DNA from: Iodidimonas sp. SYSU 1G8
GTDB taxonomy: Bacteria; Pseudomonadota; Alphaproteobacteria; SMXS01
Length of the DNA: 64,000 nucleotides
Reading direction: 5' to 3'
Assembly (NCBI RefSeq): GCF_039655775.1
Contig: NZ_JBBYXJ010000001.1
Span: forward strand, 1,178,001 to 1,242,000
Shown here: positions 1 to 64,000 of the stretch, in pieces
Layout of the letters: the number at the start of each line of letters is the position of its first letter
Numbering within the stretch: the stretch's first letter is position 1
Made by a program: the position numbers and the translations under genes
The notes under the pieces: model-generated
Database searches by the model: none
What the model was told of the DNA's origin: nothing
What the model saw: only the letters and a program-made list of their open reading frames with translations

Positions 1-293
1 ATGAAGTCAAGTCGCGCGCCCTTGATCGGCGCGAAGACGAGCCAGAGATCCGGCACGGAACTCTGCATCCGGACGGACGCTTCGGCACGCGCGGCGCCAC
101 TCTTCTTGCCCAGCGCCGTCAACGCGATGGTCCATTCGCCGTCGCGGCCATTGAACGCATGCAACCTGTCGCCTTCGCGCTGGCGCATGACCGCGCGCAG
201 ATAATGGACCTGGTCGCCGGTCAGCGCGATATCCGCGCCGGGAGTCAGCGGCTGGTCGATGAACAGACGGATTTTCGAGGGGTCGTAGGCCAT
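1..293 (-). CDS. rsmE: 16S rRNA m3U1498 methyltransferase RsmE, N-terminal part (cut by window edge)
   Basis: Reading the minus strand from the ATG whose complement is at 291-293 gives 97 codons running off the window edge. The product begins MAYDPSKIRLFIDQPL and continues with GDQVHYLRAVMRQREGD, a segment ending FNGRDGEWTI, and LVFAPIKGARLDF. This is the N-terminal PUA-like RNA-binding domain of RsmE followed by the start of its SPOUT methyltransferase domain. The enzyme methylates U1498 of 16S rRNA in the 30S subunit using S-adenosylmethionine. It is divergent from ubiA with 67 bp between starts, an arrangement common in alphaproteobacteria. The catalytic knot lies outside the window. Confidence 0.88.
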   Translation of the reverse strand, partial: MAYDPSKIRLFIDQPLTPGADIALTGDQVHYLRAVMRQREGDRLHAFNGRDGEWTIALTALGKKSGAARAEASVRMQSSVPDLWLVFAPIKGARLDF

Positions 294-360
294 GACGGTG
301 TGTTGCTCCAGAACCCCGATAGCGCTAACACACTTCGATGACGAAGCGAAAGCCAGCCTG

Positions 361-1299
361 ATGGAGCCCGCAACCGCCCGCCCCGCCGACGCCGTGCCCG
401 ATGGCTGGGTCGACCGGTGGCTCCCCGCCGACCTGCGACCATGGGCGCGGCTCATGCGGCTCGACCGGCCGGTCGGTGCGTGGCTGCTGCTGTGGCCATG
501 CTGGTGGAGCACCGTGCTGGCCGCCGGCGCGGCCGAGGTTAGGCCCTGGGACATGCGCGTGCTGGCGCCGCTGGCGGCCTTCGCCGCCGGCGCGCTGGTG
601 ATGCGGGCGGCCGGCTGCGCCGTCAACGACATCTGGGACCGTGACATCGACGGCAAGGTGGCGCGTACCGCAGGACGCCCGATCGCCAGCGGCGCCATCA
701 GCGTCACGGGCGCGCTGACCCTGGTGGCCGCGCTGGGGCTGCTGGGTCTCGCGATCTTGCTGTCGTTCAATGCGCCGACCATCGTGGTCGCCATCGCCTC
801 GTTGCCACTGGTCGTGCTCTATCCTCTCGCGAAGCGCGTCACTCACTGGCCGCAGGCGGTGCTCGGGATCGTCTTCAACTGGGGTGCCCTGCTCGGCTGG
901 ACGGCGGTCACGGGCGACTACCCGGGTTGGCCTGCCGCCGCGCTTTATGCCGGCTGCTTCTTCTGGACGCTGGGCTACGACACCATCTACGCGCACCAGG
1001 ACCGGGAGGACGACATCAAGGCCGGCGTACGGTCGTCGGCCCTGGCGCTGGGCTGCAACACCGCCCCGGCTCTGGCGGTCTTCTATGGCCTTGCCGTGCT
1101 GTCGTGGGGATCCGCCGGCTGGCTGACCGGCGCCGGGCCGGTGTTCTACGCTGGCCTCGCGCTAGCCGCCGCGCATTTCGCCTGGCAGATCCGCAGGCTC
1201 GACATCGATGACCCGGCCAACTGCCTGGGTCTGTTCCGGTCCAACATACGCTTTGGCTGGATCGTCTTTGCTGCCATCATGGCTGGCCAACTGGGGTAA
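361..1299 (+). CDS. ubiA: 4-hydroxybenzoate polyprenyltransferase UbiA
   Basis: 312 aa polytopic inner-membrane prenyltransferase that attaches the polyprenyl tail to 4-hydroxybenzoate in ubiquinone biosynthesis. Both Asp-rich Mg-diphosphate motifs are visible: NDIWDRDID at about residues 89-97 and YDTIYAHQDREDD at about 206-218. The N-terminal LMRLDRPVGAWLLLWP segment is typical of bacterial UbiA. An in-frame upstream start at 292 would overlap rsmE and add a non-conserved leader, so I chose the ATG at 361, although no strong Shine-Dalgarno precedes it. It is followed 9 bp later by ubiD, so the two probably form one transcript. Confidence 0.93.
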   Translation: MEPATARPADAVPDGWVDRWLPADLRPWARLMRLDRPVGAWLLLWPCWWSTVLAAGAAEVRPWDMRVLAPLAAFAAGALVMRAAGCAVNDIWDRDIDGKVARTAGRPIASGAISVTGALTLVAALGLLGLAILLSFNAPTIVVAIASLPLVVLYPLAKRVTHWPQAVLGIVFNWGALLGWTAVTGDYPGWPAAALYAGCFFWTLGYDTIYAHQDREDDIKAGVRSSALALGCNTAPALAVFYGLAVLSWGSAGWLTGAGPVFYAGLALAAAHFAWQIRRLDIDDPANCLGLFRSNIRFGWIVFAAIMAGQLG

Positions 1300-1308
1300 G
1301 ACCGACAG

Positions 1309-2823
1309 ATGCCCTATTCTTCCCTGCGCGATTTCATGGCGACCCTCGAGGCTCGCGGCCTGCTGGCACGGGTCAGCGAGCCGGTGTCCACGGTGCTGGA
1401 GATGACCGAAATCCAGACCCGCCTGCTGGCCGAGGGCGGCCCCGCCGTACTGTTCGAGAACGCCCTGAAACCGGACGGCACGCGGAGCGACGTACCGGTG
1501 CTGGTCAACCTGTTCGGTACGGTGGAACGGGTGGCGCTGGGCATGGACCGCAGGCCGGAAGAACTGCGCGAGGTCGGCGAGACGCTGGCGTTCCTGCGCC
1601 AACCCGAGCCGCCCGGCGGCTGGCGCGAGGCGCTGGACATGCTGCCGCTGCTGCGCACGGTGATGGCGATGAAGCCGAAGACGGTGTCCTCGGCGCCGGT
1701 GCATCAGGTCGTGCTCAAGGGCGACGACATCGATCTGTCGGCCCTGCCCGTCCAGACCTGCTGGCCGGGCGAGCCCGCGCCGCTGATCACGTGGCCGCTG
1801 GTGGTGACCAAGGGTCCGGGCAAGCGCAAGGAGGACGATTTCAACCTGGGCATCTACCGCATGCAGGTGACGGGCCGAAACACGGCCATCATGCGCTGGC
1901 TCAAGCACCGTGGCGGCGCGCAGCATCACCAGCGCTGGGCGCAGGAAAAGTCCGAACCGCTGCCCGCCGCCGTGGTCATCGGCGCCGATCCGGGCACCAT
2001 CCTCGCGGCGGTGACCCCGGTCCCCGATACGCTGTCCGAATACCAGTTCGCCGGCCTGCTGCGTGGCCGCAAGGTCGAGCTTGTCGATTGCAAGACGGTG
2101 CCGCTCAAGGTTCCGGCCGAGGCCGAGATCGTCCTGGAGGGCCACGTTTCGCTGACCGACTACGCCGATGAAGGCCCGTATGGCGATCACACGGGCTACT
2201 ACAATTCGGTCGAGAAATTTCCGGTGTTCACCATCTCGGCGATCACCATGCGCCGCGACCCGATCTACCTGTCCACCTTCACGGGCCGTCCGCCCGACGA
2301 ACCCAGCGTGCTGGGCGAGGCGCTCAACGAGGTGTTCATTCCACTGCTGCGCCAGCAGTTCCCCGAGATCACCGATTTCTGGCTGCCGCCGGAAGGCTGC
2401 TCCTACCGCATCGCGGTGGTGTCCATGCGCAAGGCCTACCCCGGCCACGCCAAGCGTGTCATGCTCGGCGTCTGGTCCTATCTGCGGCAGTTCATGTACA
2501 CCAAGTGGGTGATCGTGGTGGATGACGACATCGACGCCCGGAACTGGAAAGATGTCATGTGGGCGATCGCCACCCGCATGGACCCCGCGCGCGACATCAC
2601 CCTGATCGAGAACACCCCCATCGACTATCTGGACTTCGCCTCGCCCGAGGAGAGCCTGGGCAGCAAGATCGGGCTGGACGCGACCAACAAGTGGCCGCCC
2701 GAGACCAAGCGCGAATGGGGCCGCGAAATCCGCATGTCGGACGAGGTGATCCGGTCGGTCACGGAAAAATGGGCGCGCCTCGGTCTTCCGGGCAGCGGCA
2801 AGCCGATCTGGAGCGACCGATGA
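1309..2823 (+). CDS. ubiD: UbiD-family 3-polyprenyl-4-hydroxybenzoate decarboxylase
   Basis: 504 aa, full length for UbiD. It decarboxylates 3-polyprenyl-4-hydroxybenzoate with prenylated FMN and a divalent metal. Visible signatures are the prFMN/metal region [13 protein letters not shown] (from about residue 179), followed by [10 protein letters not shown], and the acidic catalytic segment [12 protein letters not shown] (about 288-299). [12 protein letters not shown] and [15 protein letters not shown] also fit the family. It sits 9 bp after ubiA, which supports the ubiquinone role over an aromatic-degradation role. The prFMN synthase UbiX is not in the window. Other UbiD homologues act on different aromatic acids, so substrate assignment rests on context. 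Confidence 0.9.
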
Positions 2824-2866
2824 ACCCGGAAGCCCCGTCTTCCCCTGTCACACGGAGCCGTTGAGC

Positions 2867-4000
2867 ATGGCGCGGATCTTTCTGCTGATCGTCGGCGGCA
2901 TCGTCATCTTCATCATCGTGGCGCTGCTGGTCATCGCGGCGTTCAAGGACGAGCTGGCCTATCTGTCGATGACGCCGGGCGATCCGTTCGACGCGGCCGC
3001 CGTGCCGCCGGCGCCGGATTACGCGCAGCCGTCGGCCTGGGCCGCCCGTCCGGAAACCCGGGACGCCGCCGACCAGATTCCCGCGGCCTCGCGCGCCCGC
3101 AACAACCAGGCGGACGCCGAGGTCGACGTGTTCTTCATCGCGCCGACGACTTATTACAACCGGAAGAGCTGGAACGGCGCCATCGACGACGCCGACGCAC
3201 GCGAGCGCATGGACGAATTCGTGCTCAAGTATCAGGCGAGCGCCTTCAACGGCGCTGGCCGCATCTACGCCCCGCTCTATCGCCAGGCCACGCTGGGTGC
3301 CTTCTTCCCCAAGAACAGGGAGGACGGCGACAAGGCGCTGGAGGTTGCGTATGAAGATGTCAGACGCGCCTTCCGCCACTACATGGACACCGACAACAAG
3401 GGCCGTCCGTTCATTCTCGCGGCGCACAGCCAGGGCAGCCGCCATCTGGTCAACCTGCTGCGCGACGAAATCGACGGCACGCCGCTGGCCCAGCGCATGA
3501 TCGCGGCCTACGCCGTGGGCTTTGCCCTGCCGACCGACCTGTTCACTCGGGTATACAAGACGATCCAACCCTGCGCGGCACCCACCCAGACCGGGTGCGT
3601 GGTCAGCTGGAACAGTTTTTCCGCGCAGGATTCCGATCCCAGCAGTCTCTTCGACAATATCGGCTTCCAGTTCGACGGCGCCTACGAGAGCAACACCGGC
3701 AAGACGCTGCTCTGCGTCAATCCCCTGCGATGGACGCAGACCGGTGACGTCGCGCCCGCCAATGAAAACCTCGGCGCGATCCCGACGACCGATGGCGCGA
3801 TGAGCAAGCCTGAAGCCGGTGTGACCGGCGCGCGGTGCCGGGACGGTGTCCTCTACATCTCGCCGCCGCAGGAGAACGGTTTCAGCGGCCTGGTGCTGCC
3901 GGGCGGCAACTACCACATCTATGACTACAATCTGTTCTACATGAACATCCGCCGCAACGCGGAGGAACGCACGAGAGCCTATCTCGCCGCCGCTTCGTGA
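2867..4000 (+). CDS. DUF3089 family alpha/beta-hydrolase-like protein, membrane anchored
   Basis: 377 aa. One N-terminal hydrophobic segment (about residues 4-28) followed by a soluble domain matching the DUF3089 family: DVFFIAPTTYYN, RIYAPLYRQATLGAF and PFILAAHSQGSRHL. HSQGS (residues 187-191) resembles a nucleophile elbow with Ser188, though with His rather than Gly in the first position of GxSxG. Likely exposed on the periplasmic side of the inner membrane. Substrate unknown. A TTG two codons earlier is possible, but the ATG at 2867 lies 9 nt after a GGAG. It follows ubiD by 43 bp; the link to ubiquinone is unclear. Confidence 0.75.
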   Translation: MARIFLLIVGGIVIFIIVALLVIAAFKDELAYLSMTPGDPFDAAAVPPAPDYAQPSAWAARPETRDAADQIPAASRARNNQADAEVDVFFIAPTTYYNRKSWNGAIDDADARERMDEFVLKYQASAFNGAGRIYAPLYRQATLGAFFPKNREDGDKALEVAYEDVRRAFRHYMDTDNKGRPFILAAHSQGSRHLVNLLRDEIDGTPLAQRMIAAYAVGFALPTDLFTRVYKTIQPCAAPTQTGCVVSWNSFSAQDSDPSSLFDNIGFQFDGAYESNTGKTLLCVNPLRWTQTGDVAPANENLGAIPTTDGAMSKPEAGVTGARCRDGVLYISPPQENGFSGLVLPGGNYHIYDYNLFYMNIRRNAEERTRAYLAAAS

Positions 4001-4064
4001 ATTTTCCGTGACAGCCGCATGACCGGCTTTACCCAGTCAACGCGCCCTCCTATAGACGGTCGCC

Positions 4065-4640
4065 ATGAGAATATTGCTCCGTAGCGCCCTGCTGCTTGCC
4101 TGCCTCGCCGGCGTCTCGCCGGCCTGGTCAGCCCCTCTTCCACCACCGCGCATCGCGACCGTCGATCTGCAGGAATTGAGTCGTATGTCGAAGGCGACGG
4201 CGGATCTGGACCGCAAGGTCAACGCGGCCAAGCAGGCGTTCCGCGAGAACGCCAAATTCAAGTACGAGAAAATCCAGGAAGAATTGCGCGACTTCCGCGT
4301 CGAGTCCGCGGCTATCCCACAAGCGGAGCGGGCCGAGCGGCAATCGTCGCTGGAACAGCGCATCGCCGGATTGGCCGAGGAAGAAAAAACCGCGATGGCG
4401 GCGATCGATTCGCGCGGCGAGGCGACGATGGCCGCGCTGCAGGGCAAGCTTACCGGGATCATCAAGGAGATCGCCGACGGCCTGACCGTCGATCTGGTGC
4501 TGGAGAAGACGTCCTACGACGCTCTGGTTAAGGACAAGCTGCTGGCGGCCGGGGCCAACGACATCACCGGCCTCGTCCTCGTCTTCCTCAACGACCAGAT
4601 TCCGACGGTCGAGCTGGCCCCCGAAGGAGCCGCGCCATGA
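4065..4640 (+). CDS. OmpH/Skp-family periplasmic protein (first of tandem pair)
   Basis: 191 aa with a signal peptide (cleavage after about residue 23, AWSA), then RIATVDLQELSRMS and a long charged helical region (about 45-130) predicted to form a coiled coil. This is the layout of OmpH/Skp chaperones: a short beta segment, alpha-helical tentacles, then a C-terminal VDLVLEKTSYDAL-type strand. Skp proteins hold unfolded outer-membrane proteins in the periplasm. Here it is not next to bamA or lpxD, where the main skp usually lies, so this may be a paralogue with a different client. The stop overlaps the start of the next gene (ATGA at 4637-4640). Confidence 0.72.
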   Translation: MRILLRSALLLACLAGVSPAWSAPLPPPRIATVDLQELSRMSKATADLDRKVNAAKQAFRENAKFKYEKIQEELRDFRVESAAIPQAERAERQSSLEQRIAGLAEEEKTAMAAIDSRGEATMAALQGKLTGIIKEIADGLTVDLVLEKTSYDALVKDKLLAAGANDITGLVLVFLNDQIPTVELAPEGAAP

Positions 4641-5209
4641 AACGCTTCCTCGCCATCGCCGCCCTCGTCCTGATGCCCGCCGCGGCCATGGCCCAGGCCG
4701 CTCCGGCCGAGACGGCGAGCGCCTCCAGCGCTTTTCTGGTGCTGGACACGGATCGCGTCGCCGCCGAAGCCACGGCGATGCAGGCGATCTATGACCAGAT
4801 CGAGCGGCAGAAGACCATCGAAGCCGCCGCCTACAACATGGCGCTCGACAAGCTCGAGAGCGAGTTCGATCCCGTCCGCGCCCAGAGCGCGACGATGGAC
4901 GCGGCCGAGTACGAGAAAGCGGTCACGCGCTTCAACGAGATCAAGGCGGAGATCGACGGCGTGCTCAAGCAGGCGCAGGACCGGCTGATGGCGGCGGGCG
5001 AAAAGGCCATCGCCGAATTCAACGCCGCGGCCAACGAGGTCGGCCAGCAATTGCTCAAGGAGCACGGCGCCAGCCGTTTCCTCGATGGCGCGGCTGTCCT
5101 GTATGTGCGCGAGGGGTCCGGTTACGACGTGACCAGCGAGGCCATCAAGCGCATCAATGCCCGTCTGCCGACCGTGAAGGTGGATATACCTCCGCCGGCC
5201 AAGTCCTGA
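4637..5209 (+). CDS. OmpH/Skp-family periplasmic protein (second of tandem pair)
   Basis: 190 aa, signal peptide ending AAAMAQ, then FLVLDTDRVAAEATAMQ, matching the first strand and helix of OmpH-like proteins, a central helical region (about 50-140) rich in Glu, Lys and Ala, and a C-terminal segment AVLYVREGSGYDVTSEAIK resembling Skp. It starts within the stop codon of the upstream OmpH-like gene, indicating translational coupling. The two proteins share architecture but little sequence identity by eye, so they may form a mixed oligomer or handle different clients. Confidence 0.68.
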   Translation: MKRFLAIAALVLMPAAAMAQAAPAETASASSAFLVLDTDRVAAEATAMQAIYDQIERQKTIEAAAYNMALDKLESEFDPVRAQSATMDAAEYEKAVTRFNEIKAEIDGVLKQAQDRLMAAGEKAIAEFNAAANEVGQQLLKEHGASRFLDGAAVLYVREGSGYDVTSEAIKRINARLPTVKVDIPPPAKS

Positions 5210-5211
5210 GG

Positions 5212-5997
5212 TCAGGAGAAGGTGAACCGCGGCGGCCGCTTGCCGAGGAACGCCGCCACTCCCTCCCGGTAATCCTCGCCTTCATACGCGCCCATGGCGA
5301 GCGCCCAGCTTTCCTCGGTCTCGGCCAGCGCGCCATCCGCGATCAGGCCAATCACGCGTTTCAGAGCCCGAACGGAATATTGCGAGTTGCGGCAGATCTG
5401 CGCGGCGAAGGCACGCGTCTGCGCCTCGATTTCATCCAGCGGATAGAGCGCGGTCGCCAGACCGATCGCCAGTGCCTCGTCCGCCGCCACGGCGCGGCCG
5501 GTGAACATCATGCTCTTGGCATGAGACGGCCCGACGACATCCACGAGTTGCTTCATGTCCTCGAGCGTATACGCCAGACCAAGCCGGGCCGGTGGAATGC
5601 CGAACCGGGCCTCGGGCGACGCGAAGCGGATGTCGCAGGTCAGGGCGATGGCGCAGCCGCCGCCCATGCAGATTCCCCGCACCATGGCGATGGTGGGCTT
5701 GGTCATGGCCGTCAACGCGCGCAAGCCCTGGGTGATGGCGGCGCGGTTGGCGTCGCGCAGGGCGGCATCGGTATTGAGGACCTCGAATTCCGAGATGTCG
5801 GCCCCGGCGCTGAATGCTTTCGGCGCCGCGCCGCGCACCACCAGCACCTTGATCGCCGGATCGGCCTCGGCCTGGGCGGTCAGATGGGGAATCGCTTCCC
5901 ACATGGCCTGGCTGAGGGCGTTGTGCTTGTCGGGCCGGTCGATGGTAAGCCATGCCAGCTCGCCATCCTTTTCCAGATAGATGGGGCCTTCGCTCAC
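5212..5997 (-). CDS. Enoyl-CoA hydratase/isomerase (crotonase) family protein lacking both canonical catalytic Glu
   Basis: 261 aa, full-length crotonase fold. The oxyanion-hole segments AFSAGADISEFE (from about residue 61) and GICMGGGCAIALTCDIRFAS (about 108-127) are intact, so it should bind an acyl-CoA and stabilise an enolate. Aligned to mammalian hydratase, the Glu144 position (GGGCE) is Ala116 and the Glu164 position (QPE) is Pro136. Hydration by the standard two-glutamate mechanism is therefore unlikely; isomerase, hydrolase, decarboxylase or other chemistry is possible. It lies convergent to the OmpH pair (2 bp gap), with its start 10 bp after the end of the methyltransferase at 6008-6766, so they may share a transcript. 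Confidence 0.85.
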   Translation of the reverse strand: MSEGPIYLEKDGELAWLTIDRPDKHNALSQAMWEAIPHLTAQAEADPAIKVLVVRGAAPKAFSAGADISEFEVLNTDAALRDANRAAITQGLRALTAMTKPTIAMVRGICMGGGCAIALTCDIRFASPEARFGIPPARLGLAYTLEDMKQLVDVVGPSHAKSMMFTGRAVAADEALAIGLATALYPLDEIEAQTRAFAAQICRNSQYSVRALKRVIGLIADGALAETEESWALAMGAYEGEDYREGVAAFLGKRPPRFTFS

Positions 5998-6007
5998 ATG
6001 ATTTTCC

Positions 6008-6766
6008 TTAGGTTCGGGGCGCCGGATCGCGGCCCAGTGTCTCCCTGAGCGACACGACGCGGCCGATGAGGATCAGCACCGGCGGCGCCAGATGCACCTC
6101 CCGGACCCGGGCGGGAAGGCTTTCGATGGTGCCCAGAACGACCGTTTCGTCCTCGAGCGTGCCTTTGGATACGGCCATGGCGGGCTGGTCCGCCGGCATG
6201 CCGGCGGCGATCAGATTGGCGCTGATCTCGGGCAGCTTGGCGAGGCCCATATAGACGACGAGCGTGGTGTCCGGATCGGCCAGACTGGCCCAATTGAGAT
6301 CGAGGGGTACGTTCTTGCCGCACTGGCCCGTGACGAAGCGCACGCCATTGGCAAGGCCGCGATGGGTCAGCGGCACGCCCAGGCCGGCCAGAACGCCGGA
6401 GGCCGCGGTAATCCCGGGCACCACCTCGAACGGCACGCTCGCCTCGGCGAGCACGAGAGCCTCCTCGCCGCCCCGGCCGAAAATGTAGGGATCGCCGCCC
6501 TTCAGGCGCACGACCGTCTTGCCTTGCCGCGCGAGCGTCACCAGCAACTGGCTGATTTCGGACTGGGGCAGCGAATGGGTGCCGCCTTCCTTGCCTACAT
6601 AGACGCGCACGGCATGGGCCGGAATTTCGGACAGAATCTCGTCCGATACCAGACGGTCGTAGACGACGGCGTCGGCGGCGCGCAGCACGCGCAGCGCCTT
6701 GACCGTGATGAGGTCGGGATCGCCGGGACCGGCGCCGACCAGGTAGACCCTCGATTCTCCTGCCAT
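6008..6766 (-). CDS. cobA: Uroporphyrinogen-III C-methyltransferase (SUMT)
   Basis: 252 aa, stand-alone SUMT length, not fused to CysG or HemD domains. It methylates uroporphyrinogen III at C2 and C7 with SAM to give precorrin-2 for cobalamin or sirohaem. Conserved motifs in order: VYLVGAGPGDPDLITVKA (N terminus), VVYDRLV, GKEGGTHSLPQ, VVRLKGGDPYIFGRGGEEA, FEVVPGITAASGVLA, PLTHRG and TLVVYMGLAKL. It is divergent from the Zn-type TonB receptor, with the Zur-like palindrome in the 131 bp between them, and is upstream of the crotonase on the same strand. Whether it serves B12 or sirohaem cannot be decided here, as no other cob or cys genes are in view. Confidence 0.9.
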   Translation of the reverse strand: MAGESRVYLVGAGPGDPDLITVKALRVLRAADAVVYDRLVSDEILSEIPAHAVRVYVGKEGGTHSLPQSEISQLLVTLARQGKTVVRLKGGDPYIFGRGGEEALVLAEASVPFEVVPGITAASGVLAGLGVPLTHRGLANGVRFVTGQCGKNVPLDLNWASLADPDTTLVVYMGLAKLPEISANLIAAGMPADQPAMAVSKGTLEDETVVLGTIESLPARVREVHLAPPVLILIGRVVSLRETLGRDPAPRT

Positions 6767-6850
6767 AGCCCCAACTAGGCAACCCGGCGCGGAAAAGCAA
6801 GTGCGGCTATCGGCGGCCCGGCTTGTCCGATAACCGGCGTTGACCGGATA

Positions 6851-6871
6851 GAATGTTATGTTATTACATCC
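6851..6871. promoter_or_regulatory. Zur-box-like palindrome upstream of ZnuD-like receptor
   Basis: An AT-rich dyad in a GC-rich intergenic region, centred on 6861: outer arms GATGT/ACATC-like, core TGTTATGTTATTACA. About 14 of 21 positions are symmetric. It resembles zinc-uptake regulator sites (TGTTATA-type half-sites). It lies 26 bp before the GTG start of a receptor with His-rich loops, which is the expected target of zinc repression. It could also affect the divergent SUMT gene. Confidence 0.6.
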
Positions 6872-6897
6872 TCTGAATTCACCGATAGGAGATCACC

Positions 6898-8988
6898 GTG
6901 CGATACCTGGCCCTCGGCACCGCCCTGCTCACCGTTTCCACCGGCGCGATGGCGGCCGAGACGGCGACGCCGGTGCGCCCTGGCGAAGAGATCGTCGTGA
7001 CGGCGCGCCCCACGGCGACCGACCGGTTCAGCCTGCTTCAGAGCACCACGGCGCTGTCGTCGGACAGCCTGCAGCTGCGCATGGAAAGCTCCATCGGCGA
7101 AACGCTGGCGAGCCTGCCCGGCTTCAGCTCGACCTTCTTCGGCCCCGGCGCGTCACGACCGATCGTTCGCGGCCTGGACGGCGACCGCATCCGGGTGCTG
7201 GTCAACGGCCTGGGCTCCATCGACGCCTCGTCGGTCAGCCCGGATCACGCTGTCGCCACCGACCCGCTCGGCGCGCAGCGAATCGAGGTCGTCCGGGGTC
7301 CTGCCAACCTGATGTATGGCAGCAACGCGGTGGGCGGCGTGGTGAACGTGATCGACGGCCGCATCGCCGAGCGCCTGCCGGAAGAGCCCGTCAGCGGTCA
7401 GATCGACCTGCTGTATGGCAGCGCGGCCAATGAAGTCGGCGGGGCCGCGCATGTGGATGCGGCCATGGGCAATTTCGTCCTCCACCTCAAGGGCTTCTAC
7501 CGCGACACCGGCGACTACCGGGTGCCGCGCGGCGCGCTGCTGGAAGACCATGACGACCATGAGCACGCGCACGAGGAAGGCGAGGAGGATCACCACGGCG
7601 AGACACCGCTGCGCCGGGTTGGCAACAGCGCCACCGAGAGCGTTGGCGGTACGGTCGGTCTTTCCTACGTCTGGGAGAACGGCTTCCTTGGCGCCGCGTA
7701 TTCACGGCTCGATACGCGGTACGGCATTCCTTCCGGCGGGCACGTCCATGCCGGCGAGGAGGAAGAGGATCATGATCATGATCATGATCATGATCACGAC
7801 CACGGTGAGGAAGAAGAATCCGTGGGAATCGACCTGGTGCAGGACCGCATCGACGTGGCGGGCGAAGTGCGCGGCGACATGCTGATCTTCGAGGCGGCGC
7901 GGGTGCGTTTCGGGTACGCCGACTACACCCATACGGAGCTGGAGAACGGCGAGGTCGGCACGATCTTCAACAACAAGGGCTGGGAAGGCCGGCTCGAACT
8001 GGTGCAGAAGCCGCTGATGGAGGGCAACTGGACCGGCGCGTCCGGAATCCAGCTGACGTCGCGCGACTTCGAGGCGATCGGCGACGAGGCGTTCGTGCCG
8101 CCGAGCGAGACCTTCAACTGGGGCGCCTTCACCTTTCAGGAATGGGTGCTGGGCCAGCTGACACTGGAGCTGGGCATGCGGTTCGAGAGCCAGTCGGTCG
8201 AGGCGCTGGGGGTGAAGCGGGATTTCGACAATGTCAGCGCGTCCAGCGGCCTGGCCTGGAGCCCGAACGACGACTGGCTGGTCGGCGTGACGCTGGGCCG
8301 CTCGAAGCGCGCGCCGACGGCGGAGGAGCTGTTCGCCGACGGGCCACATCTGGCCATCGGCGCCTTCGAGATCGGCGACCCGACCCTGAAATCCGAGACC
8401 TCGGTCAATCTGGAGGCGTTCGTGCGCAAGCGGTCCGGCCCGGTGACCGGCGCGCTGACCGGCTACATGACCTGGTACGACGATTTCATCAGCCAGTCGT
8501 TCAACGGGGCCGAGGAGGACGGCCTGCCGGTGCTGGTGCGCGGCCAGACCGACGCCCGTTTTCAGGGCGTGGAACTGGAGCTGGGCGTCGAGGCCATCCG
8601 CACCGATAGCTGGTCGCTGAAATTCGACGGCACGGCCGACTATGTCCGCGCCACCGACCGGGCGACGGGTACGCCCCTGCCCCGCATCCCGGCCTTCCGC
8701 TTCATGGTGGGCGCCGAGTACGAGCGGGACTGGGTGACCGGCCGGGTCGAGGTGCAGCGCGTCGGCAAGCAGAACCGGGTGGCCGCGTTCGAGGAAGAAA
8801 CCGATGGCTATACCTTCCTGAATGCCAGCCTGGCGTTCCGGCCCTTCACCGACCGCCGGAACGTGACCCTGCTCATTCGCGGCAAGAACCTGACCAATGC
8901 CATTGCCCGGGCGCACACCTCGTTCCTGAAGGAGGTCGCCCCGCTGGCGGGCCGCGATGTGCGGGTGTCGCTCCAAGTGGGATTCTGA
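6898..8988 (+). CDS. znuD: TonB-dependent outer-membrane receptor, ZnuD-like (probable zinc uptake)
   Basis: 696 aa. Signal peptide to about residue 20, TonB box EEIVVTARP (30-38), plug domain with LPGFSSTFFGPGASRPIVRG and RIEVVRGPANLMYGSNAVGG, then a 22-strand barrel ending in VRVSLQVGF with terminal Phe. Two extracellular-loop regions are very rich in His, Asp and Glu: about residues 214-235, and 286-305 containing six HD-type dipeptides. Such loops mark ZnuD and other zinc receptors. The Zur-like site upstream agrees. The GTG start has AGGAG 6 nt before it. Copper or haem cannot be excluded. The second His loop is encoded by a GATCAT hexanucleotide repeat. Confidence 0.85.
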   Translation: MRYLALGTALLTVSTGAMAAETATPVRPGEEIVVTARPTATDRFSLLQSTTALSSDSLQLRMESSIGETLASLPGFSSTFFGPGASRPIVRGLDGDRIRVLVNGLGSIDASSVSPDHAVATDPLGAQRIEVVRGPANLMYGSNAVGGVVNVIDGRIAERLPEEPVSGQIDLLYGSAANEVGGAAHVDAAMGNFVLHLKGFYRDTGDYRVPRGALLEDHDDHEHAHEEGEEDHHGETPLRRVGNSATESVGGTVGLSYVWENGFLGAAYSRLDTRYGIPSGGHVHAGEEEEDHDHDHDHDHDHGEEEESVGIDLVQDRIDVAGEVRGDMLIFEAARVRFGYADYTHTELENGEVGTIFNNKGWEGRLELVQKPLMEGNWTGASGIQLTSRDFEAIGDEAFVPPSETFNWGAFTFQEWVLGQLTLELGMRFESQSVEALGVKRDFDNVSASSGLAWSPNDDWLVGVTLGRSKRAPTAEELFADGPHLAIGAFEIGDPTLKSETSVNLEAFVRKRSGPVTGALTGYMTWYDDFISQSFNGAEEDGLPVLVRGQTDARFQGVELELGVEAIRTDSWSLKFDGTADYVRATDRATGTPLPRIPAFRFMVGAEYERDWVTGRVEVQRVGKQNRVAAFEEETDGYTFLNASLAFRPFTDRRNVTLLIRGKNLTNAIARAHTSFLKEVAPLAGRDVRVSLQVGF
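7768..7803 (+). repeat. In-frame hexanucleotide repeat (GATCAT x4 plus two variants) coding His-Asp loop
   Basis: Four perfect GATCAT units (7768-7791) followed by GATCAC and GACCAC. Each unit encodes Asp-His, so slippage would lengthen or shorten the metal-binding loop of the receptor without a frameshift. The last two degenerate units look like decayed copies. Confidence 0.9.
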
Positions 8989-9076
8989 TCGCCGGCCGGC
9001 ACGGGTGCGCCTACAAACACCTGTGCCGGCGCCGGAAATCCGATAGCCTGACCGGCGACCTTCACTGGGAGTCCGG

Positions 9077-10807
9077 ATGGGCCAGTTCCTGATTTGCCCC
9101 GACAGCATGGGCGCCTATGCCGATGCGCTGGACGCGCGGCTGGCGGGCCATGGCTTTCGGGCCGGCTTCACCGCGTCGGTGGATGGCTTCCGGGTCATGC
9201 TGCACCGGCGCCTGAACGGCTCGGCCTGCAACGCCGTGACCCTGGAGAACGGCGATTTCGCGGCGCATACCGGCTCGTTCTTCTTCGACGGCGAGATCGG
9301 CGCGGCGGCGCTGCGGGGGGTGCACGCCGCCTTCACCGAGAAGACAATGCCGTGGGACAGGTGCCGGGGCCATTACGCCCTGATCCTGCGCAAGGACGGG
9401 GCGCTGTACCTGGTCACCGACCGGCTGGGGAGCTATCACGTCTATCACCGGCGCGACGAGGCGGTGTTCTCCAGCAGCTTTATGGCCGTGCTGGACAGCA
9501 TCGACGCGCCGGTGCCCGATCCGACCGGCATCTTCCAGTATGTCTGGAACGGCTCGACCTTCGGCGACCGCACGGTGTTCGACGCCGTCCGCCTTCTGCC
9601 CGCGCCCGCTGTCGTCCGCTTCGGCGAGACGGTGCGCATCGGCGTCGCCGGGCCGGCCATCGACCTGTTCGAGGAGACGCGCGCGGCGACGGTCGCGGCG
9701 CATGCGCGGGAGCGTTCGGACGCGCTGCGGTCGCTGTTCGCGACCTATGGCGCGCTGGCGCCGAGGCCGGTCCGCTCGGCGCTGTCCGGCGGCTATGATT
9801 CGCGGCTGATCCTGGCCGCGCTGCGGGACGCCGGGATCACGCCGGAGCTGTTCGTTTTCGGCGGCGAGGCCGACCCGGACGTCACCACGGCGAAACGGAT
9901 CGCCGCCGGCGAAGGACTGGCGCTGCGCCATCTGGACAAGGGCCGCGCCGCGCCGTCGGCGCCGGACGCGTTCCCGGCGCAGGTGGAACGCGACCTGGTC
10001 GCATTCGACGGGCTGAAATATGACGGCCTGTTCGATTCGGGCGCCGATTACCGCGACCGGATGGACCGGCAGGCGGGCGACGCCGTGGTGCTGAACGGCT
10101 CGGCCGGCGAGATCTACCGCAACTTCTTCTACCTGCCGGACAAGCCGCTGGCGCTCGATGACCTGATCTCGGCCTTCTTCAGCCGCTATGATCCCGCGGC
10201 GATGACATCCGCCTTCTCGGAGGACGCATACCGCGACACGCTCGCCGCCGACATGATGGCCGCGCTGCGCACCGACAAGGTCAAGGTGAGCCGTCCCATG
10301 ATCGAGGCGCTCTATCCGCTGTTCCGGGGCCGATACTGGTCGGCGCGGGACGTGTCGGTGAACCAGCGCTTCGGCTGGATGCTGTATCCGTTCCTGGAGC
10401 CGGAGATCATCGCGGGGACCAACACCATTCCCTATGGCGTGAAGCAGTTCGGCCGGCTGGAAGCGGCCATGATCCGGCATCTGTCACCCGAGCTGGCGCG
10501 CTATCGGACCGCATACGGCATGAGTCTGGAGGGCGAGCCGCCGCTGTCGTTCAAGCTGAAACAGCTGGCCTCGATCCATCGTCCGGCGGCGATCCGGCGG
10601 CGCACTTACCGTTTCGCCCGTCACGCGCCGCCGCCGCCCTGGCTGACCCGGCCGTGGCTGGGCACCGTGCTGGACATGGAGCTGCCCTATATGCGGGCGC
10701 TGTTCCGGACGGGGCGGATGAAGGCCCCCGAAGCGCTAAACCGCATGCTGACCATCGAATATCTGTGCCAGCGCGCCAACGCGCCCTACTTGCCGGTGAA
10801 CTCGTAG
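9077..10807 (+). CDS. Asparagine-synthase-like protein without the amidotransferase nucleophile
   Basis: 576 aa. The N-terminal half (about 1-190) looks like a class-II glutamine amidotransferase domain (RCRGHYALILRK, YLVTDRLGSYHVYHRR, VFSSSFMAVLDS), but the protein begins MGQFLICP instead of MCGI, so the catalytic Cys2 is absent. The C-terminal half has the PP-loop ATP site SGGYDSR (237-243) of AsnB-like enzymes. It should therefore adenylate a carboxylate and use ammonia or another amine rather than glutamine. No lasso-peptide, capsule or siderophore partners are nearby. Its 3' end overlaps the opposite-strand beta-helix gene by 22 bp. Function unknown. Confidence 0.8.
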   Translation: MGQFLICPDSMGAYADALDARLAGHGFRAGFTASVDGFRVMLHRRLNGSACNAVTLENGDFAAHTGSFFFDGEIGAAALRGVHAAFTEKTMPWDRCRGHYALILRKDGALYLVTDRLGSYHVYHRRDEAVFSSSFMAVLDSIDAPVPDPTGIFQYVWNGSTFGDRTVFDAVRLLPAPAVVRFGETVRIGVAGPAIDLFEETRAATVAAHARERSDALRSLFATYGALAPRPVRSALSGGYDSRLILAALRDAGITPELFVFGGEADPDVTTAKRIAAGEGLALRHLDKGRAAPSAPDAFPAQVERDLVAFDGLKYDGLFDSGADYRDRMDRQAGDAVVLNGSAGEIYRNFFYLPDKPLALDDLISAFFSRYDPAAMTSAFSEDAYRDTLAADMMAALRTDKVKVSRPMIEALYPLFRGRYWSARDVSVNQRFGWMLYPFLEPEIIAGTNTIPYGVKQFGRLEAAMIRHLSPELARYRTAYGMSLEGEPPLSFKLKQLASIHRPAAIRRRTYRFARHAPPPPWLTRPWLGTVLDMELPYMRALFRTGRMKAPEALNRMLTIEYLCQRANAPYLPVNS

Positions 10808-12231
10808 GCGCCGGCGTCCAGCTTGCCGTTCACCACGCGTTTACGCGCCTTCATGGGGTGGACGTATTCCTGCGACGGCGTGAGGCTGAGGCCGTCCAGC
10901 TTGCCCGCGTCCGCGCCCTTGTCGATGGCATCGGCGCCGGGCTTCAGCCGATAGTCGAAGGCGGCGGGATTGACGAAGCTGGAGATCGAGCTGGCCACGT
11001 TGTTCTTCGAGGTCATGGAGCCTTCGTACATGGCGCCGCCGACCACGAGATTGTTCATCATCACGCCGATATCGCCCGAATGGTTCTTGATGAACGGCCC
11101 GCTGCCGAGCCCGTTCACATAGGTGTTGCTGACCACCTGCAACTTGTGGCCGGCGCCCTTGCAGCCTTCGGCGCCAAAGGCGATGGCGGTGTGATTCTCG
11201 GCGTTCGAGCCCTTCTGCAGCACGTTGCCCATGACCACGAGCTTGCCGCAGTTTGAGGCGTCGACGAGGTAGCTGCCGACTCCGTCTTCGTCAGTCAACC
11301 GATTGTAGAGAATGAAGGATTCAGCCGCGCGGGTCTTCACCTGATGGCCGCGATGGTTGTGGTGCACGTAGGAATTGACCAGAGTGAACTTGCGGATCGC
11401 GCCGATGTAGATGCCGTGCGCGTAATTGTCCTTGCGCAGATTGTAGGCGAATTCGGAATTGGCGATGTAGACCTCCTGCTCGGGAATGTTCGCCGACAGG
11501 AAACCGAACTCGTTGTGGTGGAAATAGCTGTTGCGGATGATGATCTTGCCGCCTTCGGCCCGGATGCCCGCGCCATTGTCGTCGCCCACATCCGCGCCGG
11601 AGAACTCGATGTTGTCGATGGTGACGTTGTCGCCGGAGACGACCCAGATCGCCTTGTTGTTGGGCGGCGAGACCGAGGCGCGGAAATGCGGGCGGCCATT
11701 GATGCCCTTGATCCTGATGTTGCTGGCGGTGATCTCGGCGAAGTCGTTGATGTAGAGGCCGCCTTCAATCTCCACGCTGTCGCCGTTTTGCAGGGTCGAG
11801 ACCACGTCGCCGAAGCGTTCGTACTGCTTGCCCTTGCCGATCTGGATCACGCGGCCGGACTCGCCGGAGCCGGTCGCGGCGCCGGGCGGCGCGAAAGCGC
11901 CTGCCTTGAAGGTGGAGGCGCCGGGCAATGCCGGCCCGCTGGCGGCGGCGGCCTCGGACGGCGGGATCGGCGGCTGGGCGTAGGCGGGAGACGCGCCCGT
12001 GACCTTGACCGGCGCGGGCGCGGCGGGCGCCGGTGCGGGCGCGGATTGCGGCTGCGGGGCCGGCGACTTGCCGCCGCCCTCGAAGCCGATGGAGGCAATG
12101 TCCTCCTGGGCAACCGGCACCTTGATCTCGACGCCGTTCTTCAGGCGGATGACCATTTCGCCCCAGGCGACGGGGGCGAGCAGCAGCCCGGCCGCGGCGA
12201 CGACGAGGACCAGTGCGGGGAGTTTCTTCAT
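10786..12231 (-). CDS. Secreted parallel beta-helix (pectate-lyase-fold) protein
   Basis: 481 aa. Signal peptide (MKKLPALVLVVAAAG to about residue 23), a short domain with VIRLKNGVEIKVPV, a Pro/Ala-rich linker (about 55-120), then a right-handed beta-helix repeat region with successive strands such as NIRIKGINGRPHFRAS, NVTIDNIEFSGADVGDDNG, KIIIRNSYFHHNEFGF and FTLVNSYVHHNHRGHQV. It ends with a DAGAYEFTGK cap. The fold suits binding or cleaving polysaccharide, but I see no catalytic signature I can name. The start lies 16 bp after lutC on the same strand, so it appears to be the last gene of the lut operon. A longer in-frame start overlapping lutC is rejected because the signal peptide begins at 12231. 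Confidence 0.78.
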   Translation of the reverse strand: MKKLPALVLVVAAAGLLLAPVAWGEMVIRLKNGVEIKVPVAQEDIASIGFEGGGKSPAPQPQSAPAPAPAAPAPVKVTGASPAYAQPPIPPSEAAAASGPALPGASTFKAGAFAPPGAATGSGESGRVIQIGKGKQYERFGDVVSTLQNGDSVEIEGGLYINDFAEITASNIRIKGINGRPHFRASVSPPNNKAIWVVSGDNVTIDNIEFSGADVGDDNGAGIRAEGGKIIIRNSYFHHNEFGFLSANIPEQEVYIANSEFAYNLRKDNYAHGIYIGAIRKFTLVNSYVHHNHRGHQVKTRAAESFILYNRLTDEDGVGSYLVDASNCGKLVVMGNVLQKGSNAENHTAIAFGAEGCKGAGHKLQVVSNTYVNGLGSGPFIKNHSGDIGVMMNNLVVGGAMYEGSMTSKNNVASSISSFVNPAAFDYRLKPGADAIDKGADAGKLDGLSLTPSQEYVHPMKARKRVVNGKLDAGAYEFTGK

Positions 12232-12247
12232 CGGGTCGTTTCCTTGC

Positions 12248-12868
12248 TCACGGCGTTTCGTCCGACACGAGGACGTGCAGCCGGCGCGGCCCATGCGCGC
12301 CCCATTCGATGGTCTGTTCGATGTCGGCGGTGCGCGACGGGCCGGTGATGAAGCTGACCAGCCGGGGCGCTTCCCGTCCCGTGCGCACCCGCAGCCGCGT
12401 CCAGACCTCTTCATAGGCATGGACGATCTGGTCGTCGCCGACGATGACGATGAGCGTTTCCGCCAGATAGTTGAGGCGCTGGTCCCGGCCCGGGCCGCTG
12501 GCTGCGACGAAGGTACCGGTTTCGGCGACGGCGGCGACGCAGTCGGTGAGCACGGCGATGCCGTCGGCCACGGGCAGCGCGTCCTCGACGGTCACGGTGT
12601 CGAACGCCATCCTGCCCGCGAGGCCCGGCGCCAGGCAAATCCGCGCCGGCAGATTCTGCGCCGCCAGATAGCGCGCGACCGCCGCCGGCGCGTCCGCCAG
12701 CGAGGGGATCGCCTCGGTGGTGGTCCGCGCCGCCGTCAGGCGCTCGATGAAGCGCGCCCGGGGCGACAGGGGCGAGGCCGGCGGCGGCGACGGCGTCGCG
12801 CGCGCCACGAAGGGCGCGGCGCCCCGGCGCAGGCGCGCGAGGATGTCGGCCCGGCTATCGGCGGCCAC
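12248..12868 (-). CDS. lutC: LutC/YkgG-family LUD-domain protein of lactate utilisation
   Basis: 206 aa. A LUD-domain protein with LPARICLAPGLAGRM, GIAVLTDCVAAVAETGTFV, RLNYLAETLIVIVGDDQIV and FITGPSRTADIEQTIEWGAHGPRRLHVLV, the C-terminal block typical of LutC. LutC is one of three subunits of the LutABC system that oxidises L-lactate to pyruvate in the cytoplasm. The start overlaps the end of lutB by 14 bp, implying coupled translation. Ordinary in length. Confidence 0.9.
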   Translation of the reverse strand: MAADSRADILARLRRGAAPFVARATPSPPPASPLSPRARFIERLTAARTTTEAIPSLADAPAAVARYLAAQNLPARICLAPGLAGRMAFDTVTVEDALPVADGIAVLTDCVAAVAETGTFVAASGPGRDQRLNYLAETLIVIVGDDQIVHAYEEVWTRLRVRTGREAPRLVSFITGPSRTADIEQTIEWGAHGPRRLHVLVSDETP

Positions 12869-14276
12869 CGCGTTTCCTCCACTGCCTCTGAAAGGTACCG
12901 CCGGAGGGCGCGCGCATGTCGCGGAACGCGGTCCAGCCGCCGCCGGCCAGCGGCAGCCGCGATATCCAGCCGCGCCAGGCGATCAGCCGCAGCGCGCGGG
13001 ACGCGATCCAGAGACCGATGCGGTAGGTTCGCGGATGGTCGGTCAGCACGGCCCAAAAGCCCATGCCCCAGCGCATGCCGCGCGGCGACAGATGCCGCTC
13101 GAACTCGCGCTCGCGCCAGTGGCGCATCATGCGGGGCAGCGGGATCCGAACCGGGCAGACCTCCTCGCAGCGGCCGCAGACCGTGGAGGCGTTCGGCAGA
13201 TGGCCCGCCTTCTCGATGCCCGACAGGCTGGGCGTCAGCACCGCGCCCATGGGACCCGGATAGACCGAGCCATAGGCATGGCCGCCGATGTTGGCGTAAA
13301 CCGGGCAATGGTTGAGACAGGCGCCGCAGCGGATACAGCGCAGCATCTCCTCGAACTCGGTGCCGATCATGTCCGACCGGCCATTGTCGACCAGCACCAC
13401 ATGAAAGGCGGACGGCCCCGACAGGTCGCCGCCGCGGCGCGGGCCGGTGAAGAAGCTCATATAGGTGGTGATGTCCTGACCGGTCGCCGAGCGGGTCAGC
13501 AGGCGCAGCAGGGTGTGGCAGTCGTCCAGGGTGGGCACCAGCTTCTCGATGCCGGTCACGACGATGTGCGTGTCCGGCAGCGAGGCGGTGAGGTCGGCGT
13601 TGCCCTCGTTGGTGACGACCACGGCCGAGCCGGTTTCCGCGATCAGGAAATTGGCGCCGGTGATGCCCACATCGGCCGCCACGAACCGCTCGCGCAGGAT
13701 GGAGCGGGCCTCGCGCACCATGTCGCCGCGCTCTGTGAGGCGCTCGTGGAAGCCATACTGGGCATGATGTTCGTGGAAGGTGTCCGCGACCTGCGCCTTG
13801 GACAGGTGGATGACCGGGGCGATGATGTGGCTGGGCTTTTCCTTGCGCAGCTGGATGATGTACTCGCCCAGATCGGTTTCGACCGGCACGATGCCCTGCG
13901 CCTCCAGATAGGCGTTCAGCTCGATCTCCTCGGTCACCATGCTCTTGCTCTTGGTGACCGTGCGCGCGCCCGCCTGCCTGCAGATGTCGCCAACGATGCG
14001 GCGCGCTTCCTCGGCGTCCCGCGCCCAGTGGACATGGCCGCCGACACTGGTGACGTTGGCTTCGAACTGCTCCAGATAATCGGCCAGATTGGCGATGGTG
14101 CGCGCCTTGATGTCGCGGGCGTGATCGCGCATGGACTCGAAGCCGGGCAGGTTTTCGGCCGCCCGCGCCCGCGCCTCGACGAAGCCATGCTTGATGTGCT
14201 TCAGGGCGTGCTGAAGCGTCGGGTCGGCCAGCGCCACCCGCGCCTTTTCGACGAACGCGCCGCTGTCAATTTCCAC
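12855..14276 (-). CDS. lutB: LutB-family iron-sulfur protein of lactate utilisation
   Basis: 473 aa. An N-terminal LUD-like domain (TVTKSKSMVTEEIELNAYLE, GITGANFLIAETGSAVVVTN, THIVVTGIEKLVP) is followed by two [4Fe-4S] ferredoxin motifs, CIRCGACLNHCP and CGRCEEVCP, and a C-terminal region rich in Trp and Arg. It is the electron-transfer subunit of LutABC. I chose the GTG at 14276, which overlaps the lutA stop by 11 bp and has a GGAG about 9 nt upstream. A longer reading would extend inside lutA. The lutA-lutB-lutC order is the same as in Bacillus and many proteobacteria. Confidence 0.9.
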   Translation of the reverse strand: MEIDSGAFVEKARVALADPTLQHALKHIKHGFVEARARAAENLPGFESMRDHARDIKARTIANLADYLEQFEANVTSVGGHVHWARDAEEARRIVGDICRQAGARTVTKSKSMVTEEIELNAYLEAQGIVPVETDLGEYIIQLRKEKPSHIIAPVIHLSKAQVADTFHEHHAQYGFHERLTERGDMVREARSILRERFVAADVGITGANFLIAETGSAVVVTNEGNADLTASLPDTHIVVTGIEKLVPTLDDCHTLLRLLTRSATGQDITTYMSFFTGPRRGGDLSGPSAFHVVLVDNGRSDMIGTEFEEMLRCIRCGACLNHCPVYANIGGHAYGSVYPGPMGAVLTPSLSGIEKAGHLPNASTVCGRCEEVCPVRIPLPRMMRHWREREFERHLSPRGMRWGMGFWAVLTDHPRTYRIGLWIASRALRLIAWRGWISRLPLAGGGWTAFRDMRAPSGGTFQRQWRKRGGRR

Positions 14277-15036
14277 CGGGGGTCTCCAGCGTGCCGGCCA
14301 GCAATTCGGCCACGTGACAGGCACGCACCGAGGAGCCTTCGCGCCGCAGCCGCCCCTCGATGTTCATCAGGCAGCCCACATCGCCCATGGCGACCACCGA
14401 CGCGCCGGTCGCGGCGATGTCGGCGGTCTTGTTGGAGACCATCCGGTTGGAGATGTCCGGATATTTGATGCAGAAGGTGCCGCCGAAGCCGCAGCAGACC
14501 TCGGGCTCGGACAGCTCGACCAGCCGCAGCCCGTCGATCCGGCGCAGCAGCGCCCGGGGCTGGTCATGGATGCCGAGCTCGCGTAGGCCGGAACAGGAAT
14601 CATGGTAGGTGACGCGCGTCGCCGCCAGCTTCACGGCGGGAACATAGCCGTTCGCGGCCAGGAAAGTGGTGAGTTCCTGGGTTTTGTCGGCGAGCGCCCT
14701 CGCCTTGCCGAACAGCGCGTCGGCCTCGTCGAAGAGCGACGGGTAATGCAGCTTGATCATGGCGGCGCAGGAGCCGGAGGGTACCACGACGCGCTCGTAG
14801 CGCTGGAGCAGCGCGATGGTCCGCTCGGCCATGCGCCGGGCCGCGTTGCGGTCGCCGCCATTGTAGTTGGGCTGGCCGCAGCAGCTCTGTCCCTTCGGCA
14901 CGACGACCTCGAAGCCCGCCGCCTCGATCAGCGACGCGCTGGCGAATCCCACTTCGGGACGCATCAGGTCCACGAGGCAGGTAACGAACAGGGCGACCTC
15001 GCCCTTGCTTTCAGACGGCTTTTTCACGCCGGCCAT
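14266..15036 (-). CDS. lutA: LutA-family CCG-domain (Fe-S) subunit of lactate utilisation
   Basis: 256 aa, first gene of the lut operon. Contains two CCG (cysteine-rich) domains: ALFVTCLVDLMRP with QSCCGQPNYNGGDRN and PSGSC; then HDSCSGLRELGI with EVCCGFGGTFCIKYPDIS and DVGCLMNIEGRL. These bind Fe-S clusters, as in glycolate and heterodisulfide oxidoreductases. Together with LutB and LutC it oxidises L-lactate. The start at 15036 was preferred over upstream in-frame starts, which would extend into the divergent gene's promoter without conserved sequence. No LutP permease or LutR regulator is adjacent. Confidence 0.9.
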   Translation of the reverse strand: MAGVKKPSESKGEVALFVTCLVDLMRPEVGFASASLIEAAGFEVVVPKGQSCCGQPNYNGGDRNAARRMAERTIALLQRYERVVVPSGSCAAMIKLHYPSLFDEADALFGKARALADKTQELTTFLAANGYVPAVKLAATRVTYHDSCSGLRELGIHDQPRALLRRIDGLRLVELSEPEVCCGFGGTFCIKYPDISNRMVSNKTADIAATGASVVAMGDVGCLMNIEGRLRREGSSVRACHVAELLAGTLETPGGN

Positions 15037-15170
15037 ACTGCCAGACTGGCGCGGAAGGACAAAGGATGGAAGCGACAGCGACCATACCGGACATTTGCAA
15101 GGAACCAGATGCCACCCGGGCAGTTGCCTCTGTGTCACCGACACACACGGCATTAAAACGGGAGATCGTC

Positions 15171-15542
15171 ATGAAACGTACCATCATCACCATCGCAGCC
15201 ACCTTTGCCCTCAGCTCCGCGGCGCTCGCCGGCGGCGACTGGAAGGACAAGGATACGGATGGCAACGGCCAGATCAGCAAGGCGGAACACGATGCCAGCG
15301 TAAAGGCGTCGTGGACCAAGAAGGACAAGAATGGTGACGGCAAGCTGTCCGCCGAGGAAGCCGGCATGACACCTGGCGCCGACTGGACGGCAGCGGACAA
15401 GGACGGCGACGGCAGCCTGTCTCCCGACGAATACACCGCCAAGAAGGCGGCCTGGTTTACCAAGGCCGACACAGATGGCAATGGCAGCCTGTCGCAGGCG
15501 GAAGCCGATGCCGCGAAGGCCGCGAAGAAATCCAAGATGTAA
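15171..15542 (+). CDS. Secreted four-EF-hand calcium-binding protein
   Basis: 123 aa. Signal peptide (MKRTIITIAATFALSSAALA), then four EF-hand loops: DKDTDGNGQISKAE, DKNGDGKLSAEE, DKDGDGSLSPDEY and DTDGNGSLSQAE. Each has the Dx[DN]xDG spacing with acidic residue 12, so four calcium ions could bind in the periplasm or outside the cell. There is no enzymatic or anchoring domain. GGGAG lies 6 nt before the ATG; the longer upstream reading lacks a signal peptide. Divergent from lutA (134 bp) and convergent with the TonB_C protein. It may be a calcium buffer or sensor; partner unknown. Confidence 0.82.
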   Translation: MKRTIITIAATFALSSAALAGGDWKDKDTDGNGQISKAEHDASVKASWTKKDKNGDGKLSAEEAGMTPGADWTAADKDGDGSLSPDEYTAKKAAWFTKADTDGNGSLSQAEADAAKAAKKSKM

Positions 15543-15549
15543 TTCGGAC

Positions 15550-15583
15550 CGGCGCGGCCCTGCATCGCAGTAGGGTCGCGCCG
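15550..15583. terminator. Hairpin between convergent genes (possible bidirectional terminator)
   Basis: A 12-bp stem with one G-U pair: 15550-15561 (CGGCGCGGCCCT) pairs with 15572-15583 (AGGGTCGCGCCG), with a 10-nt loop. It begins 8 bp after the EF-hand gene stop and ends 17 bp before the TonB_C gene stop. No clear U-run follows on either strand, so termination is only likely. Confidence 0.45.
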
Positions 15584-15600
15584 TCCTGACATCCGGGCTT

Positions 15601-16332
15601 TCAGTCCGGGCGTTGTTTCTTTTTCAGCGCAAAAACCACACGGAACTCGTGAGGCGACGCCACCGGGGTGCCATAGAGAGTCGCAGGCTGAAACCGCCAG
15701 TTCCGGGCCGCTTCGTCCACCGCCGCCTTATCGAGATCAGCGAATCCGCTGCTCTTCTTGACGACGATGCTTGAGGGGTCGACATATCCATCCTCCTTCA
15801 CGATGAACCGCAGAAGCACATCGCCCTCGGCGCCCGCCTCGACCGCGCTGCGTGGATAGGGCGGCTGCGTGATCGGCCGTGACTGTCGTGGCAACGGCGT
15901 CTTTTCCTGCGGGTTATTTCCGCCTGCTTGCATCCCCTGAACAGAACTCAGCTCGAATACCACCCGGAACAAATGGGGACTGGCGACAGGTACCCCTGCG
16001 GACGTCGCGGGCCTGAATCGCCAATTCGCGGCCTCGGCCACGGCGGCGCCATCAAGGACGGCGGAGCCACTCCCTTCCTCGACGGTCACCGTGGCGGGAT
16101 CCACCGAACCATCGTCCCGGACAATGAACCGCAGGATCACCGCGCCTTGCTCCGCCGCCATTACCGACATCAGAGGATAAGGCGGCTGGGTGATGGGGTA
16201 GGCCGGATCCTGAGTGGGCGGCTTTACCATGGGGTCGTCGAGAATGGGCCTGACGCCGGGCGGCGCGGCGCTTGCCGGGCAGGCCCCACAGAAAATGGCG
16301 AGGATGAGAAAAACCAGAGCGCGGATATGCAT
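15601..16332 (-). CDS. Secreted protein with two TonB C-terminal domains
   Basis: 243 aa. Signal peptide (MHIRALVFLILAIFCGACPAS), then two tandem copies of the TonB C-terminal (energy-transducer) domain. The first has YPITQPPYPLMSVMAAEQGA and ILRFIVRDDGSVDP, then WRFRPATSAGVPVASPH. The second has SRPITQPPYPRSAVEAGAEG and LLRFIVKEDGYVDP, then WRFQPATLYGTPVASPH. There is no membrane anchor of the TonB type and no Pro-rich spacer, so it is unlikely to transduce proton-motive force. Cys in CGACP might be a lipidation site, but the lipobox is poor. GGGGGA precedes the ATG. Longer in-frame extension upstream overlaps the ligase gene antisense and is rejected. Confidence 0.78.
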   Translation of the reverse strand: MHIRALVFLILAIFCGACPASAAPPGVRPILDDPMVKPPTQDPAYPITQPPYPLMSVMAAEQGAVILRFIVRDDGSVDPATVTVEEGSGSAVLDGAAVAEAANWRFRPATSAGVPVASPHLFRVVFELSSVQGMQAGGNNPQEKTPLPRQSRPITQPPYPRSAVEAGAEGDVLLRFIVKEDGYVDPSSIVVKKSSGFADLDKAAVDEAARNWRFQPATLYGTPVASPHEFRVVFALKKKQRPD

Positions 16333-16457
16333 GCATCGTTCCCCCGAAACAATGCAGTCATGTGAACGGATACCGACACGAGGGGCAAGCACAACCGTCC
16401 CACCGGATGACCAAATCGCCGCGGACGGCGTATTGGCCCTCAAACGCGCGGCAGCCG

Positions 16458-18086
16458 TTAAACCGTCGGCAGCTTGTAGTCCTTGAAATCCTCGCGCAGC
16501 CTCGTTTTCAGCAGCTTGCCGGTGGCCGTGTGCGGGAGTTCGTCGACGAAGACGACGTCGTCGGGCATCCACCATTTGGCGACCTTGCCGGTCATGTAGT
16601 CGAGCACGTCCTGCTTGGTGACGGCGCTGCCCTTGGCGCGGACGCAGACCAGCAGCGGGCGTTCGTCCCATTTCGGGTGGACGACGCCGATGACGGCGGC
16701 CTCGGCGATTTCGGGGTGGCCAACGGCGGTGTTTTCCAGGTCGATGGAGCTGATCCATTCGCCGCCCGACTTGATGACGTCCTTGGCCCGGTCGGTCAGC
16801 TGGACGTAGCCATACTGGTCGATGTTGGCTACATCGCCGGTGTCGAAATAGCCTTCCTCGTCGAGGATCTGGCCGCCCTCGCCCCGGTAATATTCGCTGA
16901 CGGTCCAGGGGCCCCGCACCATCAGGTGGCCGGCGGCCTTGCCGTCCCAGGGCAGTTTGTTGCCCTCGTCGTCGGTGATCTTCAGGTCGACGCCCCACAT
17001 GGCGCGGCCCTGCTTCATCTTCAGATCGAGCTGGGACTGGTAGTCCATGCCCCGCATGACGGCCTTGGGCGAGCCGAGGGAGCCGATGGGGTTGATCTCG
17101 GTCATGCCCCAGATGTGGTTGACCGAGGTGGCGTACTTGGTCTCGAAGGTTTCGATCATGGAGCGCGGCGCGGCCGAGCCGCCGATCACCACGCGCTCGA
17201 GATGCGGCAGGTCGAGGTTGTTTTCCTGCAGATAGGCCAGCAGCATCAGCCAGACGGTCGGCACCGCGGCGGTCAGCGTCACCTTTTCCTCGGTCAGCAG
17301 CTGATAGATGCTGGCGCCGTCCATTTCCTTGCCGGGCAGCACCATCTTGGCGCCGGTCATGGGCGCGAAATGCGGAATGCCCCAGCCATTGGCGTGGAAC
17401 ATGGGCACGACCGCCATGATGGTGGTGTTGGAGCCGGCGCCCATCACGTCCGGCAGCGCCGCCGACAGGGCATGCAGCACGCAGGAGCGGTTGGTGTAGA
17501 GCACGCCCTTGGGATTACCCGTGGTGCCGGAAGTGTAGCACATGGCGGCGGCGGCCTTCTCGTCCAGCACGGGCCACTGATACTCGCCATCATGGCCGGC
17601 GATCAGGTCCTCGTAGCAGAGGACGTTGGGCAGGGTCGTGGCGGGCATGTTCGCCCGCTCGGTCATGATGATGAAGCCTTCGACGGTGGGAATGCGGTCG
17701 AGGATGCCTTCCAGCATGCCGGTGAACATGGCGTCGAGCAGGATGAACCGGTTCTCGGCATGGTCGATGATGTAGGCGAGCTGGTCGGCGAACAGGCGCG
17801 GGTTCAGCGTGTGGGTGACTGCGCCCATGCCGGTGATGCCGTACCACGCCTCGAAATGGCGGTAGGTGTTCCAGGCGAGGGTGCCGACGCGGTCGCCTTC
17901 CTTCACGCCGAGCGCCAGCAGGGCCTTCGCCAGCTGCCGCGACCGCTTGCCGGCGTCGGCATAGGTATAGCGGTGGATCGGCCCTTCGACCGTGCGGCTG
18001 ACGATCTCGCGTTCGCCGTGGAATTTCTCGGCATAGTCGATCAGCGACGATACCAGCAGGGGAACGTCCTGCATCTGTCCAAACAT
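16458..18086 (-). CDS. Medium/long-chain fatty-acid--CoA ligase (AMP-forming)
   Basis: 542 aa ANL-superfamily enzyme that activates a carboxylate to acyl-AMP and then acyl-CoA. Signature P-loop [34 protein letters not shown], the A5 motif [40 protein letters not shown] in two linked blocks, and the C-terminal catalytic Lys in [15 protein letters not shown]. It most resembles the long-chain or dicarboxylate-type ligases common in alphaproteobacteria; chain length cannot be set from sequence alone. The ATG at 18086 has GGGGA about 9 nt upstream; the in-frame upstream 69 codons look non-coding. Confidence 0.88.
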
Positions 18087-18383
18087 ATGTCTTTTCCCCG
18101 TGTCGACTGAGCCTGTGGATGAGCTGCTTATACAGAACGCGGCGCCGCCGCGCACAGCAAGGCTTCCATCCGGCGCCAAGAAAATCAACCGGCGGCGGCG
18201 GTCCAGGGTACCGAAAACCTGCACACTTAATGGTTGTGCTTTTCTGTTGCGCGCATCGGGCGTTTCGCGGCTAAATACCGCCGGGGACAACACGTCCTGG
18301 CGGATTTTGGCGAATTTATAGACGAGGCCAGCCGGCAGGGCGGCCGGACCATCGGTCCGGATGGGCAGGGCTGACGTTTCAGG
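18087..18383. other. 297-bp divergent intergenic region with two dyads
   Basis: The region between the acyl-CoA ligase (minus) and the mini-HTH/LuxR pair (plus). I see no coding potential. Two inverted repeats stand out: GCACA/TGTGC arms at 18221-18225 and 18235-18239, and a perfect 7-3-7 palindrome at 18344-18360 listed separately. AT-rich stretches near 18309-18322 (GAATTTATAG) could hold a -10 element for the LuxR transcript. Confidence 0.5.
18344..18360. promoter_or_regulatory. Perfect 17-bp palindrome upstream of the mini-HTH/LuxR operon
   Basis: CCGGACC, spacer ATC, GGTCCGG: a perfect dyad 23 bp before the ATG of the mini-HTH gene. Its size is close to that of lux-box operators, and its position suits autoregulation, but the sequence is GC-rich and a hairpin in the leader is an alternative. 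Confidence 0.45.
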
Positions 18384-18617
18384 ATGAGCAATCGGGCCGA
18401 GAGGCTGACAGAGCGCGAATATTTATGCCTGCGGCTGGCGTGGCTGGGCGATGCCGGCGACGCCGTCCTGTACCGTCACGACCTGACCAGACTGGCGTTC
18501 CGCGAATCGCTGGACCGCGCCGCGCTGAAGCTGCGCGTGGCGTCGGCCTGCGAGGCGGTGGTGGCGGCCGTGCGGCTGGGCCTGATCGGGCGCGGCGCGC
18601 CGAGGCGGCCGGCATGA
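18384..18617 (+). CDS. Miniature LuxR-type HTH-like protein, coupled to luxR
   Basis: 77 aa. By eye it aligns along most of its length with the HTH of the LuxR gene that follows: [14 protein letters not shown] against ALTARERDVLLRLT, and [12 protein letters not shown] against AAVVKAIRLGLI. There is no ligand-binding domain. The recognition-helix region ([17 protein letters not shown]) is diverged, so DNA binding may be altered or lost. Its TGA overlaps the ATG of luxR (ATGA at 18614-18617), indicating coupled synthesis. It could be a dominant-negative partner, a small co-regulator, or a decaying duplicate. Shine-Dalgarno support is weak. Confidence 0.55.
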
Positions 18618-19333
18618 TGATCGTCGGCGATTTCTTCGCCGCGTCGGCCCAGACGCGCAACCGCGAGGATCTGCTGACGGCGTTTCGCGGCGCGATGGCG
18701 CATATCGGCTACGAAACACTGCATTATTTCTGTTATCCCAGCCCATCGACCCGCGGCCCTCTCGCCGACCTCGTGCAGTTCAGCATGCTGCCGACCGACT
18801 GGATCGCCCATTACGACGCCGAGAAATATGAAGAGATCGATCCGCTCGGCGACCGGGTCGTGCATACGAGGGCGCCGTTCACCTGGGCGGAAGCCATCGC
18901 CAGTCTAGACCTGTCGCGCCGCCAGAAGGCGCTGATGGACGATATCAGGGATGCCGGTCTGTGGGATGGAATCACGGTACCGGTGCACGGTCCGTTCGGC
19001 CAGGTCGCCGGCGTCGCCTTAGCGCGCGGCGCGGCCGTGGGCGTGACGAGCGAAGCCGTGCATATCGCGCGGGTGCTGTCGATCCAGTTTCATCAGGCCT
19101 ATACGGCGCTGGAAGAGCTGACGGAAGCGCCCGTGTCGGCGCTGACGGCGCGCGAGCGCGACGTCCTGCTGCGGCTGACAGAAGGCCTGAACAACGCCGA
19201 AGCCGCCGCCCGCATGGGCGTGACCGAACACAGCGTGAAATTCCACGTGCAGAACGTGTGCCGCAAGCTGAACGTCAATTCCCGGGTGGCGGCCGTGGTG
19301 AAGGCGATCCGCCTGGGCCTGATCGTGCCCTGA
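18614..19333 (+). CDS. LuxR-family regulator with autoinducer-binding domain (solo)
   Basis: 239 aa. The N-terminal autoinducer-binding domain keeps all six invariant residues of AHL receptors: Trp63, Tyr67, Asp76, Pro77, Trp91 and Gly119. Each is offset by exactly +6 from TraR (57, 61, 70, 71, 85, 113). The C-terminal LuxR HTH is ALTARERDVLLRLTEGLNNA, continuing to VKFHVQNVCRKLNVNSR and ending VVKAIRLGLI. It should bind an acyl-homoserine lactone or related signal and regulate transcription. No luxI-type synthase gene is in the window, so it looks like a solo or a receptor for a remotely encoded or foreign signal. Starts in the stop codon of the mini-HTH gene. Confidence 0.88.
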   Translation: MMIVGDFFAASAQTRNREDLLTAFRGAMAHIGYETLHYFCYPSPSTRGPLADLVQFSMLPTDWIAHYDAEKYEEIDPLGDRVVHTRAPFTWAEAIASLDLSRRQKALMDDIRDAGLWDGITVPVHGPFGQVAGVALARGAAVGVTSEAVHIARVLSIQFHQAYTALEELTEAPVSALTARERDVLLRLTEGLNNAEAAARMGVTEHSVKFHVQNVCRKLNVNSRVAAVVKAIRLGLIVP

Positions 19334-19450
19334 CGGGCCGGCGAAACCCTACTGAGGTTGCTAGGTTTCGCCGGACGCGGTTTCACGGTTGAATGGCATG
19401 GTCGCAAAAATCGCCGTGCCGGGGGGCCGGCCCTACCGGAGACTGTCCCT

Positions 19451-19648
19451 TTGACGGATCGCAGCGGACTCAGCATCGACCGAGACTTCATCCTGGCCCA
19501 TGAGACACAAGAGGAAGCCGCCGACGCCATTCTGGGCGGCCTGGAATATCTGGTACGCGAGGCGCATGCCGCCGGCCTGAAGGATCTTGCCCGCGCCCTG
19601 ACGGGCGTCATTCTCAGCCCGAACCACTGGCCGGTCGCGCCGCGCTGA
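19451..19648 (+). CDS. Small hypothetical protein downstream of luxR
   Basis: 65 aa if started at the TTG at 19451, which has GGAG 9 nt upstream; an in-frame TTG at 19358 would add 31 residues that look non-coding. The core FILAHETQEEAADAILGGL followed by EYLVREAHAAGLKDLARALT is predicted helical and soluble, with no signal peptide. It follows luxR by 117 bp and its stop abuts the stop of the convergent corA. I do not recognise the family. It may be a quorum-regulated small protein, but that is inference from position. Confidence 0.5.
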   Translation: MTDRSGLSIDRDFILAHETQEEAADAILGGLEYLVREAHAAGLKDLARALTGVILSPNHWPVAPR

Positions 19649-20800
19649 TCAGGGATCCGGCCGATTTGCGGGCCGTTCCCATTCCAGCCAGCCGCGGCGC
19701 TTGAAGAACCACACCAGCAGGCCGGCCACGATGGCCATGAAGCCGAGCGCGGCGGGATAGCCGTAGCGCCATTTCAACTCGGGCATGAGCTCGAAGTTCA
19801 TGCCCCAGACGCCGGCGAAGAAGCTGAGCGGAATGAAGATGGTCGCGATGATGGTCAGGATCTTCATGACCTCGTTCAGCTTGGCGCTCATGCTGGACAG
19901 GTAGACGTCCAGCAGACCCGAGGCGATCTCGCGATAGGTCTCGACGATGTCCATGAGCTGGATCGCATGATCGTAGCAGTCGCGCAGATAGACCTTGGTG
20001 GCGTCGCGGATCAGCGGATTTTCGTCGCGGATCAGGGCGTTGAGCAGCTCGCGCGTCGGCCAGACCGAGCGGCGCACCTCCAGCAGATCCCGCTTGATGC
20101 CGTGCAGGCGTTCGATCAGCGCCGGGGCGGGCGCGCTGACCACCGCGTCCTCCAGATCCTCGATCGCCTCGCCATAGCGCTCGAGCAGCGGAAAGAAATT
20201 GTCGATCACCGCGTCGATCAGCGCATGGGCCAGCGCGTCCGGCCCCTGCCCGCGCAACTGGCCGCCGTCGCGGCGAAGCCGGGCGCGGGTGGGATCGAAG
20301 CAGTCTCCGGGGCGTTCCTGGAAGGTGATCAGGAAATCCTGGCCGACGATGATGGACATCTGCTCGGTCAGACCGGTTTCGGTGGCGTCGAGCATCTTCA
20401 TGACGATGAACACGTAATGGTCGAAGACTTCCACCTTCGGCCGCTGGTGCAAATTGACGATATCCTCGAGCGTGAGGCGGTGCAGGCCGAAGCTTTCGCC
20501 GATCGCCTTGATCGCGGCGGTATCGGCCAGACCGGCGACATCGATCCAGAGCACGTCGCTGTGCTTCTGAAGCTGGCGCAGCGCCGGCACATCCAGATGA
20601 GACTGTTCGTGGAACTGGCGCTCGTCGTACCAGATGGCCTGGATGTGGGTCGGCGCGGCGGCGGGATCGGCGATGACGGTGCCGGCGGGCTGGCCAAGCG
20701 AGCGGCGGCGGTCCCGGCGCAGGCGCCGGCGCGCCTTGCGGGATCTCTCATGCGCCGGCGCGCCGGGGCCGACGGGGGAAACTGGAGCATCCGGTGGCAT
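19649..20800 (-). CDS. corA: CorA-family divalent cation (Mg/Co) transporter
   Basis: 383 aa. A large soluble N-terminal domain (WIDVAGLADTAAIKAIGESF, LTLEDIVNLHQRPKVEVFD, SIIVGQDFLITFQERPGD), a long helix with PLLERYGEAIEDLED, and two C-terminal TM helices with the pore signature GMN in FFAGVWGMNFELMPEL. CorA is a pentameric channel for Mg2+, and for Co2+ or Ni2+. An unusual basic N-terminal extension of about 45 residues (RSRKARRRLRRDRRRS) precedes the fold. It ends immediately next to the small convergent gene. Confidence 0.93.
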   Translation of the reverse strand: MPPDAPVSPVGPGAPAHERSRKARRRLRRDRRRSLGQPAGTVIADPAAAPTHIQAIWYDERQFHEQSHLDVPALRQLQKHSDVLWIDVAGLADTAAIKAIGESFGLHRLTLEDIVNLHQRPKVEVFDHYVFIVMKMLDATETGLTEQMSIIVGQDFLITFQERPGDCFDPTRARLRRDGGQLRGQGPDALAHALIDAVIDNFFPLLERYGEAIEDLEDAVVSAPAPALIERLHGIKRDLLEVRRSVWPTRELLNALIRDENPLIRDATKVYLRDCYDHAIQLMDIVETYREIASGLLDVYLSSMSAKLNEVMKILTIIATIFIPLSFFAGVWGMNFELMPELKWRYGYPAALGFMAIVAGLLVWFFKRRGWLEWERPANRPDP

Positions 20801-20948
20801 GGCGCGGTCCCTTCGGTCGCATCTGTCCCGGCAAGCTGTACCATGGCGCTTAAGGCGTTGGAAACGGGCGTGCGATGTACCACATTAGTGTGATGCGTCT
20901 TCCCCGGCGCGCGCGTCGCGTCCACCCCGGCAAACAGATCGCACGGCG

Positions 20949-21512
20949 ATGAAGAAGCGGATCCAGCGCTATCTCCCGGATGCCGAGCGGCTTCGCTCCA
21001 GCCGCTGGTTGCGCTGGCTCGGGCCGGCGCTGCACCATCGCCGGCTGTGGCACCTGTCGCGGCGCGGGGTGGCCCTGGGCGTAGCCATCGGGATGTTCTT
21101 CGGCCTGTTGATTCCGTTCGGGCAGATCGCGGCGGCGGCGGTCCTGGCGCTGGCGCTGCGGGCGAACCTGCCCGCGGCCGTGGCCGCGACGTTGGTCAGC
21201 AATCCGCTGACCTTCGCCCCGTTCTATTATCTCGCCTACCGGATCGGCGCCGCCCTGACCGGTCATCCGCCCGTGCCCGACGGGGCCCTGCCGCCTCTGC
21301 CCGAGGTCGACGGCGTGCTGGCATGGCTCGGCGCGTGGTGGCAGCATGTTCGCGGCCTGGGCAAGCCGCTCATCGTCGGGCTCGCGGTCATGTCGGTGAC
21401 GGGAAGCGTCCTGAGCTATGCTCTCATTTCCGGCACGTGGCGCCTGGCGACGGTGCTGGCCTGGCGGCGGCGCGGCCAGCGCGGGGGAACGCCGCCGCCG
21501 CCGAAAACGTAG
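20949..21512 (+). CDS. DUF2062 membrane protein
   Basis: 187 aa. Matches the DUF2062 family: a basic N terminus, ALGVAIGMFFGLLIPFGQI, LRANLPAAVAATLVSNPLTF followed by APFYYLAYRIG, and a final TM helix before a basic tail. About three to four TM segments. The family is widespread in proteobacteria with no established biochemical role; some members are fused to glycosyltransferases. Divergent from corA by 148 bp, a region in which I see nothing further. Confidence 0.78.
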   Translation: MKKRIQRYLPDAERLRSSRWLRWLGPALHHRRLWHLSRRGVALGVAIGMFFGLLIPFGQIAAAAVLALALRANLPAAVAATLVSNPLTFAPFYYLAYRIGAALTGHPPVPDGALPPLPEVDGVLAWLGAWWQHVRGLGKPLIVGLAVMSVTGSVLSYALISGTWRLATVLAWRRRGQRGGTPPPPKT

Positions 21513-21645
21513 TTTGGGTACAGCCTGGCTCCCGGGATCGCGCACCATGGGACCGGGTCCGCCGCGCGGGAAGCGGCATGGGGCTGGCCGTTGCGCCGGC
21601 GCCGCCGATCTGTATGGTGTGCGGCCGTGAGCGAAAGGGTCCGCG

Positions 21646-22260
21646 ATGGCGTTTCGATTGGTGCTTGGCTCGTTGGCTGGACGGCTGTTGACCGGCGTGC
21701 TGGCCATGGCGCTGCTGGTCTGGCTTGCCGCGTCGCCCGGCGGCGAATGGCACTGGCGGTGGGTCCCCGCGATCTTCTTCGCGGCGGGGCTCGCCCTGTG
21801 GATCTGCGCCGAACGCTTTGCCGCCTGGACCCGTCAACCCCATCCGCAGGACGAGAAGCTGGTGCACCATTTCCGCCGGCAGGTGCCGTCCTATCTGCGC
21901 ATCTTCCTGCGCAAGCATGATTTCGCCGATCCGTTCCACCGCGACCTTCTCCACCCGCTGGAGGAAATCGCGGCGGACTGGAAGGGCGCGGAGTTCGAGT
22001 TCAGCGACCGGATGCTGCAGGGCGCCTTCGCCCGGGTGCTGGACGCCAACGGCAAGTTCACGGCGCTGATCGCCGACCGCATCCATCCGGCGGACGGCAA
22101 CAGCCGGATCGGCACGCCGAAGACCGAGGCCGACAGCCTGCGCGCCGTGACCGAGCCGACGAAGGCCGGCATCCGCAAGATGAACGCGCAGGCGCGCCGC
22201 CTCGCCGCCGCCATCGACCGCTTCGAGCGCGTGGCCCGCGAGCGCGTCCCGACGCTCTGA
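21646..22260 (+). CDS. Hypothetical protein with two N-terminal membrane helices
   Basis: 204 aa. Two TM segments (about residues 8-30 and 40-57) followed by a soluble, charged, largely helical domain with LVHHFRRQVPSYLRIFLRKH, HPLEEIAADWKGAEFEFSD and KAGIRKMNAQARRLAAAIDR. I do not recognise a named family. Follows DUF2062 by 133 bp on the same strand and precedes the aldo/keto reductase. The codon and composition pattern is like its neighbours, supporting a real gene. Confidence 0.6.
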   Translation: MAFRLVLGSLAGRLLTGVLAMALLVWLAASPGGEWHWRWVPAIFFAAGLALWICAERFAAWTRQPHPQDEKLVHHFRRQVPSYLRIFLRKHDFADPFHRDLLHPLEEIAADWKGAEFEFSDRMLQGAFARVLDANGKFTALIADRIHPADGNSRIGTPKTEADSLRAVTEPTKAGIRKMNAQARRLAAAIDRFERVARERVPTL

Positions 22261-22381
22261 GCACGGAAGGCCAGAAGCGCGGGACACTGGGAGCGCGGGA
22301 CACTCGAGCACGGACACTGGCCATCGACCGCATCCATCCGTAAGCTGCGCCGCAGCACCGATAAACGGGGGAGAATGACGG

Positions 22382-23398
22382 ATGCAGTACCGACGCCTTG
22401 GCCGCAGCGCCATCTATGTTTCCGATATCTGCATGGGGACCATGACCTTCGGCTCGCAGGCCGATGAAAAGACCGCCTTCCGCGCGCTCGACATGTCGCT
22501 GGACGCGGGGATCAACTTCTTCGACACGGCCGAGAACTATCCCGTGCCGCCCGATCCCAAATGGGCCGGGCAGACCGAGGAAATCTTCGGCCGCTGGATG
22601 AAGACCAAGAACCGCGACGCGATCATCCTGGCGACCAAGGTGTGCGGCCCCAGCCATGGCTGGATCAAGGGCGCGATGCGCGCCGGCATGACGGCGCTGG
22701 ACCGCCACAACATCACCCGCGCGATCGACGCGAGCCTGAAGCGGCTGGATACGGATTATGTCGATCTGTACCAGACCCACTGGCCGGATCATGGCACGCC
22801 CTATGACGAGACCATGCAGGTGCTCGACGAGCTGGTGAAGGCGGGCAAGGTCCGCATCGTCGGCTGCAGCAACGAGACGACCTGGGGCCTGATGAAGAGC
22901 CTCGCCGCCTCGGAACGGCACGGCACGGTGCGCCACCAGACCATCCAGAACAATTTCAGCCTGAACAACCGCCGGTTCGAGGACGAGCTGGCCGCCGCGT
23001 GCCGGCACGAAGGCGTCAGCCTGATCCCCTATTCGCCCATCGGCGCCGGCGTGCTGGCGGGCAAGTACAATGATGGCGCGCGGCCGGACAATGCCCGCTT
23101 CACCAAATATCTGGCCATGGGCGGCCGGCAGGCCGCGATGGCGCGCCGTTTCGTCAACGACAAGACCATCGAGAGCACCAAGCGCTACATGGAAATCGCC
23201 GCAGAGGCCGGCCTGTCGCCGGTGACCATGGCGGTGGCCTGGAGCAAGCAGCACGACTTCGTCGCCTCGACCATCGTCGGCGTGACCCGCGAGGACCAGA
23301 TGGATGAGATCCTGGCCGCCGCGGACATGGTGCTGGCCGATGACGTGATGAAGGCCATCGATCAGGTGTCGAAGGAGATCCTCTATCCGATGGGATAG
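22382..23398 (+). CDS. Aldo/keto reductase
   Basis: 338 aa NADPH-dependent oxidoreductase with the AKR barrel. The catalytic tetrad is visible: Asp and Tyr in FFDTAENYPVP, Lys in ILATKVCGPS and His in DLYQTHWPDHGTPYDE. NADPH-binding segments include SLIPYSPIGAGVLAGKYNDG and STIVGVTREDQMDEIL. It resembles the Tas/YajO subgroup of AKRs acting on small aldehydes and ketones; the substrate is unknown. Followed after 4 bp by a small membrane protein. Confidence 0.9.
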   Translation: MQYRRLGRSAIYVSDICMGTMTFGSQADEKTAFRALDMSLDAGINFFDTAENYPVPPDPKWAGQTEEIFGRWMKTKNRDAIILATKVCGPSHGWIKGAMRAGMTALDRHNITRAIDASLKRLDTDYVDLYQTHWPDHGTPYDETMQVLDELVKAGKVRIVGCSNETTWGLMKSLAASERHGTVRHQTIQNNFSLNNRRFEDELAAACRHEGVSLIPYSPIGAGVLAGKYNDGARPDNARFTKYLAMGGRQAAMARRFVNDKTIESTKRYMEIAAEAGLSPVTMAVAWSKQHDFVASTIVGVTREDQMDEILAAADMVLADDVMKAIDQVSKEILYPMG

Positions 23399-23402
23399 GC
23401 GC

Positions 23403-23789
23403 ATGAGCCGGCGGGGGCTGCAGGCCGCCGTCGGCGTCCTTGCCTGCATTCCGGTGACGGTCGGGCTGATGGGCGTCGTGCAGGGTCCCGGCGAGGTGAT
23501 GCCGGGCGAGGACTGGCCGGTCAATCTGGACAGCCATTACCGGTTCCTGTCCGGCATTTTCCTCGCCATCGGGCTGACGTTCTGGTGGTGCGTACCCGCC
23601 ATCGAGCGCAGAACGGCGGCGTTCCGCATGCTGTGCCTGCTGATCTTCACCGGCGGCCTGGGGCGCGGCCTGTCGCTGGTGCTGGCCGGCCCGCCGGTGA
23701 CGGAGCACCTGATCGGCCTGGGATTCGAGTTGGTGCTGGTGCCGGTGCTCGCCTGGTGGCAGGGCCGCGTGGCCGCCGCGTCGGCGTGA
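23403..23789 (+). CDS. DUF4345-like small membrane protein
   Basis: 128 aa with four predicted TM helices: AAVGVLACIPVTVGLMG, YRFLSGIFLAIGLTFWWCVP, FRMLCLLIFTGGLGRGLSLV and IGLGFELVLVPVLAWWQG. The DSHYRFLSGIFLAIGL block is typical of DUF4345. Function unknown. Only 4 bp separate it from the aldo/keto reductase, so they are likely co-transcribed. Confidence 0.7.
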   Translation: MSRRGLQAAVGVLACIPVTVGLMGVVQGPGEVMPGEDWPVNLDSHYRFLSGIFLAIGLTFWWCVPAIERRTAAFRMLCLLIFTGGLGRGLSLVLAGPPVTEHLIGLGFELVLVPVLAWWQGRVAAASA

Positions 23790-23819
23790 CGGCCGGCCGG
23801 CGGCGCCAGCGGCTCCGGA

Positions 23820-24144
23820 CTACGCCCGCAGCGCCGCGAGGAGCGCCGAGCCCTTCTGGCCGACGAGATCCTTCGGCAGTTCCTTGAGCAGCACGGCGTC
23901 CAGTGGCCCGCTGTAATGGCGGCGCATTTCGCCCAGCGCCCGGGGCGGCGCGATGACGACGAGGCTGGCGATCCTGCCCGCCCGCGCCTCGCGGTTCAGC
24001 CAGCCCGCGACCGCGGCCACATGGGCGTCCTCGTCATGGATATGGCCGTCGGGATTGGCGGCGCTGGCATGGTGGCCCGTGCCGGCGCCCTTGTGATGCG
24101 CGCCCATCGACCAGCGCGACAAGGGTTCCGTGCGGCAGCAGCAT
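23820..24144 (-). pseudogene. Host-attachment (BaeRF-like) family protein, broken by internal deletion/frameshift
   Basis: From the ATG at 24144, preceded by GAGGAG, translation gives MLLPHGTLVALVDG, the normal start of this family. That frame is then lost. The rest of the family sequence continues in another frame: KGAGTGHHASAANPDGH, then VAAVAGWLNREARAGRIASL, VVIAPPRALGEMRRHY and LLKELPKDLVGQ. About 30 residues usually found between VDG and the KGAG block are missing. A shorter product from the ATG at 24107 is conceivable but would lack the N-terminal strand. An intact relative is at 47029. A sequencing error would explain the frameshift but not the missing segment. Confidence 0.62.
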
Positions 24145-24160
24145 GTCCGGCTCCTCAAGA

Positions 24161-24176
24161 TGTGACGAACGTTACA
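24161..24176. promoter_or_regulatory. Palindrome TGTGACGAACGTTACA upstream of the broken attachment-family gene
   Basis: A 16-bp imperfect dyad (12 of 16 positions symmetric) 17 bp before the ATG of the minus-strand pseudogene and 144 bp before arsR. It resembles operators of CRP/FNR-size regulators in spacing. The regulator is unknown. Confidence 0.35.
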
Positions 24177-24284
24177 TCACACCATCGGCGCGCGTTGGGC
24201 AAGGGGCACGGTGCCCAGGCTGGGAGTTGGCCCAAGGCTGCGCATAGGGAGATCCCGGACGTGCGACACTCGAATTTCCTGCCA

Positions 24285-24313
24285 TTGACTAACTATTATA
24301 TTTCTGCAAATAT
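24285..24313 (+). promoter_or_regulatory. Promoter and operator of the ars operon
   Basis: TTGACT at 24285-24290, a 17-nt spacer, and AAATAT at 24308-24313 form a plausible -35/-10 pair. A perfect 6-4-6 palindrome, ATATTT CTGC AAATAT (24298-24313), covers the spacer and -10. It is the natural place for ArsR to bind and block RNA polymerase. The predicted transcription start falls at or next to the arsR ATG. Confidence 0.6.
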
Positions 24314-24319
24314 CGAATC

Positions 24320-24706
24320 ATGGAAATGAAAGACGCCGTCCAGACACTCGCCGCCCTGGCCCAGGAGAGCCGGCTCAGGGTTTTCAGACTGCTGATCACG
24401 CAGGGGCCGGACGGCATGGCGGCGGGCGACATCGCGCGGGAGCTCGATATTCCGCCGAGCACGCTGTCGACCCACCTGTCCGTGCTCAGCAATGCCGGGC
24501 TGGTTTCTTCGACCCGGCATAGCCGATCGATCGTCTACATGATCGATGTGGAGGCCACCCGTCGACTCCTCGCCTTTCTGCTGGAGGATTGCTGCCGGGG
24601 GCAGCCGGAGATCTGCGCGCCGCTGCTCGACAATCTGCTGTCGTCCTGCTGTGAACCGACCACGTCCAATTGTTCCGTCCCGCCCGTCAAAGGAACCGTT
24701 CAATGA
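24320..24706 (+). CDS. arsR: ArsR-family arsenite-responsive repressor
   Basis: 128 aa winged-helix repressor of the SmtB/ArsR family: DAVQTLAALAQESRLRVFRL, then GDIARELDIPPSTLSTHLSV (recognition helix) and the wing RHSRSIVYMID. The As(III) sensor cysteines are C-terminal, Cys91-Cys92 and Cys99 in DCCRGQPEIC, as in the Acidithiobacillus-type sensors rather than the E. coli type. A second cluster, Cys110-Cys111 and Cys118, lies in an extra tail. No Shine-Dalgarno is seen before the ATG at 24320; another ATG is at 24326. First gene of arsR-arsI-arsC-acr3; its stop overlaps the start of arsI. Confidence 0.92.
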   Translation: MEMKDAVQTLAALAQESRLRVFRLLITQGPDGMAAGDIARELDIPPSTLSTHLSVLSNAGLVSSTRHSRSIVYMIDVEATRRLLAFLLEDCCRGQPEICAPLLDNLLSSCCEPTTSNCSVPPVKGTVQ

Positions 24707-25167
24707 AGCGCCTGCACATCAATCTCGCCGTCGGCGACCTGGACCAGTCGGTCAGGTTCTACTCGGCGCTGTTCGCCGCCGAACCGGCGGTGATCAAGCA
24801 TGACTACGCCAAATGGATGCTCGAGGACCCGAGGGTCAACTTCGCGATCACCACCCGTGGCGAGCGCAAGGGCATCGATCATCTCGGCATCCAGGCGGAG
24901 AACCCCGACGAACTGCGCGACGTGTACGGCCGCCTGAAGAATGCCGGGCGACCGCTGCTGGAGCAGGGTGAAACCACCTGCTGCTACGCCAGATCGGAGA
25001 AAACCTGGGTACACGACCCCGATGGCGTCGCCTGGGAGACATTTCTGACCACCGGAGAGAGCCCGGTCTATGGCGAGGATGTCGACACCGCGAGCCTGGC
25101 GGCGCCGGGCGCCTGCTGCTCTCCGTCACCGGCCGCCGCCAAACCCGTCCCATCGGCCTGTTGCTGA
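24703..25167 (+). CDS. arsI: ArsI-type organoarsenical C-As lyase (VOC family)
   Basis: 154 aa vicinal-oxygen-chelate protein. It matches ArsI: RLHINLAVGDLDQSVRFYSA with His5, IDHLGIQAENPDEL with His60, the vicinal cysteine pair TTCCYA (Cys93-Cys94) that binds trivalent arsenic, and DPDGVAWETF with Glu112. These supply the Fe(II) and arsenic sites used to cleave carbon-arsenic bonds in methylarsenite and aromatic arsenicals. The related cadmium-induced CadI proteins are an alternative, but the ars operon favours ArsI. The C-terminal tail after the domain has extra Cys pairs (GACCSP and SACC). Start overlaps the arsR stop (ATGA). Confidence 0.85.
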   Translation: MKRLHINLAVGDLDQSVRFYSALFAAEPAVIKHDYAKWMLEDPRVNFAITTRGERKGIDHLGIQAENPDELRDVYGRLKNAGRPLLEQGETTCCYARSEKTWVHDPDGVAWETFLTTGESPVYGEDVDTASLAAPGACCSPSPAAAKPVPSACC

Positions 25168-25178
25168 GGAGCCTGTCC

Positions 25179-25694
25179 ATGCACGCCGAGACCATCCCCT
25201 ACAACGTGCTGTTCCTGTGTACCGGCAATTCCGCCCGTTCCATCATGGCGGAGGCGATCATGAACCGCCTTGGCCAGGAGCGCTTTCGCGCCTATAGCGC
25301 CGGCAGCCAGCCGAGAGACCAGGTCCATCCCTTGACCCTATCGCTGCTGAAATCGCTGAATCATCCGACCGACGGGTTGCGGTCGAAGTCGTGGGACGAG
25401 TTCGCCGCCCCGGACGCGCCGAAGATGGATTTCGTTTTCACGGTATGCGACAGCGCGGCTGCGGAAGTGTGCCCGGTCTGGCCGGGACAGCCGATGAGCG
25501 CCCATTGGGGAATACCCGACCCGACGGCCGTCGGAGGAACCGACGCACAGAAGCACCTGGCCTTCGCCGACACGTACCGGCAACTGAGCAACCGGATTTC
25601 GATCTTCGTCAGCCTGCCCATACGCTCGCTCGACAAGATCGCGCTGCAGAAACGGCTCGACGAGATCGGCCGCCCGCTGTCCGCGGCGTCGTGA
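25179..25694 (+). CDS. arsC: Arsenate reductase, LMW-phosphatase (thioredoxin/glutaredoxin-coupled) type
   Basis: 171 aa. A low-molecular-weight protein-tyrosine-phosphatase fold: the CX5R P-loop LCTGNSARS (Cys14-Arg20) near the N terminus and the general-acid Asp in GIPDPTAV. Redox cysteines Cys90 and Cys98 in [17 protein letters not shown] are available for the disulfide cascade. It reduces arsenate to arsenite, which ACR3 then exports. The ATG at 25179 has GAGGAG 7 nt upstream. It starts 11 bp after arsI and is followed by acr3 64 bp later. Confidence 0.92.
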
Positions 25695-25758
25695 CAGATC
25701 CCGGCGCCAAAGCGGTGTCCGACCGATCCGTCACCACCCAGCCTTATCGGGAAAACAG

Positions 25759-26850
25759 ATGACCGATGATATCGCGGCGCCCTCCGAGGCCGAACCCGTG
25801 CTGGGCCTGTTCGAGCGCTATCTCAGCCTGTGGGTGGCGATCTGCATCGTCGCCGGGCTGACGCTCGGCACTCTGTTGCCGGGCCTCTTCGGTGTTCTCG
25901 CCGGCCTCGAATACGCGTCCGTCAACTTCGTGGTGGCGGTGCTGATCTGGGCGATGGTGTACCCGATGATGGTGGCGGTCGACTTCTCCAGCCTGCGTCA
26001 TATCGGCGACAGGCCCAAGGGCCTGATTCTCACCCTGGCGGTGAACTGGCTGATCAAGCCGTTCACCATGGCGGCGCTTGGCGTGCTGTTCTTCGAGTAT
26101 GTCTTCGCCGATCTGATCGCGCCCGCCGATGCCCAGCAATATCTGGCGGGGCTGATCCTGCTGGGCGCCGCGCCGTGCACGGCGATGGTGTTCGTATGGT
26201 CGCAGCTGACGCGGGGCGATCCGACCTACACGCTCGTGCAGGTCTCGGTGAACGACGTGGTGATGATCTTCGCCTTCGCGCCGATCGTCGCGTTGCTGCT
26301 CGGCGTCACCGACCTGATCGTGCCGTGGGAAACCCTGCTGCTTTCGGTCGGGCTTTACATCATCGTGCCGCTCGCCGCAGGAGCCCTGACGCGTCGCTGG
26401 CTGCTCGGCCATGCCCCGGCGAGCGACGAAGAAACCGCGGTCGGCCGCTTCACGGCGGCGGTGAAGCCGTTCTCGGTCATCGGGCTGCTGGCCACGGTGG
26501 TGCTGCTGTTCGGCTTTCAGGGACAGGTGATCATCGACCGGCCGCTGGTGATCGCGCTGATCGCCGTTCCCCTGCTGATCCAGTCCTATGGCATTTTCGC
26601 GCTGACCTACGCGGCGGCCTATGCGTGGCGGGTGCCGTTCAACATCGCGGCGCCCTGCGCCCTGATTGGCACGTCGAATTTCTTCGAACTCGCCGTCGCC
26701 GTGGCGATCAGCCTGTTCGGCCTGCAGTCGGGCGCGGCGCTCGCGACGGTGGTGGGGGTGCTGGTTGAAGTGCCCGTCATGCTCTCGCTGGTCGCCTTCG
26801 CCAACCGGACCAGGGGCCGGTATCAGGCGCGGCGCGCGTCCACTTCCTGA
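25759..26850 (+). CDS. acr3: ACR3-family arsenite efflux transporter
   Basis: 363 aa, ten TM helices of the BART superfamily. Family marks: [39 protein letters not shown], the essential Cys in [20 protein letters not shown] (Cys140), [20 protein letters not shown], and [20 protein letters not shown] near the C terminus. It exports arsenite, and possibly antimonite, using the proton-motive force. Last gene of the ars operon; its stop lies 31 bp from the 3' end of tRNA-Ala on the other strand. Confidence 0.94.
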
Positions 26851-26881
26851 CGCGGGAAGACCATGGCGAGATGGGGAGGAA

Positions 26882-26957
26882 TGGTGGAGCCAGACGGGAT
26901 CGAACCGACGACCTCAAGCTTGCAAAGCTAGCGCTCTCCCAACTGAGCTATGGCCCC
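26882..26957 (-). tRNA. tRNA-Ala (anticodon TGC)
   Basis: 76 nt including encoded CCA. The acceptor stem GGGGCCA pairs with TGGCTCC and contains the G3-U70 alanine identity pair. The anticodon loop is TTTGCAA (anticodon TGC), and the T arm carries GGTTCGATCC. The anticodon stem CTAGC/GCTTG has a U28-U42 mismatch. It stands alone, outside any rRNA operon, with its own strong promoter. Confidence 0.95.
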
Positions 26958-26968
26958 ACGGACGCGCA

Positions 26969-26997
26969 CCTATATCGGCAGCGGCGTGGTCCGTCAA
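26969..26997 (-). promoter_or_regulatory. Promoter of tRNA-Ala
   Basis: On the minus strand: -35 TTGACG (26992-26997), a 17-nt spacer and -10 TATAGG (26969-26974). The predicted start lies about 5 nt before the mature tRNA 5' end. Confidence 0.7.
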
Positions 26998-27062
26998 CGT
27001 CCCGTTTGGGGGCATGGTTTCGCTTGTGCACAAGAAAGCAGCGGAAAACCGGACATTCTGCG

Positions 27063-27091
27063 TTGACAGGGATTCCCCGCCCCTGCATCTT
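27063..27091 (+). promoter_or_regulatory. Candidate sigma-70 promoter for the M23 peptidase gene
   Basis: A perfect TTGACA (27063-27068), a 17-nt spacer and CATCTT (27086-27091). It would give a leader of about 80 nt before the ATG at 27177. Confidence 0.5.
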
Positions 27092-27176
27092 GAGGGCGTC
27101 ACACTGATCTCCAACGGGAGGCAGCGCGGTGACTCTGTTTTTTCCGTGGAGAGATGGGCGATAGCTCGATAGCTGA

Positions 27177-28619
27177 ATGACCAACGAAAACAACCCGGTA
27201 GACAACATGAAACCGCGTCGGCGCATGAGTTTGGGCCAGCGCATGGGCTCGCCGGGCTGGTTGTTCAAGACCACCGCCATCGTCACGCTGCTCGGCAGCG
27301 CTCTCGGTCTCGCCGCCTACATCAACAGCACGGCCAGCGATTCGTACAACGCGGCCATGGGCGAGAAAGTTCCCTCGCCCTATTCGCTCGTGGCGTCGCT
27401 GGGACCGGACTCCAGCAGCGGGCAGCCCGGGCTCAGCCTCACGGCGCCCATTTTCGATCGTGACGCGCCGCAGGTCAGCGCCGCCGAGGACGAGGAAGAA
27501 ACCTCGCCGGTGAAGCAGGCCAAGGTGATGCGTGGCGACACGCTGGCCGGCGTGCTGGTGAAGGCCGGCGTCGAGCTGGCCGACGCGCACAGCGCCATCA
27601 CGGCACTGTCCGAACACTTCAACATGCGCCGCCTGCGCGAGGGCCAGGAAATCGAGCTGACCTTCAGCCCGGAGAGCGAGCCGACGCTGCAGACGATCCG
27701 CCTGCAGCCGGACGTGGAACGCGCCGTGACCGTCGAGCGCCAGAATGACGGCTCGTTCGCCAGCACCGTCCAGGCCATCGAGCTGGCGCCGCACAGCACC
27801 CGCGCCGGCGGCCGGATTTCCGACAGCCTCTACATGGCCATGCAGAAGGCCGGCGTGCCGCACAACGTGATCTCGGAGTTCATCCGGGTCTATAGCTGGG
27901 ACGTGGATTTCCAGCGCGAAATCCAGCCGGGCGACACGTTCGAGATCTTCTTCGAGCGCTTCGAGGACGATGCCGGGCAGATGGTCAAGACCGGCCCGCT
28001 GCTCTATGCCGGCCTCACCCTCAGCGGCAAGCCGCACAGCCTGTACCTCTACACGCCGAGCGACGACAAGAATCCGGACTATTTCGACGAGAAGGGACAC
28101 AGCGTGCGCAAGGCGCTGCTGAAGACGCCGATCGACGGCGCGCGCCTGACCTCGGGCTTCGGCAAGCGGCATCATCCGATCCTCGGCTATACCAAGATGC
28201 ACAAGGGCCTGGATTTCGGCGCGTCCAAGGGCACGCCGATCCATGCGGCCGGTGACGGCGTCATCGAGAAAGCCGGCATGAACGGCGCCTATGGCAACTA
28301 TGTCCGCGTCAAGCACAATGGCCAGTTTTCCACCGCCTACGCGCATATGAGCGGTTATGGCAAGGGCATCAAGGCCGGTGCCCGCGTGCGCCAGGGCGAT
28401 GTCATCGGCTATGTGGGCACCACCGGCCGCTCCACCGGCCCGCACCTGCATTACGAAGTGCTCAACAAGGGCAAGCAGGTCGATCCGCGCGGCCTGAAGA
28501 TGCCGACCGGCCGGCAGCTGGACGGCCCGCAGCTGATGGCGTTCAAGAAGTCCGTGCAGGACCTGAGCGTGCAGATCGCCGCCATTCCCATGGCCACCAC
28601 CCTGGCGAGCAACCAGTAA
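27177..28619 (+). CDS. M23-family metallopeptidase with LysM-like/OapA-like N-terminal region
   Basis: 480 aa envelope peptidase. A cytoplasmic basic start, one TM helix (about 31-48), a periplasmic region with VMRGDTLAGVLVKAGVELAD (LysM-like opening) and FIRVYSWDVDFQREIQPGD, then the LytM/M23 zinc endopeptidase domain. Zinc ligands: His342 and Asp346 in HKGLDFG and the HxH in GPHLHYEV (423-425); RLTSGFGKRHHPILGYTKMH is the usual domain start. It probably cleaves cross-links in peptidoglycan during growth or division. The Shine-Dalgarno is weak, and downstream ATGs at 27207 and 27225 are possible starts. A strong terminator follows. Confidence 0.9.
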   Translation: MTNENNPVDNMKPRRRMSLGQRMGSPGWLFKTTAIVTLLGSALGLAAYINSTASDSYNAAMGEKVPSPYSLVASLGPDSSSGQPGLSLTAPIFDRDAPQVSAAEDEEETSPVKQAKVMRGDTLAGVLVKAGVELADAHSAITALSEHFNMRRLREGQEIELTFSPESEPTLQTIRLQPDVERAVTVERQNDGSFASTVQAIELAPHSTRAGGRISDSLYMAMQKAGVPHNVISEFIRVYSWDVDFQREIQPGDTFEIFFERFEDDAGQMVKTGPLLYAGLTLSGKPHSLYLYTPSDDKNPDYFDEKGHSVRKALLKTPIDGARLTSGFGKRHHPILGYTKMHKGLDFGASKGTPIHAAGDGVIEKAGMNGAYGNYVRVKHNGQFSTAYAHMSGYGKGIKAGARVRQGDVIGYVGTTGRSTGPHLHYEVLNKGKQVDPRGLKMPTGRQLDGPQLMAFKKSVQDLSVQIAAIPMATTLASNQ

Positions 28620-28640
28620 CCAGCCCTTTCCGAACATGAA

Positions 28641-28670
28641 GAAGGGCGGCGCCGCGCGGCGCCGCCCTTC
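28641..28670. terminator. Bidirectional terminator between the M23 peptidase and clpB
   Basis: A 30-nt perfect palindrome: 13-bp or longer arms beginning GAAGGGCGGCGCC at 28641 and ending with its complement at 28670, with a short GCGC centre. It sits 21 bp after the M23 stop and 17 bp before the clpB stop, serving both convergent genes. Confidence 0.85.
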
Positions 28671-28687
28671 TCATTTCCGGCGCCGGA

Positions 28688-31342
28688 TCAGTTGATCGCG
28701 GCGCTGCCCGGCGCGATGCCGGCCTGACGGGCACGGTGGCCCGCCATGCCGCCGGTTTCCGCCGTGGCATGGCCGTTGATGACCAGCTTGCCATCCGCCA
28801 CCGTCACGCGGATCTCGTCGCCATCCATCACCTCGCCCTGCAACAGCAGCTCGGCCAGCGGGTCCTGCAGGAAGCGCTGGATCACCCGCTTGAGCGGCCG
28901 GGCGCCATAGACCGGATCGTAGCCGGTGTTGGCCAGCCAGGTCCGGGCTGCCTCGTCGAGCACGATGGTCATCTTGCGATCGGCCAGCAGTTTCTCCAGC
29001 CGCTTGAGCTGGATGTCGACGATGCCGACCATGTCCGCCCGGCCCAGCCGGTGGAACAGGGTGATCTCGTCCAGCCGGTTGAGGAATTCGGGCCGGAACG
29101 ACGCGCGCACGACCTCCATCACCGCGTCGCGCACCAGTTCCACATCGGCCCCGTCCGGCTGGGCGGCGAGGATGTCGCTGCCGAGGTTGGATGTCAGGAT
29201 GATCATGGTGTTGGTGAAGTCCACGGTGCGGCCCTGGCCATCGGTCAGACGGCCATCGTCGAGCACCTGCAGCAGCACGTTGAAGACGTCGGGATGCGCC
29301 TTCTCGATCTCGTCGAACAGGACGATCTGATACGGGCGCCGGCGGACGGCCTCGGTGAGAACGCCGCCTTCCTCGTAGCCCACATAGCCAGGCGGCGCGC
29401 CGATCAGCCGGGCCACGGAGTGCTTTTCCATGAACTCGGACATGTCGAGACGCACCATGGCGTGCTCGTCGTCGAACAGATAGCCGGCGAGCGCCTTGGT
29501 CAGCTCGGTCTTGCCGACGCCGGTGGGGCCGAGGAACAGGAACGAGCCGATCGGCCGCGCCGCGTCCTGCAGACCGGCACGGGCGCGCCGCACGGCCTTG
29601 GAGACGGCCTCGACGGCCTCGCGCTGGCCGACGACGCGGCGGCCGAGTTCCTGCTCCATCTGCAGCAGCTTCTCGCGCTCGCCCGCCATCAGCTTGTCGA
29701 CCGGGATGCCGGTCCAGCGCGACACCACATAGGCGATGTCCTGATCGGTCACCTCTTCCTTGAGCATGCGCTCGTGGCTCGAAGACGCCGCCTCGCGCAG
29801 CTTGCGCTCCAGCTCGGGGATCACGCCATAGGCCAGTTCGCCGGCGCGGGCCAGATTGCCGTCCCGCTGGGCGCGTTCCAGCTCGATGCGCGCGTTGTCG
29901 AGCTCTTCCTTCAGGCGTTGCTCGGCATTGAGCATGTCCTTTTCCGAGCGCCACTGGGCGGTCAGGGCATCGGAGTTCTCCTCCAGCCCGGCCAACTCGG
30001 TCTCGATCTTCTTCAGCCGGTCACGCGACGCATCGTCGGTTTCCTTCTTCAGCGCCTCGCGCTCGATCTTGAGCTGGATGATGCGCCGGTCGAGCTGTTC
30101 GATCTCCTCGGGCTTGGATTCCACCTCCATGCGCAACCGGCTGGCGGCTTCGTCCATCAGGTCGATGGCCTTGTCCGGCAGGAAGCGGTCGGTGATGTAG
30201 CGGTTGGACAGGGTCGCCGAGGCGACGAGGGCGCTGTCGGTAATGCGCACGCCGTGATGCAGCTCGTACTTCTCCTTCAGGCCGCGCAGGATGGAGATGG
30301 TATCCTCCAAGGTCGGCTCGTCGACGAAGACGGGCTGGAAACGGCGCTCGAGCGCGGCGTCCTTTTCCACATACTTGCGATACTCGTTGAGCGTGGTCGC
30401 GCCGATGCAGTGCAGCTTGCCGCGCGCCAGCGCCGGCTTGAGCAGATTGGAGGCGTCCATGGAGCCTTCCGCCGCGCCCGCGCCGACGATTGTGTGCATC
30501 TCGTCGATGAAAAGGATGATCTCGCCCTCGGACGAGGCGACCTCTTCCAGAACGCCTTTCAGGCGCTCCTCGAACTCGCCGCGATACTTGGCGCCGGCGA
30601 TCATGCTGCCCATGTCGAGCGACAGAACGCGCTTGGTCTTGAGCCCTTCCGGCACGTCGCCATTGGCGATGCGCAGGGCCAGGCCTTCGACGATGGCGGT
30701 CTTGCCGACGCCGGGCTCGCCGATCAGTACGGGATTGTTCTTGGTGCGCCGCGCCAGTACCTGGATGGTCCGGCGGATTTCCTCGTCGCGGCCGATGACC
30801 GGATCGAGTTTGCCCTCGCGCGCGGCCTGGGTCAGGTCCTGCGCGTATTTCTTGAGGGCGTCATAGGCGTTCTCGGCGGAGGCGGAATTGGCGGTGCGCC
30901 CCTTGCGCACCTCGTTGATGACCTGGTTCAGGCCTTGCGCGGTCACGCCCGCCTTCTGCAGGATGTCGGCGGATCTGGTGCCCGACGCCAGGGCAAGCGC
31001 CTGCAGCAGGCGCTCGACGGTCACGTAGCTGTCGCCCGCCTTCTTGGCCATGTCCTCGGCCGACTGGAACAGCTTGGCCATCTGGGGCGCCATGTAAAGC
31101 TGGCCCGCGCCGCTGCCCTCGACCTGGGGCAGCTTGCCGAGTTCGGAATCCACCTGAAGCAGGACCTGCTTGGCGTCGCCGCCGGCGGCCTGGATCAAAT
31201 TGGCCGCGAGGCCTTCCTCGTCCTCGACGATAATTTTGAGAAGATGCTCAGGCGTGAACTGCTGATGGTTCATGCGCTGGGCAAGGAACTGCGCGGACTG
31301 GATGAAGCCCTTGAGCCGGTCGGTGTATTTTTCGATGTCCAT
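28688..31342 (-). CDS. clpB: ATP-dependent disaggregase ClpB
   Basis: 884 aa, full-length hexameric AAA+ chaperone that resolubilises aggregated protein with DnaK. N-terminal Clp repeat domain ([19 protein letters not shown]), NBD1 with Walker [16 protein letters not shown], a long middle coiled-coil domain (about 400-530), NBD2 with Walker [21 protein letters not shown] and Walker [15 protein letters not shown], and the C-terminal D2-small domain ([13 protein letters not shown]). The start at 31342 is preceded by GGGGGA. A heat-shock-type promoter lies upstream. Confidence 0.96.
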
Positions 31343-31387
31343 TATGTCCCCCACCTTTCGAAGGTGCAGTTGTCAGTGTCGAGCTCC

Positions 31388-31415
31388 ATATGGTGTTGCA
31401 GATAAGCAACACAAG
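31388..31415 (-). promoter_or_regulatory. RpoH (sigma-32) type promoter of clpB
   Basis: On the minus strand: CTTGTGT (31409-31415), 13-nt spacer, CACCATAT (31388-31395). This compares with the sigma-32 consensus CTTGAAA, N11-16, CCCCATNT. The -10 matches 7 of 8 and the spacer is ideal. Predicted leader is about 38 nt. Fits known heat-shock control of clpB. Confidence 0.62.
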
Positions 31416-31483
31416 AGCCTGAAGCAACAAAGGGGACATCATTCCCGGACAACCCGCTGGGCCGTCCGGGAAGAGGAAACTCG

Positions 31484-32161
31484 TCAGTCGGCGTCGCTGC
31501 CTTCGGCGGCAGCGGCCGGCGCCGGAGCCGCTTCATCGGCCGCCGCTTCGGCGCGCGGGGCGACCCGACGCGGACGACGGGCCCGCGGGGCACGCGGCGT
31601 GGCGGTCGGTGTCGGCGGCACGATCACCGGGACATCGGCGGAAATATCGGGCTGGTCCTCGACGCCGAGGATGACCGGCTGCGGCTGCGGCGGCGTAACC
31701 GGCGCAGGCGCGGCGACCGGCTGCGGCTGAGCCTGCGGCCGGGCATGGTCGTTGCCATTGCCGCCGCCGTTACCGCCACCATTGTAGGAGCCTTGGCCGT
31801 TGCCGTTGCCATTACCGTTGCTCTGGCGGACGTTGCCGTTCGCGCGCTCATCCGGCTGGTCGTCATAGCTGCCCTGATCGTCATCATCGACCGCTTCCGG
31901 CTCGAGGCCCTGGGCGATCATGATCTCGTTCATGATGCGCTGATAATGCTCGGCGTGCTGCAGGAAGTTCTCGACCAGCACCCGATCGCGGCCCACGCGC
32001 GCATCGCGCGCCAGGCTGACATACTTCTCGACCAACTGGGCGGCGGTCCCGCGCAGCTTGCCTGCCGGACCGTTGCTGTCGTAAGCGCGATTGATATTCT
32101 GCTGAGGCGCTGGCCGTCTGCCAGAGCGCCCCCTAGAGCGCTTACCGTTGCTGTGTCTCAT
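31484..32161 (-). CDS. DUF4167 domain protein with low-complexity Asn/Gly tail
   Basis: 225 aa. N-terminal DUF4167 domain (about residues 1-80): basic, then INRAYDSNGPAGKLRGTAAQ, LVEKYVSLARDARVGRDRVL and VENFLQHAEHYQRIMNEIM. It is followed by an acidic patch, an Asn/Gly repeat region (SNGNGNGNGQGSYNGGGN), a Gln/Pro stretch and a basic RAPRARRPRR patch. DUF4167 is restricted to alphaproteobacteria; a nucleic-acid role is suggested by composition only. Start ambiguous: a GTG at 32173 adds four residues. It lies between prmC and clpB on the same strand. Confidence 0.85.
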   Translation of the reverse strand: MRHSNGKRSRGRSGRRPAPQQNINRAYDSNGPAGKLRGTAAQLVEKYVSLARDARVGRDRVLVENFLQHAEHYQRIMNEIMIAQGLEPEAVDDDDQGSYDDQPDERANGNVRQSNGNGNGNGQGSYNGGGNGGGNGNDHARPQAQPQPVAAPAPVTPPQPQPVILGVEDQPDISADVPVIVPPTPTATPRAPRARRPRRVAPRAEAAADEAAPAPAAAAEGSDAD

Positions 32162-32381
32162 TGAAGCGTTCACTTATTTGTTTTCTCATTTCGGTTTTAG
32201 CGGCCATGCCACCGATTGATCATCCCGACGAGCTGCCTGCCGGCTCCTAGAGTCCGAGGGGTGCAGTCGATCAGACTGCATCCAGCAGCTTTGGTTCTGG
32301 ATGACTTCAAGAGCGCCGGACCAACGATCACCGTGCTTCTCTCCGTCGCGACCCTAACCACCCCAAGGGCATTTTCCAACA
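32162..32381. other. 220-bp intergenic region upstream of the DUF4167 gene
   Basis: AT-richer than its neighbours near 32170-32200. It contains a perfect inverted repeat TGCAGTC/GACTGCA (32262-32268 and 32274-32280, 5-nt loop, extendable to about 10 bp with one wobble). It presumably carries the promoter of the DUF4167 gene. No coding sequence is credible. Confidence 0.45.
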
Positions 32382-33251
32382 TCAAAATGGTGCCCGAGCG
32401 CCGGGCTCGTCAAAAAAAGCGCCCAGGCAACGCACGCGCCCGGCCAGATCGGTAAAGGGCCGGACCAGGATCGCTCCGGCATCCTTCAGCAGCGCGGCGA
32501 CCGGCTCCTGCTGGCCCATGCCGATCTCGAAAAAAAGACCTCCGCCCGGCTTCAGCACGCGCTTCACATCGGCCGCCAGCGCACGGTAGGCATCGAGCCC
32601 GTCACGACCGCCATCGAGCGCGCCCATGGGGTCATAGAGCGTGACCTCGGGCTCCAGCCCTTCGATATCGGCGCGGGGGATATAGGGCGGGTTGGACACC
32701 ACCAGGTCGGCGAAGGCCGCGGGCAGGCCGGCCGACCAGTTGCCGAGCACGAAGGAGGCGCGGCTTTCGAGACCCAGCGCCGCCGCGTTGGCGCGCGCGA
32801 CATCGAGCGCGGCGGCGCTCACATCGACGCCCAGTCCCTCGTCCCGCGGCCTTTCATGGAGCAGCGACAGGAGGATACAGCCGCTGCCGGTGCCCAGATC
32901 CACCACGCGGCACGCAGGCCGGTCACGCAGCCAGGCCAATGCCGCCTCGACCAGTGTTTCCGTGTCGGCGCGCGGGTCGAGCACATGGCCGGTCACGCCG
33001 AATTCGAGCCCCCAGAATTCCCGCCGGCCCACGATGCGCGAGACCGGCTCGCGCGCGACGCGCCGGCGGATGAAGGACAGGTAATTTCCCGCCGCGGCCG
33101 CCTCGACCTCGCGTTCCGGATAGCCCATGAGAACTTCACGGCGCACGCCCGCCGCATGGCAGAGCAAAACAGCGGCATCCAGCGCCGGCGAAGCGATGCC
33201 AGCTGCAACGAGCTGCTCCCGTCCGGACCTGAGAAGCTCGCCAAGGGTCAC
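32382..33251 (-). CDS. prmC: Peptide chain release factor N5-glutamine methyltransferase PrmC
   Basis: 289 aa. Methylates the Gln of the GGQ motif in release factors using SAM. N-terminal helical domain, then the Rossmann fold: SRIVGRREFWGLEFGVTGHV, the SAM motif VVDLGTGSGCILLSLLHERP, and the catalytic NPPY in DLVVSNPPYIPRADIEGLEP. It directly follows prfA, its substrate gene, with no gap. A terminator-like hairpin (32392-32406) overlaps its last codons. Confidence 0.94.
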   Translation of the reverse strand: MTLGELLRSGREQLVAAGIASPALDAAVLLCHAAGVRREVLMGYPEREVEAAAAGNYLSFIRRRVAREPVSRIVGRREFWGLEFGVTGHVLDPRADTETLVEAALAWLRDRPACRVVDLGTGSGCILLSLLHERPRDEGLGVDVSAAALDVARANAAALGLESRASFVLGNWSAGLPAAFADLVVSNPPYIPRADIEGLEPEVTLYDPMGALDGGRDGLDAYRALAADVKRVLKPGGGLFFEIGMGQQEPVAALLKDAGAILVRPFTDLAGRVRCLGAFFDEPGARAPF

Positions 33252-34349
<1,098 letters not shown>

Positions 34350-34350
34350 G

Positions 34351-35592
34351 TCAGTTGCCGCCCAGACGCGCGACGATCTCGCCCCGCGCCACCTCGACCT
34401 GCTCGCCGGTATCCAGGTCACGCAGCGCCACGGCACCGCGCGCCAGTTCGTCGCCGCCCACCAGAATGGCGGCGCGGGCGTTGACCTTGTTGGCCTGCTT
34501 CATCCGCTTGCCCACATTGCCCCGGAACGCGATGTCGGTCTTGACGCCAGCGCGGCGCAGCTGCTGGGTCAGCACCAGCGCCTCGGTCTCGCCGTCGGCG
34601 CCCACGGGGATGACGGCGACGGGACGCTCGGCCGCGGGCGGCTCGTCGAGCAGCATGACCAGCCGTTCGATGCCGCAGCCCCAGCCGATGCCGGCCGTGG
34701 ACGGACCGCCCATGTATTCGATCAGATGATCGTAGCGGCCGCCGCCAATCACGGCGCTCTGCGCGCCGAGCAGGGTGGTCGTGAACTCGAAGGCCGTATG
34801 GGTGTAGTAGTCGAAGCCGCGCACCAGACGGTCGTTGACGGTGTACGCCTGCCCCAAGGCATCGAGGCCGTCCTTCACGCGGGCGAAGAAGTCCTTCGAG
34901 ACATCGTTGAGGTAATCGCCCATCTGCGGCGCGTTGGCGACGATCCTGCGATCGCCCTCGTCCTTGGAATCCAGGATACGCAGCGGATTGCGCCTGAGGC
35001 GCATGCGGCTGTCCTCGCTGAGGCTCGCCTCGTGGCCGGAGAAATACTCGACCAGCACGTCGCGGTAGGCGGTACGGCTTGCCGTGTCGCCCAGGGTGTT
35101 CAGCTCCAGCGTGACCTTTTCGCGCACGCCGAGGATTTCCAGCAGATGCGCGCCCAGCGCGATGACCTCGATATCGGCCTGCGGCTCGGGCACGCCGAGC
35201 ACCTCGATATCGAGCTGGTGGAACTGGCGCAGACGTCCCTTCTGCGGCCGCTCGTGGCGAAACATGGGGCCATAGGCGAAGAACTTGAGCGGTAGATGCT
35301 GCGCGAGACCGCCGGAGATGAAGGCACGCGCGATGCCGGCCGTGGGTTCGGGACGCAGCGACAGGCTCTCGCCGCCGCGATCCTGGAAGGTGTACATCTC
35401 CTTGGTCACCACATCGGTGGTTTCGCCAAGCGACCGGTCGAAGACCTCGGTGAATTCGAAGATCGGCGTCTCGATCTGGCCATAGCCATACCGTTCCGCC
35501 AGATCGCGGAACGTGGCGATAACGTACTGATGACGGCGTGCCTCTTCGGGCAACAGGTCATGGGTGCCGCGAACGGGCTGCAGCTTTGCCAC
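34351..35592 (-). CDS. hisS: Histidyl-tRNA synthetase
   Basis: 413 aa class-II aminoacyl-tRNA synthetase. Motif 1 region [20 protein letters not shown], motif 2 [20 protein letters not shown] continuing to [10 protein letters not shown], the histidine-specific [15 protein letters not shown], and motif 3 [16 protein letters not shown]-terminal anticodon-binding domain with [20 protein letters not shown]. Typical length. Follows ispG by 22 bp on the same strand. Confidence 0.96.
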
Positions 35593-35614
35593 TTTGGGCT
35601 CCGGTATTAAATCG

Positions 35615-36742
35615 TTACGAGGCTTCCGCGAGGGCCGCGCGGGCGCGATCGGCCTTCAGCTGCGCCGCCTTCTTCTCGACCAGATCGACGATATGCTCGA
35701 CCATGTTGTCGTCGTCGATCTTGTGATCGGTGACGCCCGAGAGATAGATCATGTGATTGCCGTTGCCGCCACCGGTCAGGCCGATATCGGTCTCGCGCGC
35801 CTCGCCGGGACCGTTGACGACGCAGCCAATGATGGACAGGGTCAGGGGCGTGTCGATATGGGCAAGGCGCTTCTCCAGCGTCTCGACCGTCTTGATGACC
35901 TGGAACGCCTGGCGGGCGCAGGACGGACAGGAGATGATGGACACGCCGCGATGCCGCAGACCGAGCCCCTTCAGGATCTCGAAACCGACCTTCACTTCCT
36001 CGACCGGTTCGGCCGAGAGCGAGACACGGATGGTGTCGCCGATGCCGGACCACAGCAGCATGCCCATGCCGATGGACGACTTGACCGTCCCGGTCATCAG
36101 GCCGCCGGCCTCGGTGATCCCGAGATGGAGCGGATAATCACAGGCCTCGGCCAGGCCCTGATAGGCGGCGACGGCGAGGAAGACGTCCGATGCCTTGACC
36201 GAAATCTTGAACTCGCGGAAATCGGCGTCCTCGAGGACCTTGGCGTGGTTCAGGGCGCTTTCGATCATGGCTTCGGGACACGGCTCGCCGTAGCGTTCGA
36301 GCAGCTCGCGTTCCAGCGAGCCGGCGTTGACGCCGATCCGCATGGAGCAGTTGTTGTCCTTGGCGGCCCGCACCACTTCCCGGACACGGTCCATGGAACC
36401 GATGTTGCCTGGATTGATGCGCAGGCAGGATGCGCCCGCCTCGGCCGCTTCAATGGCGCGCTTGTAGTGGAAATGGATGTCCGCGACGATCGGCACGTTC
36501 ACGGCCTTGATGATGTGCTTGAGCGCCGCCGTCGATTCCTCGTCCGGGCAGGAAATGCGCACGATGTCGGCGCCAGCCTTCTCGAGCCCCAGCACCTGAT
36601 CGATGGTGCCCTGGATATCGGTGGTGCGGGTATTGGTCATCGACTGAACGGCAATAGGCGCGTCGCCACCGATCGGCACATTGCCGACGTGAATCTGGCG
36701 CGACTTGCGGCGTTCGATCTGTCTGTAAGCGCGGACGGTCAT
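35615..36742 (-). CDS. ispG: 4-hydroxy-3-methylbut-2-enyl diphosphate synthase IspG
   Basis: 375 aa [4Fe-4S] enzyme of the non-mevalonate isoprenoid pathway, converting MEcPP to HMBPP in the cytoplasm. N-terminal TIM barrel ([50 protein letters not shown]) and C-terminal cluster domain with cysteines in [13 protein letters not shown] and [13 protein letters not shown], the usual three-Cys-plus-Glu ligation. Supplies precursors for the ubiquinone tail made by the ubi genes of this window, among other uses. Confidence 0.96.
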
Positions 36743-36859
36743 GTGATTTCGCGGTCCCGTGTCAGTTGAGCGGGCTTATACCCCATCGCTCCCTTGGTGT
36801 CAGCCCACAGTTGGGGCGAAGCGGGCGGGTGTCCAGACCTGACGGGTCGAGCGGCAGGC

Positions 36860-37495
36860 CTACCGTTCCTGCATGATGGCGGCGACCTGTCCCTGATAGG
36901 AGTTGGCCGCCTCGGACGTGCCGAGCGACGGGTCCTGCGACAATTCCCAGGCGAGGCAGACGCCGGCCGCGAGCAAGGCGGCGACGATCAGCAACGAGAG
37001 CTTCGGCATGGCGTTTTCCTGCGTGAGCCCCCACATCCGGCGGCGTTCGCCATTGGGATGGGTATAGCCGTGCCTGACACGCGCGACAGCCTCGGGAATA
37101 TCGATGCCCAGGGCCGAGCCGCCGAGGAACTCGGCGTAGGAGCGGAGGAAACCTACCGCATAGGTGACCGGCAGTTCCTTGATCTCGCCATGTTCGAGCG
37201 CTTCGACATAATCGGCGCGAAATTTCAGGACCAGGGCGACATCGTCAATGGACAGGCCCCGCGCCTCGCGCGTCTTGCGCAGGCGCTCGCCCAGCTCGAC
37301 GGCCGCGTCCATGGCGGAATGATGACGGCCCTTGATGGAAACCACATTGCTGCGGGCATGACGCACGGGCGGCAGGGCGTCCCCCTGCTCATCCAGGATC
37401 AGGAGTCCCTGCACCGTCTCTTCGACCTCAATTTCCGGCACTGTGTCGGCTTTGTGCACAGACCGCGTCAGCTTTACCACCGAGTTTCGACCCAC
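36860..37495 (-). CDS. Short RodZ-like HTH membrane protein
   Basis: 211 aa. Cytoplasmic RodZ-type HTH (ELGERLRKTREARGLSIDDV, EALEHGEIKELPVTYAVGFL, SYAEFLG), a basic juxtamembrane stretch, one TM helix (PKLSLLIVAALLAAGVCLAW), and only about 30 residues outside. Classical RodZ continues with a periplasmic DUF4115 domain, which is absent here; the 117 bp before ispG are too short to hold it. RodZ links MreB to the cell-wall elongation machinery. The position upstream of ispG is the usual rodZ position. The GTG start at 37495 is tentative; another GTG lies 5 codons in. Confidence 0.75.
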   Translation of the reverse strand: MGRNSVVKLTRSVHKADTVPEIEVEETVQGLLILDEQGDALPPVRHARSNVVSIKGRHHSAMDAAVELGERLRKTREARGLSIDDVALVLKFRADYVEALEHGEIKELPVTYAVGFLRSYAEFLGGSALGIDIPEAVARVRHGYTHPNGERRRMWGLTQENAMPKLSLLIVAALLAAGVCLAWELSQDPSLGTSEAANSYQGQVAAIMQER

Positions 37496-37596
37496 TTTGC
37501 TGGAGCTGTATCCGGGAAATCACAGTCAAGGAGATTCGCTTGCTTCGAGGGTAACGATTCACTGAAGGGCTTTCAACGGCGTTGCAGTGCAAAAAC

Positions 37597-39867
37597 CTAC
37601 AATTCGACGCCGTGGTCGCGGGCGAAATTCGTCAATTTGGTCCGTAGGCTATGGTCAGGGAGAGGCAGCAGCGTCAACAGATACGACCGCAATTTGGCAA
37701 CATCAAGGGTACGGATCATTTCCTTGACCGGGCCGACGGACGCCGGAGTCATGGACAGGCTGCGCAGCCCGATCCCGATGAGCGCCATCGCCTCGACCGT
37801 CTTGCCAGCCGCCTCGCCGCAGAGCGACACGGACACACCGCCCCGCTGCAGCGTGTCGACGATCATGCGCAGGAACGACAGGGCGGCCGGGGACAGGATG
37901 TCATAGCGGTCCGTCAGCATGGTGTTGCCGCGATCGGCGGCAAACAGATACTGCATCAGGTCGTTGCTGCCGATGGACACGAAATCCACGTGCGGGATCA
38001 GGGCATCGAGTTGCCACGCGAGCGCGGGCACCTCCAGCATGGTGCCGACCCAGAGCCGGCCCGGCGGCTCACGCCCGACCCTGACGTGACGCTTCAGCTC
38101 CTTTTCCAGGATCGAGCGGGCGGCGAGGAATTCGGACACATCCGATACCAGCGGGAACATCACCCGCAGGTCCCGCCCCGCGGTGGCGGCGAGCAGGGCG
38201 CGTAACTGGTAGCGCAGCAGAGCCGGACGATCGAGGCCCATGCGGATCGCCCGCCATCCCAGCGCCGGATTCTCTTCCTTCGGCCGTTCCAGAAAGGGAA
38301 CGACCTTGTCGCTGCCGATATCGAGTGTCCTGAACACCACCGGCTTGTCGCCAGCGGCGTCGAGAACCCGGGAGTAGAGTTCACGCTGCGCCTCGTGGCG
38401 CGGAAAGGTCGAGCCGACCATGAACTGGAATTCGGTGCGGAACAGGCCGATCCCATGAGCCCCCGTGTCCGACAGGTGCGGCAGATCGACGAGAAGGCCC
38501 GCATTCATGTGCAGGCCGATCTCGACGCCATCCTTGGTGATGGCCGGGAGATCGCGGTGTTCGGCATAGGCGGCGCGGCGGCGCTCGCGAAGAGCCAGCG
38601 CTTCCTCGTAGAGGTCCACGACGTCCTGGGTCGGCAGCAGGAAGACCTGGGCGGTCATGGCATCGACGATGATCTGGTCACCCGGGTCGACGAGGCCGAC
38701 GATGCCTTCGACCTGTCCGATCACCGGAATGCCCAGCGCCTTGGCGATGATCGCCACATGGGCGCTCGGGGTGCCTTCGGCGAGGATGACGCCGCGCAGC
38801 CGGGCGCGGTCGTAATCCAGCAATTCGGTGGGCCCGAGATTGCGGGCGACGACGACCGTCTGCTCGGGGAGATCGATGACACCGCCCTGATCGAGGCCCA
38901 TCAGGTGACGGATCAGCCGATTGGCCAGATCGTCCAGATCGCTCAGGCGCTCGCGCAGGTACGGGTCGTTGATCTTGGCCATGCGGACGCGGTTGTCGAC
39001 CTGGACGCGCTGAACGGCGGCCTCGGCCGTCAGACCGCCCCGAATGCCGTCGCGAATTTTTTCGACCCAGCCGCGATCATTGGCGAACATGCGATAGGTC
39101 TCGAGCACGTCGAAATGATCGCCCTCGATGCCCAGATCCGCCCGTTCGAGCAAATTGTCCAGCGACGAGCGTAGCGAGCTGAGCGCTTCATCCAGCCGCA
39201 CCAATTCGATCGCCTCGTCCTCGGCGATGAGACGAGTCACCTGAACGCGTGGCTCGTGCAGCACGACCTGGCCGATGGCGATGCCTTCCGCCATCGTGAC
39301 GCCATCGATCTTGGGCGGATGGCCCTGGGCAAAGGTGCCCTCGTGGACCTCGCTCGGGTCGATCAGTTCGCCGGAGCCGACCAGTTCGGCCAGCACCATG
39401 GCGACGGTCTGGAGCGCCTCGGTCTCTTCCTCGGTATACAGCCGCTGGGTGACGTTCTGCACGGCGAGAACGCCGAGGACACGGCCGCCCCGGATGACGG
39501 GCACGCCCATCAGCGAATGGTAGATGTCCTCGCCGGTTTCGGGCCGGTAAGCGAAATTGGGATGAGATTGCGCATCGGCCAGATTGAGCGGGGCGCCGCG
39601 CGCGGCGATTTCGCCGATCAGACCCTCGCCGACCCGCAGATTGGTCTTGTGCACCGCCTCGGCCTTCAGGCCGACGGTGGCGAACAGCTCGAGGATATCG
39701 CCGGCGCGCACCAGATAGATGGAGCACACCTCGGCGACCATGTTGTTGGCGATCACCCGCACCATCTGGTCCAGCTTTTCCTGCGGCGGCTGCGGCGAGG
39801 CCATGACCTCGCGCATGCGCCTGAGCAGAAGCCTCGGGCCAGCGGGATTGACGGGTGTTGGGGCCAT
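37597..39867 (-). CDS. ptsP: Phosphoenolpyruvate--protein phosphotransferase PtsP (EI-Ntr)
   Basis: 756 aa. N-terminal GAF domain (about 15-165: VCSIYLVRAGDILELFATVG, RVGEGLIGEIAARGAPLNLA, YHSLMGVPVIRGGRVLGVLA), then enzyme I. The phosphoryl His370 is in GTPSAHVAIIAKALGIPVIG, a slight variant of the usual TSHxAI. The PEP-binding barrel has LFRTEFQFMVG, LDIGSDKVVPFL and active-site Cys in SLCGEAAGKTVEAM. It starts the nitrogen PTS relay to NPr and EIIA-Ntr, sensing glutamine through GAF. Partner genes are not in the window. It lies 4 bp after the flavin oxidoreductase gene. Confidence 0.94.
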   Translation of the reverse strand: MAPTPVNPAGPRLLLRRMREVMASPQPPQEKLDQMVRVIANNMVAEVCSIYLVRAGDILELFATVGLKAEAVHKTNLRVGEGLIGEIAARGAPLNLADAQSHPNFAYRPETGEDIYHSLMGVPVIRGGRVLGVLAVQNVTQRLYTEEETEALQTVAMVLAELVGSGELIDPSEVHEGTFAQGHPPKIDGVTMAEGIAIGQVVLHEPRVQVTRLIAEDEAIELVRLDEALSSLRSSLDNLLERADLGIEGDHFDVLETYRMFANDRGWVEKIRDGIRGGLTAEAAVQRVQVDNRVRMAKINDPYLRERLSDLDDLANRLIRHLMGLDQGGVIDLPEQTVVVARNLGPTELLDYDRARLRGVILAEGTPSAHVAIIAKALGIPVIGQVEGIVGLVDPGDQIIVDAMTAQVFLLPTQDVVDLYEEALALRERRRAAYAEHRDLPAITKDGVEIGLHMNAGLLVDLPHLSDTGAHGIGLFRTEFQFMVGSTFPRHEAQRELYSRVLDAAGDKPVVFRTLDIGSDKVVPFLERPKEENPALGWRAIRMGLDRPALLRYQLRALLAATAGRDLRVMFPLVSDVSEFLAARSILEKELKRHVRVGREPPGRLWVGTMLEVPALAWQLDALIPHVDFVSIGSNDLMQYLFAADRGNTMLTDRYDILSPAALSFLRMIVDTLQRGGVSVSLCGEAAGKTVEAMALIGIGLRSLSMTPASVGPVKEMIRTLDVAKLRSYLLTLLPLPDHSLRTKLTNFARDHGVEL

Positions 39868-39871
39868 CGCG

Positions 39872-40888
39872 CTACCTGCCCGCCAGCGCGGCGGCAGCCT
39901 GATCAACCAGTTCAGCGATGATGTCGGCGGTCGGCTGCTCGGCGGTCACCATGCCGACGCTCTGACCCGCCATCAGCGAGCCATGTTCGACATCGCCCTC
40001 GATAACGGCCCGGCGCAACGCGCCGGCCCAGAAATGTTCGATCTCCAGCTGCGCCGCCTGCTGGTCGATCTGACCCGCCTGGAAGCGGGCCACCAGCTCG
40101 CGCTGCGTGTCCATGAACGCCTCGGTCGCCGCGTTGGCCAGCGCGCGCACCGGGATCACCGGAAAACGCTTGTCGACCTGCACCGAAGGCATGGCGTCAC
40201 GCGCGTTGGCGCGGATGAATGCCTTCTTGAAGGCGGGATGAGCGATGGACTCGGTCGCGCAGACGAATCGCGTGCCGAGCTGCACGCCGCTGGCACCCAG
40301 TTCAAGATACATGGCGATCGCCTCGCCGCGGCCGATGCCGCCCGCCACGAAGACCGGGACATCGCGGATATGAGGCAGGATCTCCTGGGCCAGAACCGCC
40401 GTGCTGACCGGACCGATATGACCGCCAGCCTCGCTGCCCTCGATCACGAGGGCGTCGACGCCGCTGCGCACCAGTTTCTTGGCCAGTCCAAGCGCCGGGG
40501 TGAAGCAGATCAGCCTGGCGCCATAGGCCTTGACGGCATCGATCGCCTTGCCCGGCGGCAGGCCGCCGGCCAGCACCACGTGCCCAACCTCTCGCTCCCG
40601 GCAGACGGCGATCAGATCCTCCAGATCCGGATGCATCGTGATCAGGTTCACACCGAACGGCTGGTCCGTCAAAGCGCGTGTCGCGCGGATCTCCATGTCG
40701 AGCAGATCAGGACTCATCGACCCGCAGGCGATGACGCCGAAGCCACCGGCATTGGAAATGGACGAGACAAGATTGCGCTCGGACACCCAGGTCATCGCGC
40801 CGCCAAGAATGGCGTGGCGCGTGCCGAGGAATTCGCACCCCCGGCGCCACAGCTCGTCGAGACGTGCCCTCCCCCGCTGGTCTGTCAT
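39872..40888 (-). CDS. Nitronate monooxygenase / FabK-like flavin oxidoreductase
   Basis: 338 aa FMN-dependent TIM-barrel protein of the 2-nitropropane dioxygenase family: ILGGAMTWVSERNLVSSISN, AGGFGVIACGSM, QPFGVNLITMHPD, the FMN phosphate-site LVIEGSEAGGHIGP, and VPVFVAGGIGRGEAIAMYLE with GVQLGTRFVCATES. Such enzymes oxidise nitronates or reduce enoyl thioesters; the sequence alone does not decide. It lies between lysC and ptsP with 4-bp gaps on both sides, so it is surely co-transcribed with them. Confidence 0.85.
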   Translation of the reverse strand: MTDQRGRARLDELWRRGCEFLGTRHAILGGAMTWVSERNLVSSISNAGGFGVIACGSMSPDLLDMEIRATRALTDQPFGVNLITMHPDLEDLIAVCREREVGHVVLAGGLPPGKAIDAVKAYGARLICFTPALGLAKKLVRSGVDALVIEGSEAGGHIGPVSTAVLAQEILPHIRDVPVFVAGGIGRGEAIAMYLELGASGVQLGTRFVCATESIAHPAFKKAFIRANARDAMPSVQVDKRFPVIPVRALANAATEAFMDTQRELVARFQAGQIDQQAAQLEIEHFWAGALRRAVIEGDVEHGSLMAGQSVGMVTAEQPTADIIAELVDQAAAALAGR

Positions 40889-40892
40889 GCGA

Positions 40893-42113
40893 TCAGGTCG
40901 CGTCGAGCTGGTAAGCGGAATGCAGGGCCCGCAGCGCCAGTTCGGTGTATTTGGAGGCGATCAGCACACTGATCTTGATCTCCGAGGTGGAGATGACCTG
41001 GATGTTGATGCCTTCATCCGCCAGGGCGGTGAACATGCGGCTGGCGATACCCGCATGACTGCGCATGCCGACGCCGATGACCGACACCTTGACCACATCG
41101 CTGTCGGTGCTGATGGCCCGGTAGTCGAGCTCACCCTGCAGACCCTCGATCACCTTGACCGAGCGGGCGAGGTCGGCGCGCGGCACGGTGAAGGTCAGGT
41201 CGGTGGTCTTGCCGTCGGCCGCCACGTTCTGGACGATCATGTCGACGTTGATGCTGGCTTCGGCCAGCGGTCCGAAGATCGAGGCGGAGACGCCGGGCCT
41301 GTCGGCCACGCCCCTTACCGTGATCTTGGCTTCGTCGCTGGTGTAGGCAATGCCGCTGATATCTGCTTGTTCCACGATCTGATCCTCGTCGACAACCATC
41401 GTGCCGGGTTCATCCGAAAAGCTGGAGCGCACCTGAACGGGCACCTTGAAGCGCATGGCGAGCTCGACCGAACGGGTCTGCAACACCTTCGCGCCCAGAG
41501 ACGCCATCTCCAGCATTTCTTCGTAAGTGATTTTATCGAGCTTGCGGGCCTTGGCAACGATCCGGGGATCGGTGGTGTAGACGCCGTCCACATCGGTGTA
41601 GATGTCGCAGCGATCGGCGTTCAGCGCCGCCGCGAACGCCACCGCGGTCGTATCCGAGCCGCCGCGGCCCAATGTCGTGATGCGACCATCCTGGGCGATG
41701 CCCTGGAAGCCGGCGATGACGGCCACCTGCCCGGCGCTCAGACGCTTCTCCAGTTCGGCCGTCTCGATCTCGAGGATGCGCGCCGAGCCGTGGGCGGACG
41801 ATGTGCGTACCGGTACCTGCCAGCCCAACCAGGAGCGCGCATCGACGCCCATTCCCTGAAGGGTGAGCGCCAGCAAGCCGCTGGTGACCTGTTCGCCCGT
41901 CGCCACGACCGAGTCATATTCCCGGGCGTCGTATATGTTGGATGCTTCGGAAACCCACGCCACCAGCTGGTTGGTGACGCCGGACATGGCCGAAACCACC
42001 ACCACGACCTGGTCGCCGGCGTCGACCGCCCGCTTGACCTTGGTCGCCACGTTGCGGATGCGATCCATATCCGCCACGGAGGTTCCGCCGAATTTTTTGA
42101 CGATCCGCGCCAT
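40893..42113 (-). CDS. lysC: Aspartate kinase
   Basis: 406 aa monofunctional aspartokinase, first step towards lysine, threonine and methionine. N-terminal kinase domain starting ARIVKKFGGTSVADMDRIRN, with TLGRGGSDTTAVAFAAALNA and CDIYTDVDGVYTTDPRIV. Two C-terminal ACT domains (KITVRGVADRPGVSASIF; VKVSVIGVGMRSHAGIASRM) give feedback inhibition, probably by lysine and threonine. The ATG at 42113 was chosen over an upstream start with a non-conserved leader. Divergent from ubiG with 137 bp between. Confidence 0.96.
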   Translation of the reverse strand: MARIVKKFGGTSVADMDRIRNVATKVKRAVDAGDQVVVVVSAMSGVTNQLVAWVSEASNIYDAREYDSVVATGEQVTSGLLALTLQGMGVDARSWLGWQVPVRTSSAHGSARILEIETAELEKRLSAGQVAVIAGFQGIAQDGRITTLGRGGSDTTAVAFAAALNADRCDIYTDVDGVYTTDPRIVAKARKLDKITYEEMLEMASLGAKVLQTRSVELAMRFKVPVQVRSSFSDEPGTMVVDEDQIVEQADISGIAYTSDEAKITVRGVADRPGVSASIFGPLAEASINVDMIVQNVAADGKTTDLTFTVPRADLARSVKVIEGLQGELDYRAISTDSDVVKVSVIGVGMRSHAGIASRMFTALADEGINIQVISTSEIKISVLIASKYTELALRALHSAYQLDAT

Positions 42114-42250
42114 CGTCCCTCGCGTTAGAAGTGATAGTGAGGTGAAGGCCCACATGCGGCTTTACAGGAATGCCGCTTGCCCTCACAAAAGCGGCCCTTA
42201 CATACTCGGTCACCAACGGCAGCGCAAGCAGCGCGGGAAGGCACAATCCC

Positions 42251-43000
42251 TTGTCGGACAGCATCACCACCAGCATCGACGCCGAAGAAGTCGCCCGTTT
42301 CGAGGCCATGGCGGATCTGTGGTGGGACCCGACCGGCCCGTTCAAACCGCTGCACCGGTTCAACCCGGTGCGACTTGAATTCGTGCGCGACACCGCGCTC
42401 GCCCATTGGGGCCGGACGGGCGGATCGCTCCGGCCGCTGAGCGGATTGTCGGCCGTCGACATCGGCTGCGGCGGCGGTCTGATCAGCGAACCCCTGGCGC
42501 GCATGGGCGCCTCGGTCACGGGCATCGACCCGTCCGAGAAGAACATCGGCACGGCGCGTCTTCACGCCTCGCAAACCGGCACTCAGATCGACTACCGCGC
42601 GATGACGGCCGAGGACCTTGCCGCGTCGGGCGCGCGCTTCGACATCGTGCTCAATCTGGAAGTGGTCGAGCACGTCGCCGACGTCGACGGCTTCCTGGCC
42701 GCGTCGGGCATGCTGCTGAAGCCGGGCGGCCTCATGATCTGCGCCACCCTCAACCGGACGATCAAGAGCCTGGCCATGGCCAAGATCGGCGCCGAATACA
42801 TCCTGCGCTGGCTGCCGCGCGGCACCCATGACTGGCGCAAGTTCCTCACGCCGTCCGAACTGGTCGGCTCGCTGCGCCGCGCCGGGCTGTCGGTCACCGC
42901 GCTGCAGGGCGTGACCTACGCGCCCTTGCGGGATTCCTGGTCGCTGAGCCGGGACACGGACGTGAACTACATGGTGGTGGCGGTCAAGCCGGCCGGGTAA
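42251..43000 (+). CDS. ubiG: Ubiquinone O-methyltransferase UbiG
   Basis: 249 aa SAM-dependent methyltransferase that makes both O-methylations of ubiquinone. N-terminal [20 protein letters not shown] followed by [15 protein letters not shown] is diagnostic. SAM motif [20 protein letters not shown], then [15 protein letters not shown] and [20 protein letters not shown], the UbiG membrane-interaction segment. I chose the TTG at 42251, with GGAAGG 8 nt upstream; 27 in-frame residues before it do not look like UbiG. Divergent from lysC, as in many alphaproteobacteria; convergent with DUF1178 (3-bp gap). Confidence 0.93.
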
Positions 43001-43003
43001 GAC

Positions 43004-43429
43004 TCAGGCGTCGTCGCGAACCCACGGGATCGCCACCACGTCGATCCCCTCCTCCTGCAGCTCATGCGCTTCGTCCGGCGTGGTTTCGCCGTAGATGCCG
43101 CGCTTGTCCGTCTCTCCGTAGTGCATCTTGCGCGCCTCGGCGGCGAACGCGTCGCCCACATAGTCGCAATTCGACTCCACGTGGCGGCGTACCTCAAGAA
43201 CCATGCGCCGGATCTCGGCCTTCATCCGCGCCTCGCTCATGGGCGCGGCGGCGTCGCGGCGGCGCACGGCGATATTCGGCGCCATGATCGCCTTGCCCAC
43301 ATCGCTGCCCATGCAGAACGGACATTCGATCACACCGGCGGCGGCCTGATCGTCATAGGCGGCACTGTCGGCGAACCAGCCTTCGAACTGGTGGTCGCAG
43401 CCACGGCACTTGAGTTCGTACTTGATCAT
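43004..43429 (-). CDS. DUF1178 zinc-ribbon-like protein
   Basis: 141 aa. N-terminal MIKYELKCRGCDHQFEGWF and IECPFCMGSDVGKAIMAPNI supply two CxxC pairs, likely a zinc ribbon. RMVLEVRRHVESNCDYVG with FAAEARKMHYGETDKRGIYG and ATPDEA-like TTPDEAHELQEEGI complete the DUF1178 family pattern. Function unknown, widespread in alphaproteobacteria near ubiG, carbon-nitrogen hydrolase and grxC genes, as here. Confidence 0.88.
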   Translation of the reverse strand: MIKYELKCRGCDHQFEGWFADSAAYDDQAAAGVIECPFCMGSDVGKAIMAPNIAVRRRDAAAPMSEARMKAEIRRMVLEVRRHVESNCDYVGDAFAAEARKMHYGETDKRGIYGETTPDEAHELQEEGIDVVAIPWVRDDA

Positions 43430-43618
43430 GAAACGCTGTCTGGCCTGTCGGACGGATTGCCCGCAGCAACATGTTGGCCCACGCGCCGGATTTCAATGAA
43501 TTGTTTCACGCCGGTGACGCGCCCGGGCGGCGGCGATACCCGCGAAGACCGTTGCCTTCGGACGGCAACCGGCATAGACGCGGTAGCACACCAGCGCAAG
43601 CGACCTGCGGAGACCTTC

Positions 43619-44149
43619 ATGAGCGACGGCCAGTTTTCACGTCCGACGACACCCAGCCCCTGGGTCATGGCCCATGCCGGCCGGATCACGCCGGGCGCGG
43701 ACGTGCTGGATCTTGCCTGCGGCGCCGGACGGCACGCGCGGTTCCTGCTCGAGCAGGGCTTCCGGGTCATGGCGGTGGACATCAACATATCCGGCCTCGA
43801 CGATCTGATCGGCCATCCCGGTCTGGCGACCCTGGAGGCCGATCTGGAAAACGGGCCCTGGCCGCTGGGCAATGCCAGCTTCGGCGCGGTGGTGGTGACC
43901 AATTATCTGTGGCGGCTGCTGTTCCCACGGCTGCGCGACGCCGTGGCGCCCGGCGGCGTGCTGATCTACGAGACCTTCGCCGAGGGCAACGAGGCTTTCG
44001 GCAAGCCGAGCAATCCTGATTTTCTGCTCAAGGAAAACGAGCTAACTGATTGGTTCAGCGACTGGAACGTCATCGCTTATGAACACGTCACCGTTGATCG
44101 CCCCAAACCGGCGGTGGTGCAGCGCATCTGTGCCGTCAGGCCCGCCTAG
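43619..44149 (+). CDS. Class I SAM-dependent methyltransferase
   Basis: 176 aa. Short Rossmann-fold methyltransferase: VLDLACGAGRHARFLLEQGF (motif I), VMAVDINISGLDDL, FGAVVVTNYLWRLLFPRLRD, and AVAPGGVLIYETFAEGNEAF followed by GKPSNPDFLLKENEL, which resembles tellurite-resistance/TehB-like methyltransferases. Substrate unknown. GGAG lies 6 nt before the ATG. The 189 bp between it and DUF1178 hold no further gene, only a small GTTGCC/GGCAAC hairpin near 43549. Ends overlap the nitrilase gene by 4 bp, convergent. Confidence 0.8.
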   Translation: MSDGQFSRPTTPSPWVMAHAGRITPGADVLDLACGAGRHARFLLEQGFRVMAVDINISGLDDLIGHPGLATLEADLENGPWPLGNASFGAVVVTNYLWRLLFPRLRDAVAPGGVLIYETFAEGNEAFGKPSNPDFLLKENELTDWFSDWNVIAYEHVTVDRPKPAVVQRICAVRPA

Positions 44150-44970
44150 GCGGCGCCATACTCCCTGTCGTGCAGGAGCGAGGGCACGCGGCCGCGGGCT
44201 TCGCGGACCTTGGCGGGATCGATCCGCGCGCTGATGAAGCCGACCTCCTCGCCGCCATCGGCGATCACCTCGCCCCAAGGATCGATGATCAGGGAATGGC
44301 CATAGGTCTGGCGTCCGTTCTGATGCGTGCCGGTCTGCGCCGCCGCGAACACGAAGCAGCCGCTTTCGATCGCACGGGCACGAAGCAGCACGTGCCAATG
44401 GGCCTCGCCGGTGACCTTGGTGAAGGCAGCCGGAACACACAGGAAATCCGCGCCAGCCTTGGCGAGCGCACGGTAGAGATGGGGAAAGCGGAGATCGTAG
44501 CAGATCGAAAGCCCGAGCCGGCCCCAGGGCAGGTCGGCCACCACCGCGCGGTCGCCGGGCTGATAGTTCTTGGATTCCCGGTAGGTCTCGCCGTTGGGCA
44601 GATCCACGTCGAACATGTGGATCTTGTCGTAGGTCGCCGTCACCGTGCCTGACGGATCGATGAGGAACGACCGGTTGGCGATCTTGGTGTCGGAGAGCCT
44701 GATCGGCAGCGAGCCGGTATGAAGCCAGATGTCAAGTTCCGCAGCCAAGTCCCTGAAAGCCTTGAGGGCTTCGTCGTCCTCCTGCGGCTTGACCTGTTCG
44801 AAAACAAGCGCCGAGCGGGTTTCCATGAGGGACACGACCTCGGGCAGCATCACCAGATCCGCACCGGCGCCGTGCGCGGCGCGGATCAGATTGCTGACCG
44901 TGACCACGTTCGGCCTGATCTGGTTGCCCGAATTGGTCTGAACCAGGGCGACGTTGAAGGGCGAGTCCAT
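44146..44970 (-). CDS. Carbon-nitrogen hydrolase (Nit1-like, probable deaminated-glutathione amidase)
   Basis: 274 aa nitrilase-superfamily enzyme. The catalytic triad is intact: Glu44 in DLVMLPEVVSLMET, Lys116 in YDKIHMFDVDLP and Cys157 in LSICYDLRFPHLYRAL. The DKIHMFDVD and SICYDLRFP context matches the Nit1 group, which repairs deaminated glutathione; omega-amidase is the alternative. The ATG at 44970 overlaps the grxC stop by one base (TGATG), so translation is coupled with glutaredoxin, consistent with a glutathione-linked role. Confidence 0.88.
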   Translation of the reverse strand: MDSPFNVALVQTNSGNQIRPNVVTVSNLIRAAHGAGADLVMLPEVVSLMETRSALVFEQVKPQEDDEALKAFRDLAAELDIWLHTGSLPIRLSDTKIANRSFLIDPSGTVTATYDKIHMFDVDLPNGETYRESKNYQPGDRAVVADLPWGRLGLSICYDLRFPHLYRALAKAGADFLCVPAAFTKVTGEAHWHVLLRARAIESGCFVFAAAQTGTHQNGRQTYGHSLIIDPWGEVIADGGEEVGFISARIDPAKVREARGRVPSLLHDREYGAA

Positions 44971-45227
44971 CACGCCGCCAGCATCTTGTCGAGATCGCCG
45001 CGGGCGTCCAACTCGTACAGATCGTCGCAGCCGCCGACATGCGCGCCGTTGATGAAAATCTGCGGCACCGTATAGCGTCCGCTCGCCTTGGCCTGCATCT
45101 CTTCCCGCAATTCTGGATTCATGTCGACGCCGATCTCATTGAAATCAACGCCTTTTTCCTTCAGCAGTCGCTTCGCGCGGGCACAGTAGCCGCAGAATGC
45201 GGAGGTGTAGATGACGACATCGGCCAT
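44970..45227 (-). CDS. grxC: Glutaredoxin 3 (dithiol)
   Basis: 85 aa, complete thioredoxin-fold glutaredoxin. Active site CGYC (Cys12-Cys15) in YTSAFCGYCARAKRLL, glutathione-binding TVPQIFINGAHVGGCDDL with the cis-Pro and GG. Reduces disulfides and glutathionylated proteins in the cytoplasm, and can serve ribonucleotide reductase and some arsenate reductases. Followed without gap by the Nit1-like hydrolase; comF lies upstream on the same strand. Confidence 0.95.
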   Translation of the reverse strand: MADVVIYTSAFCGYCARAKRLLKEKGVDFNEIGVDMNPELREEMQAKASGRYTVPQIFINGAHVGGCDDLYELDARGDLDKMLAA

Positions 45228-45253
45228 GATCGATCTCCTGTTCGGTGACTTTT

Positions 45254-46003
45254 CTATACAGCCGCCCTGTCCGGTAACGCAACACGCGCCAGCGTCAGGA
45301 CGTCGACCCGTAACGCGCCAGCCTTGCGCAGGGTTCGCGCGCAGTGATCGACCGTGGCGCCCGTGGTGAGGACGTCGTCGACCAGCAGAATACGCTTGCC
45401 GGACACACCGTCGAGATGGCGCGCGGCCACCGCGAAGGCACCGCGCACGTTGCGGCCCCGCTCCTTCCGGCCCAGCGCACCCTGGCTCGGGGTTCGCCGG
45501 GTGCGCACCAGGAGGTCGGGGATGAATTCCCGGTGATCCGAGGCGGCGATCAGCCGCGCCAGAATGGCGGACTGGTTATACCGGCGCATGAGAAGCCGAC
45601 TCCAATGCAACGGAACCGGACAAATGATATCAACGTCTTGCAGAAGAGTACTCCCACTTCGCCTCATCCATCTCGCGAAGGCCGCCGCCGGATCCAGTCG
45701 GTCGCCATGTTTGAATTTCAGGATCAGTCCACGGCTGAACTCGTCATAGAGCATCACCGATCTTGCCCGCTCGAAGGCGGGGCGCTCGGTGAGACATGGC
45801 AGGCACAGGGTCTCGGGCCCGCTGTCGACTTCCAGGGGCAGGCCGCAACACGCGCAGCACGGCTCGGCGATGAAGCGGATGCGCGACCAGCAGGCGCCGC
45901 AAAGATGGGCATGCTCCTGCACCGTCGCGCCGCACGATGGGCACTGGGGCGGAAAGACCGCGTCCACCAGATGCCGCCCGATACTGGAAATCGCCCCCAA
46001 CAT
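45254..46003 (-). CDS. comF: ComF-family phosphoribosyltransferase-like protein
   Basis: 249 aa. N-terminal Cys-rich zinc-like region (FPPQCPSCGATVQEHAHLCG, EPCCACCGLPLEV, LCLPCLTERP) and a PRTase domain with the PRPP loop RILLVDDVLTTGATVDHCAR. Also YNQSAILARLIA and RTRRTPSQGALGRKERGRNV, common to the ComF/GntX family. In naturally competent bacteria ComF helps DNA uptake, but in alphaproteobacteria its role is unproven. Divergent from the methyltransferase at 46057, an arrangement common in the class. Confidence 0.88.
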   Translation of the reverse strand: MLGAISSIGRHLVDAVFPPQCPSCGATVQEHAHLCGACWSRIRFIAEPCCACCGLPLEVDSGPETLCLPCLTERPAFERARSVMLYDEFSRGLILKFKHGDRLDPAAAFARWMRRSGSTLLQDVDIICPVPLHWSRLLMRRYNQSAILARLIAASDHREFIPDLLVRTRRTPSQGALGRKERGRNVRGAFAVAARHLDGVSGKRILLVDDVLTTGATVDHCARTLRKAGALRVDVLTLARVALPDRAAV

Positions 46004-46056
46004 CAGGAAACTCTATCAGACTTTGCCGCGGCCGGAAGGCGTGCCATATAGCCCGG

Positions 46057-46980
46057 ATGAGTTCATCGGCAGACATTTTCGACCGGCGGCTGATCCGCGA
46101 GAGACGGGACCGTAAGGCGGCCGGCTTCGGCGCCTACGGTTTCCTGAAGGCGGAAGTGGCCGAGCGGCTGGCGGACCGCCTGCTGGACATCAGCCGCCGC
46201 TTCCCCTCCGTCCTCGACCTTGGCTGCCACGATGGCGGCGTGGGCCGGTTGCTGGCCGCGCGCGAGGATGTGGAGCTGCTGGTCTCGGCCGACCTGTCGC
46301 CCCGGATGGCCGCCCAGGCGCCGGGCTGCCGGGTCGCCGCGGACGAGGAGTTCCTGCCCTTCGCCGAGGCTTCCTTCAACCTCGCGGTGTCCGCCCTGTC
46401 GCTGCACTGGGTCAACGACCTGCCCGGCGCGCTGATCCAGATCAACCGCGCACTGAAGCCGGACGGCTTGTTCCTGGGCGCCATGCTCGGGGGCGATACG
46501 CTGACCGAGCTGCGTCACGCCATGATGGAGGCGGAACTCGCCGTGGAGCCCGGCGTGGCGCCGCGCGTCTCGCCCTTCGCCGACATCAGGGACGCGGGCG
46601 GCCTTTTGCAACGCGCGGGATTCGCGCTTCCGGTCGCCGATAAGGAAAGAATAACAGTGGATTACGCCGATGCCTTCAGGTTGATGCGAGACCTGCAGGG
46701 CATGGCCGAGAGCAACGCTGTTCTGGCCCGGCACAAGGCACCGCTCAAGCGCCGAACGCTGCTGGCGACGATCGACGCCTATCACGATCTTTATGGCCGG
46801 CCGGACGGCCGCATCCCGGCCACGTTCGACATCCTGTTCCTGACGGGCTGGTCGCCGCATGAAAGTCAGCAGAAGCCTCTGGCACCGGGAAGTGCTACCA
46901 TGCGTCTCGCCCAGGTTCTGGGCGCCGAAGAAAAGTCGGCCGGGGAAAAAACCTCACCCAGGCCTTGGAAACGTCCCTAA
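46057..46980 (+). CDS. NDUFAF5-like SAM-dependent methyltransferase-fold protein
   Basis: 307 aa. SSSADIFDRRLIRERRDRKA at the N terminus, motif I SVLDLGCHDGGVGRLLAARE, FNLAVSALSLHWVNDLPGAL, INRALKPDGLFLGAMLGGDT, LTELRHAMMEAE, and SPFADIRDAGGLLQRAGFAL. This matches the family that includes mitochondrial NDUFAF5, which hydroxylates an arginine of complex I subunit NDUFS7, and is close to BioC. In an alphaproteobacterium the NDUFAF5-type role is the likelier. Starts 53 bp from comF, divergent. Confidence 0.85.
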   Translation: MSSSADIFDRRLIRERRDRKAAGFGAYGFLKAEVAERLADRLLDISRRFPSVLDLGCHDGGVGRLLAAREDVELLVSADLSPRMAAQAPGCRVAADEEFLPFAEASFNLAVSALSLHWVNDLPGALIQINRALKPDGLFLGAMLGGDTLTELRHAMMEAELAVEPGVAPRVSPFADIRDAGGLLQRAGFALPVADKERITVDYADAFRLMRDLQGMAESNAVLARHKAPLKRRTLLATIDAYHDLYGRPDGRIPATFDILFLTGWSPHESQQKPLAPGSATMRLAQVLGAEEKSAGEKTSPRPWKRP

Positions 46981-47028
46981 CGGCACCGATGTACGTTTAT
47001 GGAGTAACGACAGAGGGTTAGGTGCGAC

Positions 47029-47499
47029 ATGCATGGTAAGAAGATCAGATCGTGGATCGTGGTCGCCGATAGCGCGAAAGCACGGATTTATTCCAACACC
47101 GGGCCTAAGCTGGACCTGGCACTCGTCAGCGAAATAGACTCCGATGGAGCACGACGCTCCAGTCAGGAACTGGTCACCGACAAGCCGGGCCGCACGTTCT
47201 CAAGCGCCAGTCCAAGGCGCTCGGGCATGGAGCCGCCCAGCGATCCACAGGACGTGGAAAAGCATAAATTCGTCAAACATCTGGTCAGCATTCTCGACAC
47301 CGCCGCCCTCGGCGACGAGTTCGACGACGTCTATCTGGTCGCCGCGCCGCGCACGCTGGGGGAAATCCGCAAGCTCGCCAACGGGCACATCACAGACAAG
47401 GTCCGAGGCGAACTGGCCAAGGACCTGACCAACATTCCCGAACACGATCTGCCGAAGCATCTGGAGGATCTGGATATCGGCAAACCCGTCCTGGCCTAA
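47029..47499 (+). CDS. Host-attachment (BaeRF-like) family protein
   Basis: 156 aa, intact. KIRSWIVVADSAKARIYSNT at the N terminus, a Ser/Arg-rich insert SSASPRRSGMEPPSDPQDVE, then HKFVKHLVSILDTAALGDEF, VYLVAAPRTLGEIRKLANGH and VRGELAKDLTNIPEHDLPKH. The fold is related to the archaeal/eukaryal release factor 1 family (BaeRF), so a role at ribosomes has been proposed. The family name comes from an Agrobacterium attachment phenotype. An eroded relative is at 23820-24144. Convergent with the DUF2459 gene (4-bp overlap). Confidence 0.83.
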   Translation: MHGKKIRSWIVVADSAKARIYSNTGPKLDLALVSEIDSDGARRSSQELVTDKPGRTFSSASPRRSGMEPPSDPQDVEKHKFVKHLVSILDTAALGDEFDDVYLVAAPRTLGEIRKLANGHITDKVRGELAKDLTNIPEHDLPKHLEDLDIGKPVLA

Positions 47500-48146
47500 C
47501 CGGCCCGCCCGACCTGCCGCATCACGCCTTGCGGCAGGGGCGACCATAAGGCTGCGCGGACTCCGGCATGCCGGAGTCCGCGGTTCAGCCATTCGTTACA
47601 CGTGAGAAACGCGGTGTAAGTCCCTCTTCCCACATAGAAATCGTCGCCATAGCCGTAGCTTGCGCCCGGCACCTGGATGATGTGGGGCGCGAAGCTGGCG
47701 CGGACATAGTCCGCCAGCTTCCTGTACTGAGTATCCGACAGGCGCAGCCTGACGGCGCCTGAGCGCGGCGCCGTGGTCCTTTCCGCGACGTGCACGAGGA
47801 CGTCGGTCTGCCAGAGCAGCGCGCCGGCGCCGACGATCGGATCGAAATCCGCCCATGTCGGGGTGCGCAGGTAGAAGTCCGCCTCGCCCCAACCGAAATC
47901 GAGAAACACGGCGTTGGGCCCGGCCGCGAGACCCGCCGCGCGCCAGTCGATCACATGATTGGCGACAGGCAGGACCAGATCCACATGCACCCCGTTCGAC
48001 AGCACGAAGATGTCGATGCCTGATTCCTGCTGGCGGAAATCGCGGTTGACGGGGATGAAGGCCGAGATGGCGGCCACGAAGCCATAGAGCAGCACCGTGC
48101 CGGCGATCGCGCCAAGAAGGCGGATCGGCCAGCGCGGCCAGTTCAC
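47496..48146 (-). CDS. DUF2459 (TIGR02117) family membrane-anchored protein
   Basis: 216 aa. One N-terminal TM helix (IRLLGAIAGTVLLYGFVAAI) then a periplasmic domain with FVLSNGVHVDLVLPVANHVI, FLDFGWGEADFYLRTPTWAD, and YRKLADYVRASF; YVGRGTYTAFLTCNEWLNRG contains a conserved Cys-Asn pair. The His, Cys and Asn pattern suggests an NlpC/P60-like or thiol hydrolase, not proven. The GTG at 48146 overlaps the mutT stop (GTGA), so it is the last gene of the argJ-GNAT-mutT chain. Confidence 0.82.
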   Translation of the reverse strand: MNWPRWPIRLLGAIAGTVLLYGFVAAISAFIPVNRDFRQQESGIDIFVLSNGVHVDLVLPVANHVIDWRAAGLAAGPNAVFLDFGWGEADFYLRTPTWADFDPIVGAGALLWQTDVLVHVAERTTAPRSGAVRLRLSDTQYRKLADYVRASFAPHIIQVPGASYGYGDDFYVGRGTYTAFLTCNEWLNRGLRHAGVRAALWSPLPQGVMRQVGRAG

Positions 48147-48556
48147 AACAGATCCCGCAGCATGGCCACCAGTGGAATATCGGCGGGCGGCATGGGGTAA
48201 TCCTGAAGCTGCTGGGCGCGGACCCATTTCAGGGCATCATGTTCGCGGGCCATGGGCGTGCCCTGCCATTTACGACAGACGAACAGCGGCATCAGGAGAT
48301 GGAACGTCTCGTAGGTATGCGACGCGAATGTGAAGGGCGCCAGGCAGCTGGACCAGGTTTCTATCCCCAGCTCTTCCTCGAGTTCCCGGATCAGGGCGGC
48401 TTCCGGAGTCTCGCCAGGCTCGACCTTGCCGCCGGGAAACTCCCACAGACCGGCGAGGGATTTTCCCTCCGGCCGCTTGGCGATGAGTACGCGCCCGTCG
48501 ACATCCACGAGGGCGACAGCGGCGACCAGGACGATCGGTTTCGGTTCAGCGGTCAC
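48143..48556 (-). CDS. mutT: MutT-type Nudix 8-oxo-dGTP diphosphatase
   Basis: 137 aa. Nudix box intact: GKVEPGETPEAALIRELEEE followed by LGIE. VAAVALVDVDGRVLIAKRPE and SLAGLWEFPGG are typical of MutT. Removes oxidised guanine nucleotides from the pool. I chose the GTG at 48556, which has GGAG 8 nt upstream; the in-frame ATG at 48574 lacks such a site and overlaps the GNAT gene by 17 bp. The stop overlaps the next start. Confidence 0.92.
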   Translation of the reverse strand: MTAEPKPIVLVAAVALVDVDGRVLIAKRPEGKSLAGLWEFPGGKVEPGETPEAALIRELEEELGIETWSSCLAPFTFASHTYETFHLLMPLFVCRKWQGTPMAREHDALKWVRAQQLQDYPMPPADIPLVAMLRDLL

Positions 48557-48557
48557 G

Positions 48558-49088
48558 TCACTCACTCCAGACATCGCGTTCGAGGCGATAATACAGGACG
48601 TCCCCCTCGCCATCACGCAAACGGTAACGGCGGGTTCCCTGCCAACCGAACCCTGCGCGCTCGAGCACCCGGCACGATTTGTCATTGCCGGGCATGACGC
48701 CAGCCCAGAGATATTTCAGCCCATAACGGTTGAACACACGTTCGGTGATGCCCCTCACCGCTTCCGTCGCATAGCCGTTGCCCCAATAGGGCTTGCCCAT
48801 CCAGTAGCCGATCTCGTTGTCGTCGAAGCTGACGCCGATGCCGCCCAGCACGGCGCCATCGTCTCGGCGGGTCATGACGTAAGGCAGCCCTCGCCGCCAC
48901 CAGCGGATGCGGCGCGAGATGCCCAGCCAGTCGCGGGCATCCTGATCCGTGTAGGGAAACGGTGCGCGCGAGAGCCATCGCGCCACGTCCCAATCGCCGA
49001 TGAGCGCCGGGATGAACGGCAGATCGGCCCGCTTGTACGGGCGCAGGACGAGACGGACGGTCTCGATCGGCCGGTAGATCGGAATCAA
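48558..49088 (-). CDS. GNAT-family N-acetyltransferase
   Basis: 176 aa. TVRLVLRPYKRADLPFIPAL (strand 1 and helix 1), GVSFDDNEIGYWMGKPYWGN followed by GYATEAV (acetyl-CoA pyrophosphate loop region), and NDKSCRVLERAGFGWQGTRR, the RimJ/RimL-like C-terminal block. Probably acetylates a protein N terminus or small amine. The proposed TTG start at 49088 overlaps the argJ stop (TTGA); a Shine-Dalgarno is not obvious, and the start could lie further upstream inside argJ. The position between argJ and mutT is frequent in alphaproteobacteria. Confidence 0.85.
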   Translation of the reverse strand: MIPIYRPIETVRLVLRPYKRADLPFIPALIGDWDVARWLSRAPFPYTDQDARDWLGISRRIRWWRRGLPYVMTRRDDGAVLGGIGVSFDDNEIGYWMGKPYWGNGYATEAVRGITERVFNRYGLKYLWAGVMPGNDKSCRVLERAGFGWQGTRRYRLRDGEGDVLYYRLERDVWSE

Positions 49089-50320
49089 CTGCGGTAGTCG
49101 GCGTTGATATCGATGTAGCCGTGGGTCAGATCGCAGGTCCACACGGTCGAGCACCCGTCACCGACGCCCAGATCGACGGCGATATCGATTTCCTGGCCTT
49201 TCAGATGAGCCGTCAGCTGGCCCTCGTCATAGCCGTCGCGAACCCGGCCATTATCCGTCACCTGCTGGCCGCCGAACCTGACGCTGAGGCGCCTCGGGTC
49301 CACCTTCTCGTAGCTTTTGCCGACCGCGGCGACGATGCGGCCCCAGTTGGCGTCCTCGCCCGCGATGGCCGTCTTCACCAGAGGCGAATTGGCGATGGTC
49401 TTGGCGACCTTCCTGGCGGCGGCGTCCGTCTCGGCGCCGGTGACCAGCACCGTGATGAACTTCGTGGCGCCTTCGCCATCCCTGACCACCTGACGCGCCA
49501 GATCTCCCATCACCGCCTCCAGCTTCGTCCGGAAGTCGGCAAGGCGCGGATCGGTGGAGTCGTCGACCGGCGCGTTGCCGGCGGTGCCCGTGGCGAACAG
49601 CAACAGGGTGTCCGACGTCGAGGTATCGCTGTCGACGGTGATCGCGTTGAAGCTGCGCTCGTTGACATCGCGCAGCAGCGCGTCGAGGACGTGTTGGCCG
49701 ATGGCCGCGTCGGTCGCCACATAGGCCAGCATGGTCGCCATGTTCGGCTCGATCATGCCCGAGCCCTTGGCGATGCCGTTGATGGTGACGGTCTTGCCGT
49801 CGATCACCGCCGTGGCTGTCGCACCCTTGGGAAATGTGTCGGTGGTCATGATGCCGCGCGCCGCGTCCTCCCAGCTCTCTTCGGAGAGAGCGACGGCCGG
49901 CAGCGCGTGGACGATCTTCTCATAGGGCAACGGCACGCCAATCACCCCGGTCGAGGACACCATGACATCCTCGGGTGCGCAACCGACCAGCCGCGCCGCG
50001 GCCCGCGCCGTCTCGCCCGACGCGTTGTAGCCTTCTTCGCCGGTGAAGACGTTGGAGTTGCCGGCATTGACCACCAGGGCCCGGCTGCGCCCGCCGCCCG
50101 CGCGCAGGGCATCGCGGCACCACAGGATGGGGGCGCCAGGAGTGAGCGAGCGCGTGAAGACGCCCGCCACGACAGTGCCTTCGGGGAACGTCACAAAGGT
50201 GACGTCCGGCCGATCCTTGTACTTGATGCCAGCGGCGATGGTCCCCAGCCGCACACCGGAAAGCGCCGGCAGTGACGGGAAGGACTCGGGCGCGAGCGGA
50301 GACAGGGTCGTCTCGACCAT
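49085..50320 (-). CDS. argJ: Bifunctional glutamate N-acetyltransferase / amino-acid acetyltransferase ArgJ
   Basis: 411 aa. Transfers the acetyl group from N-acetylornithine to glutamate in the cyclic arginine pathway, and may also make N-acetylglutamate from acetyl-CoA. The self-cleavage and nucleophile motif is GIAKGSGMIEPNMATMLAYV, cut before the Thr to give two subunits. RALVVNAGNSNVFTGEEGYN, VMVSSTGVIGVPLPYEKI, ITVDSDTSTSDTLLLFATG and AGEDANWGRIVAAVGKS are also conserved. The ATG at 50320 is used, with GAGGAG 10 nt upstream; a TTG three codons earlier is too close to it. Confidence 0.95.
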   Translation of the reverse strand: MVETTLSPLAPESFPSLPALSGVRLGTIAAGIKYKDRPDVTFVTFPEGTVVAGVFTRSLTPGAPILWCRDALRAGGGRSRALVVNAGNSNVFTGEEGYNASGETARAAARLVGCAPEDVMVSSTGVIGVPLPYEKIVHALPAVALSEESWEDAARGIMTTDTFPKGATATAVIDGKTVTINGIAKGSGMIEPNMATMLAYVATDAAIGQHVLDALLRDVNERSFNAITVDSDTSTSDTLLLFATGTAGNAPVDDSTDPRLADFRTKLEAVMGDLARQVVRDGEGATKFITVLVTGAETDAAARKVAKTIANSPLVKTAIAGEDANWGRIVAAVGKSYEKVDPRRLSVRFGGQQVTDNGRVRDGYDEGQLTAHLKGQEIDIAVDLGVGDGCSTVWTCDLTHGYIDINADYRS

Positions 50321-50372
50321 TCTCGTCAAACTCCTCGATATGGATCCGTATGAAGGGGCCGGCGCCCGACAA

Positions 50373-50735
50373 TCAGCCGAAAAGCAGATCGTCCGGCTTG
50401 GCGATCGGCTGCTTCTTGTCGAAGGCCATCCAGCCCTTCACGAGGCGGACGATATACCAGATGGCGAGACCGAGGAGGACCAGAAATCCGAGCCCCAGCA
50501 AGGGGATCAGCAACATGCCGATGACGCTGCCGGCGACGCCTAGCCAGAACGTCCTGATCAGCCAGGTGTTGTGGCTTTCCTTCCAGGTTCCGCGGGTCGC
50601 ATCGCGATCCATGTAGGCAATGACCACACCGACGATCGCGGTAATGCCGGTGATGAACGCGGCAGCATAGCAGATATACGCAATCAGGGTCATGTCGGTA
50701 CCGCCGGACTGCGGTGCGATCTGGTTGTCGCTCAT
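50373..50735 (-). CDS. DUF4870-like small membrane protein
   Basis: 120 aa with three TM helices: TLIAYICYAAAFITGITAIV, GVAGSVIGMLLIPLLGLGFL and LLGLAIWYIVRLVKGWMAF. IAYMDRDATRGTWKESHNTW with LIRTFWLG, and IVRLVKG, match the DUF4870 family. Function unknown. Precedes argJ by 52 bp on the same strand and is divergent from secA. Confidence 0.75.
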   Translation of the reverse strand: MSDNQIAPQSGGTDMTLIAYICYAAAFITGITAIVGVVIAYMDRDATRGTWKESHNTWLIRTFWLGVAGSVIGMLLIPLLGLGFLVLLGLAIWYIVRLVKGWMAFDKKQPIAKPDDLLFG

Positions 50736-50841
50736 TCTAGCCTCCGCTCACTCAATGATGGTCCGCTGATTGTGCCTGCGAAATCGGCAAGTCTCAAACC
50801 CTGTTGCGTACCGGCGAACCACCTAGGGGGACGCGCGTTCA

Positions 50842-50870
50842 TTGACATCATCATGCACCGGTCTTATCTG
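50842..50870 (+). promoter_or_regulatory. Sigma-70 promoter of secA
   Basis: Perfect -35 TTGACA (50842-50847), 17-nt spacer, -10 TATCTG (50865-50870). Predicted transcription start near 50877 gives a leader of about 43 nt before the ATG at 50920. Confidence 0.65.
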
Positions 50871-50919
50871 TGCCGGTGTCAGGGACGCCCGCGCGCTGGG
50901 CGCAGAAGCAGGATATTGC

Positions 50920-53637
50920 ATGCTCGGAATAGGTAGCCTCGCCAAGCGGCTCTTCGGCTCCGCCAACGACCGTACCGTCAAGGGGTATCAGAGCCGTGTC
51001 GGCGCCATCAATGCGCTGGAGCCGCAGATCAAGGCGCTATCGGACGACGAGTTGCGCGCCAAGACGGTGGAGTTCCGCCAGCGTCTCGATAATGGCGAGA
51101 CCGTCGACAAGCTGCTTCCGGAGGCCTTCGCGGTCGTTCGTGAAGCCGCATGGCGCGTTCTGGGTCAACGGCATTTCGACGTGCAGCTGATCGGCGGCAT
51201 GGTGCTCAACGAAGGCGGCATCGCCGAAATGCGCACCGGTGAAGGCAAGACCCTTGTATCGACCCTGGCCGCCTATCTGAACGCCGTCGGCGGCAAGGGC
51301 GTGCATGTCGTCACGGTCAACGATTACCTGGCCAGCCGCGACTCCAAGTGGATGGGGCAGATTTTCAACTTCCTCGGCCTGAGCGTCGGCTGCATCATTC
51401 ATGGCCTGACCGACGAAGAGCGGCGCGCGGCCTATGCCTGCGACATCACCTACGGCACCAACAACGAATTCGGCTTCGATTACCTTCGTGACAACATGAA
51501 GTTCTCGCTCGAAGCGATGGTGCAGCGACGGTTCAACTTCGCCATCGTCGACGAGGTCGACAGCATCCTGATCGACGAGGCGCGGACGCCGCTGATCATT
51601 TCCGGCCCCACCGAGGACAATTCGGAGCTGTATCGCGCCGTGAACGCGTACATCCCCGAACTGGGCGACGCGGATATCGAAAAGGACGAGAAGGCCAAGA
51701 CCGTCGTGCTGACCGAGGAAGGCACGGAGCGGATGGAGCAGATCCTGAAGCAGGCCGGCCTGATCGAGGGCGGCAATCTCTACGACATCGAAAACGTGTC
51801 GATGGTCCATCACGTGAACCAGGCGCTGCGCGCCCACAAGATGTTCACCCGCGACGTTGACTACATCGTGAAGGACGACAAGGTCGTCATCATCGACGAG
51901 TTCACCGGCCGCATGATGGAAGGACGCCGCTATTCCGAGGGCCTGCACCAGGCGCTGGAAGCCAAGGAAGGCGTCAAGATCCAGAACGAGAACCAGACCC
52001 TCGCGTCGATCACCTTCCAGAATTATTTCCGCCTGTATCCGAAGCTTTCCGGCATGACCGGCACGGCCTCGACCGAGGCGGCGGAATTCGCCGACATCTA
52101 CAATCTTGGGGTAGTGGAAATCCCCACCAATCTGCCGGTGTCGCGCATCGACGAGAATGACGAGGTCTATCGGACCGCCAAGGAAAAGTACGACGCGATC
52201 ATCGACCAGATCGAAGTCTGCACCAAGCGGGACCAGCCCGTTCTGGTCGGCACGGTCAGCATCGAGAAGTCGGAGTACCTGTCCGAACTGCTGAAGAAGC
52301 GCAAGATCACGCACAACGTGCTGAACGCCCGCTATCACGAGCAGGAAGCCTACATCATCGCGCAGGCCGGCCGGATCGGCGGCGTGACCATCGCCACCAA
52401 CATGGCCGGTCGCGGCACCGACATCCAGCTGGGCGGCAATATCGAAATGCGGATCGCCGCCGAGACGGCGAACGTCGCCGACCCAGCCGAGAAGGCGCGC
52501 CTTGCCGCGTCGATCACCGAAGAGATGCTCGCCGAGCGGGCCAAGGTGAAGGCCGCCGGCGGTCTTTACGTCATCGGCACCGAGCGTCACGAAAGCCGCC
52601 GCATCGACAACCAGCTGCGCGGCCGTTCCGGCCGTCAGGGCGACCCGGGCCACTCCAAATTCTACCTGTCGCTGGACGATGACCTGATGCGCATCTTCGG
52701 GTCCGAGCGCATGGAGAGCATGCTGGTCCGCCTGGGCCTGGAAGAAGGCGAGGCCATCACCCATCCGTGGATCAACAAGGCGCTCGAGAAGGCGCAGATG
52801 AAGGTCGAGGCGCGTAACTTCGATATCCGCAAGAACCTTCTCAAATACGACGACGTGATGAACGATCAGCGCAAGGCGATCTACGAGCAGCGCCGCGAGC
52901 TGATGGAAGCCGAGGATGTTTCCGAACACATCACCGACATGCGCCAGGACGTGATCGAGGACGTGGTCAGCACCCATATTCCGCCGCGCTCGTTCCCGGA
53001 ACAGTGGAACATCGAAGGTCTGCGCGTGGAATTCCACCGCATCTTCGGCATAGAGGCGCCGCTGGCCGAGTGGCTGCAGGAAGATGGCATCAGCGAAATC
53101 GAGATCAGCGAACGGCTCACCCGCATGGTGGATGAGCGCACGCAGGAGAGAGCCGACCGCTTTGGCCCGGATGCGACGCGCTGGCTGGAAAAGAACATGC
53201 TGCTGCAGACCATCGACCAGCAGTGGAAGGAGCACCTGCTGCAGCTCGATCATCTACGCCAGACGGTGACGCTGCGCGCGTATGGTCAGCGCGACCCGCT
53301 CAATGAATACAAGAGCGAAGCGTTCGAGATGTTCCAGTCCATGATGGGCCGGGTCCGCACGGACACGATCGGGCTGCTTTCGCAGGTCGAGTTGCGCATG
53401 GACGAGGAGCCGCCGCCCATGGAGGAACGGGTCCCGCCACAGCGCATGCACGCGACCCATCTGGATCCGCAGACCGGTGAAAATGAAATGGACGAGATCG
53501 AGTTCGTCAACGCCCGCCAGGCGTTCGACAAGAACGATCCGTCGACCTGGGGCCGCGTGCCCCGCAACGCGCTGTGCCCGTGTGGGTCTGGCCAGAAGTA
53601 CAAGCGTTGCCACGGCGCATTGACCAACGCCCAGTAG
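50920..53637 (+). CDS. secA: Preprotein translocase ATPase SecA
   Basis: 905 aa, full length. Walker A in [24 protein letters not shown]-type Walker [21 protein letters not shown], preprotein cross-linking domain, second nucleotide fold with [35 protein letters not shown] and [13 protein letters not shown], the helical scaffold, and the C-terminal zinc SEC-C motif [15 protein letters not shown] that binds SecB and lipids. Drives export through SecYEG. The ATG at 50920 has AGGA 6 nt upstream; an in-frame extension upstream is unrelated to SecA. Confidence 0.98.
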
Positions 53638-53653
53638 CCTCTCCGTCCTAAAA

Positions 53654-53673
53654 GCCGCCCCGAAACGGGCGGC
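53654..53673. terminator. Bidirectional terminator after secA
   Basis: Perfect 7-bp stem GCCGCCC/GGGCGGC with a 6-nt CGAAAC loop, flanked by AAAA on the left and CTTT on the right. It lies 16 bp after the secA stop and 2 bp before the VOC gene stop. Confidence 0.8.
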
Positions 53674-53675
53674 CT

Positions 53676-54089
53676 TTACTCTGACGGTCCCTTGAGTTCG
53701 ACCACATTGCCGTCGGGGTCGGCCACGTAGATGGACGGGCCTTGGCCTTCGGCGCCATAGCGCCGGCCGCTGTCGGTCACGCGCACGCCGTGGATGTCGA
53801 GGTGGGCCGCGATGGCCGCTTCGTCCCACGGATCGATCCTGAGGCAGAAATGGTCCATGTTGCGTCCCAGCTCGCCAGGAGCCGGTCCACCGGCCCAACC
53901 GAGCGGCCCCGCGACGTCGACGAGGTCGATCAGCGCGGAACCGGCCCGAAGCTGGGTCAGCCCGAACGCCGCCTGTACCTGTTCGACCGCGCACCCCAGC
54001 ACATCACGATAGAAGGCGACGAGCCGCGCCACATCGGCGGTCCGGAGCACCACATGATCCAGCCGGACGATGGTGAAGGGCGCGGTCAC
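53676..54089 (-). CDS. VOC (glyoxalase/bleomycin-resistance) family protein
   Basis: 137 aa. Two beta-alpha-beta-beta-beta modules: IVRLDHVVLRTADVARLVAF, ALIDLVDVAGPLGW, and RNMDHFCLRIDPWDEAAIAA with SIYVADPDGNVVELKGPSE. Metal ligands of the glyoxalase type are plausible (His in LDHVVL, His in MDHFCL, Glu in NVVELKG). Substrate unknown. The GTG start overlaps the stop of the upstream small secreted protein (GTGA), and that gene overlaps accA, so all three form one coupled chain. Confidence 0.82.
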   Translation of the reverse strand: MTAPFTIVRLDHVVLRTADVARLVAFYRDVLGCAVEQVQAAFGLTQLRAGSALIDLVDVAGPLGWAGGPAPGELGRNMDHFCLRIDPWDEAAIAAHLDIHGVRVTDSGRRYGAEGQGPSIYVADPDGNVVELKGPSE

Positions 54090-54520
54090 GGCTTCTTGCT
54101 GAAATCCATGTTGGCGTTGACCTGGAAGCTGTTGACCAGTTTGACGATCTCCGGGTGGGTGCAACCCTGCGCCGCGATCGAAGACTTCACGACTCCATCG
54201 AGCTTTTCGGCGCGGGCATTCAGCAGGTCGATGATCTCCGGCTCGGATTTGTCGGGCAGGAGCTGCCTGTAATGGTTCACGGCGAGTTGCTGGATGGCCA
54301 GCATGTTGCCGAAGAAGCGCTCCATGGTCGTCTGGTCCGGGCTGCCGCAGGTGCGGGCGGCGACGAGCGAGATGAAGAAATTATCGAACGCCTTGGTGAC
54401 CGCGTCCCTTTCCTGGGTCCCCGGAGTCAGCGACTCACCGGGCACCTCCGTCTGCGCCGCGGCGGGCATCGAGACGGCGAGCAGCACTGCAATGGCGATC
54501 GCCCTGCCTTTACGCGACAC
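54086..54520 (-). CDS. Small secreted hypothetical protein downstream of accA
   Basis: 144 aa with a signal peptide ([16 protein letters not shown]). The mature part is mostly helical: [40 protein letters not shown], and [20 protein letters not shown]. Two cysteines could form a disulfide. I do not recognise a family. Its start lies within the last 11 bp of accA and its stop overlaps the VOC start, so it is translationally linked to both. Confidence 0.7.
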
Positions 54521-55466
54521 CGGCCGTCCCCAGCGCGAGGAACTTGCGGCGGCGCTCGTCGCGGAGGGTCTCGGGCGACTTGCCGGACTGCAGGTCCAGC
54601 GACGCGGCGACGGCGTTGCCGAGGCGTTCTATGGCCTTGGCCGGGTCACGGTGCGCACCGCCCAGCGGTTCCTGAACGATGTCATCAATGACCTTCAGCC
54701 GCTTCAGGTCCTGCGCCGTCAGCTTCAGGGCGGTCGCCGCTTCCTCGGCGTGGTCGGCGCTGCGCCACAGGATCGACGCGCAGCCTTCCGGGGAGATCAC
54801 CGAATAGATCGCGTGCTCGAACATGAGCACCCTGTTGCCGGCCGCAAGCGCCACCGCGCCGCCCGAGCCGCCTTCGCCGACGATCACCGACACCACGGGC
54901 ACGCCGAGATTGAGGCACGCTTCGGTCGAGCGGGCGATGGCCTCGGCCTGACCGCGCTCTTCGGCGCCGACGCCGGGATAGGCGCCGGGCGTGTCGACCA
55001 GGGTGATCAGCGGCAGCCGGAAGCGATCCGCCAGCTCCATCAGCCGAACCGCCTTGCGGTAGCCTTCTGGACGGGCCATGCCAAAATTGTGCTTTACGCG
55101 GGTTTCCGTATCGCGCCCCTTTTCGTGCCCCATGACCACGACCGCTTCGCCGCGAAAGCGGCCCAGACCGCCGAGAATTGCCTGATCGTCGCCGAAGTTC
55201 CGGTCGCCGGCGAGCGGCATGTAATCCGTGAAGAGCCCGGCCAGGTAATCGCCGAAATGAGGACGGCGCTGATGACGGGCGACCTGCGTCTTCTGCCAGG
55301 GCGTCAAATCCTTGTAGGTCTGACGCATCAAGGCCTCGAGCTTGCCTTCGAGACGGGCCACTTCGTCGACAACGTTGACACCGCCGCCGTCGGAGAGGCG
55401 TTTCAGCTCGCGGATCTTGCTTTCCAGCTCCGCGATCGGTTTTTCAAATTCCAGGACTGCTTCCAT
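54510..55466 (-). CDS. accA: Acetyl-CoA carboxylase carboxyltransferase subunit alpha
   Basis: 318 aa. Alpha subunit of the carboxyltransferase that makes malonyl-CoA for fatty-acid synthesis. [20 protein letters not shown] at the N terminus, [60 protein letters not shown] and [20 protein letters not shown]. The ATG at 55466 matches usual AccA length; a longer reading adds 11 unmatched residues. The 195 bp upstream, divergent from the FrnE gene, hold nothing I can identify. Confidence 0.96.
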
Positions 55467-55661
55467 GATGGGATGTGGTTGAAACCCTGTTGTTTCCACG
55501 GTGGCGCTCAGCGCCGGATCGACAGACTTGTACCCGAAACCGGCCCAACTTGCTAACGCCGATCAAGACGATAGACGTCGCGCGATGCCGTGCGTCAGCG
55601 CACCGGGCATGTGAGGAAATTGGACTCGCTGGTCGATCTGGCCGGGACTATCGTGCATCAC

Positions 55662-56303
55662 ATGCAAATAGACGTCATCTCAGACACGATCTGCCCGTGG
55701 TGCTACATCGGCAAGAAGCGCCTGGAAAAGGCCATTGCCGCCCGCCCCGACATCGCCTTCGAAGTGATCTGGCGTCCGTATCAGCTGAACCCGGAAACGC
55801 CCCGCGAGGGTTATGACCGCAAGGCCTATCTGAAGGCCAAGTTCGGCGACAGCGACCAGGCGAATGGCGTCTACAAGATCGTCTCGTCCACGGCGGCCGA
55901 GGAAGGCCTGGATCTGGCGCTGCAAAAGCAGAAGCGATTGCCGAACACGCTGGACTCGCACCGCCTGAATCACTGGGCGCATACGGCCAGGTTGCAGAAC
56001 GAGGTCGTCGAGATCCTGTTCCGCAAGTACTTCATCGACGGCGAGGACATCGGCGATCCCGCCGTGCTGGTCGGCGTGGCCAAGGAAGCCGGCATGGACG
56101 CGGCGATCGTCGCGCGTCTGCTGTCGGGCGACGCCGACAGGGACCTGATCCTGCGCGAGGAAGCCGTCGCCCGCCGGATGGGCGTCACCGGCGTGCCCTG
56201 CTTCATCATCGACCAGAAGCTGGTGATGGTCGGCGCGCAGGAAACCGACATGCTGCTGCGCGCCATCGACCACGTGGCGCAGTCGACGCAGGCCGCCGAG
56301 TAG
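55662..56303 (+). CDS. FrnE-type DsbA-family oxidoreductase
   Basis: 213 aa, no signal peptide, so probably cytoplasmic. Active site CPWC in VISDTICPWCYIGKKRLEKA, then WRPYQLNPETPREGYDRKAY and a helical insertion with LDSHRLNHWAHTARLQNEVV, and the thioredoxin-fold C terminus GVTGVPCFIIDQKLVMVGAQ. This is the FrnE/HCCA-isomerase-like group. The ATG at 55662 has weak Shine-Dalgarno support; a GTG three codons earlier is possible. A strong terminator follows. Confidence 0.88.
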   Translation: MQIDVISDTICPWCYIGKKRLEKAIAARPDIAFEVIWRPYQLNPETPREGYDRKAYLKAKFGDSDQANGVYKIVSSTAAEEGLDLALQKQKRLPNTLDSHRLNHWAHTARLQNEVVEILFRKYFIDGEDIGDPAVLVGVAKEAGMDAAIVARLLSGDADRDLILREEAVARRMGVTGVPCFIIDQKLVMVGAQETDMLLRAIDHVAQSTQAAE

Positions 56304-56352
56304 CACTGCGCCCGCCGCTCAGGGCATGGCCCGACCGATTCTCCGAAACGAA

Positions 56353-56388
56353 TTGGGCCCATCCTGCGCTGGAGCAGGATGGGCCCAA
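56353..56388. terminator. Bidirectional terminator, 15-bp stem
   Basis: Perfect 15-bp inverted repeat: arm 56353-56367 starts TTGGGCCC, 6-nt loop GCTGGA, arm 56374-56388 ends GGGCCCAA. Between the convergent FrnE-type gene and the malyl-CoA-lyase-family gene. Confidence 0.85.
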
Positions 56389-56408
56389 AGACGTCAAGCG
56401 TCGGCCTG

Positions 56409-57386
56409 TCAGAGAGCCTTCAGCTTCTCGACGGTCGCGATCAGAACTTCGGCCTGACGGATCGAGGCCAGATCGATCAGCTTGCCGTCGAGCGCCACGG
56501 CGCCGCGGCCTTCCTTCTGGGCAACTTCCATGGCCTCGAGGATGCGCTTGGCCTTGGTCACTTCCACCTCCGACGGGCTGAACAGCTCGTTGCCCAGCGC
56601 CACCTGCGACGGATGGATCGCCCACTTGCCCTCGCAGCCGAGAACGCCGGCGCGGTTGGCCTGGGCACGGTAGCCGTCAGGGTCGGAGAAATCGCCGAAC
56701 GGTCCGTCGATCGGGCGCAGCCCATGCGAGCGGGCGGCGACAACGATGCGCACGATGGCGTAATGCCACATGTCGCCCCAATAGGTATCGCGGTTGCCAT
56801 TATCGTCGGCGTTGGACAGAACGACGTAGTCCGGGTGCGGGCCGCCGATCTGGGTGGTGCGCATCTTCATGGAGGCGGCGAAGTCGGCGACGCCGAAATG
56901 CAGCGATTCGTTACGCTTGGAGGCGCCGGCGATGGCATCGATGTTCATCAGGCCGCGCGCGGTCTCGATGATGAGTTCGAAGCCGACCCGCTTCTTGCGG
57001 TTCTTGGCGGTCTCGATCTGAGTGCAGAGCATGTCGAGGGCGTAGACGTCCTCGGCCACGTCGACCTTGGGCAGCATGATGAGATCGAGGCGTTCGCCCG
57101 CGTTCTCCATCAGATCGACCACGTCGCGGTACATGTAGTGAGTGTCGGTGGCGTTGATGCGCACGGACACGGTCTTGCGGCCCCAGTCCAGATCGTTGAT
57201 CGCCTCGATCACGAGCTTGCGGGCGCGGTCCTTGTCATCGGGCGCAACCGCGTCTTCCAGATCGAGGAACACCACGTCGGCATCAGACTGCGCGGCTTTT
57301 TCGAGGAACCGTGAATTGGAACCGGGTACGGCCAGTTCGCTGCGGTTGATGCGGGCCGGAGCCTGTTCGACGGGGAGGAACGCCAT
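56409..57386 (-). CDS. HpcH/HpaI aldolase family, malyl-CoA / beta-methylmalyl-CoA lyase type
   Basis: 325 aa. Class-II-like, Mg-dependent CitE-superfamily enzyme: RSELAVPGSNSRFLEKAAQS, DVVFLDLEDAVAPDDKDRAR, SVRINATDTHYMYRDVVDLM, LIMLPKVDVAEDVYALDML, FELIIETARGLMNIDAIAGA and KWAIHPSQVALGNELFSPSE. The length and the SMKMRTTQIGG segment fit L-malyl-CoA lyases (Mcl) of alphaproteobacteria, which cleave malyl-CoA to acetyl-CoA and glyoxylate in C1 or ethylmalonyl-CoA metabolism. Pathway partners are not in view. Confidence 0.85.
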   Translation of the reverse strand: MAFLPVEQAPARINRSELAVPGSNSRFLEKAAQSDADVVFLDLEDAVAPDDKDRARKLVIEAINDLDWGRKTVSVRINATDTHYMYRDVVDLMENAGERLDLIMLPKVDVAEDVYALDMLCTQIETAKNRKKRVGFELIIETARGLMNIDAIAGASKRNESLHFGVADFAASMKMRTTQIGGPHPDYVVLSNADDNGNRDTYWGDMWHYAIVRIVVAARSHGLRPIDGPFGDFSDPDGYRAQANRAGVLGCEGKWAIHPSQVALGNELFSPSEVEVTKAKRILEAMEVAQKEGRGAVALDGKLIDLASIRQAEVLIATVEKLKAL

Positions 57387-57475
57387 GGATCGCCTCTTTT
57401 TTCTGGGGCTGATGAATGGGTGGCACGCTATCCAGCGCGTCCGTCCGAGTCAATCGAGGCGGACAGGTAGGAGAC

Positions 57476-58414
57476 TCAAACCTGTCCGGCGGTTTTGGAC
57501 AAAGGGTGGCCGTCTCGCACAAGGGCCTGGAGACGCTCTTCCAGCACATGGGTGTAGATCTGGGTGGTGCTGATGTCCGCATGGCCCAGCATCTGCTGCA
57601 CCGAACGGAGATCGGCGCCATTGTTCAGGAGATGGCTGGCGAACGCATGGCGCAGAACGTGGGGACTGACGCGGCGCGGATCGACCCCGGCCTCGACGGC
57701 CAGTTCACCCAGCAGCTGGAAGAAGCGGATGCGGGTCAGATGGCCGTCCTTGCCACGCGACGGAAACAGGAACGCGGCGCCGCGCGGACCGGCCTGGGCC
57801 AAGAACACCGGGCGGACAGCCAGATATTCCGTCATGGCGGTCTTGGCCGGGACGCTCAGTGGCACCAGCCGTTCCCGTCCGCCCTTGCCCTGGACGAGCA
57901 GCACCCGCACATCGCCGCGCGCGGCGGCGACCGAGAGCTTTACCAGTTCGGACACGCGCAGGCCGGTGGCGTAGACCACTTCGAGCAGCGCGAGGAGACG
58001 AACATGCCGAGGCGTGCGGTCGCCGTCCAGGCGCGCCCGCGCGGCGCCCAGGAGCCGGTCGACCTCGCCGATGCTGAGGACCTTGGGCAGGTCCCTGCCC
58101 CGCTTCGGCCCCTCGAGCGTCGCGGCGGGATCGTCGCCGCGCATGCCGTCCGCGTAGAGAAACCGGTAGAACTGCTTGAGCGCCGACAACCGGCGGGCAG
58201 CGGTTCTGACGGCGAAACCGGCATCCTCCAGGCGGGCGAGATAGGCCCGGATGGCTTCGGCGTCGGCCTCGCGCAGCGATACCCGGCGGCGGCCGACGAA
58301 TGCCTGGAAATCTTCGAGATCGCGGCGGTATGCGTCGAGCGTGTTCAGCGCCGCGCCGCGTTCGGCGGCGAGCATTTCGAGAAAGGCTTCGATCAGATGC
58401 GGATCGTCAGCCAT
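57476..58414 (-). CDS. xerD: Tyrosine recombinase XerD
   Basis: 312 aa. N-terminal SAM-like core-binding domain (LAAERGAALNTLDAYRRDLE) and C-terminal catalytic domain with all active residues: Arg153 (TGLRVSEL), Lys177 (GKGGRER), His252 and Arg255 (SPHVLRHAFASHLL), His278 (LGHADISTTQIYTHV) and nucleophile Tyr287. Resolves chromosome dimers at dif with XerC. The location downstream of aroK and the unknown secreted protein is the usual xerD location in alphaproteobacteria, so this is the housekeeping recombinase, not an integrase. Confidence 0.94.
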   Translation of the reverse strand: MADDPHLIEAFLEMLAAERGAALNTLDAYRRDLEDFQAFVGRRRVSLREADAEAIRAYLARLEDAGFAVRTAARRLSALKQFYRFLYADGMRGDDPAATLEGPKRGRDLPKVLSIGEVDRLLGAARARLDGDRTPRHVRLLALLEVVYATGLRVSELVKLSVAAARGDVRVLLVQGKGGRERLVPLSVPAKTAMTEYLAVRPVFLAQAGPRGAAFLFPSRGKDGHLTRIRFFQLLGELAVEAGVDPRRVSPHVLRHAFASHLLNNGADLRSVQQMLGHADISTTQIYTHVLEERLQALVRDGHPLSKTAGQV

Positions 58415-58423
58415 GCGCCGCGC

Positions 58424-60379
58424 CTAGAGGCCGGTGGCGATCAGGGCCTCGAGCGCGAGGGCACGGGCGTCCCGCTCCAGTTTCACCTTGCGCAGGGTCT
58501 TGATGACATCCGCGAGGACGGCGGGGCCGACCTTTCCGGGTCCGCCGTCGCCAAGAACGACGAGGCAGAGGAGAACAGCCTCGCCGACCCTGCCAGCATC
58601 TCCCGCCGCCACGAGCCCGCGCCAGACCGGAAGCGGCGGCATCGACCCGTTGGCCTGTTCACTGCTGTCATAGAGACCGATCCAGTAGGTCTGGGGCACG
58701 GGGTGGCCGAGCGCTTCGACGATGGCAGGCAAAAGGGCGCCGCCGCGCGGGCGATCACCGTCCGCCGCGCGACTGGCCCACGCCTCCAGCGCCTCTTCGG
58801 AATAGGGCATGTCGGGATCGGCGACGAGCATGAAGGGCCATACCGCGTCCCGGGCGGCGGACGCTGCGTCATCCGATGGGGCGCTGGACGCGATCCGTGC
58901 GTACCACTCGCGCGCCGCCTCCAGTTCACCGGCCAGCAGCAGCGCCCTGATGATGTCCGGGGCGGCTTGCGTCATGTCAGGGGCGGCGGGCATCGGCGTC
59001 TCCAGCTCCGGCGGAGCCAGCTCGTCCGGGAGCAAATCCGCAGGCGCGGAGCCATCGATGTCCGTCGGGAGCGGCGTTTCGACCGAAAGCTTTTTGGTCG
59101 CTTCGGCGTTCACACGGGCCGCGAGCGGCAACGTGCCTTCGGCGCGGGCGCGCTGCCAGATCGCCTGCAAGACCGCCAGCCGCGTCCCGGCGTCGGGAGC
59201 GTCCATGGCCGCGCGGTACAAAAGGGCATTGCCGCGCGCGCCGGGCTGACTGGCGGCGGCGGTGATCGGATCGGCGAGATCCGGCGCATGGAGCGTGGCG
59301 CCCGCATAGGCCGACGCCAGGTCGTTCGCACCAATCGCGCCGGCCAATGCCGCGCGCTCGGCCGCTTCCAAGCGGATGTCGCCGGGCAGTTCATTGTCAC
59401 CGGCGACCGCGACGAGCACCATCGGGTCCGCGGCCTCGAGCGTCGCGGCGCCGACCTCGCTGCCGGACATTTTGAGCATGGCGAGCTTGAGCGGTGTCAG
59501 CGGCTTGTCGTTCGCCAAGGCGGGCTTTTCGCCGCGCTCGCCCTCGGGCAGTCCCAGCCAGGACAGCAGGGCGAAGTAATCCGGATCGTCCCTGCCGGTG
59601 TCGCGCAACAGGTCGGCGCTAAGGCTCGCGCCGGGTGCATCGCCCGCGACAGCCTTGCAGAAGCCGACAACATCGAGCCAGACAGTCTCGTCGCTGCGCT
59701 GGTTGGCGCTCATGGCCTCGTCGCACGCGGCCTGTGCATTGCCTACAAGCAACAGGGAATCGACACGGGCGCGAGTCAGCCTGGAATTATCGATCCTTTC
59801 CGAAACACGGCCGAAAAGATCCGCGAGTTCGCTGGTATAGCCTCCGGTGGCGAGACGATCGACGCGCGCCTGCAGAACATCGTACGGGTTATGATCCGGC
59901 GTCCGCGCCTCGGGAATCCGGGCTTCGGTCAGCAGCAGCCGCTCGGCCAGGGAGCGCATGGCGGGCGAGCCCTTGCCGATGGGCATACGGGGCAAAAGCG
60001 CCACCAGGGTGCGCCGGTCGCTGCCGTCCCACATGGCCCGGGGCAACCCGCCATCGCCTTCGGTCAGCGTGCCCGGCGAGGACGGGTCAAGGCTGTCGAG
60101 ACCGCGCTGGTAGACGCCGCCAGGCGGAAGCGCGCCATCCTGTGTCGGCGCGGCGTCGGCCGGTTCGCCGGGAACGATCCGCATTGGGCCGGAGGGCGCA
60201 TCAAGCGGCGCCTGCTCGACGGCTGGCGCGCGAGTGGGCGCCGGCCGGGCTGGCGGACCGTCCGGAACAACCGTCCCGTCAAACTGGGCGGACGCGGTGG
60301 ACGCCACCGCAATCACCACACCGGCCAGGACTCCAGAAAGACCGCGCCTCTGGCGCGGGCTATTGCTGGAGTGTCTCAT
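58424..60379 (-). CDS. Large secreted hypothetical protein between aroK and xerD
   Basis: 651 aa. Basic N terminus and signal peptide (LSGVLAGVVIAVASTASAQ), Pro/Ala-rich stretch (about 35-75), then a helical, repeat-like body with RTLVALLPRMPIGKGSPAMR, SLAERLLLTEARIPEA, SELADLFGRVSERIDNSRLT and LEAAERAALAGAIGANDLAS, suggesting TPR- or HEAT-like helical repeats. Likely periplasmic. Proteins of this kind sit at this locus in other alphaproteobacteria, but I know of no function. The start overlaps the preceding 48-aa gene by 20 bp. xerD follows 9 bp later. Confidence 0.75.
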   Translation of the reverse strand: MRHSSNSPRQRRGLSGVLAGVVIAVASTASAQFDGTVVPDGPPARPAPTRAPAVEQAPLDAPSGPMRIVPGEPADAAPTQDGALPPGGVYQRGLDSLDPSSPGTLTEGDGGLPRAMWDGSDRRTLVALLPRMPIGKGSPAMRSLAERLLLTEARIPEARTPDHNPYDVLQARVDRLATGGYTSELADLFGRVSERIDNSRLTRARVDSLLLVGNAQAACDEAMSANQRSDETVWLDVVGFCKAVAGDAPGASLSADLLRDTGRDDPDYFALLSWLGLPEGERGEKPALANDKPLTPLKLAMLKMSGSEVGAATLEAADPMVLVAVAGDNELPGDIRLEAAERAALAGAIGANDLASAYAGATLHAPDLADPITAAASQPGARGNALLYRAAMDAPDAGTRLAVLQAIWQRARAEGTLPLAARVNAEATKKLSVETPLPTDIDGSAPADLLPDELAPPELETPMPAAPDMTQAAPDIIRALLLAGELEAAREWYARIASSAPSDDAASAARDAVWPFMLVADPDMPYSEEALEAWASRAADGDRPRGGALLPAIVEALGHPVPQTYWIGLYDSSEQANGSMPPLPVWRGLVAAGDAGRVGEAVLLCLVVLGDGGPGKVGPAVLADVIKTLRKVKLERDARALALEALIATGL

Positions 60380-60506
60380 TGGGCAGGTCTTTGTCCACTT
60401 CTGTCGAGGGCGCGGGCGGATCCCAGAAGGTCAGGAAAACCAGCGCCGCGCCGGCGACGATGATGAGGATGACGAGGGCGATGATGATGGTACGGAGCTT
60501 GTTCAA
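60360..60506 (-). CDS. Small single-TM protein (48 aa)
   Basis: From the TTG at 60506: NKLRTIIIALVILIIVAGAA, LVFLTFWD, PPAPSTEVDKDLPNETLQQ. One TM helix with a short acidic periplasmic tail. The TTG is chosen because upstream residues do not resemble a protein start; GGGA lies about 13 nt before it. It overlaps the 651-aa gene by 20 bp and is divergent from aroK. Membrane partner or assembly factor for the large secreted protein is a guess from coupling. Confidence 0.55.
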   Translation of the reverse strand: MNKLRTIIIALVILIIVAGAALVFLTFWDPPAPSTEVDKDLPNETLQQ

Positions 60507-60592
60507 GAGCGGCTCATTCCCTTTTTTGCCAGAAGGCTGATTTTCAGAGCGAATGCATATAACATAAGGCGAAACGAGTTGCATTGAAGCAC

Positions 60593-61162
60593 ATGGACAT
60601 GCTGGACGACGACGGCGCGACCACCACGCAGCCGCCTTTCGAGTTGGACCGCTCCATCGTTCTTGTCGGGCTGATGGGCGCCGGCAAGACGACCATTGGA
60701 CGTCGCCTCGCCAAACGGCTGGGCGTGCCGTTTGTCGACGCGGATGCGGAGATCGAAAAGGCCGCGGGGTGTTCCATCAAGGATATCTTCGAGTGCTATG
60801 GCGAAGCCGCCTTCCGGGAAGGCGAACGCCGGGTGATCTGCCGTCTCATGGCGGGTCCGCCGCAGATCGTGGCAACAGGCGGCGGGGCGTTCATGAACGA
60901 TGAAACCCGTAAACGCGTGAAGGAGGCAGGAGTTTCCGTCTGGCTCAAAGCCGACATCCCCACCCTTGTCGCCAGGGTCGGCAAGCGGGACACCCGGCCG
61001 CTGCTGTCGAAGGGCGATCCGGAAACGATCCTCCGGGAACTGGCGGCCAAGCGCGATCCATTCTATGCAGAAGCCGACATCCATGTGGAGAGCCGCGACG
61101 GACCGCATGACAACGTGGTCGATGCGGTGATCGACGCTCTCAGGAACCGGCAGGCCGCTTGA
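60593..61162 (+). CDS. aroK: Shikimate kinase
   Basis: 189 aa. Phosphorylates shikimate. Walker A LVGLMGAGKTTIGRRLAKRL, shikimate-binding FVDADAEIEKAAG, YGEAAFREGERRVI and ATGGGAFMNDETR, lid region RPLLSKGDPETILREL. A TTG at 60584 and ATGs at 60593 and 60599 are all possible starts; none has a strong Shine-Dalgarno, and an AT-rich TATAAC (60558-60563) could be the -10. aroB starts 1 bp after its stop. Confidence 0.95.
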   Translation: MDMLDDDGATTTQPPFELDRSIVLVGLMGAGKTTIGRRLAKRLGVPFVDADAEIEKAAGCSIKDIFECYGEAAFREGERRVICRLMAGPPQIVATGGGAFMNDETRKRVKEAGVSVWLKADIPTLVARVGKRDTRPLLSKGDPETILRELAAKRDPFYAEADIHVESRDGPHDNVVDAVIDALRNRQAA

Positions 61163-61163
61163 C

Positions 61164-62279
61164 ATGATTCACGATACCGTAACCGTAGGTCTGGGCGACC
61201 GGTCCTACGACATTCTCGTCGGCACCGGCCTGCTCGCCCGGGCCGGCGACCTGATCGGCCCGATGTTGAAGCGTCCCCGCACCTTCATCGTGACCGACGA
61301 CAACGTCGCGGGGCTCCACCTCGAGCCGCTGCGCGCGGCACTGGCATCGGCGGGCATCGACTCCGCCGCCCATGTCCTGCCCGCGGGCGAGAAGACCAAG
61401 AGCTTTGGCCATCTGGAAGCGCTGCTGGAGGCCATGCTGGACGCCAGGCTGGAGCGGCGCGACCGGGTCATCGCGCTGGGCGGGGGGGTCATCGGCGACC
61501 TGACCGGGTTCGCCGCCAGCATCCTGCGGCGCGGCATCGACTTCATCCAGGTGCCGACAACCTTGCTGTCACAGGTCGACAGCTCCGTCGGCGGCAAGAC
61601 CGGCATCAACACACGTCAGGGCAAGAACCTGGTCGGCACCTTCCATCAGCCCAGCCTGGTGCTGGCCGACACGGATGTGCTGAACACCCTGCCCCGCCGG
61701 GAACTGGGCGCCGGGTACGCCGAGGTCCTGAAATACGGGCTCATCCGCGACGTGGCGTTCTTCGACTGGCTGGAGGAACACGGCGCCGCCGTCCTGGCCG
61801 GCGACCAGAACGCCCGCGCCCATGCCATCGCCACCAGCTGCCGCGCCAAGGCGGAGGTGGTGGCCGCCGACGAGTTCGAAACCGGTGACCGCGCGCTGCT
61901 CAATCTGGGGCACACCTTCGGCCATGCGCTGGAGGCGGAAACCGGTTTCGGCGACCGGCTGCTGCATGGCGAGGGCGTCGCCATCGGCATGGTGCTGGCG
62001 TTCGAATTGTCGGCCCGGCTCGGCCTGTGCGATCCGCAAGCGCCTGTTCTGGTGCGCACGCATCTGCGGCGCCTCGGCCTTCCCTCGTCGCCGGCGGATA
62101 TCGCCGGTCCGCGCATGCACGCCAAGACGCTGATCGCGCACATGGCGCAGGACAAGAAGGTCAAGGACGGCCGCATCACCTTCGTCCTGGCCCGCGGCAT
62201 CGGCCAGGCATTCATGACCAGCGACGTCGAAACTCAAGCCGTCGAAGCCATGCTGAACGACGCGCTACAACCCGCATAG
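61164..62279 (+). CDS. aroB: 3-dehydroquinate synthase
   Basis: 371 aa NAD- and zinc-dependent enzyme of the shikimate pathway. VALGGG-type motif RVIALGGGVIGDLTGFAASI, then FIQVPTTLLSQVDSSVGGKT and GINTRQGKNLVGTFHQPSLV, ELGAGYAEVLKYGLIRDVAF, and zinc ligands in LLNLGHTFGHALEAETGFGD followed by LLHGEGVAIGMVLA. Co-transcribed with aroK. Feeds chorismate and so 4-hydroxybenzoate for UbiA. Confidence 0.97.
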   Translation: MIHDTVTVGLGDRSYDILVGTGLLARAGDLIGPMLKRPRTFIVTDDNVAGLHLEPLRAALASAGIDSAAHVLPAGEKTKSFGHLEALLEAMLDARLERRDRVIALGGGVIGDLTGFAASILRRGIDFIQVPTTLLSQVDSSVGGKTGINTRQGKNLVGTFHQPSLVLADTDVLNTLPRRELGAGYAEVLKYGLIRDVAFFDWLEEHGAAVLAGDQNARAHAIATSCRAKAEVVAADEFETGDRALLNLGHTFGHALEAETGFGDRLLHGEGVAIGMVLAFELSARLGLCDPQAPVLVRTHLRRLGLPSSPADIAGPRMHAKTLIAHMAQDKKVKDGRITFVLARGIGQAFMTSDVETQAVEAMLNDALQPA

Positions 62280-62283
62280 GTCA

Positions 62284-63552
62284 ATGCTCACCATAGGCTG
62301 CATTTTCATCCTGCTTCTGCTCTCCGGCTATTTCTCGGCGTCGGAGACCGCGCTGACAGCCGCATCACGTGCCCGCATGCATTCGTTGTCACAGGCCGGC
62401 AACACCCGGGCTGCGGCCGTCGAGCTCCTCAAGAAGGACAATGAGCGCCTGCTGGGGACCATCCTGGTGGGCAACAACGTGGTCAACATCCTGGCGACCG
62501 CGCTGACCACGGCGCTGTTCACCCAGATGTTCGGTGAATATGCCGTGGCCATCGCCACTGGCGCCATGACGGTCCTGGTCATCCTGTTCGCTGAAGTCAT
62601 GCCCAAGACGCTGGCCATCCGCAATCCGGATCGCGGCGCCATGATGGTCGCCCCCACCATCGGCATCCTGGTGCGCCTGCTGTCACCCCTGACATGGGCG
62701 ATCCAGGCCGTTGTCCGCTTCGTTCTCGGGGCGCTCGGCGTCGGCATCAGCGCCGATCAGCCGGTGCTGTCGGCCCATGAAGAGATCCGCGGCGCCATCG
62801 ACCTGCATGCCCGCGAGGGCGGCATGATCAAGCCACACCGCGACATGCTGGGCAGCGTCCTGGACCTGGACGAGCTGGAGGTCTCGGAGGTCATGATCCA
62901 CCGGCGCAACATGCAGATGATCGACGCGTCCATCGGCCCGGACGCCATCGTCGAGGAAGTGGTGCGCAGTCCGTACACCCGCATTCCGCTGTGGCGCGAC
63001 AATCCGGAAAACATCATCGGCATCCTGCATGCCAAGAACGTCCTGCGCAGCGTGCGCAACACGCCGAAACTGTCCATGGAGCAGATCGAGGCGTTGATGA
63101 CGCCGCCCTGGTTCATCCCGGACACGACGAGCTTGCGCGAGCAGCTCAACGCGTTCCGCAGCCGCCGCTCGCATTTCGCGCTGGTGATCGACGAGTACAG
63201 CGTGCTCAAGGGACTGGTGACTCTTGAGGACATCATCGAGGAGATCGTCGGAGACATCGCCGACGAACATGACGTGGCCCGCCGCGTCATCCGGCCTCAG
63301 GCCGATGGCCGCCTGATCGTCGAGGGCACCACGACCATCCGGGACCTGAACCGCGAGATGGACTGGAACCTGTCGGACGAGCACGCGACCACCATCGCCG
63401 GTTACGTCATTCACGAGGCCCAGACCATTCCCGACGCCGGGCAGGTGTTCAAGTTCGACGGGTTCAAATTCGACGTGCTGGAGAAGCGCCGCAACCAGAT
63501 CGTACTGTTGCGCATCACGCCGCCGGAACCCGTCGACACCGACACCATCTGA
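62284..63552 (+). CDS. CorC/HlyC-type protein (CNNM domain, two CBS domains, CorC C-terminal domain)
   Basis: 422 aa. N-terminal DUF21/CNNM membrane domain of about three to four helices (SGYFSASETALTAASRARMH, LVGNNVVNILATALTTALFT, LVILFAEVMPKTLAIRNPDR), a CBS pair (VSEVMIHRRNMQMIDASI; SHFALVIDEYSVLKGLVTLE followed by DIIEEIVGDIADEHD), and a C-terminal transporter-associated domain (WNLSDEHATTIAGYVIHEAQ). Related to Mg/Co-efflux proteins of the CorB/CorC/CNNM family. The 3-gene run aroK-aroB-this gene is common in alphaproteobacteria. Confidence 0.93.
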   Translation: MLTIGCIFILLLLSGYFSASETALTAASRARMHSLSQAGNTRAAAVELLKKDNERLLGTILVGNNVVNILATALTTALFTQMFGEYAVAIATGAMTVLVILFAEVMPKTLAIRNPDRGAMMVAPTIGILVRLLSPLTWAIQAVVRFVLGALGVGISADQPVLSAHEEIRGAIDLHAREGGMIKPHRDMLGSVLDLDELEVSEVMIHRRNMQMIDASIGPDAIVEEVVRSPYTRIPLWRDNPENIIGILHAKNVLRSVRNTPKLSMEQIEALMTPPWFIPDTTSLREQLNAFRSRRSHFALVIDEYSVLKGLVTLEDIIEEIVGDIADEHDVARRVIRPQADGRLIVEGTTTIRDLNREMDWNLSDEHATTIAGYVIHEAQTIPDAGQVFKFDGFKFDVLEKRRNQIVLLRITPPEPVDTDTI

Positions 63553-64000
63553 TGGGAGAACTGTTCTCCATCATCGCTCCGGTATTCCTGATCTCGGCCC
63601 TAGGCTACGCCTGGGCGAAGATGGAGCAGCCTTTCGATACGCTGCTGGTGACGGCACTGCTGACCAACGTCACCTCACCCTGTCTGATCTTCAGCCGCGT
63701 CGCGTCGCTGGACGAGGATTTCGCCACCTTCGGGGGCGTGGCCGGTCTCGCCATGCTGTCGATCACGATTTTCGCGGCCACCGGTTATGCGGCGGCCAAG
63801 GCGCTGAGGCTGCCGGTTACCGCGACGGTAGGCCCCATCATGTTCCCGAACAATGGCAACATGGGGCTGGCGCTTTGCCTGTTCGCGTTCGGCGAGGTCG
63901 GCATCGGGCTGGGCATCGGGTTCTTCATCGTGTCGGCGACCACCCAGTTCACGCTGGCGCCGTGGATCGCCTCGGGCCGGTTTTCCCTACGACAGATCCT
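63552..64000 (+). CDS. AEC-family (auxin efflux carrier-like) transporter, N-terminal part (cut by window edge)
   Basis: The ATG at 63552 overlaps the upstream stop by one base (TGATG). 149 codons are visible: MGELFSIIAPVFLISALGYA, LLTNVTSPCLIFSRVASLDE, AMLSITIFAATGYAAAKALR and PIMFPNNGNMGLALCLFAFG. The NGNMG motif in a broken helix is characteristic of the AEC/BART fold. About five TM helices are visible. Substrate unknown; the rest of the gene lies outside the window. Confidence 0.88.
   Translation, partial: MGELFSIIAPVFLISALGYAWAKMEQPFDTLLVTALLTNVTSPCLIFSRVASLDEDFATFGGVAGLAMLSITIFAATGYAAAKALRLPVTATVGPIMFPNNGNMGLALCLFAFGEVGIGLGIGFFIVSATTQFTLAPWIASGRFSLRQI

Follow-up and report, generated by a model that had tools for sequence, protein, structure and literature searches.

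Genes and features of the locus

The window analysed here is a 64,000-nucleotide stretch of the genome of Iodidimonas sp. SYSU 1G8 (G000; 3.9 Mb in two contigs, C1 and C2), and positions given without a contig refer to this window. The locus was compared with its counterparts in five sister species that carry the solo locus (G001–G005), and with G006 of the same genus and G007 of another genus in the same family; these kin are MAGs. A small helix-turn-helix (HTH) protein gene, a luxR gene and a further small gene (S') follow each other on the plus strand, and the features are as follows:

18222–18292, plus strand: probable promoter region, in upstream DNA that is well conserved in the six-species alignment
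18222–18238, 18247–18252, 18272–18277 and 18283–18292, plus strand: parts of the probable promoter region, namely the CACACTTAATGGTTGTG block, TTGCGC, TAAATA and GGGGACAACA
18344–18360, no strand: 17-nt palindrome CCGGACC-ATC-GGTCCGG, with 7-bp arms and a 3-nt centre
18384–18617, plus strand: mini-HTH protein P0001, 77 aa from an ATG start, probably an A-type protein's HTH that has become detached (see below)
18617–19333, plus strand: solo LuxR-type AHL receptor P0002, from a conserved ATG start; the start named previously (18614) is one codon upstream
19344–19369, no strand: lux-box-like dyad AAACCCTACTGAGGTTGCTAGGTTTC (core 19348–19365), between luxR and S'
19451–19648, plus strand: S', a 65-aa small protein with a putative TTG start, homologue of the gene 3' of luxI in the parent row (see below)

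The region 18222–18292 is read as a probable −35/−10 promoter, and a consensus scan found no sigma-70-type sites. The CACACTTAATGGTTGTG block at its 5' side is well kept in all six species and may be a regulator site. Elsewhere in the window, a 158-aa ORF at 15066–15542 carries several EF-hand-like DxDxDG repeats.

A solo receptor with an intact AHL pocket

P0002 matched both domains of a LuxR-type receptor in Pfam, PF03472 with 83.1 bits (cut-off 23) and PF00196 with 61.1 bits (cut-off 23.5), and its solved relatives include RhlR, CviR, LasR, QscR, SdiA and TraR. Counted from the ATG at 18617, the pocket consists of W62, Y66, D75, P76, W90 and G118. Their spacing (4, 9, 1, 14, 28) is identical to that of the TraR pocket, which we take to be W57/Y61/D70/P71/W85/G113. 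Orthologues with 58–62% identity to P0002 were present in five of the six other genomes of the genus, and none was found in G006 (84% complete). All six pocket residues are invariant across the six solo luxR orthologues, in agreement with the original prediction of an intact pocket at TraR spacing.

That prediction also described a 77-aa ATG ORF (18384–18617) overlapping a 239-aa LuxR gene (18614–19333) in an ATGA motif. The ORF and the overlap are real. The luxR start, by comparison with the orthologues, has to be moved: five of five begin at the ATG corresponding to 18617, and the relatives read CTG at 18614. With the start at 18617, the overlap with the P0001 stop is TGATG. This arrangement still suggests translational coupling of the small ORF and luxR, as had been proposed.

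A search of the genome for luxI (PF00765) gave two matches, C1:486082 and C2:1396724, both outside the window, and PF03472 had nine matches in all. The earlier statement that luxI is missing therefore holds for the window and not for the genome, in which one of the two luxI genes belongs to a sister luxR–luxI row. By its sequence, P0002 is a LuxR solo of the AHL type without an adjacent luxI. The second luxI adjoins a LuxR gene whose product carries the AHL domain and stops within the HTH (G000:C2:1395993–1397185, minus strand; L068); no continuation of the HTH was seen by eye in the other downstream frames, and the arrangement is TrlR-like.

The parent row A–luxR–luxI–S

The sister row lies at G000:C1:484467–486862 (L048, 1968–4366) and reads A–luxR–luxI–S. 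A and luxR stand in the same order in the loci of G000, G001, G002, G003, G005, G006 and G007, and the parent-row luxR of G004 (78% complete) was absent among the matches listed. The luxI gene is present as an ORF in five of these seven loci and as a start sequence in the other two (G006 and G007), and PF00765 was matched in G000. S, a 61-aa ORF, lies directly downstream of luxI in all seven loci.

A is a 214-aa protein that is 94–96% identical within the genus and 73% identical to its counterpart in G007. No Pfam match was found in the two A rows tested, and A of G000 reached 11.8 bits against NCBIfam VisR (cut-off 300). The evidence that A is LuxR-like from end to end is an hhalign match with the alignment of solo LuxR proteins (probability 93.9%, E 1.6e-7, columns 8–211), between two profiles of very low diversity. 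The structure model of A was poor (mean pLDDT 45), and most of the VIA-align rows fell in the HTH region and had a low Z (best 6.1), so that the structure gives no conclusion about the N-terminal domain. A appears, as judged from sequence, to be a LuxR-like protein with a degenerate HTH. Among 385 genomes of the class, nine matched the A profile; five belong to this family (G000 included) and carry full-length A, and the other four gave HTH-only scores of 19.4–24.4 bits. A different tandem arrangement was observed at G007:C26:75494–78669 (L066), where four luxR-type genes follow each other on one strand and form a clade with the gene of G009.

P0001 is predicted to be a LuxR-type HTH protein

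P0001 matched no Pfam family at E up to 1, PF00196 included, and its sole NCBIfam match at this threshold was VisR, with 18.9 bits (cut-off 300). It matched an HTH of G007 with an E value of 8.2e-7 and the A-protein profile with 23.9 bits (E 4.8e-5 over the whole six-frame genome), covering A positions 147–210. None of 2000 shuffled P0001 sequences reached the real alignment score against the HTH of either G007 A or G000 A. In addition, the codon usage of P0001 was coding-like, with a log-likelihood ratio (LLR) of 0.361 bits per codon. Coding windows gave 0.533 (sd 0.259, 143 windows) and shadow windows −0.359 (sd 0.545, 238 windows), with 2.5% of the latter as high as P0001; the codon model was trained on 24 uncurated ORFs picked by length and codon-position GC.

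Structure prediction gave a four-helix HTH (pLDDT 87; helices 10–21, 26–31, 36–49 and 55–64). The best Foldseek rows of this model were GerE (PDB 1fse and 6jqs), with TM 0.70–0.72 and a best E of 0.012, none being below 0.001. GerE is a stand-alone LuxR HTH, and P0001 resembles it in size and predicted fold; it differs in having no PF00196 match, a diverged recognition helix and an overlap with a receptor gene. A sequence search of the PDB with A and P0001 gave no relevant match. Taken together, the sequence comparisons and the model indicate that P0001 is a genuine LuxR-type HTH despite its lack of a Pfam match.

A chance origin of P0001, as an ORF of high-GC DNA, is very improbable. Many overlapping ORFs do occur in the surrounding stretch, and 24–71% of simulated copies kept a 64-codon frame open under drift, depending on distance. 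Against chance stand the genome-wide E value to the A profile, the G007 match and the absence of any equal among the shuffles, as well as the confidently predicted fold and the place of P0001, which is equivalent to that of A. We rejected a chance ORF on the profile E value, the G007 match, the codon usage and the shuffles.

Residues T32, H36 and R49, which are usual in ordinary LuxR HTHs, are replaced in P0001 by A, S and A, and P0001 retains A52, V53, A56 and I62 in the last helix. Furthermore, A keeps H36, and P0001 keeps K43, which is lost from A. This pattern is compatible with a protein able to pair and poor at reading DNA, and equally with a drifting remnant. The earlier description of the small ORF as a LuxR-like HTH whose recognition helix has diverged was confirmed.

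Short LuxR-HTH ORFs were also looked for near other alphaproteobacterial luxR genes. No convincing one was found among 718 luxR-strand ORFs at 29 loci (best 7.9 bits); this is a small sample and no census, as it was drawn from a much longer match list and includes four of this family's own parent rows (L099, L101, L102 and L103). Moreover, none of 529 pattern-matched stretches in named genomes encoded a relative of P0001, with a pattern that reaches close relatives only.

The HTH is lost and the receptor is kept in sister species

The TGATG overlap is kept in all five sister species, and in all five the body of the small ORF is deleted in the HTH region. G001, G003, G004 and G005 retain a start like MTMSTLAERPMEGDR and 43–54 codons. 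G002 has lost start and frame, and 11 codons remain from an ATG. In the six pairs of G001, G003, G004 and G005, the residual ORF gave dN/dS values of 0.87–2.15, compared with 0.21–0.30 for luxR and 0–0.21 for S' in the same species. Between G000 and the five relatives, dN/dS was 0.34–0.47 for luxR, a weaker constraint than among the four relatives, 0.11–0.14 for S', and 0.31–1.07 for the small ORF on uncertain alignments of 11–54 codons. Constraint on S' is strong. The sister species have kept the receptor, S' and the dyad, but they have lost the HTH, and what is left of the small ORF drifts.

These data do not agree with a conserved two-protein unit, as the HTH frame is gone in five of five orthologous loci. 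Loss of the frame in close relatives had been named beforehand as the observation that would speak against the unit, and it is largely what was found. The HTH was probably lost in one shared deletion, and therefore the five losses do not count as five independent events.

In G000 itself, the HTH is intact. In a neutral-drift simulation of the A HTH, the score of P0001 was reached by 2 of 600 copies at a distance of 0.7 substitutions per site, and by 0 of 600 when the distance was 1.0. The dS between G000 and G007 is about 2 for A and luxR, that is, about 1 on the P0001 side, and on the tree this split is younger than the duplication described below. Both results indicate that selection probably continued to maintain the P0001 HTH for a long time after the duplication.

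A conserved dyad lies 3' of luxR

The 17-nt repeat at 18344–18360 is real, and an operator role had been suggested for it. It is absent at the aligned place in five of five relatives, and three of the five have other perfect inverted repeats, with arms of 7–9 bp, elsewhere in the same stretch. Being unconserved and matched by comparable repeats in the relatives, the palindrome does not stand above background, and we rejected it as an operator; the conserved dyad is found instead 3' of luxR, at 19344–19369.

An 18-bp dyad of the CCTACGGAGTACCGTAGG type follows luxR in all seven parent rows, and CCTACTGGATTGGCTAGG or a close form occupies the corresponding place between luxR and S' in all six solo loci. 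In a pattern scan of G000, the parent box was the only place with 0 mismatches among the matches listed, and the solo site had 2. At 2 mismatches, 109 forward matches were obtained, against 444 for the reversed control. The solo dyad is therefore not significant by pattern alone, and the case for it rests on conservation: in the 24-column window from 19346, 19 columns are invariant in six species (median 6) and 23 in the five relatives (median 11), making it the best conserved non-coding 24-column window between luxR and S'.

The locus is probably an old copy of the parent row

Four lines of evidence suggest that the order of the locus is A'–luxR–(luxI lost)–S': the luxR tree, the A profile together with the HTH tree, S', and the dyads. 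In the luxR tree (30 rows), the six solo and seven parent luxR sequences formed sister clades (99/98), each with a bootstrap of 100. G007 fell on the parent side, and the solo branch was long (1.01); the order in which the duplication precedes the separation of G007 is uncertain, since it depends on this long-branched tree. The HTH-less row G000_C2_1395993 was left out of the luxR and HTH trees, and the trees do not include the ninth PF03472 match of G000 (C2:264074) or those luxR genes of the relatives that scored lower.

In G000, only A itself and P0001 matched the A profile at E up to 0.001. The P0001 match on its own is unspecific, since four ordinary-length proteins of other genomes scored about as high on this profile (19.4–24.4 bits vs. 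23.9). P0001 also scored higher with an HMM of A-type HTHs (30.9 bits) than with one of ordinary HTHs (21.8 bits). In the HTH tree (38 rows), P0001 joined the seven A rows against 30 ordinary HTHs (98/96). After addition of the four nearest ordinary HTHs, those from other genomes that had also matched the A profile (34 ordinary rows in all), the split was retained at 93/93. The branch of P0001 was 1.05 long in the 38-row tree and 2.32 in the enlarged one, where the program issued a long-branch warning, and its place may thus be partly due to attraction.

S' and S share 41% identity over 46 residues, with a BLASTP E value of 4e-10 (a single pair, with composition correction off). In G000, G001, G003 and G005, the S profile found two copies per genome, of which one follows luxI and the other the solo luxR; G007 has a single copy. 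Among the remaining genomes of the 385 there was one borderline match (22.9 bits), and plasmids gave none.

An ordinary LuxR HTH as the source of P0001, either that of P0002 by partial duplication or that of another LuxR gene, was also considered. P0001 and P0002 have a C-terminal stretch in common (39% over 38 residues). In pairwise alignments, two ordinary HTHs scored 73 with P0001, which lies in the range of all A rows but the best (71–79), and one ordinary HTH (G113) reached 94 with the G007 A row; the long branch of P0001 points the same way. However, the best A row, that of G007, scored 100 with P0001 and the HTH of P0002 only 58, both trees separate P0001 from the ordinary HTHs, and P0001 stands directly before the sister luxR, in the place of A. 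We consider an ordinary-HTH origin unlikely; a copy of P0002's own HTH in particular is disfavoured by scores and trees. The reading that we hold to be likely, a judgement that covers origin and anatomy jointly, is that the locus is an old duplicate of the A–luxR–luxI–S row in which luxI was lost and A was cut down to its HTH, P0001.

Discussion

The original prediction proposed a two-protein quorum-sensing unit. Its solo receptor, intact pocket, LuxR-type HTH and gene overlap have stood up to comparison; the conserved system and the palindrome operator have not, and S' and the parent row, which explains the probable origin of the mini-HTH, had been overlooked. We propose that P0002, an AHL-type solo, would respond to AHL whose source is either a luxI at another place in the genome or neighbouring cells. 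From its position, the conserved dyad 3' of the receptor's own gene may be the site at which P0002 acts to control S'. P0001 would be translated just before P0002, the stop/start overlap pointing to cotranscription and coupling. It may serve either as a residual leader that feeds ribosomes to luxR or as a partner of the DNA-binding domain of P0002; as a partner, it would pair through its retained C-terminal helix and weaken or tune the DNA binding of P0002.

For the role of P0001, we lean slightly towards a decaying remnant without a function at the protein level, whose start region and TGATG stop deliver ribosomes to luxR. The relatives have kept just these parts, TGATG in five of five and the start region in four of five, while the body was deleted and what is left evolves with the high dN/dS given above; G002 has lost even start and frame, and the comparison of G000 with the relatives, on its uncertain alignments, gives 0.31–1.07. 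Yet the codon usage and HTH core of G000's own P0001 look selected, the deletion in the relatives was probably a single event, and the coupling that a leader would serve is itself putative. The rival reading is that of a two-protein quorum unit functioning in G000, in which P0001, a DNA-reading-deficient HTH of A ancestry, sets the threshold of P0002. In favour of this are the intact ORF with its coding-like codons, the confident fold prediction, the exchange of T32, H36 and R49 with A52, V53, A56 and I62 kept, a likeness to A retained beyond neutral expectation, and the overlap with luxR. On the other hand, the HTH was lost in all five orthologous loci while luxR and S' stayed constrained, no second species with a P0001 HTH was seen, and pairing of LuxR proteins through the HTH alone is assumed here. 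Moreover, loss of DNA reading is not uniform, as A keeps H36 and P0001 keeps K43. We regard the two-protein unit as possible, though somewhat improbable; a threshold-setting P0001/P0002 pair is at most species-specific and not a conserved system. Rather doubtful is the wider idea that in this family A, in which no AHL domain can be recognised, is an obligate or modulating partner encoded directly before luxR–luxI and that the window copy was pared down to an HTH-only "half receptor", made in step with P0002 through the overlap and pairing with its DNA-binding domain.

Several known systems resemble parts of this locus. The twin luxR topology consists of two adjacent luxR-type genes in tandem, and solos are common (PMC4357305). 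The tandem order is similar here; in the available text of that source, both twins are recognisable solos without luxI, whereas A, which has no Pfam match, precedes luxR–luxI, and in the window the A partner has seemingly been reduced to an HTH. VisN and VisR are LuxR-type proteins of one operon for which a heterodimer is proposed in the accessible part of PMC5977203. They are likewise LuxR-type operon partners, and VisR is the one NCBIfam match of P0001. In contrast to them, P0002 is an AHL-type receptor, and we rejected membership of P0001 and A, whose scores (18.9 and 11.8 bits) are far below the 300-bit cut-off. TrlR of Agrobacterium is TraR-like, has no DNA-binding domain and forms inactive heterodimers, according to the available portions of PMC13043044 and PMC7856919. 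The common feature is a damaged LuxR copy, which in the case of TrlR pairs with a full receptor; P0001 is the reverse, an HTH without a ligand domain, and does not classify as TrlR-type. The small proteins CinS and MmaP (59 aa) are produced together with luxI and bind PraR, as far as the available text of PMC5977203 and PMC10790750 describes them. S, encoded directly 3' of luxI, is like them in place and size alone. S', by contrast, follows luxR with no luxI before it, and within the genomes searched S occurred in this family only, apart from the one borderline match. No description of an A–luxR–luxI row or of an HTH-only LuxR partner was found in a literature search conducted mostly outside subscription journals.

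The locus probably represents a solo LuxR that arose when a whole quorum-sensing row was duplicated, together with an HTH stub, specific to this species, of a tandem LuxR-like partner. Partner proteins are known to tune LuxR receptors, and TrlR, which lacks a DNA-binding domain, is one of them. The course taken here is seemingly the opposite: the copy of a full-length LuxR-like partner shrank to the HTH alone and then vanished in the sister species. The strongly conserved A of the parent row is a more promising object for follow-up than P0001. The series from A to mini-HTH to empty leader would constitute a natural experiment to see if a receptor can be modulated by an HTH on its own, and the locus would show how an orphan receptor can arise from a complete operon.
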